A stretch of DNA of 46,556 nucleotides, taken from the NCBI GenBank assembly GCA_024276995.1, contig JAJRWB010000055.1, positions 1 through 46,556 of the forward strand, in the 5' to 3' direction. Positions 1 through 46,556 of this stretch are shown piece by piece (position 1 is the stretch's first letter; every line of letters begins with the position of its first letter). The notes under the pieces were generated by a model. That model worked only from the letters and a program-made list of their open reading frames with translations. It made no database searches and was not told the origin of the DNA. Position numbers and translations under genes: made by a program. The DNA comes from Candidatus Eiseniibacteriota bacterium (lineage in GTDB: Bacteria; Orphanbacterota; Orphanbacteria; Orphanbacterales; Orphanbacteraceae).

Positions 1-2
1 GG

Positions 3-785
3 ATCGTCGATGTCGCCGACCTCGAGAAGGCGATCCGCCCCGGGACGATTCTCGTTTCGATCATGACGGCGAATAACGAAACGGGCGTCATCGAGCCGAT
101 TCGCGAGCTGGCGGCGGCGACCCGCGCACATAGGGTGCTCTTCCACACCGACGCGGTGCAGGCCGCCGGAAAGATACCGGTGGATGTGGAGGAGCTGGGG
201 GTCGATCTTCTCAGCCTGTCGGGGCACAAGTTCCACGGCCCGAAAGGGGTGGGGGCGCTTTATGTGAGGCAGGGGGTCCGCCTCGAACCGCTGATTCACG
301 GCGGCAGGCAGGAGGGGGGACGCCGCGCGGGCACCGAGAACGCCGCGGCGATCGCCGGCTTGGGCAGGGCGGCCGAACTCGCCCTTGTCGCCGCCCGGGA
401 CGGTTCGGAAATGGGAAAACTGCGCGACCGGCTCGAAGAGGGGGTTCGAAGCCGCTTCCCCGGCGCCATACTGAACGGCCACCGGGAGCGCCGGTTGCCG
501 AACACGCTGAATCTCACCCTTCCCGGCTTGCGGGGGGAGTCGCTCGTCATCGCCCTCGATCAGAAGGGGATTTCCCTTTCCTCGGGGTCGGCGTGCAAGT
601 CGGGCTCTCCCGATCCGACCCACGTGCTCATCGCCATGGGAAGAAGTGTCGAGGAGGCCCACTGCTCGATCCGTTTCTCCCTCTCCCGCGAAACGACCGA
701 GGAGGATGTGGACGCCGCCGTCGCCGCTTTCGGCGAAGTGCTCGACGAGATGGAGAGCACCGTCCGTTTTCTTCCGTGCAAGTGA
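3..785 (+). CDS. Cysteine desulfurase (NifS/IscS family), C-terminal part
   Basis: PLP-dependent removal of sulfur from cysteine for Fe-S cluster or tRNA thiolation pathways. The gene enters from the left edge; the reading frame is open from base 3, so the N-terminal part is missing. Visible landmarks are the TANNETG segment, the HTDAVQA segment that contacts PLP, the PLP lysine motif SGHKFHGPKGVG, the RAGTEN segment, and the active-site loop SSGSACKSG, whose cysteine accepts the persulfide. All are typical of class V aminotransferase-fold desulfurases. It ends in LPCK with TGA at 783-785. The family is certain; whether it serves Fe-S assembly (IscS/NifS) or another route cannot be told from this fragment. 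Confidence 0.95.
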   Translation: MVDVADLEKAIRPGTILVSIMTANNETGVIEPIRELAAATRAHRVLFHTDAVQAAGKIPVDVEELGVDLLSLSGHKFHGPKGVGALYVRQGVRLEPLIHGGRQEGGRRAGTENAAAIAGLGRAAELALVAARDGSEMGKLRDRLEEGVRSRFPGAILNGHRERRLPNTLNLTLPGLRGESLVIALDQKGISLSSGSACKSGSPDPTHVLIAMGRSVEEAHCSIRFSLSRETTEEDVDAAVAAFGEVLDEMESTVRFLPCK

Positions 786-864
786 CCTCGTTTTCCGGGA
801 ACCCCTCGCTCCGGGAGTACTAAATCCCGCCCATCGGAAAATCCTCCCCCATCGAGTGATCGTG

Positions 865-893
865 TTGTTACCGCCGGCGGAAAAGTGTAGCAT
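865..893 (+). promoter_or_regulatory. Sigma70-type promoter of the kinase operon
   Basis: TTGTTA at 865-870, a 17-base spacer, and TAGCAT at 888-893. This predicts a transcript start near 900 and a leader of about 90 bases before the kinase start at 991. The same TAGCAT -10 hexamer recurs at 24552-24557 (minus) and 33765-33770. Assignment is by eye. Confidence 0.55.
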
Positions 894-990
894 TCCGGAA
901 GATAGGCATCGTCAGCCGAACAGCCGGACATAGAATCGATCTCCTCGGTCCCGGGCGGGATCGAGACGGCGAGGTACGTTTCACCGGAAA

Positions 991-3204
991 ATGTCTTCCA
1001 CCTACGGACCATACGAGCTGGGCGACAAGATCGCCTCCGGGGGGATGGCGAGCCTCTACATCGGCGTGCACAGGCGGCTCGGGACAAAAGCCGCCATCAA
1101 GATCCTCCCCCGCTCCCTCGCCATGGACGAATCGTACATCGCCCGCTTCGAGCGGGAGGCGATGATCACTTCCCGCCTGAAACACGAAAACATCGTCCAG
1201 ATTCTCGACTTCGGCAAGAAAGATGATATCTATTATATCGTGATGGAATATGTCGAGGGGACCGACCTGCGTGTCCTTCTCGAAAGGATTTCGCGGTTTC
1301 CCGTCGAAATCGCCGTGTCGATTCTCGAGGAGGCGGCGTACGGATTGGAGGCCGCCCACGGCCAAGGGGTGATTCACAGGGATATCAAGCCGGGGAATAT
1401 CCTTCTCAGCCATACGGGCGGCGTGAAGATCGTCGATTTCGGACTCGCCCTTCACATGGCGGAGTACGAACGGCTCACACGGCTGACGGCGGACAACTTC
1501 TCCCTCGGTACGCCGGCGTACATGTCTCCCGAACAGGCGCTCGGCAGGGAGATCGATCACCGTGCCGATATCTACTCTCTCGGTGCGATGACATACGAAT
1601 TGTTCACGGGTAAAACGCCGTATCTTTCCGCCTCTCCCTCCGAGCTGCGCGAGAGAATCATCCACGACCCCCCCCCGTCGATGCGGGCCGAGAGCCGGCT
1701 CGTCACCGTGGAGGTGGACGACCTCGTGCGGAAGATGATGGCGAAAGATCCGGCCGACCGCTTCCAGAACATGGGAGAGGTTCTCCGTGCTGTGGACGAG
1801 ACGATGGTCTCCCTCGAGAAGGCGGGCTACACGGTGCGCTACCGCCGGAAGTACATGCCCCGATTCTCCAGGGATCCGGAGGAGTTTTCGCGCCGGCAGC
1901 GCGACGACAAGATCGAGATCCATAATAGGAGGGGACGGGAGTTCTTCGAGAGGGGTCCGAACGAATACCACCAGGCGCGCAGGGAGTTCGAAATCGTCCT
2001 GTGGCTCGATCCCGGGAACGAGGAGGCCGTCGCCGGTCTTGCGGAGATCAGGAAGAACCTGGGCGACGAGGCGACCCGCGACGTGGAGAGCGTCTTTCCC
2101 GAACCCTCCGGTGACGCGGCGGAAAACGGCCGTGACCGTCGGGGCGGATCGACCGGGGGGGAGGAGGGCGGGGGGAAGTGGAAGAAACCGAGAACCGTTT
2201 TTCTCGGGGCCGGCGCTGCCGTGATTCTCCTGTTTCTCGCGTGGCGGATCTTTTTCCCAGGCGGAAAGGGCTACCTATTCGTGTCGAGCGATCCCGACGG
2301 CGCCGTCGTTTCCGTGCGGGGAGAAAAAGATCACGGCTTTCGCTCCACCGGGCTCAGCACGCCGTGCACCATCGATCTCGGTGCGGGGAAGTGGACGATC
2401 CGCGTGAACCGCCAGGGCCTGGAAGTGACGGAAACGAATATCTTCCTCTCTTCGGGAGAAGAGAAGAGGCTTGATCTCACACTGCTTCCCCTTCACGGGT
2501 GGGTCGTGCTTCGCGGCGAGCCGGCGGGGGCGCGCCTCCTGATGCGGGGGCCGGGCGATGATGTTTACCGCCCGGCGGAAAAGGCGGTGCCCTGCACCCT
2601 CCGCGTTGCGCAGGGCGAGTGGTCGTTCGTCGCGGAAAAAGAGGAGTACCAGTCGGAGACGTTGAGCGTGTTCATCCGGTCGGGTGAGATCGAGTACGCC
2701 CGTGTCGGCCTGCACCCCCCGGGGGCGGCCCTCGGATGGGTGGTGATCCGCACCGAGCCTCCCGACGCGCGAATCGGGATCCGCCGCGCCGGCGACGTCG
2801 ATTTCGATCCGGTGGAGAGCGCGACACCGTGCTCTCTCGGGCTCGAGCCCGGTTCTTGGGAGATCAGCGTGAGGAAGAACTGCTACCGCACCGATGTGTC
2901 GGAAATCACCGTCGATGCGGGCGACGTGGTCCGAACCGCTGTGGCCCTCGATGCGATTCCGGGTGGGCGGCTGAAGGTGGTGATCAGCCCGCTGTTCGCC
3001 GACATTTATGTCGATGGAAAGCGCGTGGCCCGGGAGAAGCGCTTCTGGGAAGGACCGGTCTCTTCGTGCAGAACACACGACGTGGAAATCCGGCACGATT
3101 CGTTCGGCGTGCGTCGCGTGAAAAACATCGCCGTCCCCTCGGGAAGCAACGTGATCGTGGACACGCTCTTTTCGAAAGAGCGGGGAAGGGGGCGAACGAA
3201 ATGA
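991..3204 (+). CDS. Membrane-anchored Ser/Thr protein kinase with PEGA-like repeats
   Basis: A 737-residue Hanks-type (PknB-like) kinase. The kinase domain spans about residues 7-275: glycine loop IASGGMA, catalytic Lys37 in AAIKIL, HRDIKPGN with Asp131, DFG at 149-151 and TPAYMSPE at 174-181. All key residues are present, so it should be active. About residues 310-360 look TPR-like, followed by a low-complexity linker and one transmembrane helix near 402-422. The exported or periplasmic part holds four tandem PEGA-like beta modules (recurring GWVVIR.EP.DA.I and PC.L.L..G.W). Its TGA overlaps the next ATG (ATGA at 3201-3204), so it is translationally coupled to the small TPR protein and then the FN3/sorting-domain protein. 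The likely role is envelope sensing by the PEGA part with phosphorylation in the cytoplasm; targets are unknown. Confidence 0.93.
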   Translation: MSSTYGPYELGDKIASGGMASLYIGVHRRLGTKAAIKILPRSLAMDESYIARFEREAMITSRLKHENIVQILDFGKKDDIYYIVMEYVEGTDLRVLLERISRFPVEIAVSILEEAAYGLEAAHGQGVIHRDIKPGNILLSHTGGVKIVDFGLALHMAEYERLTRLTADNFSLGTPAYMSPEQALGREIDHRADIYSLGAMTYELFTGKTPYLSASPSELRERIIHDPPPSMRAESRLVTVEVDDLVRKMMAKDPADRFQNMGEVLRAVDETMVSLEKAGYTVRYRRKYMPRFSRDPEEFSRRQRDDKIEIHNRRGREFFERGPNEYHQARREFEIVLWLDPGNEEAVAGLAEIRKNLGDEATRDVESVFPEPSGDAAENGRDRRGGSTGGEEGGGKWKKPRTVFLGAGAAVILLFLAWRIFFPGGKGYLFVSSDPDGAVVSVRGEKDHGFRSTGLSTPCTIDLGAGKWTIRVNRQGLEVTETNIFLSSGEEKRLDLTLLPLHGWVVLRGEPAGARLLMRGPGDDVYRPAEKAVPCTLRVAQGEWSFVAEKEEYQSETLSVFIRSGEIEYARVGLHPPGAALGWVVIRTEPPDARIGIRRAGDVDFDPVESATPCSLGLEPGSWEISVRKNCYRTDVSEITVDAGDVVRTAVALDAIPGGRLKVVISPLFADIYVDGKRVAREKRFWEGPVSSCRTHDVEIRHDSFGVRRVKNIAVPSGSNVIVDTLFSKERGRGRTK

Positions 3205-3734
3205 CGCGTCGGAGTCGCGCGGTGATCGTCGCGATGCTTGTCGTTTTCGTCGTGACCGGTGCCCGGGCGGGGGGGAAGGATGATCTCACCGCCGCCGAGG
3301 AGCGATTCAATCGCGCCGATTTCATGTCCGCCCTTTCGATCGTGAACCGTATCACCGCCGAAGGATCTCTTTCGAAAGACGACGAAAGAGACGCGTTCGC
3401 TCTCAAGGCGCGCTGTGAAGCGGAGCTCGGAAACAGGGCCGACGCGCTCGACGCTTTCTGCAGGGTGATCGCCATCGAACCGGGCTGGCGGCCCGACAAG
3501 ACGCTCTACACGCCGGGGGAACTGGCGATCTTCGAAGAAGCGCTCGAAATGTGCGGCGACGGCGGTTCGACCGACTCGAAAAGGGCGGATGGTGGTTCGG
3601 GGAAGAAGTGGTGGTTCCTGGGGGGAGGCGTCGTGGTTGCGGCCGTGGCGATCCTTCTTGCCGGTGGTGGCGGCGACGGAGGGGAGACACCCGCTTCCGA
3701 TCTGCCCGGTTTTCCCGATCCTCCGGTGGAGTGA
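3201..3734 (+). CDS. Small exported/membrane TPR-like protein of the kinase operon
   Basis: 177 residues. The start at 3201 is fixed by the ATGA overlap with the kinase stop. The sequence opens with a signal peptide or anchor (MTRRSRAVIVAMLVVFVV...), followed by about 90 residues of helical TPR-like repeats (AAEERFNRADFMSALSIVN; DAFALKARCEAELGNRADAL). A Ser/Gly/Asp-rich linker leads to a C-terminal hydrophobic segment (WWFLGGGVVVAAVAILLAGG) and an acidic tail. It probably lies in the periplasm or on the inner membrane beside the kinase. The function is not recognised. Its stop TGA (3732-3734) shares a base with the start of the next gene. Confidence 0.85.
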   Translation: MTRRSRAVIVAMLVVFVVTGARAGGKDDLTAAEERFNRADFMSALSIVNRITAEGSLSKDDERDAFALKARCEAELGNRADALDAFCRVIAIEPGWRPDKTLYTPGELAIFEEALEMCGDGGSTDSKRADGGSGKKWWFLGGGVVVAAVAILLAGGGGDGGETPASDLPGFPDPPVE

Positions 3735-6568
3735 TGATGATGCGCTTCTCATACGATCTTCCGGTTCTCCTGGCGTTGCTCCTTTTCGCGCCTGCCCGGG
3801 AGGTTCTCGCGGAGGACGCGCTTTCCTCCGCCGTGATCGCCCCCCCCGCGCTCCGTTCCGCCGGCATTCGTGTCGTCCCGGCACGATCGGCGGGAAGCGA
3901 GTTTGTCGGACTCGACAGGAACGGCGACTTGTCGTGCGACTCGACCGACATGCTGAAGTATTACTGTGCCGGTGATGTGGGAAGCGTCGATTCGTTCGCT
4001 ATCTACTTCGACGGCGTTCCCGATTCGTCGGTCGCCCTTCGCTGTTCATTCTGCGTGAAGGAGAAATCGCTCTTCACTTCCGAATCGTTCACCTACAGCG
4101 TTCCGTCCAATTGGATCACCTATAACTTGATCGATTCCGACGAGTTTCCCGAATCTCTCTGGGTAAGCGATACGATCCGGACGATGTACCCCGACTACAA
4201 GTGCTACCGTGCGATGATCCTCGATTCCCTGCTCAGCGGGAACCTCACGTACCCGGCGAAGATCGGGACATTCAAGTATGAAGTGGCTTCCGAGGGATGC
4301 GCCGCGTTCGTGATCGACGTCTTCTTCTCGTCGTGGTTCACTTCCGATCCCGACTCGATCTACTTCGGCGATTTCAGAGATCCGGGCGCGACATGCGACA
4401 CGGTATCGTGCGTCAAAGCGGACGTGTCCGAGTCGGCGATCTCCTTCGGATCGGTCCGGGTGGGCGCAACCGCCACGGACAGTTTCACCATAGCGAACAG
4501 GGGTTCGCAGCCTCTCGCGGGAAGGATCGGGGAGGAGTGTCTCACTTTCAGCGTTGCGCCCGATTCGTTTCAGATCGCGCCCGGTGACAGCGTGTCGGTG
4601 CTCGTCCGCTATTCCCCCACCGATTGCGTGAGTGAGCAGTGCGATCTCGCCTTTTCTCTCCCCTGCGCTTCGCCGACGATGCTCAGCGGCACGGGCGTCG
4701 GCACTCCGGATGCGCCGTCGGAGTGCACCGCCACCGACGACAACTGCAGACAGGTGGAGATCAGCTGGACCGATAACTCCACGGGAGAGGACGGATTCAT
4801 CATCCGAAGGAACTCCGACATCATCGACACGGTGGCGGCGAACGTGGTGAGCTACATCGATAAGCCTGTGCCGCGAACGTACATCTACGCCGTGGAGGCG
4901 TTCAACCGGTGCGGTCTGTCGGAAGAGAGCACCGACAGCGGCGCCCGTTCAACCGGTGTACCTTCGCCGCCCGACTCCCTGGCGGCGAGCGACACGTCGG
5001 CGTCCTTCGTTAGGCTCGACTGGCCGTCGTCTTCCGGGGCGGACCGATACATCCTTTTCCGCGACGGCGTGCCGATCGACACACTGAACGCACCGGCCGT
5101 TTCGTACACGGACATACCGCCGGTGCGCGGTTCTCATGTCTACGGCGTGGCGGCGGAGAACGACTGCGGCTCGCTCGACACCGTCGCGGCCACCGGTGTG
5201 CTCCTCGACGAAGCGGGCCCGGTGAGCGTTTCCATCGCCACGGCGGCGGAGACGTTCCGACAGATCGCCGTGCCCGTGATCGCCACCGATAACCGCCCCA
5301 CCGCCGTGTTCGATGAGCTGGGAACGGCGGACCGGAAGAAGTGGCGCCTCGGCCGGTGGAATGCCGCCGCGCAAAGTTACGACGAGGCGCCCGACGGAAT
5401 CGACTCGATCGTTCCCGGAGCGGGGTACTGGCTGATCACAAGGGAGAGCGCGTCGCTGTCGGTGGAGGGGGTGCCGATATCGATGTACAGCGCATTCACC
5501 GTGACGGTGGAAGGGGACAGCGGCAGTTGGCACCAACTCGGCAATCCGTACAGGGACGACCTGCCGGCGGACAATATCTCCATCGCCGTCGCCGGCGATA
5601 CGGCGGGTCTCACGGAAGAGGGAAACGGGTTTACGTCGCACCAGGTGTGGGGAGGCGCCGGCGCGCCGTACACGGCGTACGGAAGCGGAAGCATGATCCC
5701 GGAGAACGAAGGGTTCTGGCTGAGGAAGATCACCGATCAGCCGGCGGTCGTCGTTTTCACTCCTCCCGCGACGGGGAAGGAAGGGCATCGGGTGGATGCG
5801 GTTCGCAGGAAAGACGATCGGTACGGGGAGGAAAGTTCTTGGCTCATGGAGATCTTCGCCGTCCAGGATGGGAGGCGGAGCAACGTTATCCGGGGGGGTA
5901 TGGTCGAGGGTGCTCTCACCGGATGGGATCTGCTAGATGAGGCGATTCCCCCCGCGCCGCCGGAACCGGCCACCGGTCTTTTTCTCTCCATGCCGCGGGA
6001 CCGATGGGGCGCCATGGCGGGCCGCTACGCCGCCGACTACAGATCGCCCGGTGACGGAGGGGTGTGGGAGTTCGAAGTGCGAGGCGCTTCGGTACCCGGG
6101 GAGGTGACGTTGGGGTTCGCCTTTCCCCGACCCCCCTCGGGTGATGTGACCATCCGCGATGCGACCGGCGGTATTTCCGTTCCAATCGGACCGGGCGGTG
6201 AATTCACCTTCGCGGCGACGGGGGACGCGCGCCGTTTTATCGTTGAAGTCGACGGAAACATCCGTTCCGAGCGCGACACGGCCTTCGTGGAGCGGGAATC
6301 GCCGGTCGTCGCCTATCCGAATCCCTTCGTCGAATCGACCGGTTTCCGTTTCTTCCAACCGTCCTCTTCCGCGGCGGAGGCGCGCATCTACGACGCCGCC
6401 GGCCGGCTCGTACGGGTCATCCGGAGGGACTCCGTTCCGGCGGGAGAGCATGTGATCACGTGGGACGGAAGGAACGGCGACGGCCGCGTCGTCTCTCCCG
6501 GCGTCTACCTTGTACGCCTTTTCGCGGGCGGCGAGGGACGCACGTACAGGTTGGTCAAGATCCGGTGA
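3734..6568 (+). CDS. Secreted FN3-repeat protein with FlgD-like/type IX-like C-terminal sorting domain
   Basis: 944 residues from the first of three consecutive ATGs (3734, 3737, 3740), any of which could start it. Signal peptide near residues 1-26 (cleavage about VLA-ED). A short dockerin-like calcium loop (LDRNGDLSCDSTDMLKYY) follows. Around 230-310 is an ASPM/SPD-2/Hydin-like or choice-of-anchor-D type beta module (ISFGSVRVGATATDSFTIAN). Two fibronectin type III-like domains follow (SECTATDDNCRQVEISWTD; DSLAASDTSASFVRLDWPS). The last 85 residues form the sorting-type domain: VVAYPNPFVESTGFRF, then IYDAAGRLVRVI, WDGRNGDGRVV, SPGVYLVRLFAGG. It is the third gene of the kinase operon and is expected on the cell surface or secreted. 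Ligand unknown. Confidence 0.9.
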   Translation: MMMRFSYDLPVLLALLLFAPAREVLAEDALSSAVIAPPALRSAGIRVVPARSAGSEFVGLDRNGDLSCDSTDMLKYYCAGDVGSVDSFAIYFDGVPDSSVALRCSFCVKEKSLFTSESFTYSVPSNWITYNLIDSDEFPESLWVSDTIRTMYPDYKCYRAMILDSLLSGNLTYPAKIGTFKYEVASEGCAAFVIDVFFSSWFTSDPDSIYFGDFRDPGATCDTVSCVKADVSESAISFGSVRVGATATDSFTIANRGSQPLAGRIGEECLTFSVAPDSFQIAPGDSVSVLVRYSPTDCVSEQCDLAFSLPCASPTMLSGTGVGTPDAPSECTATDDNCRQVEISWTDNSTGEDGFIIRRNSDIIDTVAANVVSYIDKPVPRTYIYAVEAFNRCGLSEESTDSGARSTGVPSPPDSLAASDTSASFVRLDWPSSSGADRYILFRDGVPIDTLNAPAVSYTDIPPVRGSHVYGVAAENDCGSLDTVAATGVLLDEAGPVSVSIATAAETFRQIAVPVIATDNRPTAVFDELGTADRKKWRLGRWNAAAQSYDEAPDGIDSIVPGAGYWLITRESASLSVEGVPISMYSAFTVTVEGDSGSWHQLGNPYRDDLPADNISIAVAGDTAGLTEEGNGFTSHQVWGGAGAPYTAYGSGSMIPENEGFWLRKITDQPAVVVFTPPATGKEGHRVDAVRRKDDRYGEESSWLMEIFAVQDGRRSNVIRGGMVEGALTGWDLLDEAIPPAPPEPATGLFLSMPRDRWGAMAGRYAADYRSPGDGGVWEFEVRGASVPGEVTLGFAFPRPPSGDVTIRDATGGISVPIGPGGEFTFAATGDARRFIVEVDGNIRSERDTAFVERESPVVAYPNPFVESTGFRFFQPSSSAAEARIYDAAGRLVRVIRRDSVPAGEHVITWDGRNGDGRVVSPGVYLVRLFAGGEGRTYRLVKIR

Positions 6569-6626
6569 CTCTCGGAATTCGTTCCGTGGAAGCGCCGGCC
6601 CGTACGGCGGATTACGGAAGGGCCCC

Positions 6627-8684
6627 TCAGCGTGCTCCGATGCCGCTCAATTCCTGTGCTTTCGAAAGCGCCAGGCGGCCTCGTCGTATATAGTTCATCG
6701 CCTTCTCGGCGCCGGGGTCGATGACGAGTACCTTCTCCCAGACGCCGATCGCCTCTTTGATGTGGCCCTCGGTGTAGAGATTCATTCCCTCGAACAGATA
6801 TGCCTGCTCGAGGTAGGAGGCGACGTTTTCCCAGCCGCCGTCGAGGTTGTAGACGAACTCGAAATAGCGTATCGCCTCGCCGCTCTTCCGGTTCTTGAGC
6901 ATGTCGAGGCCGAGGTCGTACATCCGCCCCGCCTCCTCCTTCTCCGCCGACGAGAGAATCTTCGCCGGGCGGTTCGTTTCCGTCGTGTTCCCCGCGCCCG
7001 CCGGCCCGTTGCGCTCGGCCGACGCGCTCTTCTCTTCCCTCTTCGCGCGACGAAGCTCGTACAGCAGGTCATCCCGCCCGGGCATGAGTTCGAGCGCCTC
7101 GGTGTACGCTTTCCGGGCGGCGCCGAAGTCGCCCCTCCTCTCGGCGCCCTTCGCTCTTTCCACGATCGCTTCGACCCGCACGGTGAGAAGGGAATCGATG
7201 CGGGCGAGGTAACGGGAGGCGTCGGCGTTGCCGGGATCGGCGTCGAGCGCCTTTTCGAACGAGGCTCGCGCCCCGGCGAAGTCGCCGAGAGCGAGCGCGC
7301 CGATTCCGCCGGTCATCAGGTCGGTCACCGCCCTCGTCTTCTCGCTCGTCCTGTCTAGCAGCGCGGTGGCCGCGTCGAGCGCTTCGGCGGCCCGGCCGTC
7401 GTCCACACCCGCGGCGATGGCGGCGCGGAATTCCCCGATTCCGTCGAGAAGCTTCCCGTCGCCGATTCGCTCTTTGCCGGCGGCGAGATGCTTTTCGTAG
7501 CGCGCCCGCGCGAGCGCGTGCTGCGCCGCTTCCCCGTCCGGGTCCCACAGGAGCGCCCTTTCGAACCAGATCTCCGCTTTTTCCCAGTTCCCACGCTTCA
7601 TTTCGCTTCGCCCCTTGGCGAGGTGACCGTCGATCTGCGACCGTTCCTTCTTCTCCAGTTCCTCCTCGGTTCTCTTCGCGAGGCGCTCATCGTCGCGCCG
7701 CGCCCGTTCGAGGCGAAGCGCGTCAAGATTCGGACCGAATCGCAGGATGAATTCCACCCTATGCGCCGTGCCCGGTTCTTGCATCGCGACGGCGTAGTCG
7801 ATGCGTCCCCCCCTGAGAGGAACGCCGATCCCGCCGGTCCACCCGTCTCCCCTTCCTCCGAAGCGCAGCGCGAGCCCGCCCGGAAGAAGTGTTTCCACGC
7901 CGAACGACCCCGCGGAGGCCACGGTGTTTCCCTGCTCCATCGATGCGACGAGGAGAACCTGGGTCACCGGTCTGCCGCGGAGGGGAATGGAGTACGAGAA
8001 GCCGGTCCGAATGAGGGTGGGGAATCTCTCTTCCGTCGATTCCAATGTAAGTTTCGGTTCAAGGGCGTTTCGAAGGGCGATGCCGAAGCCGAAGTTATCG
8101 GCCGACCAGGCGCTCCGATTCCGGCGGGGCGACAGGTAGAGGAAGCCGATATCCCCTCCCACCGAACTCGCCGAGCGTCCCGCGAGAGAGTGGGTTTCCA
8201 CCTTGAGGGACGCGCCGAACCGGGCGCCGCCGAAGGGAGGAAGTGCATATGTGAGGAGCCACTCGTTCTGCACATTCGAGAACTCGCCCGTAGGGGCGCC
8301 GTCGTCGTCGTAGCCGGAGATGCCCCCCAGGGCGTAGCGAAGATTGCCGAAGCCGATGGTGCCCAGGTCGAGCATCGGATGGATGTAACCGGCGTACGTG
8401 AAGCGGTTGCCGTCGGTGAAGGGCGCGGTGTAGAAGAGGGAGAATTCCTTTGAACCTTCCGCGCCGGCAGCCGCCGGATTCCACGCGAGCGACGCGGCAC
8501 CGCCGCCGAGTGCGACATACGCGCCCCCGAGGCTGAGCGCCCTCGCTCCCACGCCGTAGGCGAACGGCGAGAGAGTTCCCCCGTCGTTCGCGGCATGCAG
8601 GAGCGACGGGAGAAGCGCCGCAACGGCGAATAGGCCTCTAGTTGAGAACAGCGATCTTGTGGACCGCTTTTTCGCTCGTTCCAT
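6627..8684 (-). CDS. PorV/PorQ-like outer-membrane protein fused to TPR repeats
   Basis: 685 residues. A signal peptide (KKRSTRSLFSTRGLFAVAALLPSLLHA) is followed by a roughly 300-residue beta-barrel-like part of the PorV/PorQ (UPF0164-like) kind. The hallmark is the N-terminal run YGVGARALSLGGAYVALGGG then ASLAWNPAA. A charged, probably coiled segment follows (LERARRDDERLAKRTEEELEKK), and then TPR repeats fill about residues 330-685 (GNWEKAEIWFERALLWDPDG; GDFAGARASFEKALDADPGN; GHIKEAIGVWEKVLVIDPG). In Bacteroidetes, PorV carries cargo with C-terminal sorting domains during type IX secretion. Here the gene starts 47 bases inside the end of a giant protein with such a domain, so the two are probably translated together. 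The TPR tail is the unusual part, since PorV itself lacks one. Confidence 0.87.
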   Translation of the reverse strand: MERAKKRSTRSLFSTRGLFAVAALLPSLLHAANDGGTLSPFAYGVGARALSLGGAYVALGGGAASLAWNPAAAGAEGSKEFSLFYTAPFTDGNRFTYAGYIHPMLDLGTIGFGNLRYALGGISGYDDDGAPTGEFSNVQNEWLLTYALPPFGGARFGASLKVETHSLAGRSASSVGGDIGFLYLSPRRNRSAWSADNFGFGIALRNALEPKLTLESTEERFPTLIRTGFSYSIPLRGRPVTQVLLVASMEQGNTVASAGSFGVETLLPGGLALRFGGRGDGWTGGIGVPLRGGRIDYAVAMQEPGTAHRVEFILRFGPNLDALRLERARRDDERLAKRTEEELEKKERSQIDGHLAKGRSEMKRGNWEKAEIWFERALLWDPDGEAAQHALARARYEKHLAAGKERIGDGKLLDGIGEFRAAIAAGVDDGRAAEALDAATALLDRTSEKTRAVTDLMTGGIGALALGDFAGARASFEKALDADPGNADASRYLARIDSLLTVRVEAIVERAKGAERRGDFGAARKAYTEALELMPGRDDLLYELRRAKREEKSASAERNGPAGAGNTTETNRPAKILSSAEKEEAGRMYDLGLDMLKNRKSGEAIRYFEFVYNLDGGWENVASYLEQAYLFEGMNLYTEGHIKEAIGVWEKVLVIDPGAEKAMNYIRRGRLALSKAQELSGIGAR

Positions 8685-11600
8685 CTTCGTATCTCATTTC
8701 GATCACCGCGAGATAGCCGCCGTTGATCACGCGCCGTCCCGCGCCGTTCCTGCCGTCCCACACCGCTTCCACCACCCCGCTGCCGGCTACCGGCTCACGG
8801 AGGAGGACCACCGGCACGCCGAGGCCGGTGAAAATGGCGATTCTCGCTTCCCCCGCACCGCGCGCATAGAATGCGAATGTCGTCTTACCGAGTGCCGACG
8901 AAAACGGGTTCGGATAGTTCCGCAGACTCTTTTCAAAAGATTTATCTGAGAAATAAGTGTACGCCGACGGGTTCCGGCCGTCGTCACCGTCCGCCCTATC
9001 GAGGAATGGAATCTGCTCGGTGATCTCCGTATGATCGTCTTCGAAGCGGATCCGGAACGGTTCGGTCGCGGCGTCCTCGGCAATGTGGAGGGCGGCGACA
9101 ATCTCGATCGTATCGCCGACCGCCACCGGAAGAGAAGGCTCGAAATCGAAAACGACGAGATCCCCGCTCATCCTCCCCTCGGCGACGGCCGAATCGTTCC
9201 CGCCGGCGTACGCGGACGCGCCGGAAAGCCAGCGGGCCGCTTCGGCGTCATCCCCATTCGCGCCTTCCACTTCCAGCGAAAGCGACTCGAGGTGAAGATC
9301 GCTCCCCTCGCCGCCGCCGGGAACGAAAAGGCGGAATGTCATCGCGTCGTCCACTATGGAGCCGCCGGTCGAAAGTGCGGGAAGTTCGAGGTCTACCGCG
9401 TAGGTCAGCCTGTCGGAGAGTTCGACCACGTGGAATAGGGGCGTGGCGTAGTACGGTTTTTCGTCCGTGCCGAGACGGACAGAGGTCGCTTCTCCGTCAT
9501 TGCGGTCGACGACATCGATTCCCTCTCTCTCCGTTACGAAGCGGAAATATCCGCCCGGCGCGTCCGCCTTCAGGTCGATTTCCACGCCGACGAGGAGCGA
9601 ATCGCCCGGCTCGAGGGCGACGGCGCTCTCCGGTGCGAGGGTGACCGTATCGACGTCATCCACCGAAGGGGAGACCGAAGCGATCGCGTCGCCGTCGCGG
9701 ACGAGCTGGATCCTGTCGATGATCGATCGCACATCGACGCTTGATCCGTCATCTGATTCGAGACGGAGCCTCAGGCCGCGGAAGAGCACGGCGGAGAGCG
9801 AATCGCCCCCGTTGTGGCGGAGGAGAATATCGAAGGGATGGATTTCCGCCGCCCCCTGGAAGAGACTCGTCGATCCGTCGCCGTCCGCACCGGAAGCGAA
9901 GATCGAATCGGTGCGCGCCACGATCCGGGTGGATGGAGGCGGCGCCATGTCGAGGGCCACCAGAATCTCTTCACCGCTCGCGGCCGAGCAGGGGTCGACG
10001 TCGACCGTGTTGACACGAAAGGTTCCGATCGGCGCGGCGGGCGAAAGATCTCCTTCCACCGAGAGGGTGATCACATTGCTCGGAGGAAGGGTGATCTCAG
10101 GATCGAGATCGAACACGATCGAGTCGCCTCTCGCGCTCCAACCGTTGCCGGAGAAGCGGACGATGTCGCCGCTCACCATGCGGAGCGAATCGAACGGAAA
10201 GCCTCCTCCCCCCGTGAAGAGGGCGAGTGTCGTGACGGTGATGTCGGCGGTGCTTCCGGCGGTCCCCTCCGTGGTGAACGTCAGGTTCATCATCGGAACC
10301 GCCGTCGTGCCCCGGTTCGTCTCATCGGGGAAACGGTTCGCCACGTCCACCTCGAGGGCCGACGGAGGTTGGTAAAGATCGGTGGCTTCGGTGACGAAGG
10401 GGAAGTCGCCCTCCGCCGGAACCGTCCCGCCCGAGTTGGCGTCCACGGCGCGCACGACCGATTCGCTCGCGAGAACGACTCGAAAACGTCCGACGGAAGC
10501 AGTGTCGCTCATGTCGAGAAGGAGATTGATCGCGACACCGCTCCCGGGGGCGAGTCGCACCGGTGTGGAGAGGGGAATCGAAAGGGCGCCCGTCGAATCG
10601 GAGCGCGCCGTGGCGGTACCGATCTCTTCGCCCGTCCGGATCAGCCTAACGCTGTTCACGACGCCGGAGGGATCGATCGCCTTACCCTCTCCGTCGTCGA
10701 GGAGTAGGCCGATCGTATCGATTCGGATCGAAGCGGCGTCACTCGCCCCGGCATCGCCGTGTTCGAGCGAGATCACGAGGGCGGAGACATCGAGGGCCCC
10801 CACCGTGGTGGACGGGGGAAGTGTGGACACCGCTTCCACGTGGATCGATTCGGGCGTTTTCTGAATCCTCAGCGTGTTCGACTGCGCGGGAAGGGTCTGC
10901 ACCGCCTCGCCGGTCGGCCTTTCTCCCGCCGCCGATCCGCGGAAGAAGGCGGTACCCGGCGCGGAGGCGGTCGAGGTCCAGCGGAAGACGACCGATTCGT
11001 CCGGTTCGAGAGAGACGGGTGTCGAATCGGGACTCGACAAGATGAAAACCGAATCTCCTTCGATCACGAGGGCGCCCGGGGTCAGGCTGTCGATGGTTGT
11101 CGGGTTCAGGTAGCCGTGGTTGACCACGGTCATTTCGACGTCGAACACCTGGCCGACACTTACTTGTGACGGCAGCGTCGAAAGGGTCGCGAAAACAGGC
11201 GAGGTGGAGACCTGGAAGAGGGCGGGCGATTCGACGGAGCGGTCGATCGGTCCGTCGTTGGAAGACGCCATGGCGATGCCGTCTTCGGGGATCACCAAGC
11301 GGAACGTGGCGCCGTCGGCGGCGGTCGTGGCGATATCGACGCGTACCGAAAGCGTTTCGCCGGCAGAGGCGACAGGGATGCTGATCCCCTCTCTGACCCA
11401 CGACGAGCCGTCCCACACGAGGTCGCCCACGGCGGTTTCCGATGAGCCGCCGCTGAGGAGATGCATGGCGTCGAACTCCGAAGGCAGGAGCGTCCCGTCG
11501 GTCTGAAAATGAATCCCGGTGAGCGTGTCGTCGAGGCAGCCGTTCGGCGGGACGACGAAGCGGAAGACAAGCCGATCGTTTTCAGATGGACCAACGGCAC

Positions 11601-14600
11601 CGCCGGTGAGCGAAGGGAGACCGACTTGGGCGGCCGCCATGCCGTCCACCGGTCTTCCGTCTTCCGAACCGGAAAGGTGAAGGGAGCCCACCACCTGCCG
11701 GGAGGAAAGGAAGTTGAACGACGAGCCGTCGAGGATGCCCGCGTCGACCGTGTCGCCGTCGGCTACGCATCTCAGTCCCACGTCGACGGCCACGGTGAGG
11801 GTGCACGGTTCTCCCGGCACGATGGGGAGGGAGAAGTCGGAGAGAACGGCCGCCGACTCGATCATTCGCGCGGTGGCGAGAAGGGCGCCTCCGGGGGCGT
11901 CGTAGACCGTGTCGCTTCGCGACGCCGCCAGGAGGCGCACCCTTCGCGCCACCGAATCGGCCGCGATTCCCGCGGAACGGTTCGCCACCGAAAGGCCGGT
12001 GAGATATGCGGTATCCGAATAGACATTGGCGGCGAGGAAGCGGAACAGGGCGGCGCTCGTGTCGCCCGGAGACACCGGCCCGGCGAAGCCGCCCCGGAGC
12101 TTCGTGATCACGATCCTGTCGGCGCCCTGCGCGATCCACAGGTCGGTCGCCGTCACGGCGGAATCGACGGGACCGTCGTTGCCCGATGTCACGCCCGCGC
12201 CGTCCACCGGAAGCGAGAGGCGGATCGACCTTCCTTCCTCGGCGTCTTTGGAGAGGTCGATCGTTGCGAACAACCGCCTCCCTCCCGGCGGGATCGGAAG
12301 ATCAAGGCGGGACGCCGACCACAGGTCGCCGACCCACGAGAGCGCGCCGAGGGGGGTGTCGTCGTCCCCCTCGCCGCGGAAGACGCCGTCCCCTCCGTCG
12401 GCCCAGAGCTTCATTTCCGAAATATCGCCGCCCGCCTCGGCGTCGCCGAGATTCTCGATCATCAGCGTCTGCAGGGTATCGAGGAGATACCCGTCGGACG
12501 GGTAGTCGATTATGAGGGCGAGAGAATCGTCCGCTCCAGCCGGAAGGTTGTGGACGAACTCGCTGCTCATGCCGATCTGCGCCGCGATTACGCCGTCGAC
12601 AAAATGGCTCCCGGGGGAGTCGAGGGGAAACGATCCGAACACCGACGTGGTGTCATCGAACCGTATGGCGTTCGCGCTGTCGATCGCGATATCGAGCTGT
12701 TCTCCATCGGGCGCGGAGAAGAGGGATACGTCGCCGCACACGAGGACCGAAACGGTTTCCGCTTCCGCGATCTCGAGAGAAAGATCATCGAAAAGAGCGG
12801 TGTTCGAGGAGAACGAGGTGCTGTCGAGAACCGTTTCCCCGTAGTCCCATTCGCCGTCGCCGTCGGTGTCGCGTACGAGACGAAGAAGTCTCCATGTCGA
12901 ATCGAACTGCGCGGCGGAGCCTTCGCCCGCCGTAGTATTGGTCACCTCCACCGACGACAATGTCCTTGCCTGCTCCCAGAGATTCACCAGATCGAGCCGG
13001 AGAAGCGGGAGGGAGTCGGTGCCGGGATGGACGATCGAGCCGGGAATGAAGCGGGCCTCGGCGTGGATGTAGGGAGGCACGATTTCCACCGAGTTGTGGA
13101 GGGCGTTGAACGGGGCGGCATACGGGAGGCCGAACTCGTCTTCGCCTGTCATGTCGATGGTGAGGGGCCACGTACCCGGATCGAAATCGCTCGGTACGGC
13201 GCCGCTGTCGAAATAGAGGGTGGTCGTCTTGCCGTTCGCCTGGAGGTTCACCGGCGACACGAGAGGCGCGGAGAAGATCCGATCACCGTCGGTGAAGCGA
13301 AAGACCGTGCCCCCCTCGAGAAGGACGGCGGCGCTTCCGCGATTGCGCAGTGTGATGAGAAACGCGGCGGCGTCGCCCGGGCGTGTTTCGCCCGGGTAGA
13401 GGGAGCGCGCCACGTCCTCGATGAGCGGCGATCCCCCGACACGCCACCCGCCGAGACTGCCGGCATCGAGGTCGCCCACCGGGTCGGTATTCCCCTCTTC
13501 CGTTCCCGAAACCGATCCGTCGATCACCACGGTCGATCCGATGGACGCGGAGTCGGACACCGTCACCAGGAAGTCGAGGGTATCGGTCGCCCCGGGGGCG
13601 ATGTCGTGGGCCGCGATGCGCGCGGCGGCGTATGAATAGTCGCCCGACACGTTCGTTCCGTCCGAGGTGAAGCGAAGCGCTCCCGCCACGGAGTGAACAT
13701 TCTCCGTGCCGTCGTTTCGAACGACGAGACTCACCGGGATCCCCGTTTCACCGCGGCGCACCACGTCGCGATCCTCCACGACGGCGAGAAGCACGAGATC
13801 GCCCCCGCCGAGAACGGTGACCGAGACCGTGTCGGAAACGTCTCCCGCCGTCGCGATCACCGATCCACCGCCCGGCGCGGTCGCCGAAAAGAGACCGGAA
13901 CCGCTGATCGAGCCGATCGCTCCGGTAGTGCTCCATGAAACCGCGTCTCCGGTGACATTCCCTTCGCCGTCCACCGTGACGACTGTGAACGTCGTGTCGG
14001 CGTCGAGGGCGAGAATCGCGGCGGTGGGGGTGATCGTGATCGACCGCGCAGGCCCGGCGGTCACCACGATCGGTCCGCTCCTCCCGCTGATGTTCCCCAG
14101 CGTGACAGTCACCGAGTCGACGCCCGGTACGGTCGGGTCGAAGAGGCCGCTCGCGCCGTCGATCGTCCCGATCGCATCGCCGCCGCTCCAAGCGAGACCG
14201 GTGACGCCGGAGATCGGGTTATCCTCGCCGTCTCTCGCGATTGCCGTGAAGGTGATCGATCCTTCGATGTCCGTCGTATCGGTATGGGGGACCACTTCGA
14301 GAGACGCGACCGTTCCGTTGAGCACGGTAATCGACACCGTGTCGCGCACGTTTTCCGTTTCCCCTTCCACGAGAACGACTCCGGCGGTGTGGGGCGAAAA
14401 AACGCCTTCGGAGGAGATCGATCCATCGCCCGACACGATCGTCCACGTTACGATGGATGTGAAGGCGTTTCCATCGGCGTCGAACAGTTCGTATGTCAAT
14501 GTAATAATGTCGTCCGCCGTGATCGTCGTGTCGGTGGGGAGAATGGCGAGGGAATCGGCCGCGCCGCGGGTCACCGTGACCATTGAGCTGTCCGACAGCG

Positions 14601-16794
14601 CGCCCGACGTGGCGATCACGAAACCCGATCCGACGGCTCCGGCATCAAACACGCCCGATCCGCTTACCGAACCGATGCCGCCCGCCACGCTCCACGTCGG
14701 GCTCACGATCACCGGGAAGCCCCCGGTGTCGTAGCCCGTGGCGGTGAACGTCCGGGTCGAGTCGGCGTTCACCGTCGCCGACGACGGATTGACGACGATC
14801 GAGGCGAGTGCTCCGGATGTGACGGAGACGGTCGCGCTTCCCGTCACCCCTTCCGCGCTTCCCTTCACCGTGCCCGACCCGGGAGCAGACGGGTCGAACA
14901 CGCCGTCGTCGCCGATCGAGCCGGCCGTTCCCGAGAGCGACCAGGATATGGGCACGGTGAACGTGTTGCCGTCGCCGTCGCGGGCGGTGGCCCCGTACGG
15001 GACCGTTTCGTCGACGGTGATCGTCGTGTCGGCGGGGACGACGGTCAGCGTCGCCACCGCGCCATGGGTCACCGTGACGGCGACGGTATCCCGCTTCGAG
15101 CCGGAAAGAGCGATCACCTTCCCGCTCCCGACGGCTCCGGCGCTGAAGAGACCCGCGCCGTCGATCGTGCCGACGCCGCCGCTCACCGACCACGCAGGCG
15201 ATACGGGAGCGGACGTCCCGCCCGCGAAGTAGCCGACCGCCGTGTAGTTCACCGATTGGTCGGCGGTAACGGTCGTATCGGCCGGGGAAACGACGATGCT
15301 GTCGAGCGTGCCGGGCACGACGGTGAACGAGGCGGTGTCCGAAATCGCCCCCGAGCGGGCGGTCACGATTCCCGCGCCGGAGCCGCCGGGTACGAAAAGC
15401 CCCGCGTCGTCGATTACGCCGATCCCGACCGGCTCCGCCCACGAGTCGATGGCCGGCGTGAAGCTGTTGCCGTCGCCGTCCATTCCCGAGGCGGTGTATT
15501 GGAGCGAATCGCCGAAGGGGATCGTCGCGCTCGCCGGCGTCAATGTAAGAGCGACGAGCGCGCCGTGGCTCACGGTGACGGAGGAGGATCCGGTGATACC
15601 CGATGCGGTGGCGTTTACCGAGCCGCTTCCGACGGTGGTCGCATCGAAGAGCCCGTCGATATCGATCGAACCGATTCCGCCGCCGACGTCCCATGTCGGC
15701 GAGATCGCCACAGTGTTCTCCTTCGAGTCGAAGCCGGCGGCGGAAAAGGAAAGCGCCGAGTCGGCGGTCAACGTCGCGCTCGCCGGATCGACGGTTACCG
15801 TAGCGAGCGCGCCGTGGACGATAATCACTCTCGCCGAATCGGCCACGTCTCCGGAGCTTCCGATCACGTATGTCGTGCCCACCACGGTGGGCACGAAAAG
15901 CCCCGTGCCGTCGATTGTTCCAAGACCGGTCGGTTCGCTCCACGCGACCACGGGAGTGAACGGGTTCATGTCGGCATCGAAGGCGGAAGCGGCGAAGGAC
16001 AACGAGTCGTCCGCGCTGATCGTCGTGTCCGAAGGGGTGAGTATCAGCGTGCTCACCGCTCCCGCCGTTACGATGACCGAAGAGCTGTCCGAAAAGCTTC
16101 CCGTCGTGGCGATGATGGAGCCGCTCCCCACGGTGATCGGGTCGAATAGCCCGCCGGCGGTGATCGTTCCGATCCCCCCCGTCACGTTCCACGCCGGAAC
16201 GATCGGAACCGGATTACCCTTCGCGTCCGCTCCCGCTGCGGTGAAGGTGAGCGAGGAATCGGACGAAAGGGAAGCCGATCCGGGGGTCACCGTGACCGAC
16301 GCGAGCGCCCCGGCGGTGATCGTCGCGCCGGCGCTGTCGGCGATCCCTTCCGAAACGGCTACAATGAGCGCCGCGCCGGCACTCCCCGGCGTGTAGACGC
16401 CGCCGGCGTCGATCGAACCGAGTCCGGTCGGTTCCGACCACGCCACCGGCGAGGGAGTGAACATATTCCCGTCCCGATCCCATGCCTTGGCGCCGTATGG
16501 AATCGTGTCGTCCGCGGTGACCGAGGTGTCGGCGGGAAAAACGGCGAGAGAATCGACCGCCCCCCGGGTGACGGTGACGAGTGCCGTATCGTACACGCCG
16601 TCCTTCGTCGCGATCACCGAGCCGCTTCCCACCGTCGTTGGGTCGAAAAGGCCGGTCGTATCGATCGTTCCGATTCCGCCGGTGACGCTCCATGTCACCG
16701 CGAGCGGATCTTCCTGGCCTGAGCCGCTATAGCCGACCGCTTCGAAGGTGATCGAGGAATCGGTGGTGGCCGTCGCCGATGCCGGCGTGATCAC
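8638..16794 (-). CDS. Giant exported Ig-repeat protein with sorting domain (part after the amber codon)
   Basis: This is the 2718-codon stretch from a GTG at 16794 to TAG at 8638-8640. The GTG is only the first possible start after an in-frame TAG (16906-16908); there is no signal peptide here, and the frame is continuous with the exported N-terminal part at 16906-17934. Most likely it is one gene of 3099 codons. It contains about 12 bacterial Ig-like (BIG2-type) repeats of about 83 residues, then CARDB-like and other beta modules (VVEDRDVVRRGETGIPVSLV; several units with FRLVIPEDGI / IRLSLPVDGA). The C-terminal domain is FlgD-like: LRNYPNPFSSALGKTTFAF, WDGRNGAGRRV, INGGYLAVIEMRY. The composition (Ser, Thr, Asp, Gly, Val; very few Cys) fits a surface adhesin or stalk-like protein. 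The PorV-like gene overlaps its end. Confidence 0.9.
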   Translation of the reverse strand: MITPASATATTDSSITFEAVGYSGSGQEDPLAVTWSVTGGIGTIDTTGLFDPTTVGSGSVIATKDGVYDTALVTVTRGAVDSLAVFPADTSVTADDTIPYGAKAWDRDGNMFTPSPVAWSEPTGLGSIDAGGVYTPGSAGAALIVAVSEGIADSAGATITAGALASVTVTPGSASLSSDSSLTFTAAGADAKGNPVPIVPAWNVTGGIGTITAGGLFDPITVGSGSIIATTGSFSDSSSVIVTAGAVSTLILTPSDTTISADDSLSFAASAFDADMNPFTPVVAWSEPTGLGTIDGTGLFVPTVVGTTYVIGSSGDVADSARVIIVHGALATVTVDPASATLTADSALSFSAAGFDSKENTVAISPTWDVGGGIGSIDIDGLFDATTVGSGSVNATASGITGSSSVTVSHGALVALTLTPASATIPFGDSLQYTASGMDGDGNSFTPAIDSWAEPVGIGVIDDAGLFVPGGSGAGIVTARSGAISDTASFTVVPGTLDSIVVSPADTTVTADQSVNYTAVGYFAGGTSAPVSPAWSVSGGVGTIDGAGLFSAGAVGSGKVIALSGSKRDTVAVTVTHGAVATLTVVPADTTITVDETVPYGATARDGDGNTFTVPISWSLSGTAGSIGDDGVFDPSAPGSGTVKGSAEGVTGSATVSVTSGALASIVVNPSSATVNADSTRTFTATGYDTGGFPVIVSPTWSVAGGIGSVSGSGVFDAGAVGSGFVIATSGALSDSSMVTVTRGAADSLAILPTDTTITADDIITLTYELFDADGNAFTSIVTWTIVSGDGSISSEGVFSPHTAGVVLVEGETENVRDTVSITVLNGTVASLEVVPHTDTTDIEGSITFTAIARDGEDNPISGVTGLAWSGGDAIGTIDGASGLFDPTVPGVDSVTVTLGNISGRSGPIVVTAGPARSITITPTAAILALDADTTFTVVTVDGEGNVTGDAVSWSTTGAIGSISGSGLFSATAPGGGSVIATAGDVSDTVSVTVLGGGDLVLLAVVEDRDVVRRGETGIPVSLVVRNDGTENVHSVAGALRFTSDGTNVSGDYSYAAARIAAHDIAPGATDTLDFLVTVSDSASIGSTVVIDGSVSGTEEGNTDPVGDLDAGSLGGWRVGGSPLIEDVARSLYPGETRPGDAAAFLITLRNRGSAAVLLEGGTVFRFTDGDRIFSAPLVSPVNLQANGKTTTLYFDSGAVPSDFDPGTWPLTIDMTGEDEFGLPYAAPFNALHNSVEIVPPYIHAEARFIPGSIVHPGTDSLPLLRLDLVNLWEQARTLSSVEVTNTTAGEGSAAQFDSTWRLLRLVRDTDGDGEWDYGETVLDSTSFSSNTALFDDLSLEIAEAETVSVLVCGDVSLFSAPDGEQLDIAIDSANAIRFDDTTSVFGSFPLDSPGSHFVDGVIAAQIGMSSEFVHNLPAGADDSLALIIDYPSDGYLLDTLQTLMIENLGDAEAGGDISEMKLWADGGDGVFRGEGDDDTPLGALSWVGDLWSASRLDLPIPPGGRRLFATIDLSKDAEEGRSIRLSLPVDGAGVTSGNDGPVDSAVTATDLWIAQGADRIVITKLRGGFAGPVSPGDTSAALFRFLAANVYSDTAYLTGLSVANRSAGIAADSVARRVRLLAASRSDTVYDAPGGALLATARMIESAAVLSDFSLPIVPGEPCTLTVAVDVGLRCVADGDTVDAGILDGSSFNFLSSRQVVGSLHLSGSEDGRPVDGMAAAQVGLPSLTGGAVGPSENDRLVFRFVVPPNGCLDDTLTGIHFQTDGTLLPSEFDAMHLLSGGSSETAVGDLVWDGSSWVREGISIPVASAGETLSVRVDIATTAADGATFRLVIPEDGIAMASSNDGPIDRSVESPALFQVSTSPVFATLSTLPSQVSVGQVFDVEMTVVNHGYLNPTTIDSLTPGALVIEGDSVFILSSPDSTPVSLEPDESVVFRWTSTASAPGTAFFRGSAAGERPTGEAVQTLPAQSNTLRIQKTPESIHVEAVSTLPPSTTVGALDVSALVISLEHGDAGASDAASIRIDTIGLLLDDGEGKAIDPSGVVNSVRLIRTGEEIGTATARSDSTGALSIPLSTPVRLAPGSGVAINLLLDMSDTASVGRFRVVLASESVVRAVDANSGGTVPAEGDFPFVTEATDLYQPPSALEVDVANRFPDETNRGTTAVPMMNLTFTTEGTAGSTADITVTTLALFTGGGGFPFDSLRMVSGDIVRFSGNGWSARGDSIVFDLDPEITLPPSNVITLSVEGDLSPAAPIGTFRVNTVDVDPCSAASGEEILVALDMAPPPSTRIVARTDSIFASGADGDGSTSLFQGAAEIHPFDILLRHNGGDSLSAVLFRGLRLRLESDDGSSVDVRSIIDRIQLVRDGDAIASVSPSVDDVDTVTLAPESAVALEPGDSLLVGVEIDLKADAPGGYFRFVTEREGIDVVDRNDGEATSVRLGTDEKPYYATPLFHVVELSDRLTYAVDLELPALSTGGSIVDDAMTFRLFVPGGGEGSDLHLESLSLEVEGANGDDAEAARWLSGASAYAGGNDSAVAEGRMSGDLVVFDFEPSLPVAVGDTIEIVAALHIAEDAATEPFRIRFEDDHTEITEQIPFLDRADGDDGRNPSAYTYFSDKSFEKSLRNYPNPFSSALGKTTFAFYARGAGEARIAIFTGLGVPVVLLREPVAGSGVVEAVWDGRNGAGRRVINGGYLAVIEMRYEDGTSEKAVHKIAVLN

Positions 16795-16810
16795 GATGCT
16801 GTCGAGGGGA
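13810..16810 (-). repeat. Twelve tandem Ig-like repeats, the first ten in alternating A-B order
   Basis: Each unit is about 83 codons and begins like ASVTVTPGSASLSSDSSL or DSLAVFPADTSVTADDTI. Units 1, 3, 5, 7 and 9 share W.V.GGIG.I...GLFD...VGSG.VIAT. Units 2, 4, 6 and (less well) 8 and 10 share D.DGN.FTP..W.EP.GLG.I...G.F.P. Units 11 and 12 are more divergent. The pattern points to growth by duplication of two-repeat blocks of about 500 bp. The boundaries given are approximate. Confidence 0.85.
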
Positions 16811-16905
16811 ATCGAAACCGTATCGATCGTGATTACCCTGTACGTGTCGCCGTCGCCCGGCGTGCCGTTCGCCTCCCCCTCCGTGGGGGTGAGGAGACCG
16901 AATCC

Positions 16906-16908
16906 CTA
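16906..16908 (-). other. In-frame TAG inside the giant exported protein gene (codon 343)
   Basis: On the minus strand the frame starting at 17934 reads ...GKDFIPRVSN, then TAG, then GFGLLTPTEGEANGTPGDGD and on into the first Ig repeat with no frame change. The first usable start downstream is a GTG more than 100 bases away that lacks a signal peptide. TAG is an ordinary stop elsewhere in this window (for example 8638-8640, 20550-20552, 36272-36274), so a general change in the code is unlikely. A nonsense mutation, an assembly or sequencing error, or local read-through are the options. Confidence 0.9.
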
Positions 16909-17934
16909 ATTGCTGACACGGGGAATGAAATCCTTTCCCACGGGGTCCGCCGAGGCGGGGGCATCGACGTCGAAGGTGATCGCAAGGCGTCCGGCGATAT
17001 CCGGAGTGTTGATATCGAGAAAGAGGTTGCTCCCGAAACCCCAGTTGCTGTAGGTGCTCGGCGAACCGTTGAATGTGACCGCCGATACCGACGGGCTCGT
17101 GAATCCCGACGGCATCGTGAGCTGGAACCACGTGCTTCCCGTCCCCCATGTCCCGAGGACGCGGTTCACGTAGAGAACCAGCGTCGGCCTCGTTCCCGCC
17201 GTCACACTGAACGGTTGGATTTCGGCGTAGACGCTGTCTGCCGACGTATCTGCCGGCGTGTCGGTCAGCGTGAGGGCGAGCGCCGGGTGTTTCGATACGG
17301 CCCCCTCGTCGCTGGAGTTGAACTCCACCTTATCGGCGTCGGATGTCCCAACCAGTTCGGTGGCGTCGGCGATGAGCAGGCCGAAATTGGAGTCGGGATT
17401 CTCCGCCCAGAACGATACGGCGCTCGTAATATCGAATGTCGCCGTCGTGTCCCCGTCGACGAGGGTATCCCGCCCGGCGGGGACCGCACGATACGTTCCC
17501 CCGGCCGATGTCCATGTGATACCGGTTTTCCGTTTGTTCCACGACACATCCTTGTTCTTTTTCCCGTTTCCCTCGTCCCACGGTTCGAGCAGCCGGTGCG
17601 CCGACATCGCCATGATACCGTTGTAGACATTCAGCGTTCGTATGGTGAACGTCAGTTCGGCCGAGATCACCGTCCAGCCGGCGACGAGTGAATCGACGGG
17701 AAACTCGATGACCGATCGGTCGTCTTCGCTGTCTTCGCGAACGACGAGCTTGTTATCCTTGCCGTGGTTCTCGTTCGGCTTGGTCTGAATGATGTAACTG
17801 TCTTTGGTGGTGGACTTATCGAGGGTTACCGAAAACGTATTCGTTACGCCGTGTACGGGCGCCGCGCCGCAAAGGAGCACCACAACCACCCAAAAATGGC
17901 AGACGCGGGCACGAATCAGAATGGCTGATTTCAT
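16906..17934 (-). CDS. N-terminal part of the giant exported protein: signal peptide and DNRLRE/CBM96-like domain
   Basis: 342 residues before the amber codon. The start at 17934 is preferred because it gives a proper signal peptide (MKSAILIRARVCHFWVVVVLLCGAAPVHG); the upstream in-frame ATG at 18114 adds 60 charged residues. About residues 35-235 resemble the DNRLRE/CBM96 domain common at the N-terminus of secreted repeat proteins: TKDSYIIQTKPNENHGKDNK, RSVIEFPVD, VISAELTFTI, WDEGNGKKNKDVSWNKR, FDITSAVSFWAE, NFGLLIADATE. A beta-rich segment follows and runs directly into the TAG. If the stop is real, a truncated DNRLRE protein is secreted and the rest is not made; otherwise this is simply the first ninth of one protein. 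No convincing promoter was found in the 17935-18182 spacer. Confidence 0.85.
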   Translation of the reverse strand: MKSAILIRARVCHFWVVVVLLCGAAPVHGVTNTFSVTLDKSTTKDSYIIQTKPNENHGKDNKLVVREDSEDDRSVIEFPVDSLVAGWTVISAELTFTIRTLNVYNGIMAMSAHRLLEPWDEGNGKKNKDVSWNKRKTGITWTSAGGTYRAVPAGRDTLVDGDTTATFDITSAVSFWAENPDSNFGLLIADATELVGTSDADKVEFNSSDEGAVSKHPALALTLTDTPADTSADSVYAEIQPFSVTAGTRPTLVLYVNRVLGTWGTGSTWFQLTMPSGFTSPSVSAVTFNGSPSTYSNWGFGSNLFLDINTPDIAGRLAITFDVDAPASADPVGKDFIPRVSN

Positions 17935-18182
17935 TACGGACACGACGGTTCCTGTTGCCCCCCCCTCTTTGTTTCGGCACGCTTTTCTCTCCCTGGAGCG
18001 GATCCGCCCCGCCGTGCGCGAAAAGTCAATGCCGTTACTCATGTCATGCCAATAGATTGTGCCGATTCCGCCCGTTCGTCCCCCCCCTTCCTTGCTTTTC
18101 CTTTTCCGTCTCATACCTTATGATGGAATCTGAAAACGAGCGGCTTCCCGGCCAGTGCACCGCAATTCCAAGGAGAAACGCC

Positions 18183-20552
18183 ATGGGTTTCGAGCTTCGT
18201 TCGAGGCGGGGTGTCTTTATCGACATTTCCAACGAGATGGAAGGCGCCGGAAAGACGCTTTCCGATGACGAGGTGAATCGATTCGAATCGTTCGATGTGA
18301 TCTACCGCTCCCTCGTCGCCATGCTCTACAACTTCGTTCCGATGTCGGGCCATCCCGGGGGGTCGATCTCGTCGGGACCGATCGTCGAGGCGGCGCTCTT
18401 CGATACGATGGATTACGATCTTTCCGATCCCGACAGGGAGGACGCCGACATCATCTCGTACGCCGCAGGCCACAAGGCGCTCGGCCTTTACGGCCTCTGG
18501 GCGCTTCGCAACGAAGTGGCCCGCGTCGGGGTGGACGAACTCCTCCCCAAGAACGAGAAAATGCAGCTTCGGCTCGAAGATCTCCTCGGTTTCCGGCGGA
18601 ACCCGGTCACCGATACACCCCTTTTTTGCGAGTTCAAGTCGAAGGCGCTCGACGGGCATCCGACGCCGCTTGTTCCCTTTGTGAAACTCGCCACCGGTGC
18701 TTCGGGCGTGGGCGACGCTTCGACGGTGGGACTCGCCTTCGCCGTTCGCGACTATTTCGGGGAGAACGCTCCCCGGGTGCATATGATCGAGGGGGAAGGG
18801 GGGATCACCCCCGGGCGCGCCGCCGAAGCGATCGCCGCGGCGGGCACCGCGTCGCTCGATAATCTCGTGATGCACCTCGACTGGAACCAGGCGTCGATCG
18901 ACTCGAACGCCGTTTGTCGCGACGGGAACCGGCCGGGCGATTACGTGCAGTGGGACCCGATCGAGTTTTTCTTCTTCCATGATTGGAATGTGATCTACGT
19001 CGACGACGGGCGGGACTACCGGAAGGTCGTCGCGGCGCAGCGTCGCGCCCTCGCCATGGAGAGCGGCCAGCCGACGGCGATCGTCTATCGCACCACCAAG
19101 GGATGGCACTACGGTATCGAAGGGAAGGCGTCTCACGGCGCGGGACACAAGATGTGTTCCCCCGAATACTTCGAGGCGCTCGAGCCGCTGCGCGGCCTCG
19201 TCGATTTCGATCTTTCCGGGTGCGTTACCGGAGAAGAGCGATGTCTCGGTCCCGACAACCGAGTGATGCGCGAGGAGTGTTACTGGGAAGCTCTCGGCGT
19301 GATCCGCCGGGCGTTCGAGGAGAATCGTGATATCAGCGACACCTTCGCCGCGCGACTTCGTGATTCGAAAAGGCGGCTCGACAAGAAAGGGCGCGGTCCG
19401 AGAAAAGGCGCTCCCGATGTAGAAAAGGTGTACGCCCTTGCGAAAAGGATGGCCGCTTCCCCGTCCGATGTGCCGGAGGAATTGATTCTCGAACCGGGGA
19501 CGGCGACGACTCTGCGGGGCGCTCTCGGTAAAGCCTTACATTATTATAATATAAAGAGCGGCGGGGCGATCTTCGCCGCGGCCGCCGATCTTCTCGGGTC
19601 GACAAGCATCAACGCGGTTGGCGGAGGCGGTTTCCCCGGGGGCTTTTTTCATGCGGCGAAGAACCCCGGGGCGAGACTTCTTTCGATCGGCGGCATCTGC
19701 GAGGACGGGATTAGCGGCACACTGAGCGGCATCTCGTCGTTCGGAAAGCATATCGGCGCCGGATCGTCGTATGGAGCGTTCATGGCGCCGTTGAGTCATA
19801 TCTCCGCCAGACTCCACGCCATCGGCGGGCAGATGAGGCGCGAAGCGGTTCCGGGCGAGCCGCTGAAGACGCTTATCATCGTGTGCGCCCATGCCGGGCT
19901 GAAAACGGGCGAGGACGGCCCCACCCACGCCGATCCGCAGCCGCTGCAGCTTCTCCAGGGGAATTTCCCGCCGGGCACGGCGATTACGCTTACGCCGTGG
20001 GATCCGCGGGAGATCTGGCCCCTTCTGACCGCGGCGCTGGCGAAGCGCCCCGGTGTCCTTTTCCCGTTCGTCACGCGCCCCTCGGAGAAGGTCCACGATC
20101 GATCGGCTCTCGGTCTCGCGCCGGCCGAAGCGGCGGTGAAGGGAGTCTACCTTCTTCGCAAAGCCTCCGGAAAGCGGGACGGCACCATCGTGCTCCAGGG
20201 GAGCGGCGTCACCTACGCCTTCGTGGAGGAGACGATGCCCCTCCTCGAGAAGGCGGGTATCGATCTCGACGTCTTCTACGTGGCGAGCGCCGAGCTGTTC
20301 GACGCACTGCCGGCGGAGGAGAGGGAGGCGATCTTCCCGGAGGAACGCTCGAACGAGGCGATGGGGATCACGGGATTCACGTTGCCGACGCTTCACCGCT
20401 GGGTCCGGTCGGACCGAGGCCGTGAAATGAGTCTTCACCCGTTCCGCGGCGGTCATTTCCTCGGGAGCGGCCAGGCCGACATGGTGTTGAAGGAAGCGGG
20501 GCTCGACGGCGCCGGCCAGTTCGCCGGCATCGAAAAATTCGTGAAGAAGTAG
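18183..20552 (+). CDS. Transketolase-like thiamine-diphosphate enzyme
   Basis: 789 residues. The start at 18183 is set by AGGAG at 18171-18175. The N-terminal TPP domain shows MSGHPGGS (54-61), DIISYAAGHKALGLYG and the cofactor segment GEGGITPGRAAEA (204-216) followed by LDWNQASID, so the usual GDG is GEG. The middle and C-terminal parts carry the transketolase pyrimidine-binding and C-terminal folds (LRGALGKALHYY, THADPQPLQLLQ, TRPSEKVHDRSALGLAP, GSGVTYAFVEETMPLLEKAG). It is longer than classical transketolase (about 650 residues) and may act on other sugar phosphates or keto acids. The TPP-enzyme family is secure; the substrate is not. It stands alone, divergent from the giant gene, with only a weak promoter candidate (TTGCTT 18092-18097, TACCTT 18114-18119). 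Confidence 0.85.
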   Translation: MGFELRSRRGVFIDISNEMEGAGKTLSDDEVNRFESFDVIYRSLVAMLYNFVPMSGHPGGSISSGPIVEAALFDTMDYDLSDPDREDADIISYAAGHKALGLYGLWALRNEVARVGVDELLPKNEKMQLRLEDLLGFRRNPVTDTPLFCEFKSKALDGHPTPLVPFVKLATGASGVGDASTVGLAFAVRDYFGENAPRVHMIEGEGGITPGRAAEAIAAAGTASLDNLVMHLDWNQASIDSNAVCRDGNRPGDYVQWDPIEFFFFHDWNVIYVDDGRDYRKVVAAQRRALAMESGQPTAIVYRTTKGWHYGIEGKASHGAGHKMCSPEYFEALEPLRGLVDFDLSGCVTGEERCLGPDNRVMREECYWEALGVIRRAFEENRDISDTFAARLRDSKRRLDKKGRGPRKGAPDVEKVYALAKRMAASPSDVPEELILEPGTATTLRGALGKALHYYNIKSGGAIFAAAADLLGSTSINAVGGGGFPGGFFHAAKNPGARLLSIGGICEDGISGTLSGISSFGKHIGAGSSYGAFMAPLSHISARLHAIGGQMRREAVPGEPLKTLIIVCAHAGLKTGEDGPTHADPQPLQLLQGNFPPGTAITLTPWDPREIWPLLTAALAKRPGVLFPFVTRPSEKVHDRSALGLAPAEAAVKGVYLLRKASGKRDGTIVLQGSGVTYAFVEETMPLLEKAGIDLDVFYVASAELFDALPAEEREAIFPEERSNEAMGITGFTLPTLHRWVRSDRGREMSLHPFRGGHFLGSGQADMVLKEAGLDGAGQFAGIEKFVKK

Positions 20553-20611
20553 CCGGATTCCGCATTGCGATATTGTTCGTGAAGTTGTAACCAGATACCG
20601 GGAGGAAGCCG

Positions 20612-23587
20612 ATGGTGCTTTCATCTGCCGCCGCGCGACTCGTGCTTTCCATCCTCGCTCTCGCGCCGGCGACCGCCCTTTCCGCGGGCGAGAGCGGGGG
20701 AGAGGGACGGTTCCTCGCCAACACGAGGCAACTGATCTTCGAGGGTGCCCGTTCGGGAGAGGGGTATTTTTCCGCCGACGGGACGAAGATGATCTTCCAG
20801 AGCGAACGGGAAGAGGGAAACCCGTTCTACCAGATTTACATTCTCGACTTCGAGAGCGGAGAATCGCATCGCGTTTCCCCCGGCACGGGGAAGACGACGT
20901 GCCCCTTCTTCCGCCCCGACGGGAAGAGAGTGCTCTTCGCGTCGACCCATCTCGATCCCGACGCGGTGAAGAAGCAGGAGGAGGAACTCGCCTTTCGGAA
21001 GTCGGGAAAGAAGCGGCGTTACAGTTGGGACTACGACGCGACGATGGATATCTTCACGGCGAATCCCGACGGGAGCGAACGGAAGCGGCTCACCGATGCG
21101 GTCGGGTATGACGCGGAAGGGGCGTACTCGCCGGACGGTCGCAAGATCGTCTTTTGTTCCCTCCGTTCCGGTTACGAACCGGGTCTTTCCGAGGCGGATC
21201 GGAAGAGACTCGAAGTCGACCCATCCTATTTCGGCGAGATCTATATCATGAACGCCGACGGTTCGAACCAGGAGCGGCTCACCGACGATCCAGGCTACGA
21301 CGGCGGCCCGTTCTTCACTCCATCGGGCGACCGCATCGTGTGGCGCCATTTCGGCGAGGATGGAATGATCGCCGATGTGTATACGATGAAGCTCGACGGG
21401 TCGGACGTAAGGCGGATCACCAATTTCGGGGCGATGTCGTGGGCGCCCTATTTTCATCCTTCGGGAAAGTACATCGTCTTCGCATCGAACAAGCTCGGCT
21501 TTTCCAATTTCGAGCTTTACATGACCGACGCTCTCGGCGAAAAGGAACCGGTGCGCGTGACCTATACCGATCGTTTCGACGGCCTTCCCGTGTTTTCGCC
21601 CGACGGCACGCGTCTCGCGTGGACCGCCACCCGTGCGGCGGGCGGAACGACGCAGATCTACCTGGCCGACTGGAATCACGATGCGGCACTTGCGGCGATC
21701 GGCGAAGCACCGCCGCGTAGTGGGGCTGCCGAGGTGGGCGAAACGGAAGCAAAGGGCGGGCGGAGTGCCGCCACGGTGATCGTGGGCGCCACAAGTATTG
21801 CCGGCGTTTCGCCGTTTTCCCCGGAGATCTCCGCAGCCGACCTGGAACGCCGCGTGGCGTTTCTCGCGTCGGACGAGCGTGAGGGAAGACTCACCGGCTC
21901 GAAGGGCGCGCGGGAGGCGGCCGATTCCATCGCCGCCGCCCTCGCCGGCGCCGGCGTCGCTCCGGCGGGCGACGCGGGCGGTTACTTCCAGGAATTCCCT
22001 TTTCCCTCGGCGGTGGAAATCGATCCGGACGAGACGGCGCTCATGGTGTACGGGATTTCCGAAGACGGTCCGGCGCTGCTCGAACTCGATCGAGATTTTC
22101 GTCCCCTTTCGTTTTCTTCATCCGGCGGGGCGCACGGCGATGTCGTCTTCTGCGGCTATGGGCTCGTCGTTCCCGGCGAGAATAAAGAGCGGTTCGATTC
22201 GTATAACGGCCTCGATGTGAGCGGCAAAGTGGTGCTCCTCCTCGACGGCGTGCCGCTCGATCTTCCCGCCCCGGAAAAAAGCCGTCTCCATCTTCACGCC
22301 GGGCTCAGAGAGAAAGCCCTCGCCGCGCGCGATCGGGGTGCGGTGGGCGTACTCGTCGTCCGCGGTCCCCATTCAGACGATGCGGGGAAGCTCATCCCCC
22401 TTTCCTACGACACGAAGCTTTCCGATGCGGGTATTCCCGCCGCATCGATCGCCGGCGACGCGGCGGAGCGGATGTTCGCCGCCGCCGGCGAAAACCTCGA
22501 TGCCGTCGGGGCCGATCTCGCCGCCGGCGGCGTTTCGTCCTTCCCCCTCGACGGGATCTCGGTGCGTCTCTACACCGCTCTTCGCCGAAGCGAAAGCAAG
22601 GGCCGGAACGTGATCGGCGTGCTCCCGCCCCGCGGCGGCGAAGCAGGGGGTGAATACATCCTCATCTGCGCGCACTACGACCATCTCGGCCACGGGGAGA
22701 TCGGGTCCCTCGCCGGGGAAGACGAGAAGGGCGAGATTCACAACGGCGCCGACGACAACGCGTCGGGCACGGCGGTGGTGCTCGAACTCGCCGCGGCGCT
22801 CGGGGCGAAGCGAAAAAGCGAACCGGAGAAGTTCGATGGAGGATTCCTCTTCGCACTCTGGTCGGGCGAGGAACTCGGTCTCGTCGGGTCGTCGTTCTTC
22901 GCGGACCACCCGGTTGTGCCGATCGAAACGATCGACGCGTGTCTCAACTTCGACATGGTCGGCCGTCTCAGGAAGAACCACCTCACGCTGCAGGGAATCG
23001 GTTCGTCAAACGCCTGGCCCGCTCTGATCGAAAGAAAAAACGTCCTCGCCGGCTTCGATATCGCCATGAGGAATGAACCGTTCCTTCCGACCGACGCCAC
23101 CTCGCTCTACAAGAAAGGCGTGCCCGCCCTCACCTTCTTCACAGGCGTTCATGACGAGTACAGTCGCCCCGCCGACAAGGCGTCGACGTTGAACTACGAC
23201 GGGCTTGAGAAGATCGGCCGCTTCGCGCTGCGCATGGCGCTCGATCTCGCACAGGGGGAGCGCCCCGCATTCACGGCGATGGAGAAACCTTCCGGCATGG
23301 GCGGCGCGCAAAGCGGCGGCAGGCCTTACCTCGGTACGATCCCCGATTACGCGGGGAGCGATGTGAAAGGTGTGCGCCTCACCGGCGTCAGGGAAGGAGG
23401 CCCGGCGGCAAAGGGGGGCGTTCGTGGAGGCGACGTGATCATCCGATTTGCCGGATCGGACATTTCGAACATTTACGAATATACAAATATACTTGACGTC
23501 GTGAATGTCGGCGAGCCCGTCGAGATCACTGTTCTGCGGGACGGGAAAAAGATCGACCTGACCGTCATTCCCGAATCGAAGAAGTGA
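20612..23587 (+). CDS. Exported peptidase: TolB-like PD40 repeats, PA domain, M28 metallopeptidase and PDZ
   Basis: 991 residues, start supported by GGGAGG 11 bases upstream. Domains in order: signal peptide (1-25); a TolB/PD40 propeller at about 35-365 (YFSADGTKMIFQS, YSPDGRKIVFCS, FHPSGKYIVFAS, FSPDGTRLAW); a PA-type domain at about 480-640 (VVFCGYGLVVPG, DVSGKVVLLLDG); an M28 catalytic domain at about 640-880; and a C-terminal PDZ domain at about 895-985 (GVREGGPAAKGGVRGGDVII). The M28 zinc ligands and catalytic acids are all visible: AHYDHLG (near 688), NGADDNASG (714), SGEELGL (753), NFDMVG (780), GVHDEYS (846). It should be an active periplasmic or secreted aminopeptidase. The four-part fusion is notable, because PD40 propellers are usually found with S9 peptidases or TolB. 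Confidence 0.92.
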   Translation: MVLSSAAARLVLSILALAPATALSAGESGGEGRFLANTRQLIFEGARSGEGYFSADGTKMIFQSEREEGNPFYQIYILDFESGESHRVSPGTGKTTCPFFRPDGKRVLFASTHLDPDAVKKQEEELAFRKSGKKRRYSWDYDATMDIFTANPDGSERKRLTDAVGYDAEGAYSPDGRKIVFCSLRSGYEPGLSEADRKRLEVDPSYFGEIYIMNADGSNQERLTDDPGYDGGPFFTPSGDRIVWRHFGEDGMIADVYTMKLDGSDVRRITNFGAMSWAPYFHPSGKYIVFASNKLGFSNFELYMTDALGEKEPVRVTYTDRFDGLPVFSPDGTRLAWTATRAAGGTTQIYLADWNHDAALAAIGEAPPRSGAAEVGETEAKGGRSAATVIVGATSIAGVSPFSPEISAADLERRVAFLASDEREGRLTGSKGAREAADSIAAALAGAGVAPAGDAGGYFQEFPFPSAVEIDPDETALMVYGISEDGPALLELDRDFRPLSFSSSGGAHGDVVFCGYGLVVPGENKERFDSYNGLDVSGKVVLLLDGVPLDLPAPEKSRLHLHAGLREKALAARDRGAVGVLVVRGPHSDDAGKLIPLSYDTKLSDAGIPAASIAGDAAERMFAAAGENLDAVGADLAAGGVSSFPLDGISVRLYTALRRSESKGRNVIGVLPPRGGEAGGEYILICAHYDHLGHGEIGSLAGEDEKGEIHNGADDNASGTAVVLELAAALGAKRKSEPEKFDGGFLFALWSGEELGLVGSSFFADHPVVPIETIDACLNFDMVGRLRKNHLTLQGIGSSNAWPALIERKNVLAGFDIAMRNEPFLPTDATSLYKKGVPALTFFTGVHDEYSRPADKASTLNYDGLEKIGRFALRMALDLAQGERPAFTAMEKPSGMGGAQSGGRPYLGTIPDYAGSDVKGVRLTGVREGGPAAKGGVRGGDVIIRFAGSDISNIYEYTNILDVVNVGEPVEITVLRDGKKIDLTVIPESKK

Positions 23588-23591
23588 CGAT

Positions 23592-23615
23592 CCCTGTTCG
23601 AGAGCGCGAACGGGG
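23592..23615. repeat. Hairpin between the M28 peptidase and the ArsC-like selenoprotein
   Basis: CCCTGTTCG (23592-23600) can pair with CGAACGGGG (23607-23615), nine pairs with one G-U and a six-base loop. No T-run follows on either strand, so it is not a standard intrinsic terminator. It may separate or protect the two messages. Confidence 0.4.
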
Positions 23616-23660
23616 TGGGTCGTGTCGAGGGCGGTGATTCGAATTCGAAAGGGAGAAGCG

Positions 23661-24002
23661 ATGGCGAAGATCATCCATTGGCTCTACTTTCGCAAGGGGT
23701 GAACGAGCTGCGGAAAAGCCTCCAAGTTTCTGGAGGCGAAGAAAATCGAACCGAAGGAAGAAGTCTCGGCTTCGAAGAAGCTCGGCCGGGACGAGGCGGC
23801 CGAGCTCTTCCGCGGTGCCTCTCGCGTGGTGATCTGCAAGGGAAAGAAGGTGGACGAATACCGCCCGGCGGGAAAAGCAGACGACGAGGGCGTGGAGAAG
23901 ATGCTCGGTCCGACGGGAAACCTCCGTGCCCCCACGATCCGCGCCGAGAAGACGGTGGTTGTGGGTTACAACGAAAAGGTGTTCGGCGAACTGTTCGTTT
24001 GA
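23661..24002 (+). CDS. ArsC/Spx-family selenoprotein (Sec at codon 14)
   Basis: 113 residues when the TGA at 23700-23702 is read as selenocysteine. The start at 23661 has GGGAGAAG just upstream. The N-terminus reads MAKIIHWLYFRKG-U-TSCGKASKFLEA: a thioredoxin-fold beta strand followed by a U-x-x-C redox motif exactly where ArsC/Spx relatives have CxxC. The remainder is typical of the family (ELFRGASRVVICKGKK; GPTGNLRAPTIRAEKTVVVG, then YNEKVFGELF). The frame stays open to a normal TGA at 24000-24002. A perfect stem-loop starts 15 bases after the Sec codon. Proteins of this type with either Cys or Sec are known as ArsC family (seleno)proteins. It is probably a cytoplasmic thiol/selenol reductase; a role in arsenate reduction is not shown. 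Confidence 0.9.
23703..23737 (+). promoter_or_regulatory. Bacterial SECIS element of the ArsC-like selenoprotein
   Basis: Directly after the TGA (23700-23702), GCCTCCA (23718-23724) pairs perfectly with TGGAGGC (23731-23737) around the loop AGTTTC. The loop begins 22 bases after the TGA and has G as its second base. This agrees with the known bacterial SECIS pattern of a short stem with a G among the first two loop bases about 16-37 bases downstream. The coding frame continues through it. Confidence 0.82.
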
Positions 24003-24059
24003 ACTCCCGTCGCGGGTCGATCGCATCCGGGGCGCGATTGCACGTTCCGCGCAGTCCGC

Positions 24060-24509
24060 TCAACCCCGCGTGACGATCGAGTCGTTGTAAGGCCCCGCGG
24101 GGCGGTCGTCATCCGGCGCGGCGGGCCGGCCTGACCGGCATGGCGTGCGGGGCGAGGAACCGCCGCTGCGAAGGACGAAACGGTAGAGGTGTCCGCGATT
24201 GAAGAACCAGGCGGCGCCGATGAGAAGGAAAAGGCCGCCCGTTATCGACATGACGGGAAGACGGTCGAGGATTCCGGCGCCGGTGAAGAGGATACCCGTT
24301 AGAACGAGAAACGCCGGGACGATCGGCGAGAAGCGGAGCCTCACGAAAAGGGGAAGGTCGCCGTACGATTTCGGAAAAGTTCTCTCCCGTGCGGCCTCGT
24401 CCGGAGCGAACGCTTCGATGGCGATGTCCGACTCGCAACGCCCACCGCGGTGAGGGCGCTTTCTTCCCGCCGCGCCCTCGGTGATGGGAATGATCTTTCT
24501 CTTCGCCAT
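24060..24509 (-). CDS. Small two-helix membrane protein, function unknown
   Basis: 149 residues. The start at 24509 is preceded by GGGAG with good spacing, and a strong promoter lies upstream. The N-terminal half is polar and basic (MAKRKIIPITEGAAGRKRPH). Two transmembrane helices follow at about 65-80 and 85-105 (FSPIVPAFLVLTGILFTGAG; VMSITGGLFLLIGAAWFF), then a basic Arg/Pro/Ser-rich tail. I recognise no family. It is divergent from MoaB and convergent with the ArsC-like selenoprotein. The SD and promoter make it a real gene rather than a chance ORF. Confidence 0.65.
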   Translation of the reverse strand: MAKRKIIPITEGAAGRKRPHRGGRCESDIAIEAFAPDEAARERTFPKSYGDLPLFVRLRFSPIVPAFLVLTGILFTGAGILDRLPVMSITGGLFLLIGAAWFFNRGHLYRFVLRSGGSSPRTPCRSGRPAAPDDDRPAGPYNDSIVTRG

Positions 24510-24575
24510 GATCTCCCGGGCTTGAAGGGGGGAAGCGTCGCCTGTACCCTAATGCTAAGACGCGCCCGGGAGATC
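24510..24575. repeat. 12-bp perfect inverted repeat flanking the divergent promoters of MoaB and the membrane protein
   Basis: GATCTCCCGGGC (24510-24521) and GCCCGGGAGATC (24564-24575), with an inner GCGTC (24535-24539) / GACGC (24559-24563). One arm abuts the plus-strand -35 box and covers the SD of the minus gene. The other fills most of the minus promoter spacer and touches its -35 box. It looks like a two-site operator. Confidence 0.6.
24522..24550 (+). promoter_or_regulatory. Candidate promoter for the MoaB gene
   Basis: TTGAAG (24522-24527), 17-base spacer, TACCCT (24545-24550) preceded by TG. It is weaker than the opposing promoter and overlaps it, so the two may compete. Confidence 0.4.
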
Positions 24576-24580
24576 GTCAA
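24552..24580 (-). promoter_or_regulatory. Strong sigma70-type promoter of the small membrane protein
   Basis: On the minus strand: TTGACG (24575-24580), 17-base spacer, TAGCAT (24552-24557). It predicts a start near 24545 and a 35-base leader carrying the GGGAG SD. Confidence 0.65.
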
Positions 24581-24620
24581 GGGCGCGGGCCGTTTCTGCC
24601 ACCGCCCATGAAGGAGTCTT

Positions 24621-25166
24621 GTGAAAGGCGACCGAGAGAAGAGTGCTCCCGATTCGGCGGCGCGGCACGCGGAGCTGTCGCGCCGCATCGGGCCGGTGCC
24701 GATCGCCATCGTGACGGTAAGCGACAGCCGCATCGCGGATACCGACCGAAACGGATCGTACCTGCGTGACCGCGCCGAGGCGGCGGGTCACACGATTACC
24801 GCCTACACGATCATCCGCGACGAAGCGCGCGCCGTGGAGGAGACCCTCGAGCGGCTCGCACGGAGCGACGCACGGTTGATCTTCTTCAACGGCGGTACCG
24901 GGATCGCCCCGAGAGACACGACGATCGATGTGGTGATCCGGAAGCTCGACAAGGAACTTGCGGGGTTCGGTGAAATCTTCCGGATGCTCAGCTACGAAGA
25001 GGTCGGCAGCGCCGCGATTCTCTCGCGCGCCACCGCCGGTGTTTATAAAGGCAAGGTGGTGGTATGCACGCCCGGTTCACCGGCGGCGGTCCGTCTCGCC
25101 TGGGAGAAGCTGATCGCCCCCGAGCTGGAGCATCTCGTTTGGGAGGCGGGAGGGCGCCGGCGCTAG
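24621..25166 (+). CDS. moaB: MoaB/MogA-family molybdenum cofactor biosynthesis protein
   Basis: 181 residues from a GTG start with AAGGAGT immediately upstream (24611-24617). The MoCF-binding fold is clear: IAIVTVSDSRIADTDRNGSY near the start, FFNGGTGIAPRDTTIDVV (around residue 90), SYEEVGSAAILSRATAG, and VVCTPGSPAAVRLAWEKL near the end. The family adenylylates molybdopterin or helps insert molybdenum, acting in the cytoplasm. Molybdenum cofactor and selenium often meet in Sec-containing formate dehydrogenases, but no such enzyme is in the window. MoaB versus MogA cannot be fully settled by eye. Confidence 0.9.
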   Translation: MKGDREKSAPDSAARHAELSRRIGPVPIAIVTVSDSRIADTDRNGSYLRDRAEAAGHTITAYTIIRDEARAVEETLERLARSDARLIFFNGGTGIAPRDTTIDVVIRKLDKELAGFGEIFRMLSYEEVGSAAILSRATAGVYKGKVVVCTPGSPAAVRLAWEKLIAPELEHLVWEAGGRRR

Positions 25167-25227
25167 ACGACGACCGGCCGTCTGCCTGGAAGCGCCGGGC
25201 GTTGCGGGCGCGGCGCCTTCCTCTATC

Positions 25228-27372
25228 TCAGCGGACGAAGCGGAACGGAAGGGTCCAGACGGTGAGGACGCGGTACGACGTAGTAGCCGAGCCTTCCTCG
25301 GGGGTGCGCCGGATTCGGGTGAACGATGTGCGAAGATCGCCCGCCGGCGAACGGTAGGTATACTCGCCGCCCGCGTCGAAAGTCTCCACGCTTCCAGCCG
25401 TGCGGTCGTCGCCGCCGAGGCGAAGATAGTCGAGCCGCACACCGAGTGCGTGACGACCCCGGGAAAGGTCGATTCGGACGGCCGGACGGATATCGAAACC
25501 GGACAGGGAATCGCCGTCGGTCCACCGGAAGCGGATCGCCGGGGAGACGGCGCCGGTGAACGAGGCGATCGTCGTTCGTCTCACCGCGTTCAGGTCGATT
25601 TGCGTCACCGTGACGCCGGTATCGGTTATGCGATCATCGCGATTCTGCACGAAAAGGTCGGCGCCCATCCGCGTTCGCGCCGTCACCTTCCCAGAGCCGC
25701 CGGCGCGGATGTTGACGGTGCGGTTGTCGACCGTCCCTGTGCGGTCGCTCCTGTCCTGGAGATAACCTCCCAGGGAGAATATTCCCTTCCTCCAGCGGAA
25801 TCGATCGGGCCGGAAGGTCATCGAAAGGCCTGTCACGTAGTCGTCGATCGGGTTGGACGATCCCGCGCGGTCGCGGAAATGTTCAAACCGCGCGGTCGTC
25901 ACGGCGCGACGCCACGGCCGGTTCATCCGAAGCGATTGCGAGGAACGCCCGGCGGTGACATTTCCGCCCCTCGGCGCGTACGCGCCGCCGTATTCCTCGA
26001 TTCGAAGGGAGTAGCGGAATGGAAGACCGCCCGATCCGCGCACCGTCGCGAAGAACGCGCCGTCTCCGCCGCCGAACGACGGCGCGCGGTCGCCTCCGAT
26101 AAGCGCCGCTTCGGCGTCGACGTCGATTGCGTGGGCGCCGACGGCGATTCTTCCGGCACCGGTGACGCTCGTCACGGTCTGCGAGCCGTCTTCACCGTTC
26201 ACCGCGCCGGGTGCGGATGCGTCCCACGAGTTGCGCGCCACGTTGAACGACCAGGCGCCGCGACGTTTCGTATCAAGAACGTACGACATGCCGGAGAAAA
26301 GATCGTCGGCGAAGCGGAGTTTCCGCCACGTTCTCCCGTTCGATCCGCCGAGGAGAAGGAGGGAGTGTTTCGCTCCGCCCCCGCCGCGCCGCTGAAGTTC
26401 GATCGAGGCGCCCTTGAGCGATCGACGGAGCGTGCGTGGCGTGAACTCCGTGTAAAGGTCGCCCGCTTCGAAGCGATAGGGAATGGCACCCTCCCCGTTT
26501 TCTCCGGAAAGGCGTATCCGCTCCGGCACGAACCCGTTCCAGCGGCTTCTGTAATCGGAGCTGTTCAGCGCCGCGTGCGTTTCGAGACGGAGCACCCTGT
26601 ACGGCGACGAGCGCCGCGACACGTCGAGGTGGACTTCATCGTACACCTGCCCGCCGTCGTCACGGTACGCGGCGGACGACTCGTCCCCGCCCACGCCGTA
26701 CTGCGACCCGGAAAACCGGTTCTCCCCGCGGATCTCCCACATGGGGGAAGAGCGTTCCGGCGCCGTGGGAGCGGCAGGCTCTTCGCCGCCGTCCCGCTCG
26801 CCCGCGGGGAGTGTGGGTTCGTTCCCGGCGTTTCCGATCTCTTCCCACGGAACGCGTTCGGTCACTTGGAGCACCAGCTCATTCACCCCTTCGATCCGCT
26901 GGAAGCCGGCGGCGGGGTCGTCGAACTCGATCTGGGTCCTCACGGTCACCGATACGGTACTCTTCACGCCGACCGAGTCGTCGCCCGCGCCGCCCGGAAG
27001 CAGTTTCTGTTCGGTCGTCTCGAACCCTTCCACCGCGAGAAGGCGGATGATCGCGTCCCGAGGAACGATTCGTTCGACCGACTCGACGAGCCGCGAACGA
27101 TCGTAGAACGATCCGTCGAGCCTCCCTTCCAGCTCGCCCGAATTCCACGCCTCGAGGATCCGGTTCACGCCGGCGACGATCACCGCGCGCTTCACCGGGT
27201 GGAGGAGCGGCGCGCGATTCGCGCTCGTCGCGGCCGCCTCCGGCGCGGCACTTTCGATCGGCCGGACGGCGCGCGATGCACGCGAATCGCCCGCGAGGGC
27301 GAAAGGCGGCACGGTGCCGGACAGCAGAAGGGACAGCAGAAGGGACAGCAGAAGAAAACGCGCCCCGGACAA
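25228..27372 (-). CDS. Exported beta-rich protein, probably outer membrane
   Basis: 714 residues from a TTG start at 27372, one base after the TAG (27374-27376) of the upstream gene, so it is probably coupled to it. No better start lies before the signal peptide (MSGARFLLLSLLLSLLLSGT). An N-terminal helical/mixed domain (about 50-190: PVKRAVIVAGVNRILEAWNS, VESVERIVPRDAII) is followed by a long region of alternating polar and aromatic strands (GENRFSGSQYGVG, YRVLRLETHAALNSSDYRSR, MGADLFVQNRDDRI). The end, LTVWTLPFRFVR, resembles an outer-membrane barrel. There are almost no cysteines. I recognise no family; an envelope beta-barrel is an inference. Confidence 0.8.
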   Translation of the reverse strand: MSGARFLLLSLLLSLLLSGTVPPFALAGDSRASRAVRPIESAAPEAAATSANRAPLLHPVKRAVIVAGVNRILEAWNSGELEGRLDGSFYDRSRLVESVERIVPRDAIIRLLAVEGFETTEQKLLPGGAGDDSVGVKSTVSVTVRTQIEFDDPAAGFQRIEGVNELVLQVTERVPWEEIGNAGNEPTLPAGERDGGEEPAAPTAPERSSPMWEIRGENRFSGSQYGVGGDESSAAYRDDGGQVYDEVHLDVSRRSSPYRVLRLETHAALNSSDYRSRWNGFVPERIRLSGENGEGAIPYRFEAGDLYTEFTPRTLRRSLKGASIELQRRGGGGAKHSLLLLGGSNGRTWRKLRFADDLFSGMSYVLDTKRRGAWSFNVARNSWDASAPGAVNGEDGSQTVTSVTGAGRIAVGAHAIDVDAEAALIGGDRAPSFGGGDGAFFATVRGSGGLPFRYSLRIEEYGGAYAPRGGNVTAGRSSQSLRMNRPWRRAVTTARFEHFRDRAGSSNPIDDYVTGLSMTFRPDRFRWRKGIFSLGGYLQDRSDRTGTVDNRTVNIRAGGSGKVTARTRMGADLFVQNRDDRITDTGVTVTQIDLNAVRRTTIASFTGAVSPAIRFRWTDGDSLSGFDIRPAVRIDLSRGRHALGVRLDYLRLGGDDRTAGSVETFDAGGEYTYRSPAGDLRTSFTRIRRTPEEGSATTSYRVLTVWTLPFRFVR
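27319..27354 (-). repeat. Three perfect 12-bp tandem repeats in a signal peptide
   Basis: GGACAGCAGAAG three times in the plus strand, encoding LLLS-LLLS-LLLS in the hydrophobic core of the signal peptide of the 25228-27372 gene. Changes in copy number would keep the frame. Confidence 0.9.
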
Positions 27373-27373
27373 A

Positions 27374-30300
27374 CTACTCGACCTTCTTGAAATCGTTTAC
27401 TGCGGCGCCTTCCGCGAAGACGACCACCGAGCACGTATAGACCGGGGCCCCCTCGCACATGTCGCATCGCACGGTGACGGTGAACGGAGCGTCGAGAGGA
27501 TAACCGTCGATGTTCCCGAACTGTCCCGGCGTCACCGTGCCGGCGGAGGAGGAAACGAGAGACCAGTACGAATTGCCGACGAGGAGCCCGGAAGGGTTGC
27601 CGTTGTAGGGCGGCCGGATGAAGAAGAGGTATCCGCCGAACCCCGGAGGCTGTTCGACGCCCGACCGTATGGCGCACTCGCCGGTGCTCTCATTGTAATA
27701 GAACGTCACTCCGAGAAACTCGCCGTCGATGGCGACCGGTCCGGCGGAGCAGGGTGGGAACGAGCCTCCCGCATCGGTCGTATCGCCGGTGCCGTTCGTG
27801 TCAGGCGGTTCCTCGGTGCCTGTACTGTCGCCGCCGTCACCGCTTCTCGTCGTGTCCCCCGGCGTGCCGGTGAGAATCTCCTCCACCGTTCCGAGGGGAT
27901 CGTACGGATCGAAAGGGTTGTTCCCTTCGACCGGCACCACGTCGGCGAGGGTGACATCGCCGGCGGGAGAAAGCGCCGCCTCCGACCGAGCGCATCCATT
28001 GTGCACTTTCTTCCGTACGAGCATAGTGACGCGGCTGTTCAGCTCGGCGCACGGAAACGTTCCAACCGTTTTCTCGCCGTCGATCTCTACCCAAGAATCT
28101 TCCGGTATGAAGCAGATCTCCGTCGGCACGAAGCGAGACCCTTTCATTCGGACGACCCATGTGAAGTTGCCGACATACTCGATTTTTCCCACCTCGAGGG
28201 AGTCGTACGACCGGAAGCGGTTCGCCATGCCGGCGATCTCCTTGGTGAAGTGCGCCGCCAGGTTGCCGATCCCCACGCCCGCCCAGTAGATATTCGCAGC
28301 CGTACCCACAACGGCGGCCGGCATATGCCCTGCGGCGGTGGCGAGACTGGTGGCGATGTAGAGCCCGACAGACGCCGGGTTGTTCCACCCCGCCGCCCAC
28401 AATCCCTTCAAACCCCTGCCGAAAAGATTCCCCGAAAGCGTGGTCGTTCCTTCTCCGGGGATCCACCAGAAAATCTTCTCGAGAATACCTCTCGCGTATG
28501 CCTTGAAACCTTGGAGATCGAGCACGGTGAGGAGGAAGTCGAAGTCGTAATGAATCCCCTTCATCACGATCCGGTAACGGATCACCTGGGAATGATCGAC
28601 CCGTACCCACCGGCAGCAGTTGTCGTCGATCCGTTCGCGCGGCTCAAACCAGGGCTGGAGCGGAATCCGCACCGTCTGCGCTCCGCCGTCGAGGCTGTCC
28701 GGCCGCCGGGTCACCCCTTCCTTGCGCGCCTCGAGGTAGCGTGGATCGGTGGCGACCTGCATCTTCCAGAGGAGGTATTGAAGGGCGCCCTTCTGAGGCT
28801 CGCCTTTCGTGAGTGCCTCGATCGCCTTCTTTTTCTTCGCTGGATCGTCGAGGGCGGGATTGACGATGCCGGTGGTATATGCCTTGCAGTGTCTCTTCGG
28901 AGGGAGCGGATCCTCGAAGCGGTCGCCCTTGTGATAACCGCCGCACACGTCGCGGCACTCGTCGACGATTCTCTCCTTGCACGCCTTCTCGCACGCCTTG
29001 AGTCTCCTCTCGGCGCCGGCGATCTTCCTGTCGAGTTCCTTCAGCTTCCTGTGAAGTTCCGCCCATTCGCCCTGCAGCTTCCACCGCGCCGCGCCGTTCG
29101 GATCTTTCTGCTTCGCCGCGGCGAACTTCTTTTGAAGCTCGTTCAGCTTCGTCACCATCGGCACGGTTTTCTCCCAGTATCCCTTCGACTCCCCGCGGAT
29201 CTTGACGCAGCTTTCGCCGTAACAGGCGCGGCACTTGTCGTGCATACACTTGGCGCACGGGCCGCCGTAGTATTCGCACGGGAATCCCGGCGTGGAGTAG
29301 AAGCGCCGCCGCGGCAGTGGTTTCGGCTCTTCCGGCACCGGGCGTCCGGGTGGGGTGGTCGTCGTGTCGGGAATGAAGGGAGGTATGACGGAAGGCTCTT
29401 CCGGAGGCTCCTCTTCGAGCGGCGGTAGGATGTAGTCCTCCGTTTCGCCGATCGGGAAAAATCCATGGCCGTCGTACCAGGGGATCGGCGCGCCGGTGAG
29501 GGTGACGCGAAACCAACGCCCTCTCGGCACGACGATCGGCATGTCGCGGGACTCTCTTGTCGGAATGAGCCACGCCTCGTTCCGGTACGCCCACTCGCCC
29601 GGATCCTCCCAGTCGCCGTCGCCGTTCCCGTCGATCAATACGTTGAGATAAAGCGTGTCGTCCCAGTCGAAGTTGTAGATCGTCACCATCCCTTCCCGGT
29701 AGCCGTCGTCGAAGCGGTCGCGGTCGATCTGGCGAGAGTCTTCTTCCCGGTCGGCATTGTCGCCGAGCCACGCACGGTCGGGATCGCCGTGATGCGCTCC
29801 GTCGCTCGCGAGGCGGGATGGATAGTGAAGAGCGCAGACCTCCGGCGGATAGACCCGTTGCGCGCAGTCGACCGGGTCGGGGTCGGGGGCGTCGCCGAAG
29901 TCGAAACCCGGTTCGGCACCTCCCTCTTCCCGGGAGACGGTCAGCGTCATCGTCCTGCCCGGGGGGAGCGCGGTCGGGTCGGGAGCGGAGCGGGAGGCGC
30001 CCTCGCCGCCCCGGTAGCTTTTCGCCGCCGCGAGCGCCGCCTTTTTCAATGCGGCGAGTTCGTCGGCGGTGAAGCAGGCGAAAAGGGTGCAGGCGATGCT
30101 TTCTCCCGGTGGATGATCGAAGAGGGTGATCGGCTGCACTTCGTCGGCCGGTCGGAGGCCGAAGAAATCGGGCGGCTCGAGGTCGGCATGAGCGAGGAAC
30201 CATTCCGACAGGCGATCGGCGGTGTCGATCTGATAAAGCCGTTCGACCACGGCCACGCTGTCGCCCGGTTCCTCCTTGTTCCAGGAAGGAGCGCCGGCGA

Positions 30301-30565
30301 GAAGAGCGATGTTCGAGAGGAGCGACTTCGCCGCGCCGGCGAGCGACGTGTCGTCACCGGCGGTGTAGTAACCGCTCACGACCACCGTCTCGGCGGGGGC
30401 GTACCAGGCGATCGTCGTGTCGAGTCCGGCGGTGCCGGGGGGCGCGATGCGGATCACGCCCGCCTCGGCGATCGGGGAGCCAAGCAGGAAGGCGAGGGTG
30501 CAGGGAAGCGCCGGGAGGAGGGAAATCCGAGATCGTGCGCGCGGTCTGGATGTGTCCGGGTTCAT
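27374..30565 (-). CDS. Large exported cysteine-rich protein with GEVED-like domain
   Basis: 1063 residues, start supported by AGGAG upstream. Signal peptide ends near SPIAEA-GV. About residues 215-360 resemble the GEVED domain (FDFGDAPDP, YPSRLASDGAHH, LIDGNGDGDWEDPGEW, GETEDYILPP). A Pro/Glu/Thr linker follows, then a compact cysteine cluster (FPCEYYGGPCAKCMHDKCRA, CYGESC) and a charged coiled-coil-like stretch (KLNELQKKFAAAKQKD; LKELDRKIAGAERRLKACEK) ending in more cysteines. A middle region has Gly/Ala-rich hydrophobic helices (VGLYIATSLATAAGHMPAAV), then a Thr/Asp/Gly linker and a final beta domain. It may form disulfide-linked surface structures. Function unknown. It is first in an operon with the barrel-like protein and has a strong promoter. 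Confidence 0.82.
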   Translation of the reverse strand: MNPDTSRPRARSRISLLPALPCTLAFLLGSPIAEAGVIRIAPPGTAGLDTTIAWYAPAETVVVSGYYTAGDDTSLAGAAKSLLSNIALLAGAPSWNKEEPGDSVAVVERLYQIDTADRLSEWFLAHADLEPPDFFGLRPADEVQPITLFDHPPGESIACTLFACFTADELAALKKAALAAAKSYRGGEGASRSAPDPTALPPGRTMTLTVSREEGGAEPGFDFGDAPDPDPVDCAQRVYPPEVCALHYPSRLASDGAHHGDPDRAWLGDNADREEDSRQIDRDRFDDGYREGMVTIYNFDWDDTLYLNVLIDGNGDGDWEDPGEWAYRNEAWLIPTRESRDMPIVVPRGRWFRVTLTGAPIPWYDGHGFFPIGETEDYILPPLEEEPPEEPSVIPPFIPDTTTTPPGRPVPEEPKPLPRRRFYSTPGFPCEYYGGPCAKCMHDKCRACYGESCVKIRGESKGYWEKTVPMVTKLNELQKKFAAAKQKDPNGAARWKLQGEWAELHRKLKELDRKIAGAERRLKACEKACKERIVDECRDVCGGYHKGDRFEDPLPPKRHCKAYTTGIVNPALDDPAKKKKAIEALTKGEPQKGALQYLLWKMQVATDPRYLEARKEGVTRRPDSLDGGAQTVRIPLQPWFEPRERIDDNCCRWVRVDHSQVIRYRIVMKGIHYDFDFLLTVLDLQGFKAYARGILEKIFWWIPGEGTTTLSGNLFGRGLKGLWAAGWNNPASVGLYIATSLATAAGHMPAAVVGTAANIYWAGVGIGNLAAHFTKEIAGMANRFRSYDSLEVGKIEYVGNFTWVVRMKGSRFVPTEICFIPEDSWVEIDGEKTVGTFPCAELNSRVTMLVRKKVHNGCARSEAALSPAGDVTLADVVPVEGNNPFDPYDPLGTVEEILTGTPGDTTRSGDGGDSTGTEEPPDTNGTGDTTDAGGSFPPCSAGPVAIDGEFLGVTFYYNESTGECAIRSGVEQPPGFGGYLFFIRPPYNGNPSGLLVGNSYWSLVSSSAGTVTPGQFGNIDGYPLDAPFTVTVRCDMCEGAPVYTCSVVVFAEGAAVNDFKKVE

Positions 30566-30653
30566 CCAGTCACTCCTGTCGTCGGTGGGGAGCCGTTCGG
30601 CGTCGATCCGCTCGACCGGGGTCGATCGTTCGACCGCCGTTTACCGATGCAGC

Positions 30654-30682
30654 AGTATATCAGAATGGGGGGCAATTGTAAA
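30654..30682 (-). promoter_or_regulatory. Strong promoter of the 30565-25228 operon
   Basis: Minus strand: TTTACA (30677-30682), 17-base spacer, TATACT (30654-30659) preceded by TGA (extended -10). Both boxes match the sigma70 consensus at five of six bases. The predicted start is near 30647, giving an 82-base leader. Confidence 0.75.
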
Positions 30683-30719
30683 TGGCGGCATGCAATCGGC
30701 GGTTCCATCGCCGGGAGCC

Positions 30720-31973
30720 TCAGCTTGCGCGATTCGCCCGCGCACCCATTTTCCAGAGCGCACTGATCGGAAGGGCGTGCATTCCCCGTCCGAAGGGAAG
30801 CGTTTCCCGGCCGGTGTAGAGAACCACCCCCCGGTGGAAGCGGTCGGGCGCCATGCTCCGAAGCGTTTCGAGTCCACGGAAGTCCCCTTTCCCTACGGTG
30901 GAGGACGCCTTCACTTCCACGCCGACGATCATCCCCTCTTCGTTCTCGAGAAGTAGATCCACTTCGGCGCCCGAAGAGGTCCGGAAGTGGAAGGTGCGCA
31001 CCTTCGCCCGGCTCCACCCGGCCTGTTTCTCCAGTTCCATGGCAACGAAGTTTTCGACGAGGGCCCCGGCGAGGTCGGGAGCACCTGCCATGCGCTTCTC
31101 CGTCAATCCTGCGAGATGTCCGAGAAGGCCTGTATCGACGAACATCCTTTTCGGAGTCTTCACGAGCCGCTTCGACACGTTTGTCGACCACGGCCGGATC
31201 TCCCGGGTAAGATAGGTCGCCTCGAAGAGCGCCACATACCGTTTCAATGTGGTCTGCGGAATACCGGCGCTCCTCGACAGTTCGGCGAACTGGAGAAGCG
31301 TGGCCGCGCGCGCGGCGAGGAGATCGAGGAGCCTCGGCAGCGTGGAGAGCCCTTCCACGTGGGCGATGTCGCGGATATCCCGACCGAGGATCATTGTGAT
31401 ATACGACCCGAACCAAGGGGCGCGCCTCGCCGGCTTGCGGCCCACCACTTCGGGGTAGCCTCCGCGGAGTGCTCTCCCGATGCTCTCCGAGCGGCTTTCT
31501 CCGGTCCCGGCCGGCGTCAGCTTCCCGCTGAATAGGGAATCGATGAAGCCTTCGCGAACACCTTCGATCTCGCCCTGGGAGAACGGCCACAAGTTCAAGA
31601 CCTCGATCCTGCCGGCGAGAGATTCCGAGATCTTAGGCAGGAGGAGGACGTTCGCCGATCCCGTGAGAAGAAAGCGTCCCGGCCGGCGGTCCTGGTCGAT
31701 TGCTGTCTTAATCGCGGGGAAGAGGCCCGGGCATCTCTGGACTTCGTCGAGTACCATCGGGCCGGCTATTTCGCCGATGAATTCCACGGGATCGCACTGT
31801 GCGGAAGCGAGGGTCGTGGGGTCATCCAGGGTCAGATATTTCGCTTTTCGCCCCTGGGAGGCGAGTCGGCGGACGAGCGTCGTTTTCCCCGTCTGCCGGG
31901 CGCCCGTGAGGAGGACGATGGGGGTGTCTGCCAGAGCCGCCTTCAGGGCTGGAGTGATGTTACGATGGACCAT
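30720..31973 (-). CDS. AAA-type ATPase with DUF4143 domain
   Basis: 417 residues from ATG 31973. An in-frame ATG at 32012 is rejected because the promoter and operators lie between the two. The N-terminal P-loop domain has Walker A GARQTGKTT (24-32), Walker B GPMVLDEVQRCPGL and sensor-like RFLLTGSANVLLLP. The C-terminal half is the DUF4143 domain with a helix-turn-helix-like part (LSRSAGIPQTTLKRYVALFE) and a restriction-endonuclease-like core (SSGAEVDLLLEN, VGVEVKASST). The family is widespread, often found singly and of unclear function, with links to toxin-antitoxin or defence proposed for some relatives. The message appears to be leaderless. Confidence 0.92.
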   Translation of the reverse strand: MVHRNITPALKAALADTPIVLLTGARQTGKTTLVRRLASQGRKAKYLTLDDPTTLASAQCDPVEFIGEIAGPMVLDEVQRCPGLFPAIKTAIDQDRRPGRFLLTGSANVLLLPKISESLAGRIEVLNLWPFSQGEIEGVREGFIDSLFSGKLTPAGTGESRSESIGRALRGGYPEVVGRKPARRAPWFGSYITMILGRDIRDIAHVEGLSTLPRLLDLLAARAATLLQFAELSRSAGIPQTTLKRYVALFEATYLTREIRPWSTNVSKRLVKTPKRMFVDTGLLGHLAGLTEKRMAGAPDLAGALVENFVAMELEKQAGWSRAKVRTFHFRTSSGAEVDLLLENEEGMIVGVEVKASSTVGKGDFRGLETLRSMAPDRFHRGVVLYTGRETLPFGRGMHALPISALWKMGARANRAS

Positions 31974-31979
31974 GTGTGC

Positions 31980-32019
31980 AATATAACCACCTGGTGGCTG
32001 AAAATCAACCACGAAGTGG
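31980..32019 (-). promoter_or_regulatory. DUF4143 gene promoter with two palindromic operators
   Basis: Minus strand: -35 TTGATT (32003-32008), 17-base spacer, -10 TATATT (31980-31985). The predicted start falls at about 31973-31974, the A of the ATG. Two palindromes of the form CCAC-N3-GTGG sit at 32009-32019 (just upstream of -35) and 31987-31997 (within the spacer), with centres 22 bp apart, two helical turns. This suggests a repressor, possibly autoregulation. Confidence 0.7.
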
Positions 32020-32093
32020 ATGATTTACACGAGGGAGCCTTCCGAGGCGGATTCCACATCCGCCGCGCCCCCGCAGCCGGCCCTCGTCCGGCC

Positions 32094-32121
32094 TTGACCG
32101 CCCGCCGTGCCGCGCTACAAT
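32094..32121 (+). promoter_or_regulatory. Promoter of the DASS transporter gene
   Basis: TTGACC (32094-32099), 16-base spacer, TACAAT (32116-32121). Predicted start near 32128, with an 80-base leader. Confidence 0.7.
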
Positions 32122-32209
32122 GAAACGGCACGAAGCGAGATCGCCACCCGGCCGTTGAACGGGCGCCGCCCGCGAGAGGATCGTCCGCACCCGTGCCCGG
32201 AGGAGCTCC

Positions 32210-33733
32210 ATGCCGCCCGCCAGATCACCGGCGCAGAGAATCGGGCTCGGTGCCGGCGCGGTTCTCTTCTTCGTGATGCTCCAGCTCGACCTCGACCCGG
32301 CCGCGCCGGCAGTCACCGCCATGGCGGCGGTTGCTCTCCTGATGGCGGTCTGGTGGCTCACCGAGGCGATCCCCCTTTTCGCCACCGCGCTGTTGCCGCT
32401 CGTCCTCTTCCCCCTTCTCGGGATCTTGTCGACCAAGGCGACGGCGCCGCTCTACGTGAACAGCACGATTTTCCTCTTCCTCGGCGGCTTCATGATCGCC
32501 CTTACCATGGAGAAGTGGAATCTTCACAAGAGGATCGCCCTGGCGATCATACGCGCCATCGGCGGGGGTCCCTCCAGGATCGTTCTCGGCTTCATGATCG
32601 CGGCGGCCCTCCTTTCGATGTGGATCTCGAACACCGCCACGGCGGTGATGATGATCCCGATCGGCCTTGCCATCATCGTGCAGATGGAGGATCGCTTCGG
32701 CAGGAAGGAGGCGCACCGGTTCGCCGTCGGCCTGATGATCGGTATCGCTTACGCGTGCAGCATCGGGGGGCTTGCCACGCTCGTCGGCACGCCGCCGAAC
32801 CTCGCGTTCGTGCGGATCTTCGCCATCACCTTCCCCGAAGCCCCCGAGATCGAGTTCGGCAAATGGATGATCATGGCGCTCCCCGTGAGTGCCGTCCTCC
32901 TCGTCATCGCATGGGTGCTGATCACGCGGCTCTTTTACAAGGTGCCGGAGAAGATCCGTGTCGATCGCTCCATCGTGGAAGAGGAAAGCGCCGCCCTCGG
33001 CCCGCCGCGGTTCGAGGAGAAGTGTGTCGGAATCGTCTTCGCACTCACCGCGCTGCTTTGGGTTTTTCGAAACGACCTCACCCTAGGTGCGCTGATCGTT
33101 CCCGGCTGGTCGCGCCTGATCTCCCACGCCGAGTTGATCGACGACGGAACGGTGGTGCTCGCCACGTCGCTCTCTCTCCTTTTCATTCCCACGCGGAGCG
33201 CCGGCGCGAAGAGCGCCACCGTGATGGGATCGGGCGTAGTGGCGCGCCTCCCATGGCATATCGTGCTCCTCTTCGGCGGCGGCTTCGCCCTGGCGAAAGG
33301 ATTCCAGGAAACCGGGCTTTCGGCGCTCATCGGGGGCGGTTTCGAGAGGCTCGCCGCGGTGCCTCCCTTCGCCATGATCGTGCTTGTCTGTTTCGGTCTC
33401 ACCTTTCTCACCGAGCTGACGTCGAACACCGCCACCACCCAGATGATTCTCCCGATCCTCGCATCGGTCGCGGTGGCGACGAGAATCCATCCCCTCCTCC
33501 TGATGATCCCGGTGACCCTTTCCGCTTCGTGCGCTTTCATGATGCCGGTGGCGACCCCGCCGAACGCGATCGTCTTCGGCAGCGGCAGGATTCGGATCGC
33601 CGAGATGGCGCGTGTCGGCCTCGTGCTCAACCTGGTGGGCGTCGTGGTGGTCGCCGCGCTCTTCTACTTCCTGGGGACGGCGCTCTTCGGCATCGACCCG
33701 GCGTCGGTGCCCGCCTGGGCGCGCGGAGGGTGA
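32210..33733 (+). CDS. DASS/SLC13-family sodium:dicarboxylate (or sulfate) symporter
   Basis: 507 residues with about a dozen hydrophobic segments. Start supported by GGAGGAG just upstream. The inverted-repeat hallmark of the family is present: SNTATAVMMIPI in the first half and SNTATTQMILPI in the second. Further marks are WWLTEAIPLFATALLPL, FLFLGGFMIALTMEKWNLH, GTPPNLAF and the closing VATPPNAIVFGSG. The SNT motifs coordinate Na+ and substrate carboxylates. Substrate (succinate/malate-type dicarboxylate, sulfate or other) cannot be chosen from sequence alone. It is a single gene with its own promoter. Confidence 0.93.
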   Translation: MPPARSPAQRIGLGAGAVLFFVMLQLDLDPAAPAVTAMAAVALLMAVWWLTEAIPLFATALLPLVLFPLLGILSTKATAPLYVNSTIFLFLGGFMIALTMEKWNLHKRIALAIIRAIGGGPSRIVLGFMIAAALLSMWISNTATAVMMIPIGLAIIVQMEDRFGRKEAHRFAVGLMIGIAYACSIGGLATLVGTPPNLAFVRIFAITFPEAPEIEFGKWMIMALPVSAVLLVIAWVLITRLFYKVPEKIRVDRSIVEEESAALGPPRFEEKCVGIVFALTALLWVFRNDLTLGALIVPGWSRLISHAELIDDGTVVLATSLSLLFIPTRSAGAKSATVMGSGVVARLPWHIVLLFGGGFALAKGFQETGLSALIGGGFERLAAVPPFAMIVLVCFGLTFLTELTSNTATTQMILPILASVAVATRIHPLLLMIPVTLSASCAFMMPVATPPNAIVFGSGRIRIAEMARVGLVLNLVGVVVVAALFYFLGTALFGIDPASVPAWARGG

Positions 33734-33761
33734 TTTTTCGCTCCACAAATCGGCCGACCTG

Positions 33762-33788
33762 TGCTAGCATCTATATAAGCTTCGGCTT
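33762..33788 (+). promoter_or_regulatory. Promoter and 5'-terminal UUCG hairpin of the M43 protease gene
   Basis: An extended -10, TGC-TAGCAT (33762-33770), with no good -35. The predicted start is A33777, and the first 12 transcribed bases (33777-33788) form AAGC-TTCG-GCTT, a stem with a UUCG tetraloop. A hairpin at the very 5' end would protect the message from 5'-dependent decay. Confidence 0.5.
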
Positions 33789-33895
33789 GCAGGCTCCCCT
33801 GCTCCCCCCCTGCGCCACAGGAACCCGAAAAGCGAAACGACCCCGGCAGCGCCGGCCGCCGCGGCCTGCATGTCACCAGCCCGATTGGAGGAACC

Positions 33896-35206
33896 ATGGG
33901 TGCCACGTTTCCCCTTCGTCCCCTGACGTCACTGCTCCTTATTCTCTGCTTCGCGCTGCCCGCGGCGGCCGGCGGGATCACCCCCGAGCCGGTCGTCGTG
34001 GATGGTCTTACCTATGCGACGTGGAGCGATTATTTCCAGTCGGATCACTTCCAAAGTCTAGGTCGCCGGTGCGGAACCCAGGTTACGCGTGCCGCCGAAA
34101 AGCTGGCGGGTCCGGGCGACTGCACGGCCAGTTCGACCAACCCGACGGCGGCCTACGATCCCGGCAACACCTATCCACTACAGGTGGTGGTTCACATCCT
34201 GCTGAACGACTCGGGCAGTCAGGGCGACATCTCCGACGCGATGGTGCAAAGCCAGATCGACATACTGAACGAGGATTTCCGCGCCCTCGCCGGCACGCCC
34301 GGCGCGCCCGGCAACGACATCGCATTCCAGTTCGCCCTCGCCACCACCGATCCGAGCGGCAACCCGACGAACGGCATCACCCGCTCATACAACACCAACT
34401 GGTTCAATGACAACGGCACATACTACAACTCACTCGCGTGGGACCCCAACTCGTACATCAACGTGTATACCAACACTGCCGGCGGTTACCTCGGCTATGT
34501 GCCGTGGATTCCGCAGCAAGGTTCGGTCGGTTCGAACGCCGATCGCGTGGTGATCCATTACCAGTCGTTCGGACGGAACTCTCCCGGCGCTCCATACGAC
34601 CAAGGACGCACGCTCACCCATGAGCTGGGCCATTACTTCGGCCTGCTCCATACGTTCGACGGCGGCTGCGGCACCGTGTCGGGGTGCTACACCACCGGCG
34701 ACCTGATCTGCGACACCAACCGCGAACAGACCGCCACTTTCGGCTGCTCGGATGGAAACACGTGCAGCAGTCCCGATCCGATTCATAACTATATGGACTA
34801 CACCGACGATACGTGTATGAATAACTTTACTGTAGAACAGAACCGGCGGATGCGTTGCAGCATCGAGAACTACCGCTCGGGATTGCTCACACTGGCGACC
34901 AGCGTGGCGAACGCGATGCCGGTGAGCGGTCGGCCGCTCCTTCGCGCGGCGCGGCCGAACCCGTTCAATCCGACCACAGAACTGAGCTTCGAGCTTCCCT
35001 CGGCGGGCCGGGTGCGGCTATCGGTGGTGGACGTTACGGGACGGCTCGTGCGTACCCTGGTGAACGGCCCGATGTCGGCCGGCCTTCACACCGCCACATG
35101 GGATGGCGTCAACGAGGCGGGCGAGTCGGTGGCGAGCGGCGTCTACCTCTACAACCTGACGAGCGAAAACGGTTCCGAAACGAAGCGGATGGTATTGATG
35201 CGGTAA
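33896..35206 (+). CDS. Secreted M43 (pappalysin/cytophagalysin-type) metalloprotease with sorting domain
   Basis: 436 residues. Start supported by TGGAGG upstream; signal peptide ends near PAAAG. The catalytic zinc site HELGHYFGLLH is at 242-252 and the Met-turn NYMDYTDD at 298-305, as in M43 metzincins. Paired cysteines around the site are typical of the family (CGTVSGCY, LICDTN, CSDGNTC, DDTCMNN). Residues 353-436 are the FlgD-like/type IX-like C-terminal domain: RPNPFNPTTELSFELPSAGR, then VVDVTGRLVRTLV, WDGVNEAGESVASGVYLYNL. It is predicted to be exported across both membranes and to degrade extracellular protein. It is followed by a good terminator and ends with TAA. Confidence 0.94.
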   Translation: MGATFPLRPLTSLLLILCFALPAAAGGITPEPVVVDGLTYATWSDYFQSDHFQSLGRRCGTQVTRAAEKLAGPGDCTASSTNPTAAYDPGNTYPLQVVVHILLNDSGSQGDISDAMVQSQIDILNEDFRALAGTPGAPGNDIAFQFALATTDPSGNPTNGITRSYNTNWFNDNGTYYNSLAWDPNSYINVYTNTAGGYLGYVPWIPQQGSVGSNADRVVIHYQSFGRNSPGAPYDQGRTLTHELGHYFGLLHTFDGGCGTVSGCYTTGDLICDTNREQTATFGCSDGNTCSSPDPIHNYMDYTDDTCMNNFTVEQNRRMRCSIENYRSGLLTLATSVANAMPVSGRPLLRAARPNPFNPTTELSFELPSAGRVRLSVVDVTGRLVRTLVNGPMSAGLHTATWDGVNEAGESVASGVYLYNLTSENGSETKRMVLMR

Positions 35207-35288
35207 GGCTCTCTCGAGCGAGCGGCCGGAGTCCCCCTTTACCGGCCGGCGCAAAGGCTCCTTCACCATCCGAGACGTTTCGCCCTCG

Positions 35289-35321
35289 AGCCCCGCGGTT
35301 CCCCTGCCCGCGGGGCTTTTT
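35289..35321 (+). terminator. Intrinsic terminator after the M43 protease
   Basis: AGCCCCGCGG (35289-35298) pairs perfectly over 10 bp with CCGCGGGGCT (35308-35317), and the downstream arm runs into TTTTT (35317-35321). It lies 3 bases from the stop of the convergent transglutaminase-like gene. Confidence 0.85.
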
Positions 35322-35323
35322 CA

Positions 35324-36247
35324 TCATTTCACCGTGTAGCTCAGCGTCTGCGTAACGCCGTCGAAGGGCGCGCCGTCCACTTCGGCGTACGCGCCGGACG
35401 GCAGGTAGTTGAGCGGTTTCCCCTTCATGCCGGGGAGACGGACATCCCGTCCCCGGGAGAAGGTGATCCGGTCCGCATCGAGCCGGCCGAAGAAGAAGTC
35501 GACTTTCTCCGGATGTCTGTCCGCTTCCGAAATATCGACCGCCGTGCGCCTGTCGCCGCTCCAGAACCAGGCCCAGCAATGATAGCCGCCTGCGCGACCG
35601 GACTCGCCCTCCGGCCGGGTCGGATAGCCCATTTCGAAAAGCGCCGGAACGCCCCGCGCGCGGGAAAGGCTCATGAAGAGGGAGTGGAAGTCGGTGCAAT
35701 TCCCCTTTCCGATATCGCACGCCCTCTCGGTATCGCCCCGGCCCCACCCGGGTGTCGACTTGTCGTAGTCCATCACGTCGAGAACATAATCGTACCGGTC
35801 GCGGTTCGAATGGCCGATCGAATCGGCGATGGCGCGTACCCGCCGACTGAGCGAAACGAGCGACTCTTCGCGAAGAAGAAGCGCGCGCCTCCGGTCATCG
35901 AGCGGATCGACGATCGACCCGTCGATCGACTTTCTCGTGACGTTCGCTTCGAGGGCGATATCGATATGCGAAGGGCAGGGCGCCACGCTCACCCTGGCTA
36001 CACGGTTCCCGAAATCGGGATCGGCTACGAAGTCCCACGGCCACGTCGTGCGGACATCGATTCGCTCCACTATCTGCTCGGGCAGTTCCTGCGGCAGGGC
36101 GATCCAAACGACCGCTTCCTTCGCGCCGGCCGGCACGCCGTCGAGGGCGATCGTCCATTGGAGATCGAAACGGCGCTCATTCTCCCCGGACGCGGCAAGT
36201 GCCGGCACGAGAAGCGCCGAAAGCAGAACTCGCTTCAACAGAATCAC
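35324..36247 (-). CDS. Exported transglutaminase-like (cysteine protease fold) protein
   Basis: 307 residues from a GTG at 36247 that has AAAGGAA at good spacing and yields a clean signal peptide (MILLKRVLLSALLVPALAAS). An in-frame ATG at 36265 adds six residues but has no SD, so it remains a weaker option. Numbered from that upstream ATG, the catalytic triad is visible: Cys190 in GKGNCTDFHSLF, His229 in GGYHCWAWFW and Asp244 in TAVDISEAD. The N-terminal 100 residues are a beta domain. Such periplasmic transglutaminase-like proteins usually act as proteases or amidases or crosslinkers; the exact reaction is unknown. It follows the porin after 24 bases and is probably co-transcribed. Confidence 0.88.
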   Translation of the reverse strand: MILLKRVLLSALLVPALAASGENERRFDLQWTIALDGVPAGAKEAVVWIALPQELPEQIVERIDVRTTWPWDFVADPDFGNRVARVSVAPCPSHIDIALEANVTRKSIDGSIVDPLDDRRRALLLREESLVSLSRRVRAIADSIGHSNRDRYDYVLDVMDYDKSTPGWGRGDTERACDIGKGNCTDFHSLFMSLSRARGVPALFEMGYPTRPEGESGRAGGYHCWAWFWSGDRRTAVDISEADRHPEKVDFFFGRLDADRITFSRGRDVRLPGMKGKPLNYLPSGAYAEVDGAPFDGVTQTLSYTVK

Positions 36248-36271
36248 GTTCGTTTCCTTTCTCATTTCGAT

Positions 36272-37504
36272 CTAGAAGTAAAATGTTCCGTGCGTGTCGA
36301 ACCGGTTGTCCGTGCCCTTTCCCTTGCCGGCGTATTCGGTCTTCCAGTTGAGGTATTCCACGCCGAGCCGGAACATCGGCCACGGTCGAAAGCGCACCAC
36401 GCCGAAGAGGGCGCGGTTTCTCGTTCGGGGGGGATCGCCGCCGGTCGCTTCTCGGGGTTCTTCGGCGGTGTCCTCTGCGAGGTCGCCGTCGTCGGGATCA
36501 TCCAACGTGGCCCCGATAAAAAGACTCCACTTCTTCGCCGGCTTTACGGCGAGCTGCGCCCACCCTCCGATCGAGGAGATTCCACGACCCGTCACCATGT
36601 TGATTCCTTGGCCGATGCCCCCTCGCACGTCGGAGAGATTCTTCCCGGTCCAGGCTTCTCCTTCGAAGGAGAAGCGGTTCGACAGGCGGAAGAAAAGATC
36701 CCCGCCGGCGCTCCACGATTCGAAGTCGGTCTTCCCCCCGACTTGTGTCGCCGTTTCGAGATTCGCCCGGTGACCCCAGATGCCCGCGCGGATCTCCGGG
36801 CCGCCGCCCTCCCGGTGCTTCGAGGCGATCCCGATCCGTCCCTCGATCCCGGGGCGTGCGCCGTCGATGCCGTCGAGGGTTCCATTTCCATCGAGGTCGG
36901 CTCCATCTACCGCGCCGACCTGGGTCACCGCAACGGCGACGCGGAGTCCCTTCGCGCCGGAAGAGGGCGCCCACGTGACTCGCGCCTGCGGGCGCCGGTC
37001 GCCGAGATTCCCGGCGTTCCACATCATGCCGTCGTTGTTCGCCGCCGGAAAGAGCGGGGCGATGACATCCCACGTCTGGCCGGCGAGAAAGCAAAAGTCG
37101 CCCGCGGCGATCTCGAAGTAGCCGTGGCGCAGGCGGAGCATCTCTCGAGACTCCTTACCGCCGTTCTGGAAGTCGACTTCCACCGTGGCCCTGGCGACGG
37201 CGCCGTCGCCGATATCGTACGGCGTGATCCGAAGACCGAGCCGGGTCAGGCGGGGGTGCAACGTGGCGCGCGGATCACCTCCGCCCTCACCGCCTTTCCC
37301 CTCGTTCAGTACCCAGAAAGCGTACTGCTGCTGCTGCATCGGCGAGTCGTCGTAGATCGCATCGAACCGGACGAAGCCGTACGGCTCGATATCGGCCCGC
37401 CCGGCCGAGGCGACACCGGTGAATGCGAGAATCACCGCGGTGAGGGGCGCGAGCAATGGAAGGTTCGGGCGATTCCCGCCCGCGTTTCTTCGTAAGGAAA
37501 ACAT
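36272..37504 (-). CDS. Porin-like outer-membrane protein (DcaP-like)
   Basis: 410 residues. Start supported by AGGAGGA four bases upstream. A signal peptide (cleavage near VASAG) is followed by a first strand (IEPYGFVRFDAIYDDSPM) that resembles DcaP-type porins. Many amphipathic strands follow (ARATVEVDFQNGG, LRLRHGYFEIAAGDFCFLAG, FRLGVEYLNWKTEY), and the last residue is Phe (DTHGTFYF), the signature for outer-membrane barrel insertion. It also has an acidic loop DGADLDGNGTLDGIDG that could bind calcium. It probably admits small anionic or carboxylated solutes. It is the first gene of an operon with a leader of about 200 bases. Confidence 0.85.
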   Translation of the reverse strand: MFSLRRNAGGNRPNLPLLAPLTAVILAFTGVASAGRADIEPYGFVRFDAIYDDSPMQQQQYAFWVLNEGKGGEGGGDPRATLHPRLTRLGLRITPYDIGDGAVARATVEVDFQNGGKESREMLRLRHGYFEIAAGDFCFLAGQTWDVIAPLFPAANNDGMMWNAGNLGDRRPQARVTWAPSSGAKGLRVAVAVTQVGAVDGADLDGNGTLDGIDGARPGIEGRIGIASKHREGGGPEIRAGIWGHRANLETATQVGGKTDFESWSAGGDLFFRLSNRFSFEGEAWTGKNLSDVRGGIGQGINMVTGRGISSIGGWAQLAVKPAKKWSLFIGATLDDPDDGDLAEDTAEEPREATGGDPPRTRNRALFGVVRFRPWPMFRLGVEYLNWKTEYAGKGKGTDNRFDTHGTFYF

Positions 37505-37704
37505 CGGATCCTCCTGCCGGACGCCTCTCGAGGCGCCCGATCGGGAGGACGATCAGGGGACGCGCCGGGAGGACGATCCGGTCGATGTGGGCCCGAAAAC
37601 TCCGGGCCGATGAACCGTTCAGCGACGGTGCAACATGTGGACCTTCCTCCCTGCGGATTCGGTAGGATCGCGGCGCGAACCGGGTCGTTCCCGGCGGTCG
37701 CGAA
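37505..37704 (-). promoter_or_regulatory. Long structured leader of the porin operon
   Basis: The predicted message starts near 37704 and has about 200 bases before the porin ATG. In order it holds: a strong SD, GGGAGGAAGG (37642-37651), with a six-codon mini-ORF; a 6-bp hairpin (37590-37595 with 37603-37608); two 13-base direct repeats, GATCGTCCTCCCG (37566-37578 and 37542-37554); and the porin SD, AGGAGGA (37509-37515). The repeats can pair with either SD. Together with the promoter and inverted repeat this accounts for the 301-base gap; no other gene is seen in it. Confidence 0.5.
37619..37636 (-). CDS. Possible leader peptide MLHRR
   Basis: ATG at 37634-37636, four further codons and TGA, preceded by GGGAGGAAGG five bases upstream. 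It lies in the leader of the porin gene. The SD is as good as any in the window, but a peptide this short could be chance, and translation is unproven. Confidence 0.3.
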   Translation of the reverse strand: MLHRR

Positions 37705-37710
37705 AAGTGC

Positions 37711-37739
37711 ATTTTACAGGATACTTCGCCCGGGCGCAA
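37711..37739 (-). promoter_or_regulatory. Promoter of the porin/transglutaminase-like operon
   Basis: Minus strand: TTGCGC (37734-37739), 17-base spacer, TAAAAT (37711-37716) preceded by TG. Confidence 0.6.
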
Positions 37740-37750
37740 CGATCGGTGCG

Positions 37751-37782
37751 GTTCGCAGCACCGGGCCGCCGGCGCTGCGAAC
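37751..37782. repeat. 9-bp inverted repeat between the pullulanase stop and the porin promoter
   Basis: GTTCGCAGC (37751-37759) pairs with GCTGCGAAC (37774-37782); the 14-base interior is also self-complementary (CCGG...CCGG). It lies 24 bases beyond the pullulanase stop and 12 bases before the porin -35 box. It may end pullulanase transcription (no T-run is present) or act as an operator. Confidence 0.5.
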
Positions 37783-37805
37783 GATGATCACGGGCCGGTG
37801 CCCTC

Positions 37806-41141
<3,336 letters not shown>

Positions 41142-41194
41142 CGGCGACGGTCCTTTCCACCAGAGTGCTGAACAGGAGCGAGATGTTCCCGGAA

Positions 41195-41200
41195 AGGATA
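41195..41200 (-). promoter_or_regulatory. Possible pullulanase promoter (extended -10 only)
   Basis: Minus strand TGT-TATCCT with the box at 41195-41200, about 55 bases before the pullulanase ATG. No convincing -35, so it could be driven by the ECF factor or an activator, or be spurious. Confidence 0.3.
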
Positions 41201-41282
41201 ACAGATGGTGAAGCGGAACGCATGACCTCATGGCGACCGGGAGATTCGGATGCGTGTCCGGCCTCCTTCGCGACGCCGCCTG

Positions 41283-41795
41283 TCAGATTCCGCCGGCCGA
41301 CACTTCCGCCTGTTGGCGCGGCGTCGATACCGAGGGTGCGAAGAATGCCGCTTCTGAAGGAGCCGTCTGAAAGCGAACCCCGCCCGCCGCCGTGGGCGCC
41401 GTGCCGTGCGCCGCGGCGATCGTTTCGCCCGAGAGCCGGTCGGGGGGCGAACCGGCGCCGTGTCTCCCCGTGAAGAAGCCCGCCGCGAAGAGAAGGGCGA
41501 CAAGAGAAAAGGCGCCGGCGAGACGGAGCGGTCGGAAGAGCGCGCGCCACGACCCGGACCGCGCATTTCGGGCCTGCGCTTCGAGAAGGGCGACAAGCAC
41601 ATTCGCCGGCGCATCGTTTTGGGGGCGTCGATGATACGCATCGAGCGACGCTTCCAGGGCGGTCACCGTTTCGCGGCATGAAGAACACTCTTCCATGTGT
41701 CGTTCCACCGGCGACCTCTCGCTTTCGTCCAGCTCGTGAAGTGCGAAGCCGACGAGAAGATCGTCGCCGGGATGGGTATTCCGTTCATCGCTCAT
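41283..41795 (-). CDS. Zinc-finger anti-sigma factor
   Basis: 170 residues from ATG 41795, which overlaps the last codons of the sigma factor gene by 11 bases. The N-terminal zinc-binding anti-sigma motif HxxxCxxC is visible as H33-MEE-C37-SS-C40 (ERHMEECSSCRE), preceded by the usual helix (LLVGFALHELDESERSPVER). One transmembrane helix near 90-110 (LRLAGAFSLVALLFAAGFFTG) leads to a periplasmic tail of about 60 Ala/Ser/Pro-rich residues. It should hold the ECF factor at the inner membrane until a signal releases it. Confidence 0.9.
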   Translation of the reverse strand: MSDERNTHPGDDLLVGFALHELDESERSPVERHMEECSSCRETVTALEASLDAYHRRPQNDAPANVLVALLEAQARNARSGSWRALFRPLRLAGAFSLVALLFAAGFFTGRHGAGSPPDRLSGETIAAAHGTAPTAAGGVRFQTAPSEAAFFAPSVSTPRQQAEVSAGGI

Positions 41796-42390
41796 TCTTT
41801 TCTTCCTCTCTTCCCCGTCCGACGGGGAGAACCGCACCGGTCGATGCAAGGCTGCGACGGATCTGCATCAGTGTGTGGTGGACTCTCGAACGGAGCGTCC
41901 CTTCTGGTTCGCCGCTGATCGATGCGATCTCCTTGTAACTCCGATCTTCACGGATGTGCAGATGAAACGCCACGGCGTAACTCCGCGGAAGATCGTCGAG
42001 CACCGACTCGACTCTCGACAGAAGCTGTCGTCGCATCGCTTCGTCGAGAGGGTCCGCAGCGGCGACGGGAGCGATCGTATCCTTCGCCTTCGCCTCCAGG
42101 GCGGCATGGCGCATTCCGCTCCGCCGCCTGTCCCGGGCGATCCGCGTGGCGATGGTGAAGAGCCAGGCGCGGAGCCTTCCCCTTCCCCGGTACGTCCCGC
42201 GTCCCTGGAAGACGCGCAGGAAGGTTTCGTGGAGAACATCCTCCCCTTCCGCCCTCTCCCCGGTGATCCGTGCGGCGTACTCGAGAAGCGCCGGCGCGTG
42301 CCGCCGATAGAGTGTGGCGAGCGCACCCGGATCGCCCTTCCGAGCGAGGGCGGCCAACCGGTCGTCATCGGCGCCGCTCTCGTTTTTCAC
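41785..42390 (-). CDS. ECF-type RNA polymerase sigma factor
   Basis: 201 residues from GTG 42390, chosen because AAGGAG lies six bases upstream and the GTGA overlaps the stop of the preceding gene; a GTG or ATG further up (42450) would lie inside that gene. Region 2 spans about 15-95 (DPGALATLYRRHAPALLEYA, EDVLHETFLRVFQGRGTYRG, RLRAWLFTIATRIARDRRR) and region 4 about 120-180 (VLDDLPRSYAVAFHLHIRED, SYKEIASISGEPEGTLRSRV). It is followed directly by its anti-sigma factor and then pullulanase, and preceded by a TPR protein, suggesting an envelope- or polysaccharide-responsive unit. Confidence 0.93.
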   Translation of the reverse strand: MKNESGADDDRLAALARKGDPGALATLYRRHAPALLEYAARITGERAEGEDVLHETFLRVFQGRGTYRGRGRLRAWLFTIATRIARDRRRSGMRHAALEAKAKDTIAPVAAADPLDEAMRRQLLSRVESVLDDLPRSYAVAFHLHIREDRSYKEIASISGEPEGTLRSRVHHTLMQIRRSLASTGAVLPVGRGREEEKNER

Positions 42391-43712
42391 CGCAGCTCCT
42401 TGTCGATCAGTTGCCCCGGTTCCGGGTTCTTCGGGTCCGCCGCCCCCCACGCCTTCGCGTACGCCTTCGCACGGTCGCCGTCCCCTTCGAAGCGGAGCAT
42501 CCGAATTGCCTCCCTGTACGCGTCGCGCATCCCGTCTTCATCGCCGATCCGGCCGAATTCGTTCGCCGCCATCCATAGGACGGCCGGGTAATTCGACATG
42601 AGCCTTCGCACGGCGGAGCGGGCGCCCCAGGGAAAGGAGAAATCGGTTGCGCTCTCCATGCGGAACCGGTTGTGGTAGAGTCGCATCGTGCGCGCCGCGT
42701 CGATACCGATCTCCTCTTCTCCTTCCGCCGGCCTGTCGCCGGGAATCACCCTCCAGAGAATGCCCTCCAGTTCCCGGTTCGATGAAGCGTATTCGAGAGG
42801 CTCCGGCGCGACGGTCACGGCGAAGTAGACGGGCTTTTTCCACGCCCCCTCGACGGCGCGGTCGACGACCTTCTTCATGAGGAATATACCGAACGTCCGC
42901 TCCTTCGTGCCGGAGTTCCACTCCTTCTTCCACCGGCGGATCTCCTTCTCGGTGACCGGGCCGTCGCCGTCGAAGCGACGAACGAGGGCTTCCACCGCAT
43001 ACGACGGATAATTCAGAAGAGAGAGGTTGACGATGCTGACGTCCTCGCGGATCCCGAAGCGCGCGCGGATCGCCTCGGGGGGGTAGGTATCATTGTCGCC
43101 GTTGGTGAAGATGATCGCGCCGGGCCGGGCGCTCTGGAGCATGTTGTAGCCGAAGTCGAGGAGCGGCGCCGGAATGCCTCCCTTGTCGATGAGAGCGCCG
43201 AGGTGCCGCTCGGCGTCCGCGATTCGGCCCTGGGGAAGGGTGATCGACCAGAGGGTGAAGTGGGGGTACGGCCAATCGGGCGCGAGCCGGACCGCCCGGA
43301 GGGCGAGCTTCTCCGCCTTGCGGAAAGAGGCGAACCGTTCCTCATCGCCCGCGTTGTAGGAAAACCGGTCCGCCATGGCGGCGAGCGCCTCGGGGCAGTC
43401 CGGATCGATTTCGTATGCTTTCTCGATCAGCTTCGCCCTCTCCTCGAGGGAGGCGCTCCCTTCGTAGCGCATCGCCCGCGCCTTCTGGACGTACGCCACC
43501 GCCGACGCGGGGTGTTTCGCGATATAGCCGTCCCACAGCCGGATCAGTTTTCCGTACTCCTCGCCGGTGAGAATCCTGTCGCGCAGCGATTTCACCTCCG
43601 GCGGCATGCCGGGGAGCATCGATGGCGTGCCGGCGCGAACGCGGGGAGGGAGGGCGGCGGCCATGAGAAGGGCCGCCAACACGGCGATCGGGAACCTCGT
43701 AATCGGTTTCAT
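42387..43712 (-). CDS. Exported TPR protein with the TNGDNDTYP domain otherwise found in DUF2723 proteins
   Basis: 441 residues from ATG 43712 (AAAGGAA upstream). Signal peptide ([22 protein letters not shown]), then TPR-like helices ([60 protein letters not shown]). Around 190-240 is [20 protein letters not shown] followed by [13 protein letters not shown]. This block is characteristic of the soluble part of large DUF2723 membrane proteins (proposed protein O-mannosyltransferase relatives), here without the membrane domain. Its TGA overlaps the sigma factor start (GTGA), so the two are translationally coupled. The function is unknown; it may be the sensory or effector partner of the sigma system. 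Confidence 0.83.
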
Positions 43713-43806
43713 CGGTTTCCTTTCTTTCGTTATGGTTGCTCTCACACCGTCACCCGAATAACGTTCGATCGGGGTGATTCGTTGAGTGAATCGCATCGTC
43801 CTCCCC

Positions 43807-43835
43807 TTGACGCCGGCGGGTTGCTGGTCGATGAT
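43807..43835 (+). promoter_or_regulatory. Promoter of the AIM24-like gene
   Basis: TTGACG (43807-43812), 17-base spacer, GATGAT (43830-43835). Predicted start near 43842, with a leader of about 33 bases that includes GGAGGAA. Confidence 0.55.
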
Positions 43836-43874
43836 GGATCTCTGATCCACGCGTCTTTCCATGGAGGAATTCGA

Positions 43875-44660
43875 ATGAAATGCCATGAAGTCGATTACGA
43901 AATCTTCGGCGATGATATGCAAGTGGTGGAGGTGGAACTCGACCCGAACGAAACGGTGGTCGCCGAGGCGGGCGCCATGAACTGGATGGACGACGGTGTC
44001 GGTTTCGAGGCGCGCATGGGCGACGGCTCGAAGGATGATGGCTTCGTCGGAAAGCTGCTCAGTGCCGGCAAGCGGGTGATCACCGGCGAGTCGATCTTCA
44101 TGACCCATTTCACGAATAACGGGTCCGGGAAGAAACGCGTCGCCTTCGCTGCGCCCTACCCGGGAAAGATCGTGCCCCTCGACATGAGCGCCATCGGCGG
44201 AGAGCTGATCTGCCAGAAGGATGCCTTCCTCTGCGCGGCGTTCGGATCGGAACTCGACATCGCGTTCACCCGGCGGCTCGGCACCGGCTTTTTCGGCGGC
44301 GAGGGATTCATCCTGCAGCGGATCCGCGGCGACGGCATGGCGTTCGTCCACGCCGGCGGCACGGTGCTCGAGCGACGGCTGAAAGGCGAAGTGCTGAAGG
44401 TGGATACAGGGTGTATCGTCGGCTTCACGTCGGGCATCGACTACAACATCGAGAGGGCCGGAAGCCTGAAGTCGATGTTCTTCGGTGGTGAAGGACTCTT
44501 CCTCGCCACGCTGCGCGGCACGGGAACGGTCTACCTCCAGAGCCTTCCCTTTTCGCGCATGGCCGATCGCATTCTCGCCCACGCGCCGCGCGCGGGGGGA
44601 CGCCGCAAGGGGGAAGGGTCGGTGCTCGGTCAGCTGGGGAACCTGCTCGACGGCGACTGA
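43875..44660 (+). CDS. AIM24/TIGR00266-family protein
   Basis: 261 residues. ATG 43875 is fixed by GGAGGAA seven bases upstream; the open frame extends much further left but without signals. Family marks: [108 protein letters not shown]. These are trimeric beta-barrel cytoplasmic proteins of unclear role, related to mitochondrial Aim24. It is followed after 14 bases by the LTD lipoprotein gene. No export signal. Confidence 0.93.
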
Positions 44661-44674
44661 CGGGAGGATCGGCG

Positions 44675-45736
44675 ATGATGGCGGATCGTGGAAGAGGGCG
44701 GCCGTCCGTTCGCCGGGCGGCCGTCTGCCTGGCGGCGTACCTTTTGGGCGCCGGTTGCGGCGGCAATTCCCCGACCGGCCCGGGGGAGAGCGATCTCGAC
44801 ATCTTCATCAATGAATTTCTCGCCTCCAACGCCACCGGCATGATCGATCCCGATTTCGGCGAGCAGGGCGATTGGATCGAGCTGTACAACGGCGGCGCGG
44901 CGGAGGTCGATCTCACCGGTTTTCACATGACCGACGACCTGTCGAACCGGCGCGTATGGGAGTTTCCACCGGGCGCGACCATCGAAGCGGACGGCTTTCT
45001 GATCGTCTGGGCGGATGGGAAGAACCTCGTCGCCGAGGCGATCCACACCGGTTTCAAGCTCTCTTCAGCGGGCGAGGCGATCGGGTTGTACGACGGGAAT
45101 CTCGCCCGCGTCGACGAAGTCTCTTTCGGTGTCCAGTCGACCGACGTTTCGACGGGGCGAAGCGCCGACGGGGGAAGCGCATTCATCGCTTTCGACCGTC
45201 CGACGCCGGGAACGTCGAACCTCCTTGCACCGCCCGAAGGCCCGGGCGGCGTGCGGATCAACGAATTCCTCGCGTCGAACGACAGCGCGAATACCGATCC
45301 CGACTTCGGTCGCCACGGCGACTGGATCGAGCTTTACAACACCGGTGACTCCGCCGTCGCTCTTGGCGGGTGGACGATCACCGATGATCTCGGCGATCCG
45401 GCCCGCTGGACGATTCCCGGCGGAATCTCGATCGCCCCTTCCGGTTTCCTGGTAGTGTGGGCCGACGGGCGCGATACCGTCGCCGCCGCGCTTCACGCGT
45501 CCTTCCGGCTCAGCCGCTCGGGCGAGGAGATCGGTCTCTTCACGCCCTCTTCCGCCATGGTCGACACGGTGGTATTCGGCGGGCAGGCGGCCGATATCTC
45601 CGCGGCGAGAGTGCCGGACGGAACCGGCGCATGGCGGAGCCTCGATCCCCCCACGCCGGGCGAAACGAACGGTGCGGCGAAGGGGGCACGAACCGCCACG
45701 CGCTCCGCCGTTGTCATCGGCGGGAGGGTGAGGTAG
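44675..45736 (+). CDS. Lipoprotein with two lamin-tail (LTD) domains
   Basis: 353 residues; GGGAGG upstream of ATG 44675 (a second ATG follows at 44678). The lipobox LLGAGC places the lipid-modified Cys at residue 28, followed by a Gly/Ser/Pro linker. Two tandem lamin-tail-like immunoglobulin domains follow at about 42-175 and 190-330. They are clear duplicates: INEFLASNATGMIDPDFGEQ/INEFLASNDSANTDPDFGRH, GDWIELYNGG/GDWIELYNTG, GFLIVWADGK/GFLVVWADGR, RPTPGTSN/PPTPGETN. LTD domains in bacterial envelope proteins are structural or ligand-binding. A short basic tail ends the protein. Confidence 0.92.
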   Translation: MMADRGRGRPSVRRAAVCLAAYLLGAGCGGNSPTGPGESDLDIFINEFLASNATGMIDPDFGEQGDWIELYNGGAAEVDLTGFHMTDDLSNRRVWEFPPGATIEADGFLIVWADGKNLVAEAIHTGFKLSSAGEAIGLYDGNLARVDEVSFGVQSTDVSTGRSADGGSAFIAFDRPTPGTSNLLAPPEGPGGVRINEFLASNDSANTDPDFGRHGDWIELYNTGDSAVALGGWTITDDLGDPARWTIPGGISIAPSGFLVVWADGRDTVAAALHASFRLSRSGEEIGLFTPSSAMVDTVVFGGQAADISAARVPDGTGAWRSLDPPTPGETNGAAKGARTATRSAVVIGGRVR

Positions 45737-45739
45737 AAT
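45711..45739 (+). promoter_or_regulatory. Promoter of the selenoprotein lipoprotein gene
   Basis: TTGTCA (45711-45716), 17-base spacer, TAGAAT (45734-45739); each box matches the sigma70 consensus at five of six bases. It overlaps the end of the LTD gene and gives a start near 45746. Confidence 0.65.
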
Positions 45740-45779
45740 TCCCGGCGCGGCGACGGTGTGCCGCGGGAGAATTCGAGCG

Positions 45780-46379
45780 ATGCGATTCCGAAGCATAATA
45801 CCGATTCTGATCTCCTGGGCGGCGCTCTTCGCCGGTTGCAACGGCGACAAGACGACCGAGCCTTCCGGCGACGGCGGTGAGGGCGTTTCGTGCGCGGGCG
45901 ACAGCTCCGCCGTGATCGACACGACGGCGATCGCCGATTTCTCCCTTACCGATGTGAACGCCGGCTCGTCGACCTTCGGGAAGGAGGTTTCGCCCCGCCA
46001 ATATCTGCAGAAATACTCGGCGTGGTACTTCGGCAACTCGACGTGAGGTTACTGCCGTAGCCAGTTCGGCTACCTCGACCAGATGCAAAAGGAACTCGAT
46101 GCGGCGAAAACCGGTGTGGAGATCCGTATTCTCGGTGTGAACCACATTGGTGAGGAGAGCACCAACGACCTAATGACCGACGGGCGCACCATCCCCTGGC
46201 TCCAAGATACGGCGGCCGATTCGGTGTGGGATCTGTGGAATATCATTTACAGGGATGTTGTGATTCTCGACGAGGGAAATATCCCCGTGGCGGTCTACAA
46301 CCTGACCCTCCACGATCTCGGCAAGCCGAATAACTACGACTGCCTGAAATCGATCCTCACCGACCTCGCCAATCCCTGA
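45780..46379 (+). CDS. Thioredoxin-like lipoprotein selenoprotein (Sec at codon 89)
   Basis: 199 residues when TGA 46044-46046 is read as selenocysteine. ATG 45780 has GGGAG upstream and gives a lipoprotein signal (MRFRSIIPILISWAALFAGC, lipobox LFAGC, lipidated Cys20). A linker follows (NGDKTTEPSGDGG), then FSLTDVNAGSSTFGKEVSPR and the redox site YFGNST-U-GYCRSQFGYLDQM, i.e. U-x-x-C in a thioredoxin-fold position before a helix. The fold continues with VEIRILGVNHI, the likely cis-Pro loop GRTIPWLQD and the strand pair DVVILDEGNIPVAVYNL. The frame remains open for 110 codons past the TGA, and a perfect stem-loop lies just after it. It should be a membrane-attached, periplasm-facing thiol/selenol oxidoreductase. 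Plain gene callers would give two fragments split at the TGA. Sec in an exported lipoprotein is uncommon. Confidence 0.87.
46047..46080 (+). promoter_or_regulatory. Bacterial SECIS element of the lipoprotein selenoprotein
   Basis: After the TGA (46044-46046), GTAGCC (46057-46062) pairs perfectly with GGCTAC (46068-46073) around the loop AGTTC. GGT (46047-46049) can pair with ACC (46078-46080) as a lower stem. The loop starts 16 bases after the TGA with G in second place. It resembles the element of the ArsC-like gene (loop AGTTTC). Confidence 0.8.
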
Positions 46380-46395
46380 CGACCCGACGGCGGCC

Positions 46396-46556
46396 CTATT
46401 CCTCGATCCCCACGAGACTGAGAATGAACGCGTATTGGAATGCGTAGTCCCGGTACCGCTCGAAGCGGCCGTAGAGACCGCCGTGACCCGTTTCCATATC
46501 CACCTTCAGGAGAAGGGGATTCGTGTCGGTCTTCATCGACCTGAGGCGGGCGACCC
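46396..46556 (-). CDS. Oligopeptidase B/prolyl oligopeptidase-type S9 peptidase, C-terminal end
   Basis: Only the last 53 codons are in the window; the gene enters from the right edge on the minus strand and ends with TAG at 46396-46398. The tail reads VARLRSMKTDTNPLLLKVDM, then ETGHGGLYGRFERYRDYAFQ, then YAFILSLVGIEE. The GHGG motif carries the catalytic His of the S9A serine peptidases, and the surrounding LLLK.DM.TGHGG..GRFE pattern is typical of oligopeptidase B. It is convergent with the selenoprotein lipoprotein gene, 16 bases between stops. Confidence 0.88.
   Translation of the reverse strand, partial: VARLRSMKTDTNPLLLKVDMETGHGGLYGRFERYRDYAFQYAFILSLVGIEE

Follow-up and report, generated by a model that had tools for sequence, protein, structure and literature searches.

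Arsenate reductase-like selenoproteins have been catalogued before. The 2008 Global Ocean Sampling survey listed 'Arsenate reductase 2' (cd03032, UxxC) with 42 selenoproteins (PMC2398784), and a 2026 review citing that survey lists an 'Arsenate reductase-like protein' (NF041106, UxxC; PMC13188914). A literature search found no paper under 'ArsC family' combined with 'selenoprotein'; the family goes under 'arsenate reductase'. 'Arsenate reductase 2' joins an ArsC/Spx-like domain to a UxxC motif, as does the protein described here, a likeness drawn from the listing and not from the survey sequences. The UxxS 'ArsC 1' group of the same survey (pfam03960, PMC2398784) is likewise an ArsC-like selenoprotein with Sec at an N-terminal catalytic position, but the present protein has UxxC and stays below the gathering cut-off of Pfam ArsC (PF03960; 15.1 versus 24 bits). 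For the decoding signal, a bacterial SECIS model has been published that sets constraints on loop, stem and spacing and an energy below -7.5 kcal/mol (PMC13188914).

The window, that is, the whole stretch of 46,556 nucleotides analysed, almost certainly holds a genuine selenoprotein gene of the NF041106 group, with hairpin-directed Sec at residue 14 of a stand-alone Spx/ArsC-like Trx-fold UxxC redox protein. Sequence evidence demonstrates the recoded frame, the presence of the machinery genes, the conservation of UGA and hairpin and, in relatives, selection on the frame. The gene (23661..24002, plus strand; 113 aa, predicted Sec at residue 14) was assigned from its NF041106 match, from homologues with the same TGA and by alignment. 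It runs from the ATG at 23661 through an internal TGA at 23700-23702 to the terminal TGA at 24000-24002, and reads MAKIIHWLYFRKG-TGA-TSCGKASKFLEAKK...LRAPTIRAEKTVVVGYNEKVFGELFV-stop. Re-reading of the sequence confirmed the preliminary description of a 113-codon frame with TGA at codon 14, in coordinates and content. With a TGA inside its frame, the gene would escape a standard gene caller. A GGAG tetranucleotide (23652..23655, plus strand), 5 nt 5' of the ATG, was read from the sequence as a putative Shine-Dalgarno-like element. A promoter scan found no promoter-like site, and a terminator scan returned a single weak candidate, no better than expected by chance.

Codon 14 (23700..23702, plus strand) is the U of UTSC and was assigned as Sec from the TGA of aligned relatives and the Cys codon of the Cys-form relative (L022). 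Sec had been proposed to occupy the position of the leading Cys of CxxC, and the alignment of Sec and Cys forms bore this out: TGA14 falls on that Cys in L022 and on the first Cys of the Spx CTSC motif. The TGC at 23709..23711 (plus strand) encodes Cys17, the second residue of UxxC and probably the resolving Cys, which was invariant in the 13-sequence alignment together with W7, Y9, R11, U/C14, G61, G83, G86, L88, R89, P91, V101 and G102. The segment R89-A90-P91 (23925..23933, plus strand), with R89 and P91 invariant, was aligned to the LRRP of Spx and lies where the Trx/ArsC fold has its cis-proline segment; a cis-proline role is predicted for it.

Among 193 related genomes, ten members scored over the NF041106 cut-off, and nine of the ten had a single in-frame TGA. 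The tenth (L022, genome G141) had Cys at the TGA codon, no hairpin, and a genome without SelA. Over the same cut-off, all 35 members in the phylum of G091 carried one TGA, and TGA was also carried by the members (4/4) in the phylum of G101. In relatives that were read out, the TGA lay at the same codon, as it did in three more homologues of 56-63% identity on named contigs (two from deltaproteobacterial/Myxococcota MAGs and one from a Thermoanaerobaculia MAG).

Genes for Sec decoding, for which a search of the genome had been suggested, were all found: tRNA-Sec (anticodon TCA), SelB (359 bits), SelD (380 bits; L049, contig C49:5158-6081, minus strand) and SelA, although the assembled SelA carries a frameshift. 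SelA was recovered in two frames, covering profile positions 1-313 (410 bits) and 306-453, and the frame seems to slip near an A run (L046, about 1521-1524, minus strand; C12, about 39.05 kb). SelA is intact in four relatives from the same bacterial family (G001-G004), and the frameshift is private to the assembly of this genome; it is therefore more likely to reflect an error of assembly or a mutation of very recent date than a loss long ago, and is probably an assembly error, otherwise a recent loss. SelD itself has the appearance of a selenoprotein: its frame contains a TGA, the U of AGUAAK, and a stable hairpin comes after it. SelA was also found in the UGA genomes G001, G031, G045, G086, G091, G101 and G143; the exception among UGA genomes was G005, a draft 82% complete in 830 contigs, where no SelA was found. 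In the Cys-form genome G141 there was no SelA, the best match (E 8e-4) belonging to another enzyme. UGA forms from genomes with SelA and a Cys form from one that lacks it together make a clean Sec/Cys exchange.

The perfect 7-bp stem-loop noted just after UTSC was present as claimed (23718..23737, plus strand), and was annotated as a bacterial SECIS hairpin from folding, conservation and the bSECIS constraints (PMC13188914). Its arms are GCCTCCA (23718-23724) and TGGAGGC (23731-23737), its loop is AGTTTC (23725-23730; AGUUUC in the RNA), it starts 15 nt past the TGA, and its centroid energy was -13.1 kcal/mol. The SECIS prediction that had been advised was carried out against the published constraints (PMC13188914), with all of which the hairpin agrees: a 6-nt loop with GU at positions 2 and 3, a 7-bp stem and 22 nt from UGA to loop. 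Taken alone, the window copy is unremarkable, as 25 of 200 dinucleotide shuffles folded equally well, and about 10% of synonymous recodings kept 7 bp at its place (p about 0.1). Its own evidence is modest because the protein sequence SKFLE itself favours complementarity.

A hairpin of 5-9 bp at equal distance from the UGA was present in all 40 distinct UGA members examined, relatives that are not independent of one another, and the mean stem was 6.5 bp in UGA members but 2.4 bp when the same proteins were recoded synonymously. The hairpin register differs by one base between lineages. In five members of the same register, 100% of cells paired and two pairs were altered on both sides (compensatory), whereas pairing fell to 37-46% in a sliding helix control on the same members. 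The Cys form had only 2 bp at the hairpin position, a weak control, being a single sequence. What makes the predicted SECIS convincing is its breadth across lineages together with the compensatory changes, and not the window copy alone. A chance hairpin was considered and rejected, its position being conserved in 40/40 UGA members with compensatory changes. A scan of 23400-24300 against Rfam gave no match with E up to 1; because SECIS elements are diverse, this was not counted against the hairpin.

For family assignment, the read-through protein was compared with NCBIfam NF041106, 'ArsC family (seleno)protein' (ArsC_rel_Se_1), and scored 107.5 bits (cut-off 85) over profile positions 1-107 of 107. 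As the family definition has it, Sec or Cys opens the UxxC/CxxC motif (TGA at codon 14 in relatives, Cys in L022), and Sec falls in the same column. There was no difference of substance from NF041106; the window protein is somewhat divergent, and comes from a phylum sparsely represented in the comparison set (7 genomes). When a 13-member profile was searched against the PDB, the nearest solved structures were those of Spx (E about 6e-9), followed by ArsC-related proteins, and the profile alignment placed Sec on the first Cys of Spx CTSC. The proposed ArsC/Spx-type fold is thus supported by NF041106 and the PDB search, while the ArsC part of the label was not carried by Pfam ArsC, which stayed below cut-off. 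Spx (PDB 3gfk, 1z3e) is of similar length, its CTSC aligns with UTSC, and its C-terminal half is aligned as well, but the first Cys is here replaced by Sec, and the scores lie far below the Spx/MgsR model cut-offs (TIGR01617, 24.3 versus 75.05 bits; NF002459, 27 versus 123 bits).

In the proposed mechanism, SelB with Sec-tRNA-Sec would bind the hairpin 15 nt past the UGA, and Sec would be inserted at residue 14 in place of termination; Sec insertion in the window organism itself is predicted from sequence. The UxxC site would then act as a thiol-selenol redox centre, in which the selenolate would attack the substrate and Cys17 would resolve via an Se-S bond. This Se-S cycle and the oxidoreductase role are suggested by fold family and motif, which make thiol-selenol oxidoreduction through the UxxC pair the most likely function. 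A more specific role, as an RNA polymerase-binding Spx-like regulator or as a true arsenate reductase in place of a general oxidoreductase, appears unlikely: it accords with the order of the closest solved structures by profile, but the Spx scores given above speak against the former, and against the latter the neighbours examined contained no ars genes. The designation 'arsenate reductase-like' is a homology label only, and the sequence evidence does not imply that the protein reduces arsenate. Still more doubtful is the idea of a UxxC centre that serves not as a catalytic reductase but as a selenium-based redox switch, controlling a partner protein as Spx does.

A scan of the neighbouring genes in the window and in several relatives showed that they differ, with no shared partner, no clue to function and no ars genes among those examined, and the ArsC-like selenoprotein gene appears to stand alone. 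Its upstream neighbour on the same strand encodes a PD40/M28 peptidase/PDZ protein. Elsewhere in the window are a 2718-aa open frame (8638-16794, minus strand) with a bacterial Ig-like domain as its sole match, a candidate large surface protein, and a 1141-aa pullulanase-type alpha-1,6-glucosidase (37806-41231, minus strand).

Selection past the TGA was estimated from two close relatives (L030 and L031), which differ by 35 substitutions over the 297 nt from the TGA, 30 of them at third positions. In the UGA frame dS was 0.64 and dN 0.03, and the two other forward frames showed the reversed codon-position pattern, which points to purifying selection on the UGA frame past the TGA in relatives. 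A sequencing or assembly error at the TGA, or the decay of a former Cys-protein gene into a pseudogene, is hard to credit: single-base errors are possible in a draft assembly, as the SelA frameshift suggests, but the same TGA codon recurs in independently assembled genomes of several phyla, with a conserved hairpin and purifying selection beyond it. The idea that one of the longer overlapping frames (23615-24073, plus; 23565-24026, minus; 23671-24063, minus) is the true gene and the UGA frame a coincidence can be set aside, for although these frames are open in the window, as is usual for GC-rich DNA, none matched a Pfam family, the relatives' substitutions track UGA-frame codon positions, and protein conservation lies in the UGA frame.

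Further TGA-bearing sequences came to light. L102, L103, L105 and other sub-threshold places form a second TGA-bearing ArsC/Grx-like clade (GUPTC, GUPAC), scoring 51-59 bits against the cut-off of 85 and over no other NCBIfam cut-off, with a hairpin visible past the TGA; this clade may be an unnamed sister selenoprotein family. L104 (G254:C219:14003-14617) is a Spx/MgsR-type protein (TIGR01617, 89.7 bits over the cut-off of 75.05) whose UTSC begins with TGA, followed by a possible hairpin, and is a candidate for a Sec-containing member of the Spx/MgsR group.

The window gene is an additional member of a known family and of low novelty, since the family is already catalogued. The finding changes no view; what it contributes is one more well-supported member, from a sparsely sampled bacterial phylum, of a catalogued selenoprotein family. 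If the UxxC centre did act as a redox switch on a partner protein, these little-studied bacteria would have a stress response gated by selenium supply.

Follow-up and report, generated by a model that had tools for sequence, protein, structure and literature searches.

The window, a stretch of 46,556 nucleotides that makes up an entire contig (C37), carries near its end a gene that very probably encodes a bacterial selenoprotein read through an internal UGA, a membrane-anchored thioredoxin-like enzyme to judge from its sequence. As the original prediction had described, one frame runs from a lipoprotein signal to a regular stop (TGA 46377-46379) and is broken only by TGA 46044-46046. Its translation bears this out, since the read-through product of 45780-46379, MRFRSIIPILISWAALFAGC...STUGYCRSQF..., contains no TGA apart from codon 89 and the terminus. 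An annotation run that takes UGA solely as a stop would leave two short fragments here. The features considered below, with the basis for each, are as follows.

43203-44660: AIM24-family gene, preceding the lamin-tail-domain lipoprotein gene
44675-45736: lamin-tail-domain lipoprotein gene with two repeats, ahead of the selenoprotein gene
45780-46379, forward strand: probable selenoprotein gene, 199 residues with predicted Sec at 89 (read-through translation, NF053656 match, homologues)
45780-45839, forward strand: predicted signal peptide of a lipoprotein, Cys-20 being the last residue of the lipobox LFAGC (sequence, read by eye)
46044-46046, forward strand: UGA codon, predicted selenocysteine 89, first position of U-G-Y-C (45 of the 50 distinct homologous domains have TGA here)
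46053-46055, forward strand: Cys-92, the Cys of the U-x-x-C site (invariant in 48 of 48 Sec/Cys members)
46057-46073, forward strand: probable SECIS stem-loop, 6 bp GTAGCC/GGCTAC, loop AGUUC (covariation)
46251-46256, forward strand: Arg-158 Asp-159, likely in the position taken by the cis-proline of thioredoxins (Arg in 47 and Asp in 48 of 48 members; alignment with PDB 2lrn)

The gene and the genome that carries it

Residues 16-20 of the product, LFAGC, satisfy the lipobox pattern L-x-[AG]-[AG]-C when read by eye, in agreement with the lipoprotein signal first proposed, and comparable lipoboxes, also read by eye, directly precede the domain in L031, L032, L033, L034, L036, L038, L098, L102, and L109. 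The internal TGA does occupy the first position of a U-x-x-C site (STUGYCRSQ, residues 87-95), and Cys-92 is encoded by a TGC that lies downstream of the TGA and ahead of the stem. No conserved operon was found across the loci, and the gene has neither a redox partner nearby nor a conserved redox neighbor that would indicate one. In a related genome (L034) the selenoprotein gene sits between the AIM24 and lamin-tail-domain genes, an order that differs from that in the window, and another lipoprotein-like gene comes after it in L032, L102, and L109. Elsewhere in the window, the reverse strand holds a very large frame (8638-16794) that encodes 2718 aa and includes bacterial Ig-like (Big_2) domains, and a C-terminal gene piece cut by the contig end (46396-46554), which may come from a prolyl oligopeptidase/oligopeptidase B.

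Much of the machinery for Sec insertion that the original prediction called for is encoded in the genome: tRNA-Sec (selC, 71.2 bits, anticodon TCA), selB (359 bits), and selD (380 bits) are present, and selA is present yet split by a frameshift into two overlapping frames, the larger piece scoring 410 bits. The selD gene (G000:C49:5158-6081, L030) has an in-frame TGA of its own (KAGU), presumably at the known position, and would give this genome a second selenoprotein gene. The selA locus (G000:C12:38616-39982, L027) consists of frames at C12:39035-39982 and 38616-39059, split around 39035-39059, and the split reflects an error in the assembly or damage to the gene; selA is intact in the related genome G004. 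We also considered the presence of selA as a discriminator and rejected it because most of the sampled genomes of these groups possess the gene, that is, 38 of 41 TGA carriers and 32 of 37 genomes with no match above the cut-off.

Conservation of the UGA codon and its hairpin

On its own, an open frame with a stem behind the TGA is weak evidence, because the window DNA is 64% GC and the pattern recurs within it. In the window, 38 TGA codons have an open stretch of 80 codons or more upstream, counted from a start, and of 100 or more downstream; two of these TGA codons are followed at a similar distance by a perfect 6-bp stem with a loop of 4-7 bases. The fold energy of the single sequence is ordinary and uninformative (z = -0.52), and an Rfam scan of the window returned no match reaching the gathering score. 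It is homology, together with covariation in the hairpin, that takes the case well beyond chance.

A scan of public genomes for relatives found 10 loci. In searches for the family, 2 of 7 genomes from the phylum to which the window belongs held a match above the cut-off, and the phyla of a Myxococcales, a Planctomycetaceae, and a Krumholzibacteriia locus gave such matches in 13 of 195, 15 of 392, and 13 of 80 genomes, respectively; the viral contigs and plasmids searched held no relatives. The resulting homologue set comprises 50 distinct domain copies that score above 100 bits with a profile built in this analysis. They are spread over four or more phyla, including Krumholzibacteriota, Myxococcota, Planctomycetota, and the small phylum of the window itself. 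The window protein is 36-59% identical to 47 homologues. At the position of Sec-89, 45 of the 50 domains have TGA, three have Cys (L040, L061, and L076), and two have Ser, and on a tree of the domains these labels require three changes. Homologues with Cys at position 89, which the original prediction had proposed to look for, thus exist, and rather than ending at the TGA the family is conserved past it. Consistent with this, pN/pS between the window and four relatives is 0.37-0.54 before the TGA and 0.40-0.49 after it, the comparison being restricted to these pairs because synonymous sites are close to saturation over the whole set. The two Ser-type domains (SLYA and SIYA) are degenerate and belong to tandem proteins (L070 and L071), in which each comes first, directly upstream of a Sec-type domain in one frame.

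The hairpin consists of a perfect 6-bp stem, GTAGCC (46057-46062) and GGCTAC (46068-46073), closing the loop AGTTC (46063-46067). Stem and loop are exactly as first reported, but the distance of 16 bases from the TGA given with them suits the loop and not the stem, which begins 10 bases after the TGA. We assessed covariation over the 44 distinct TGA sequences, with 500 shuffles and slid windows as controls. Pairing at the six stem positions holds in 94.3% of cells, versus 74.5% in shuffled and at most 54.5% in slid controls, and 58 cells are changed on both sides, versus 19.7 in the shuffles, none of which (0/500) reaches as high a count. Because the sequences are related, the shuffle figures should not be read as probabilities; relatedness is retained in the slid controls, and these agree with the shuffles in direction. 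Five of the six pairs covary, a count that is unexceptional among the shuffles (77/500), and we therefore place weight on the paired cells and the double changes. Stem variants among the TGA members include GTAGCC/GGCTAC, GTGTCC/GGACAC, GCGACC/GGTCGC, and GGAGTC/GACTCC, and just 3-4 of the six pairs form in the Cys and Ser copies (n = 5). The element also fits the published model of bacterial SECIS elements (a stem of 6 bp and a 5-nt loop, AGUUC, whose distance from the UGA is 16 nt), which together with its covariation supports the earlier reading of the hairpin as the element that bacterial Sec insertion needs, a SECIS element.

Family, fold, and active site

The window protein matches the NCBIfam model NF053656, redoxin_TUGYCR (“TUGYCR motif thioredoxin fold (seleno)protein”), with 219.9 bits against a cut-off of 100; the match covers residues 52-195 of the protein and positions 2-145 of the 146 in the model, and all 48 of the Sec/Cys members scanned match it as well. 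The whole domain, the T-[UC]-G-Y-C-R motif, and the alternation of Sec with Cys are shared, with no essential difference. The product is very probably a Sec-containing member of redoxin_TUGYCR. The suggestion that the gene may represent a new selenoprotein group is hence unsupported: by its sequence it is an additional member of a group that curators had already named. The model name states no function. A published description of the family could exist, although its name was not found in the literature searched, and neither the accession nor the motif occurs in a May 2026 review of prokaryotic selenoproteins (PMC13188914). During the search of the phylum of the Myxococcales locus we also met a sister group (L063:1501-1902 and, on the reverse strand, L064:1501-1899 and L057:1504-1848) with GFU-[TV]-x-C in which U is a TGA, a hairpin GGTCCC..GGGA[TC]C downstream of the TGA, and a Cys version in L067. 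Its scores against NF053656 are below the cut-off (37-49 bits), and it may be an unnamed selenoprotein group.

The thioredoxin-like site named in the original prediction is matched by the predicted structure. AlphaFold2 (11 sequences; mean pLDDT 81.8, block means mostly at least 88 across residues 51-190) gives the order strand-helix-strand-helix-strand-strand-helix, with Sec-89 immediately before helix 90-109, and the best Foldseek matches, with E values of about 1e-8 to 1e-7, are ResA, TlpA/DsbE-like proteins, and Etrx lipoproteins; SCO1 structures were matched too. A search of the PDB by sequence gave no significant match. The domain is thus predicted to adopt a thioredoxin fold like that of ResA/TlpA, in which Sec-89 takes the place of the first Cys. 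Extracytoplasmic thioredoxins of the ResA/TlpA/CcmG type, including pneumococcal Etrx1/2, share this fold and have two redox residues spaced by two, and several are lipoproteins or membrane-anchored, as is predicted for the window protein, which differs from them in having Sec for the first Cys and apparently Arg-Asp for the cis-proline, at 11-23% identity.

Invariant or nearly invariant residues of the family are Y83, F84, U/C89, C92, N121, P139, W153, R158, and D159. In an alignment of weak score, R158 falls opposite the Pro of “GFPHIILVD” in PDB 2lrn, so that the classical cis-proline of thioredoxin and ResA, before a strand that faces the active site, would be absent and replaced by Arg in 47 of 48 members. 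Given that score, replacement of the cis-proline by Arg-Asp in the TUGYCR family is likely rather than proven, and ordinary thioredoxin chemistry is accordingly not assured.

Mechanism and alternative readings

We propose that SelB and tRNA-Sec, directed by the hairpin 10 bases past the UGA, would insert selenocysteine at codon 89, as the machinery, the hairpin, and the homologues suggest. Given the signal peptide and lipobox, the mature protein would be held at the outer side of a membrane by a lipidated Cys-20, with Sec-89 and Cys-92 predicted to lie where the first long helix of the thioredoxin domain begins. There the protein would most likely act as a thiol/selenol oxidoreductase, alternating between a selenenylsulfide and the reduced pair, its putative targets being envelope disulfides or peroxides reduced by Sec-89/Cys-92. 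The exported, membrane-tethered selenol oxidoreductase activity of the original prediction is plausible, and we lean toward a disulfide-oxidoreductase reaction for the TUGYCR protein.

An envelope selenol/thiol oxidoreductase is our best reading, and a peroxidase its main rival. The two differ in the reaction only, and our confidence in the one overlaps with that in the other. A peroxiredoxin-like thiol peroxidase, in which Sec-89/Cys-92 and the conserved Arg-158 act on envelope peroxides and not on protein disulfides, is possible but the more doubtful of the two. An Arg at the place of the cis-proline resembles the stretch R-x-x-F-[IV]-[IV]-D of peroxiredoxins, and weak matches to Pfam AhpC-TSA (PF00578) occur in 26 of 48 members; the window protein itself, however, scores below the gathering threshold of that model (19.6 against 26), and the closest folds are of the ResA/TlpA type. 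Prx-like thiol:disulfide oxidoreductase selenoproteins with UxxC (PF00578) are listed in Table 1 of PMC13188914 and share UxxC within an AhpC/TSA-like thioredoxin fold, but the window protein, below that gathering score, belongs to an NCBIfam model of its own. That a Sec-first envelope enzyme with Arg-Asp for the cis-proline carries out a reaction of no described thioredoxin-fold selenoprotein seems unlikely to us.

It is considerably less probable that the selenol and thiol bind metal in a Sco-like copper-handling protein. Weak SCO1-SenC (PF02630) matches in 16 of 48 members and the SCO1 structures among the Foldseek matches point that way, but the site is UxxC instead of CxxxC, the window protein reaches 13.1 against a cut-off of 22.8, and the His found three residues ahead of Sec in 38 of 48 members is Asn in the window protein. 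Hardly credible is an ordinary stop or a pseudogene, in which the in-frame TGA would end an 88-residue protein and the remainder would be a leftover, as a split selA might suggest if it signaled lost Sec insertion in this genome, because TGA recurs at the same codon in the homologous domains with Cys in others, the sequence is conserved past it, and the hairpin covaries.

With this gene, a named but apparently unpublished and uncharacterized family gains a member that is well supported, including by comparative evidence for its SECIS element. Within the TUGYCR family TGA is far commoner than Cys (45 versus 3), and the active-site proline seems to have been replaced by Arg-Asp.
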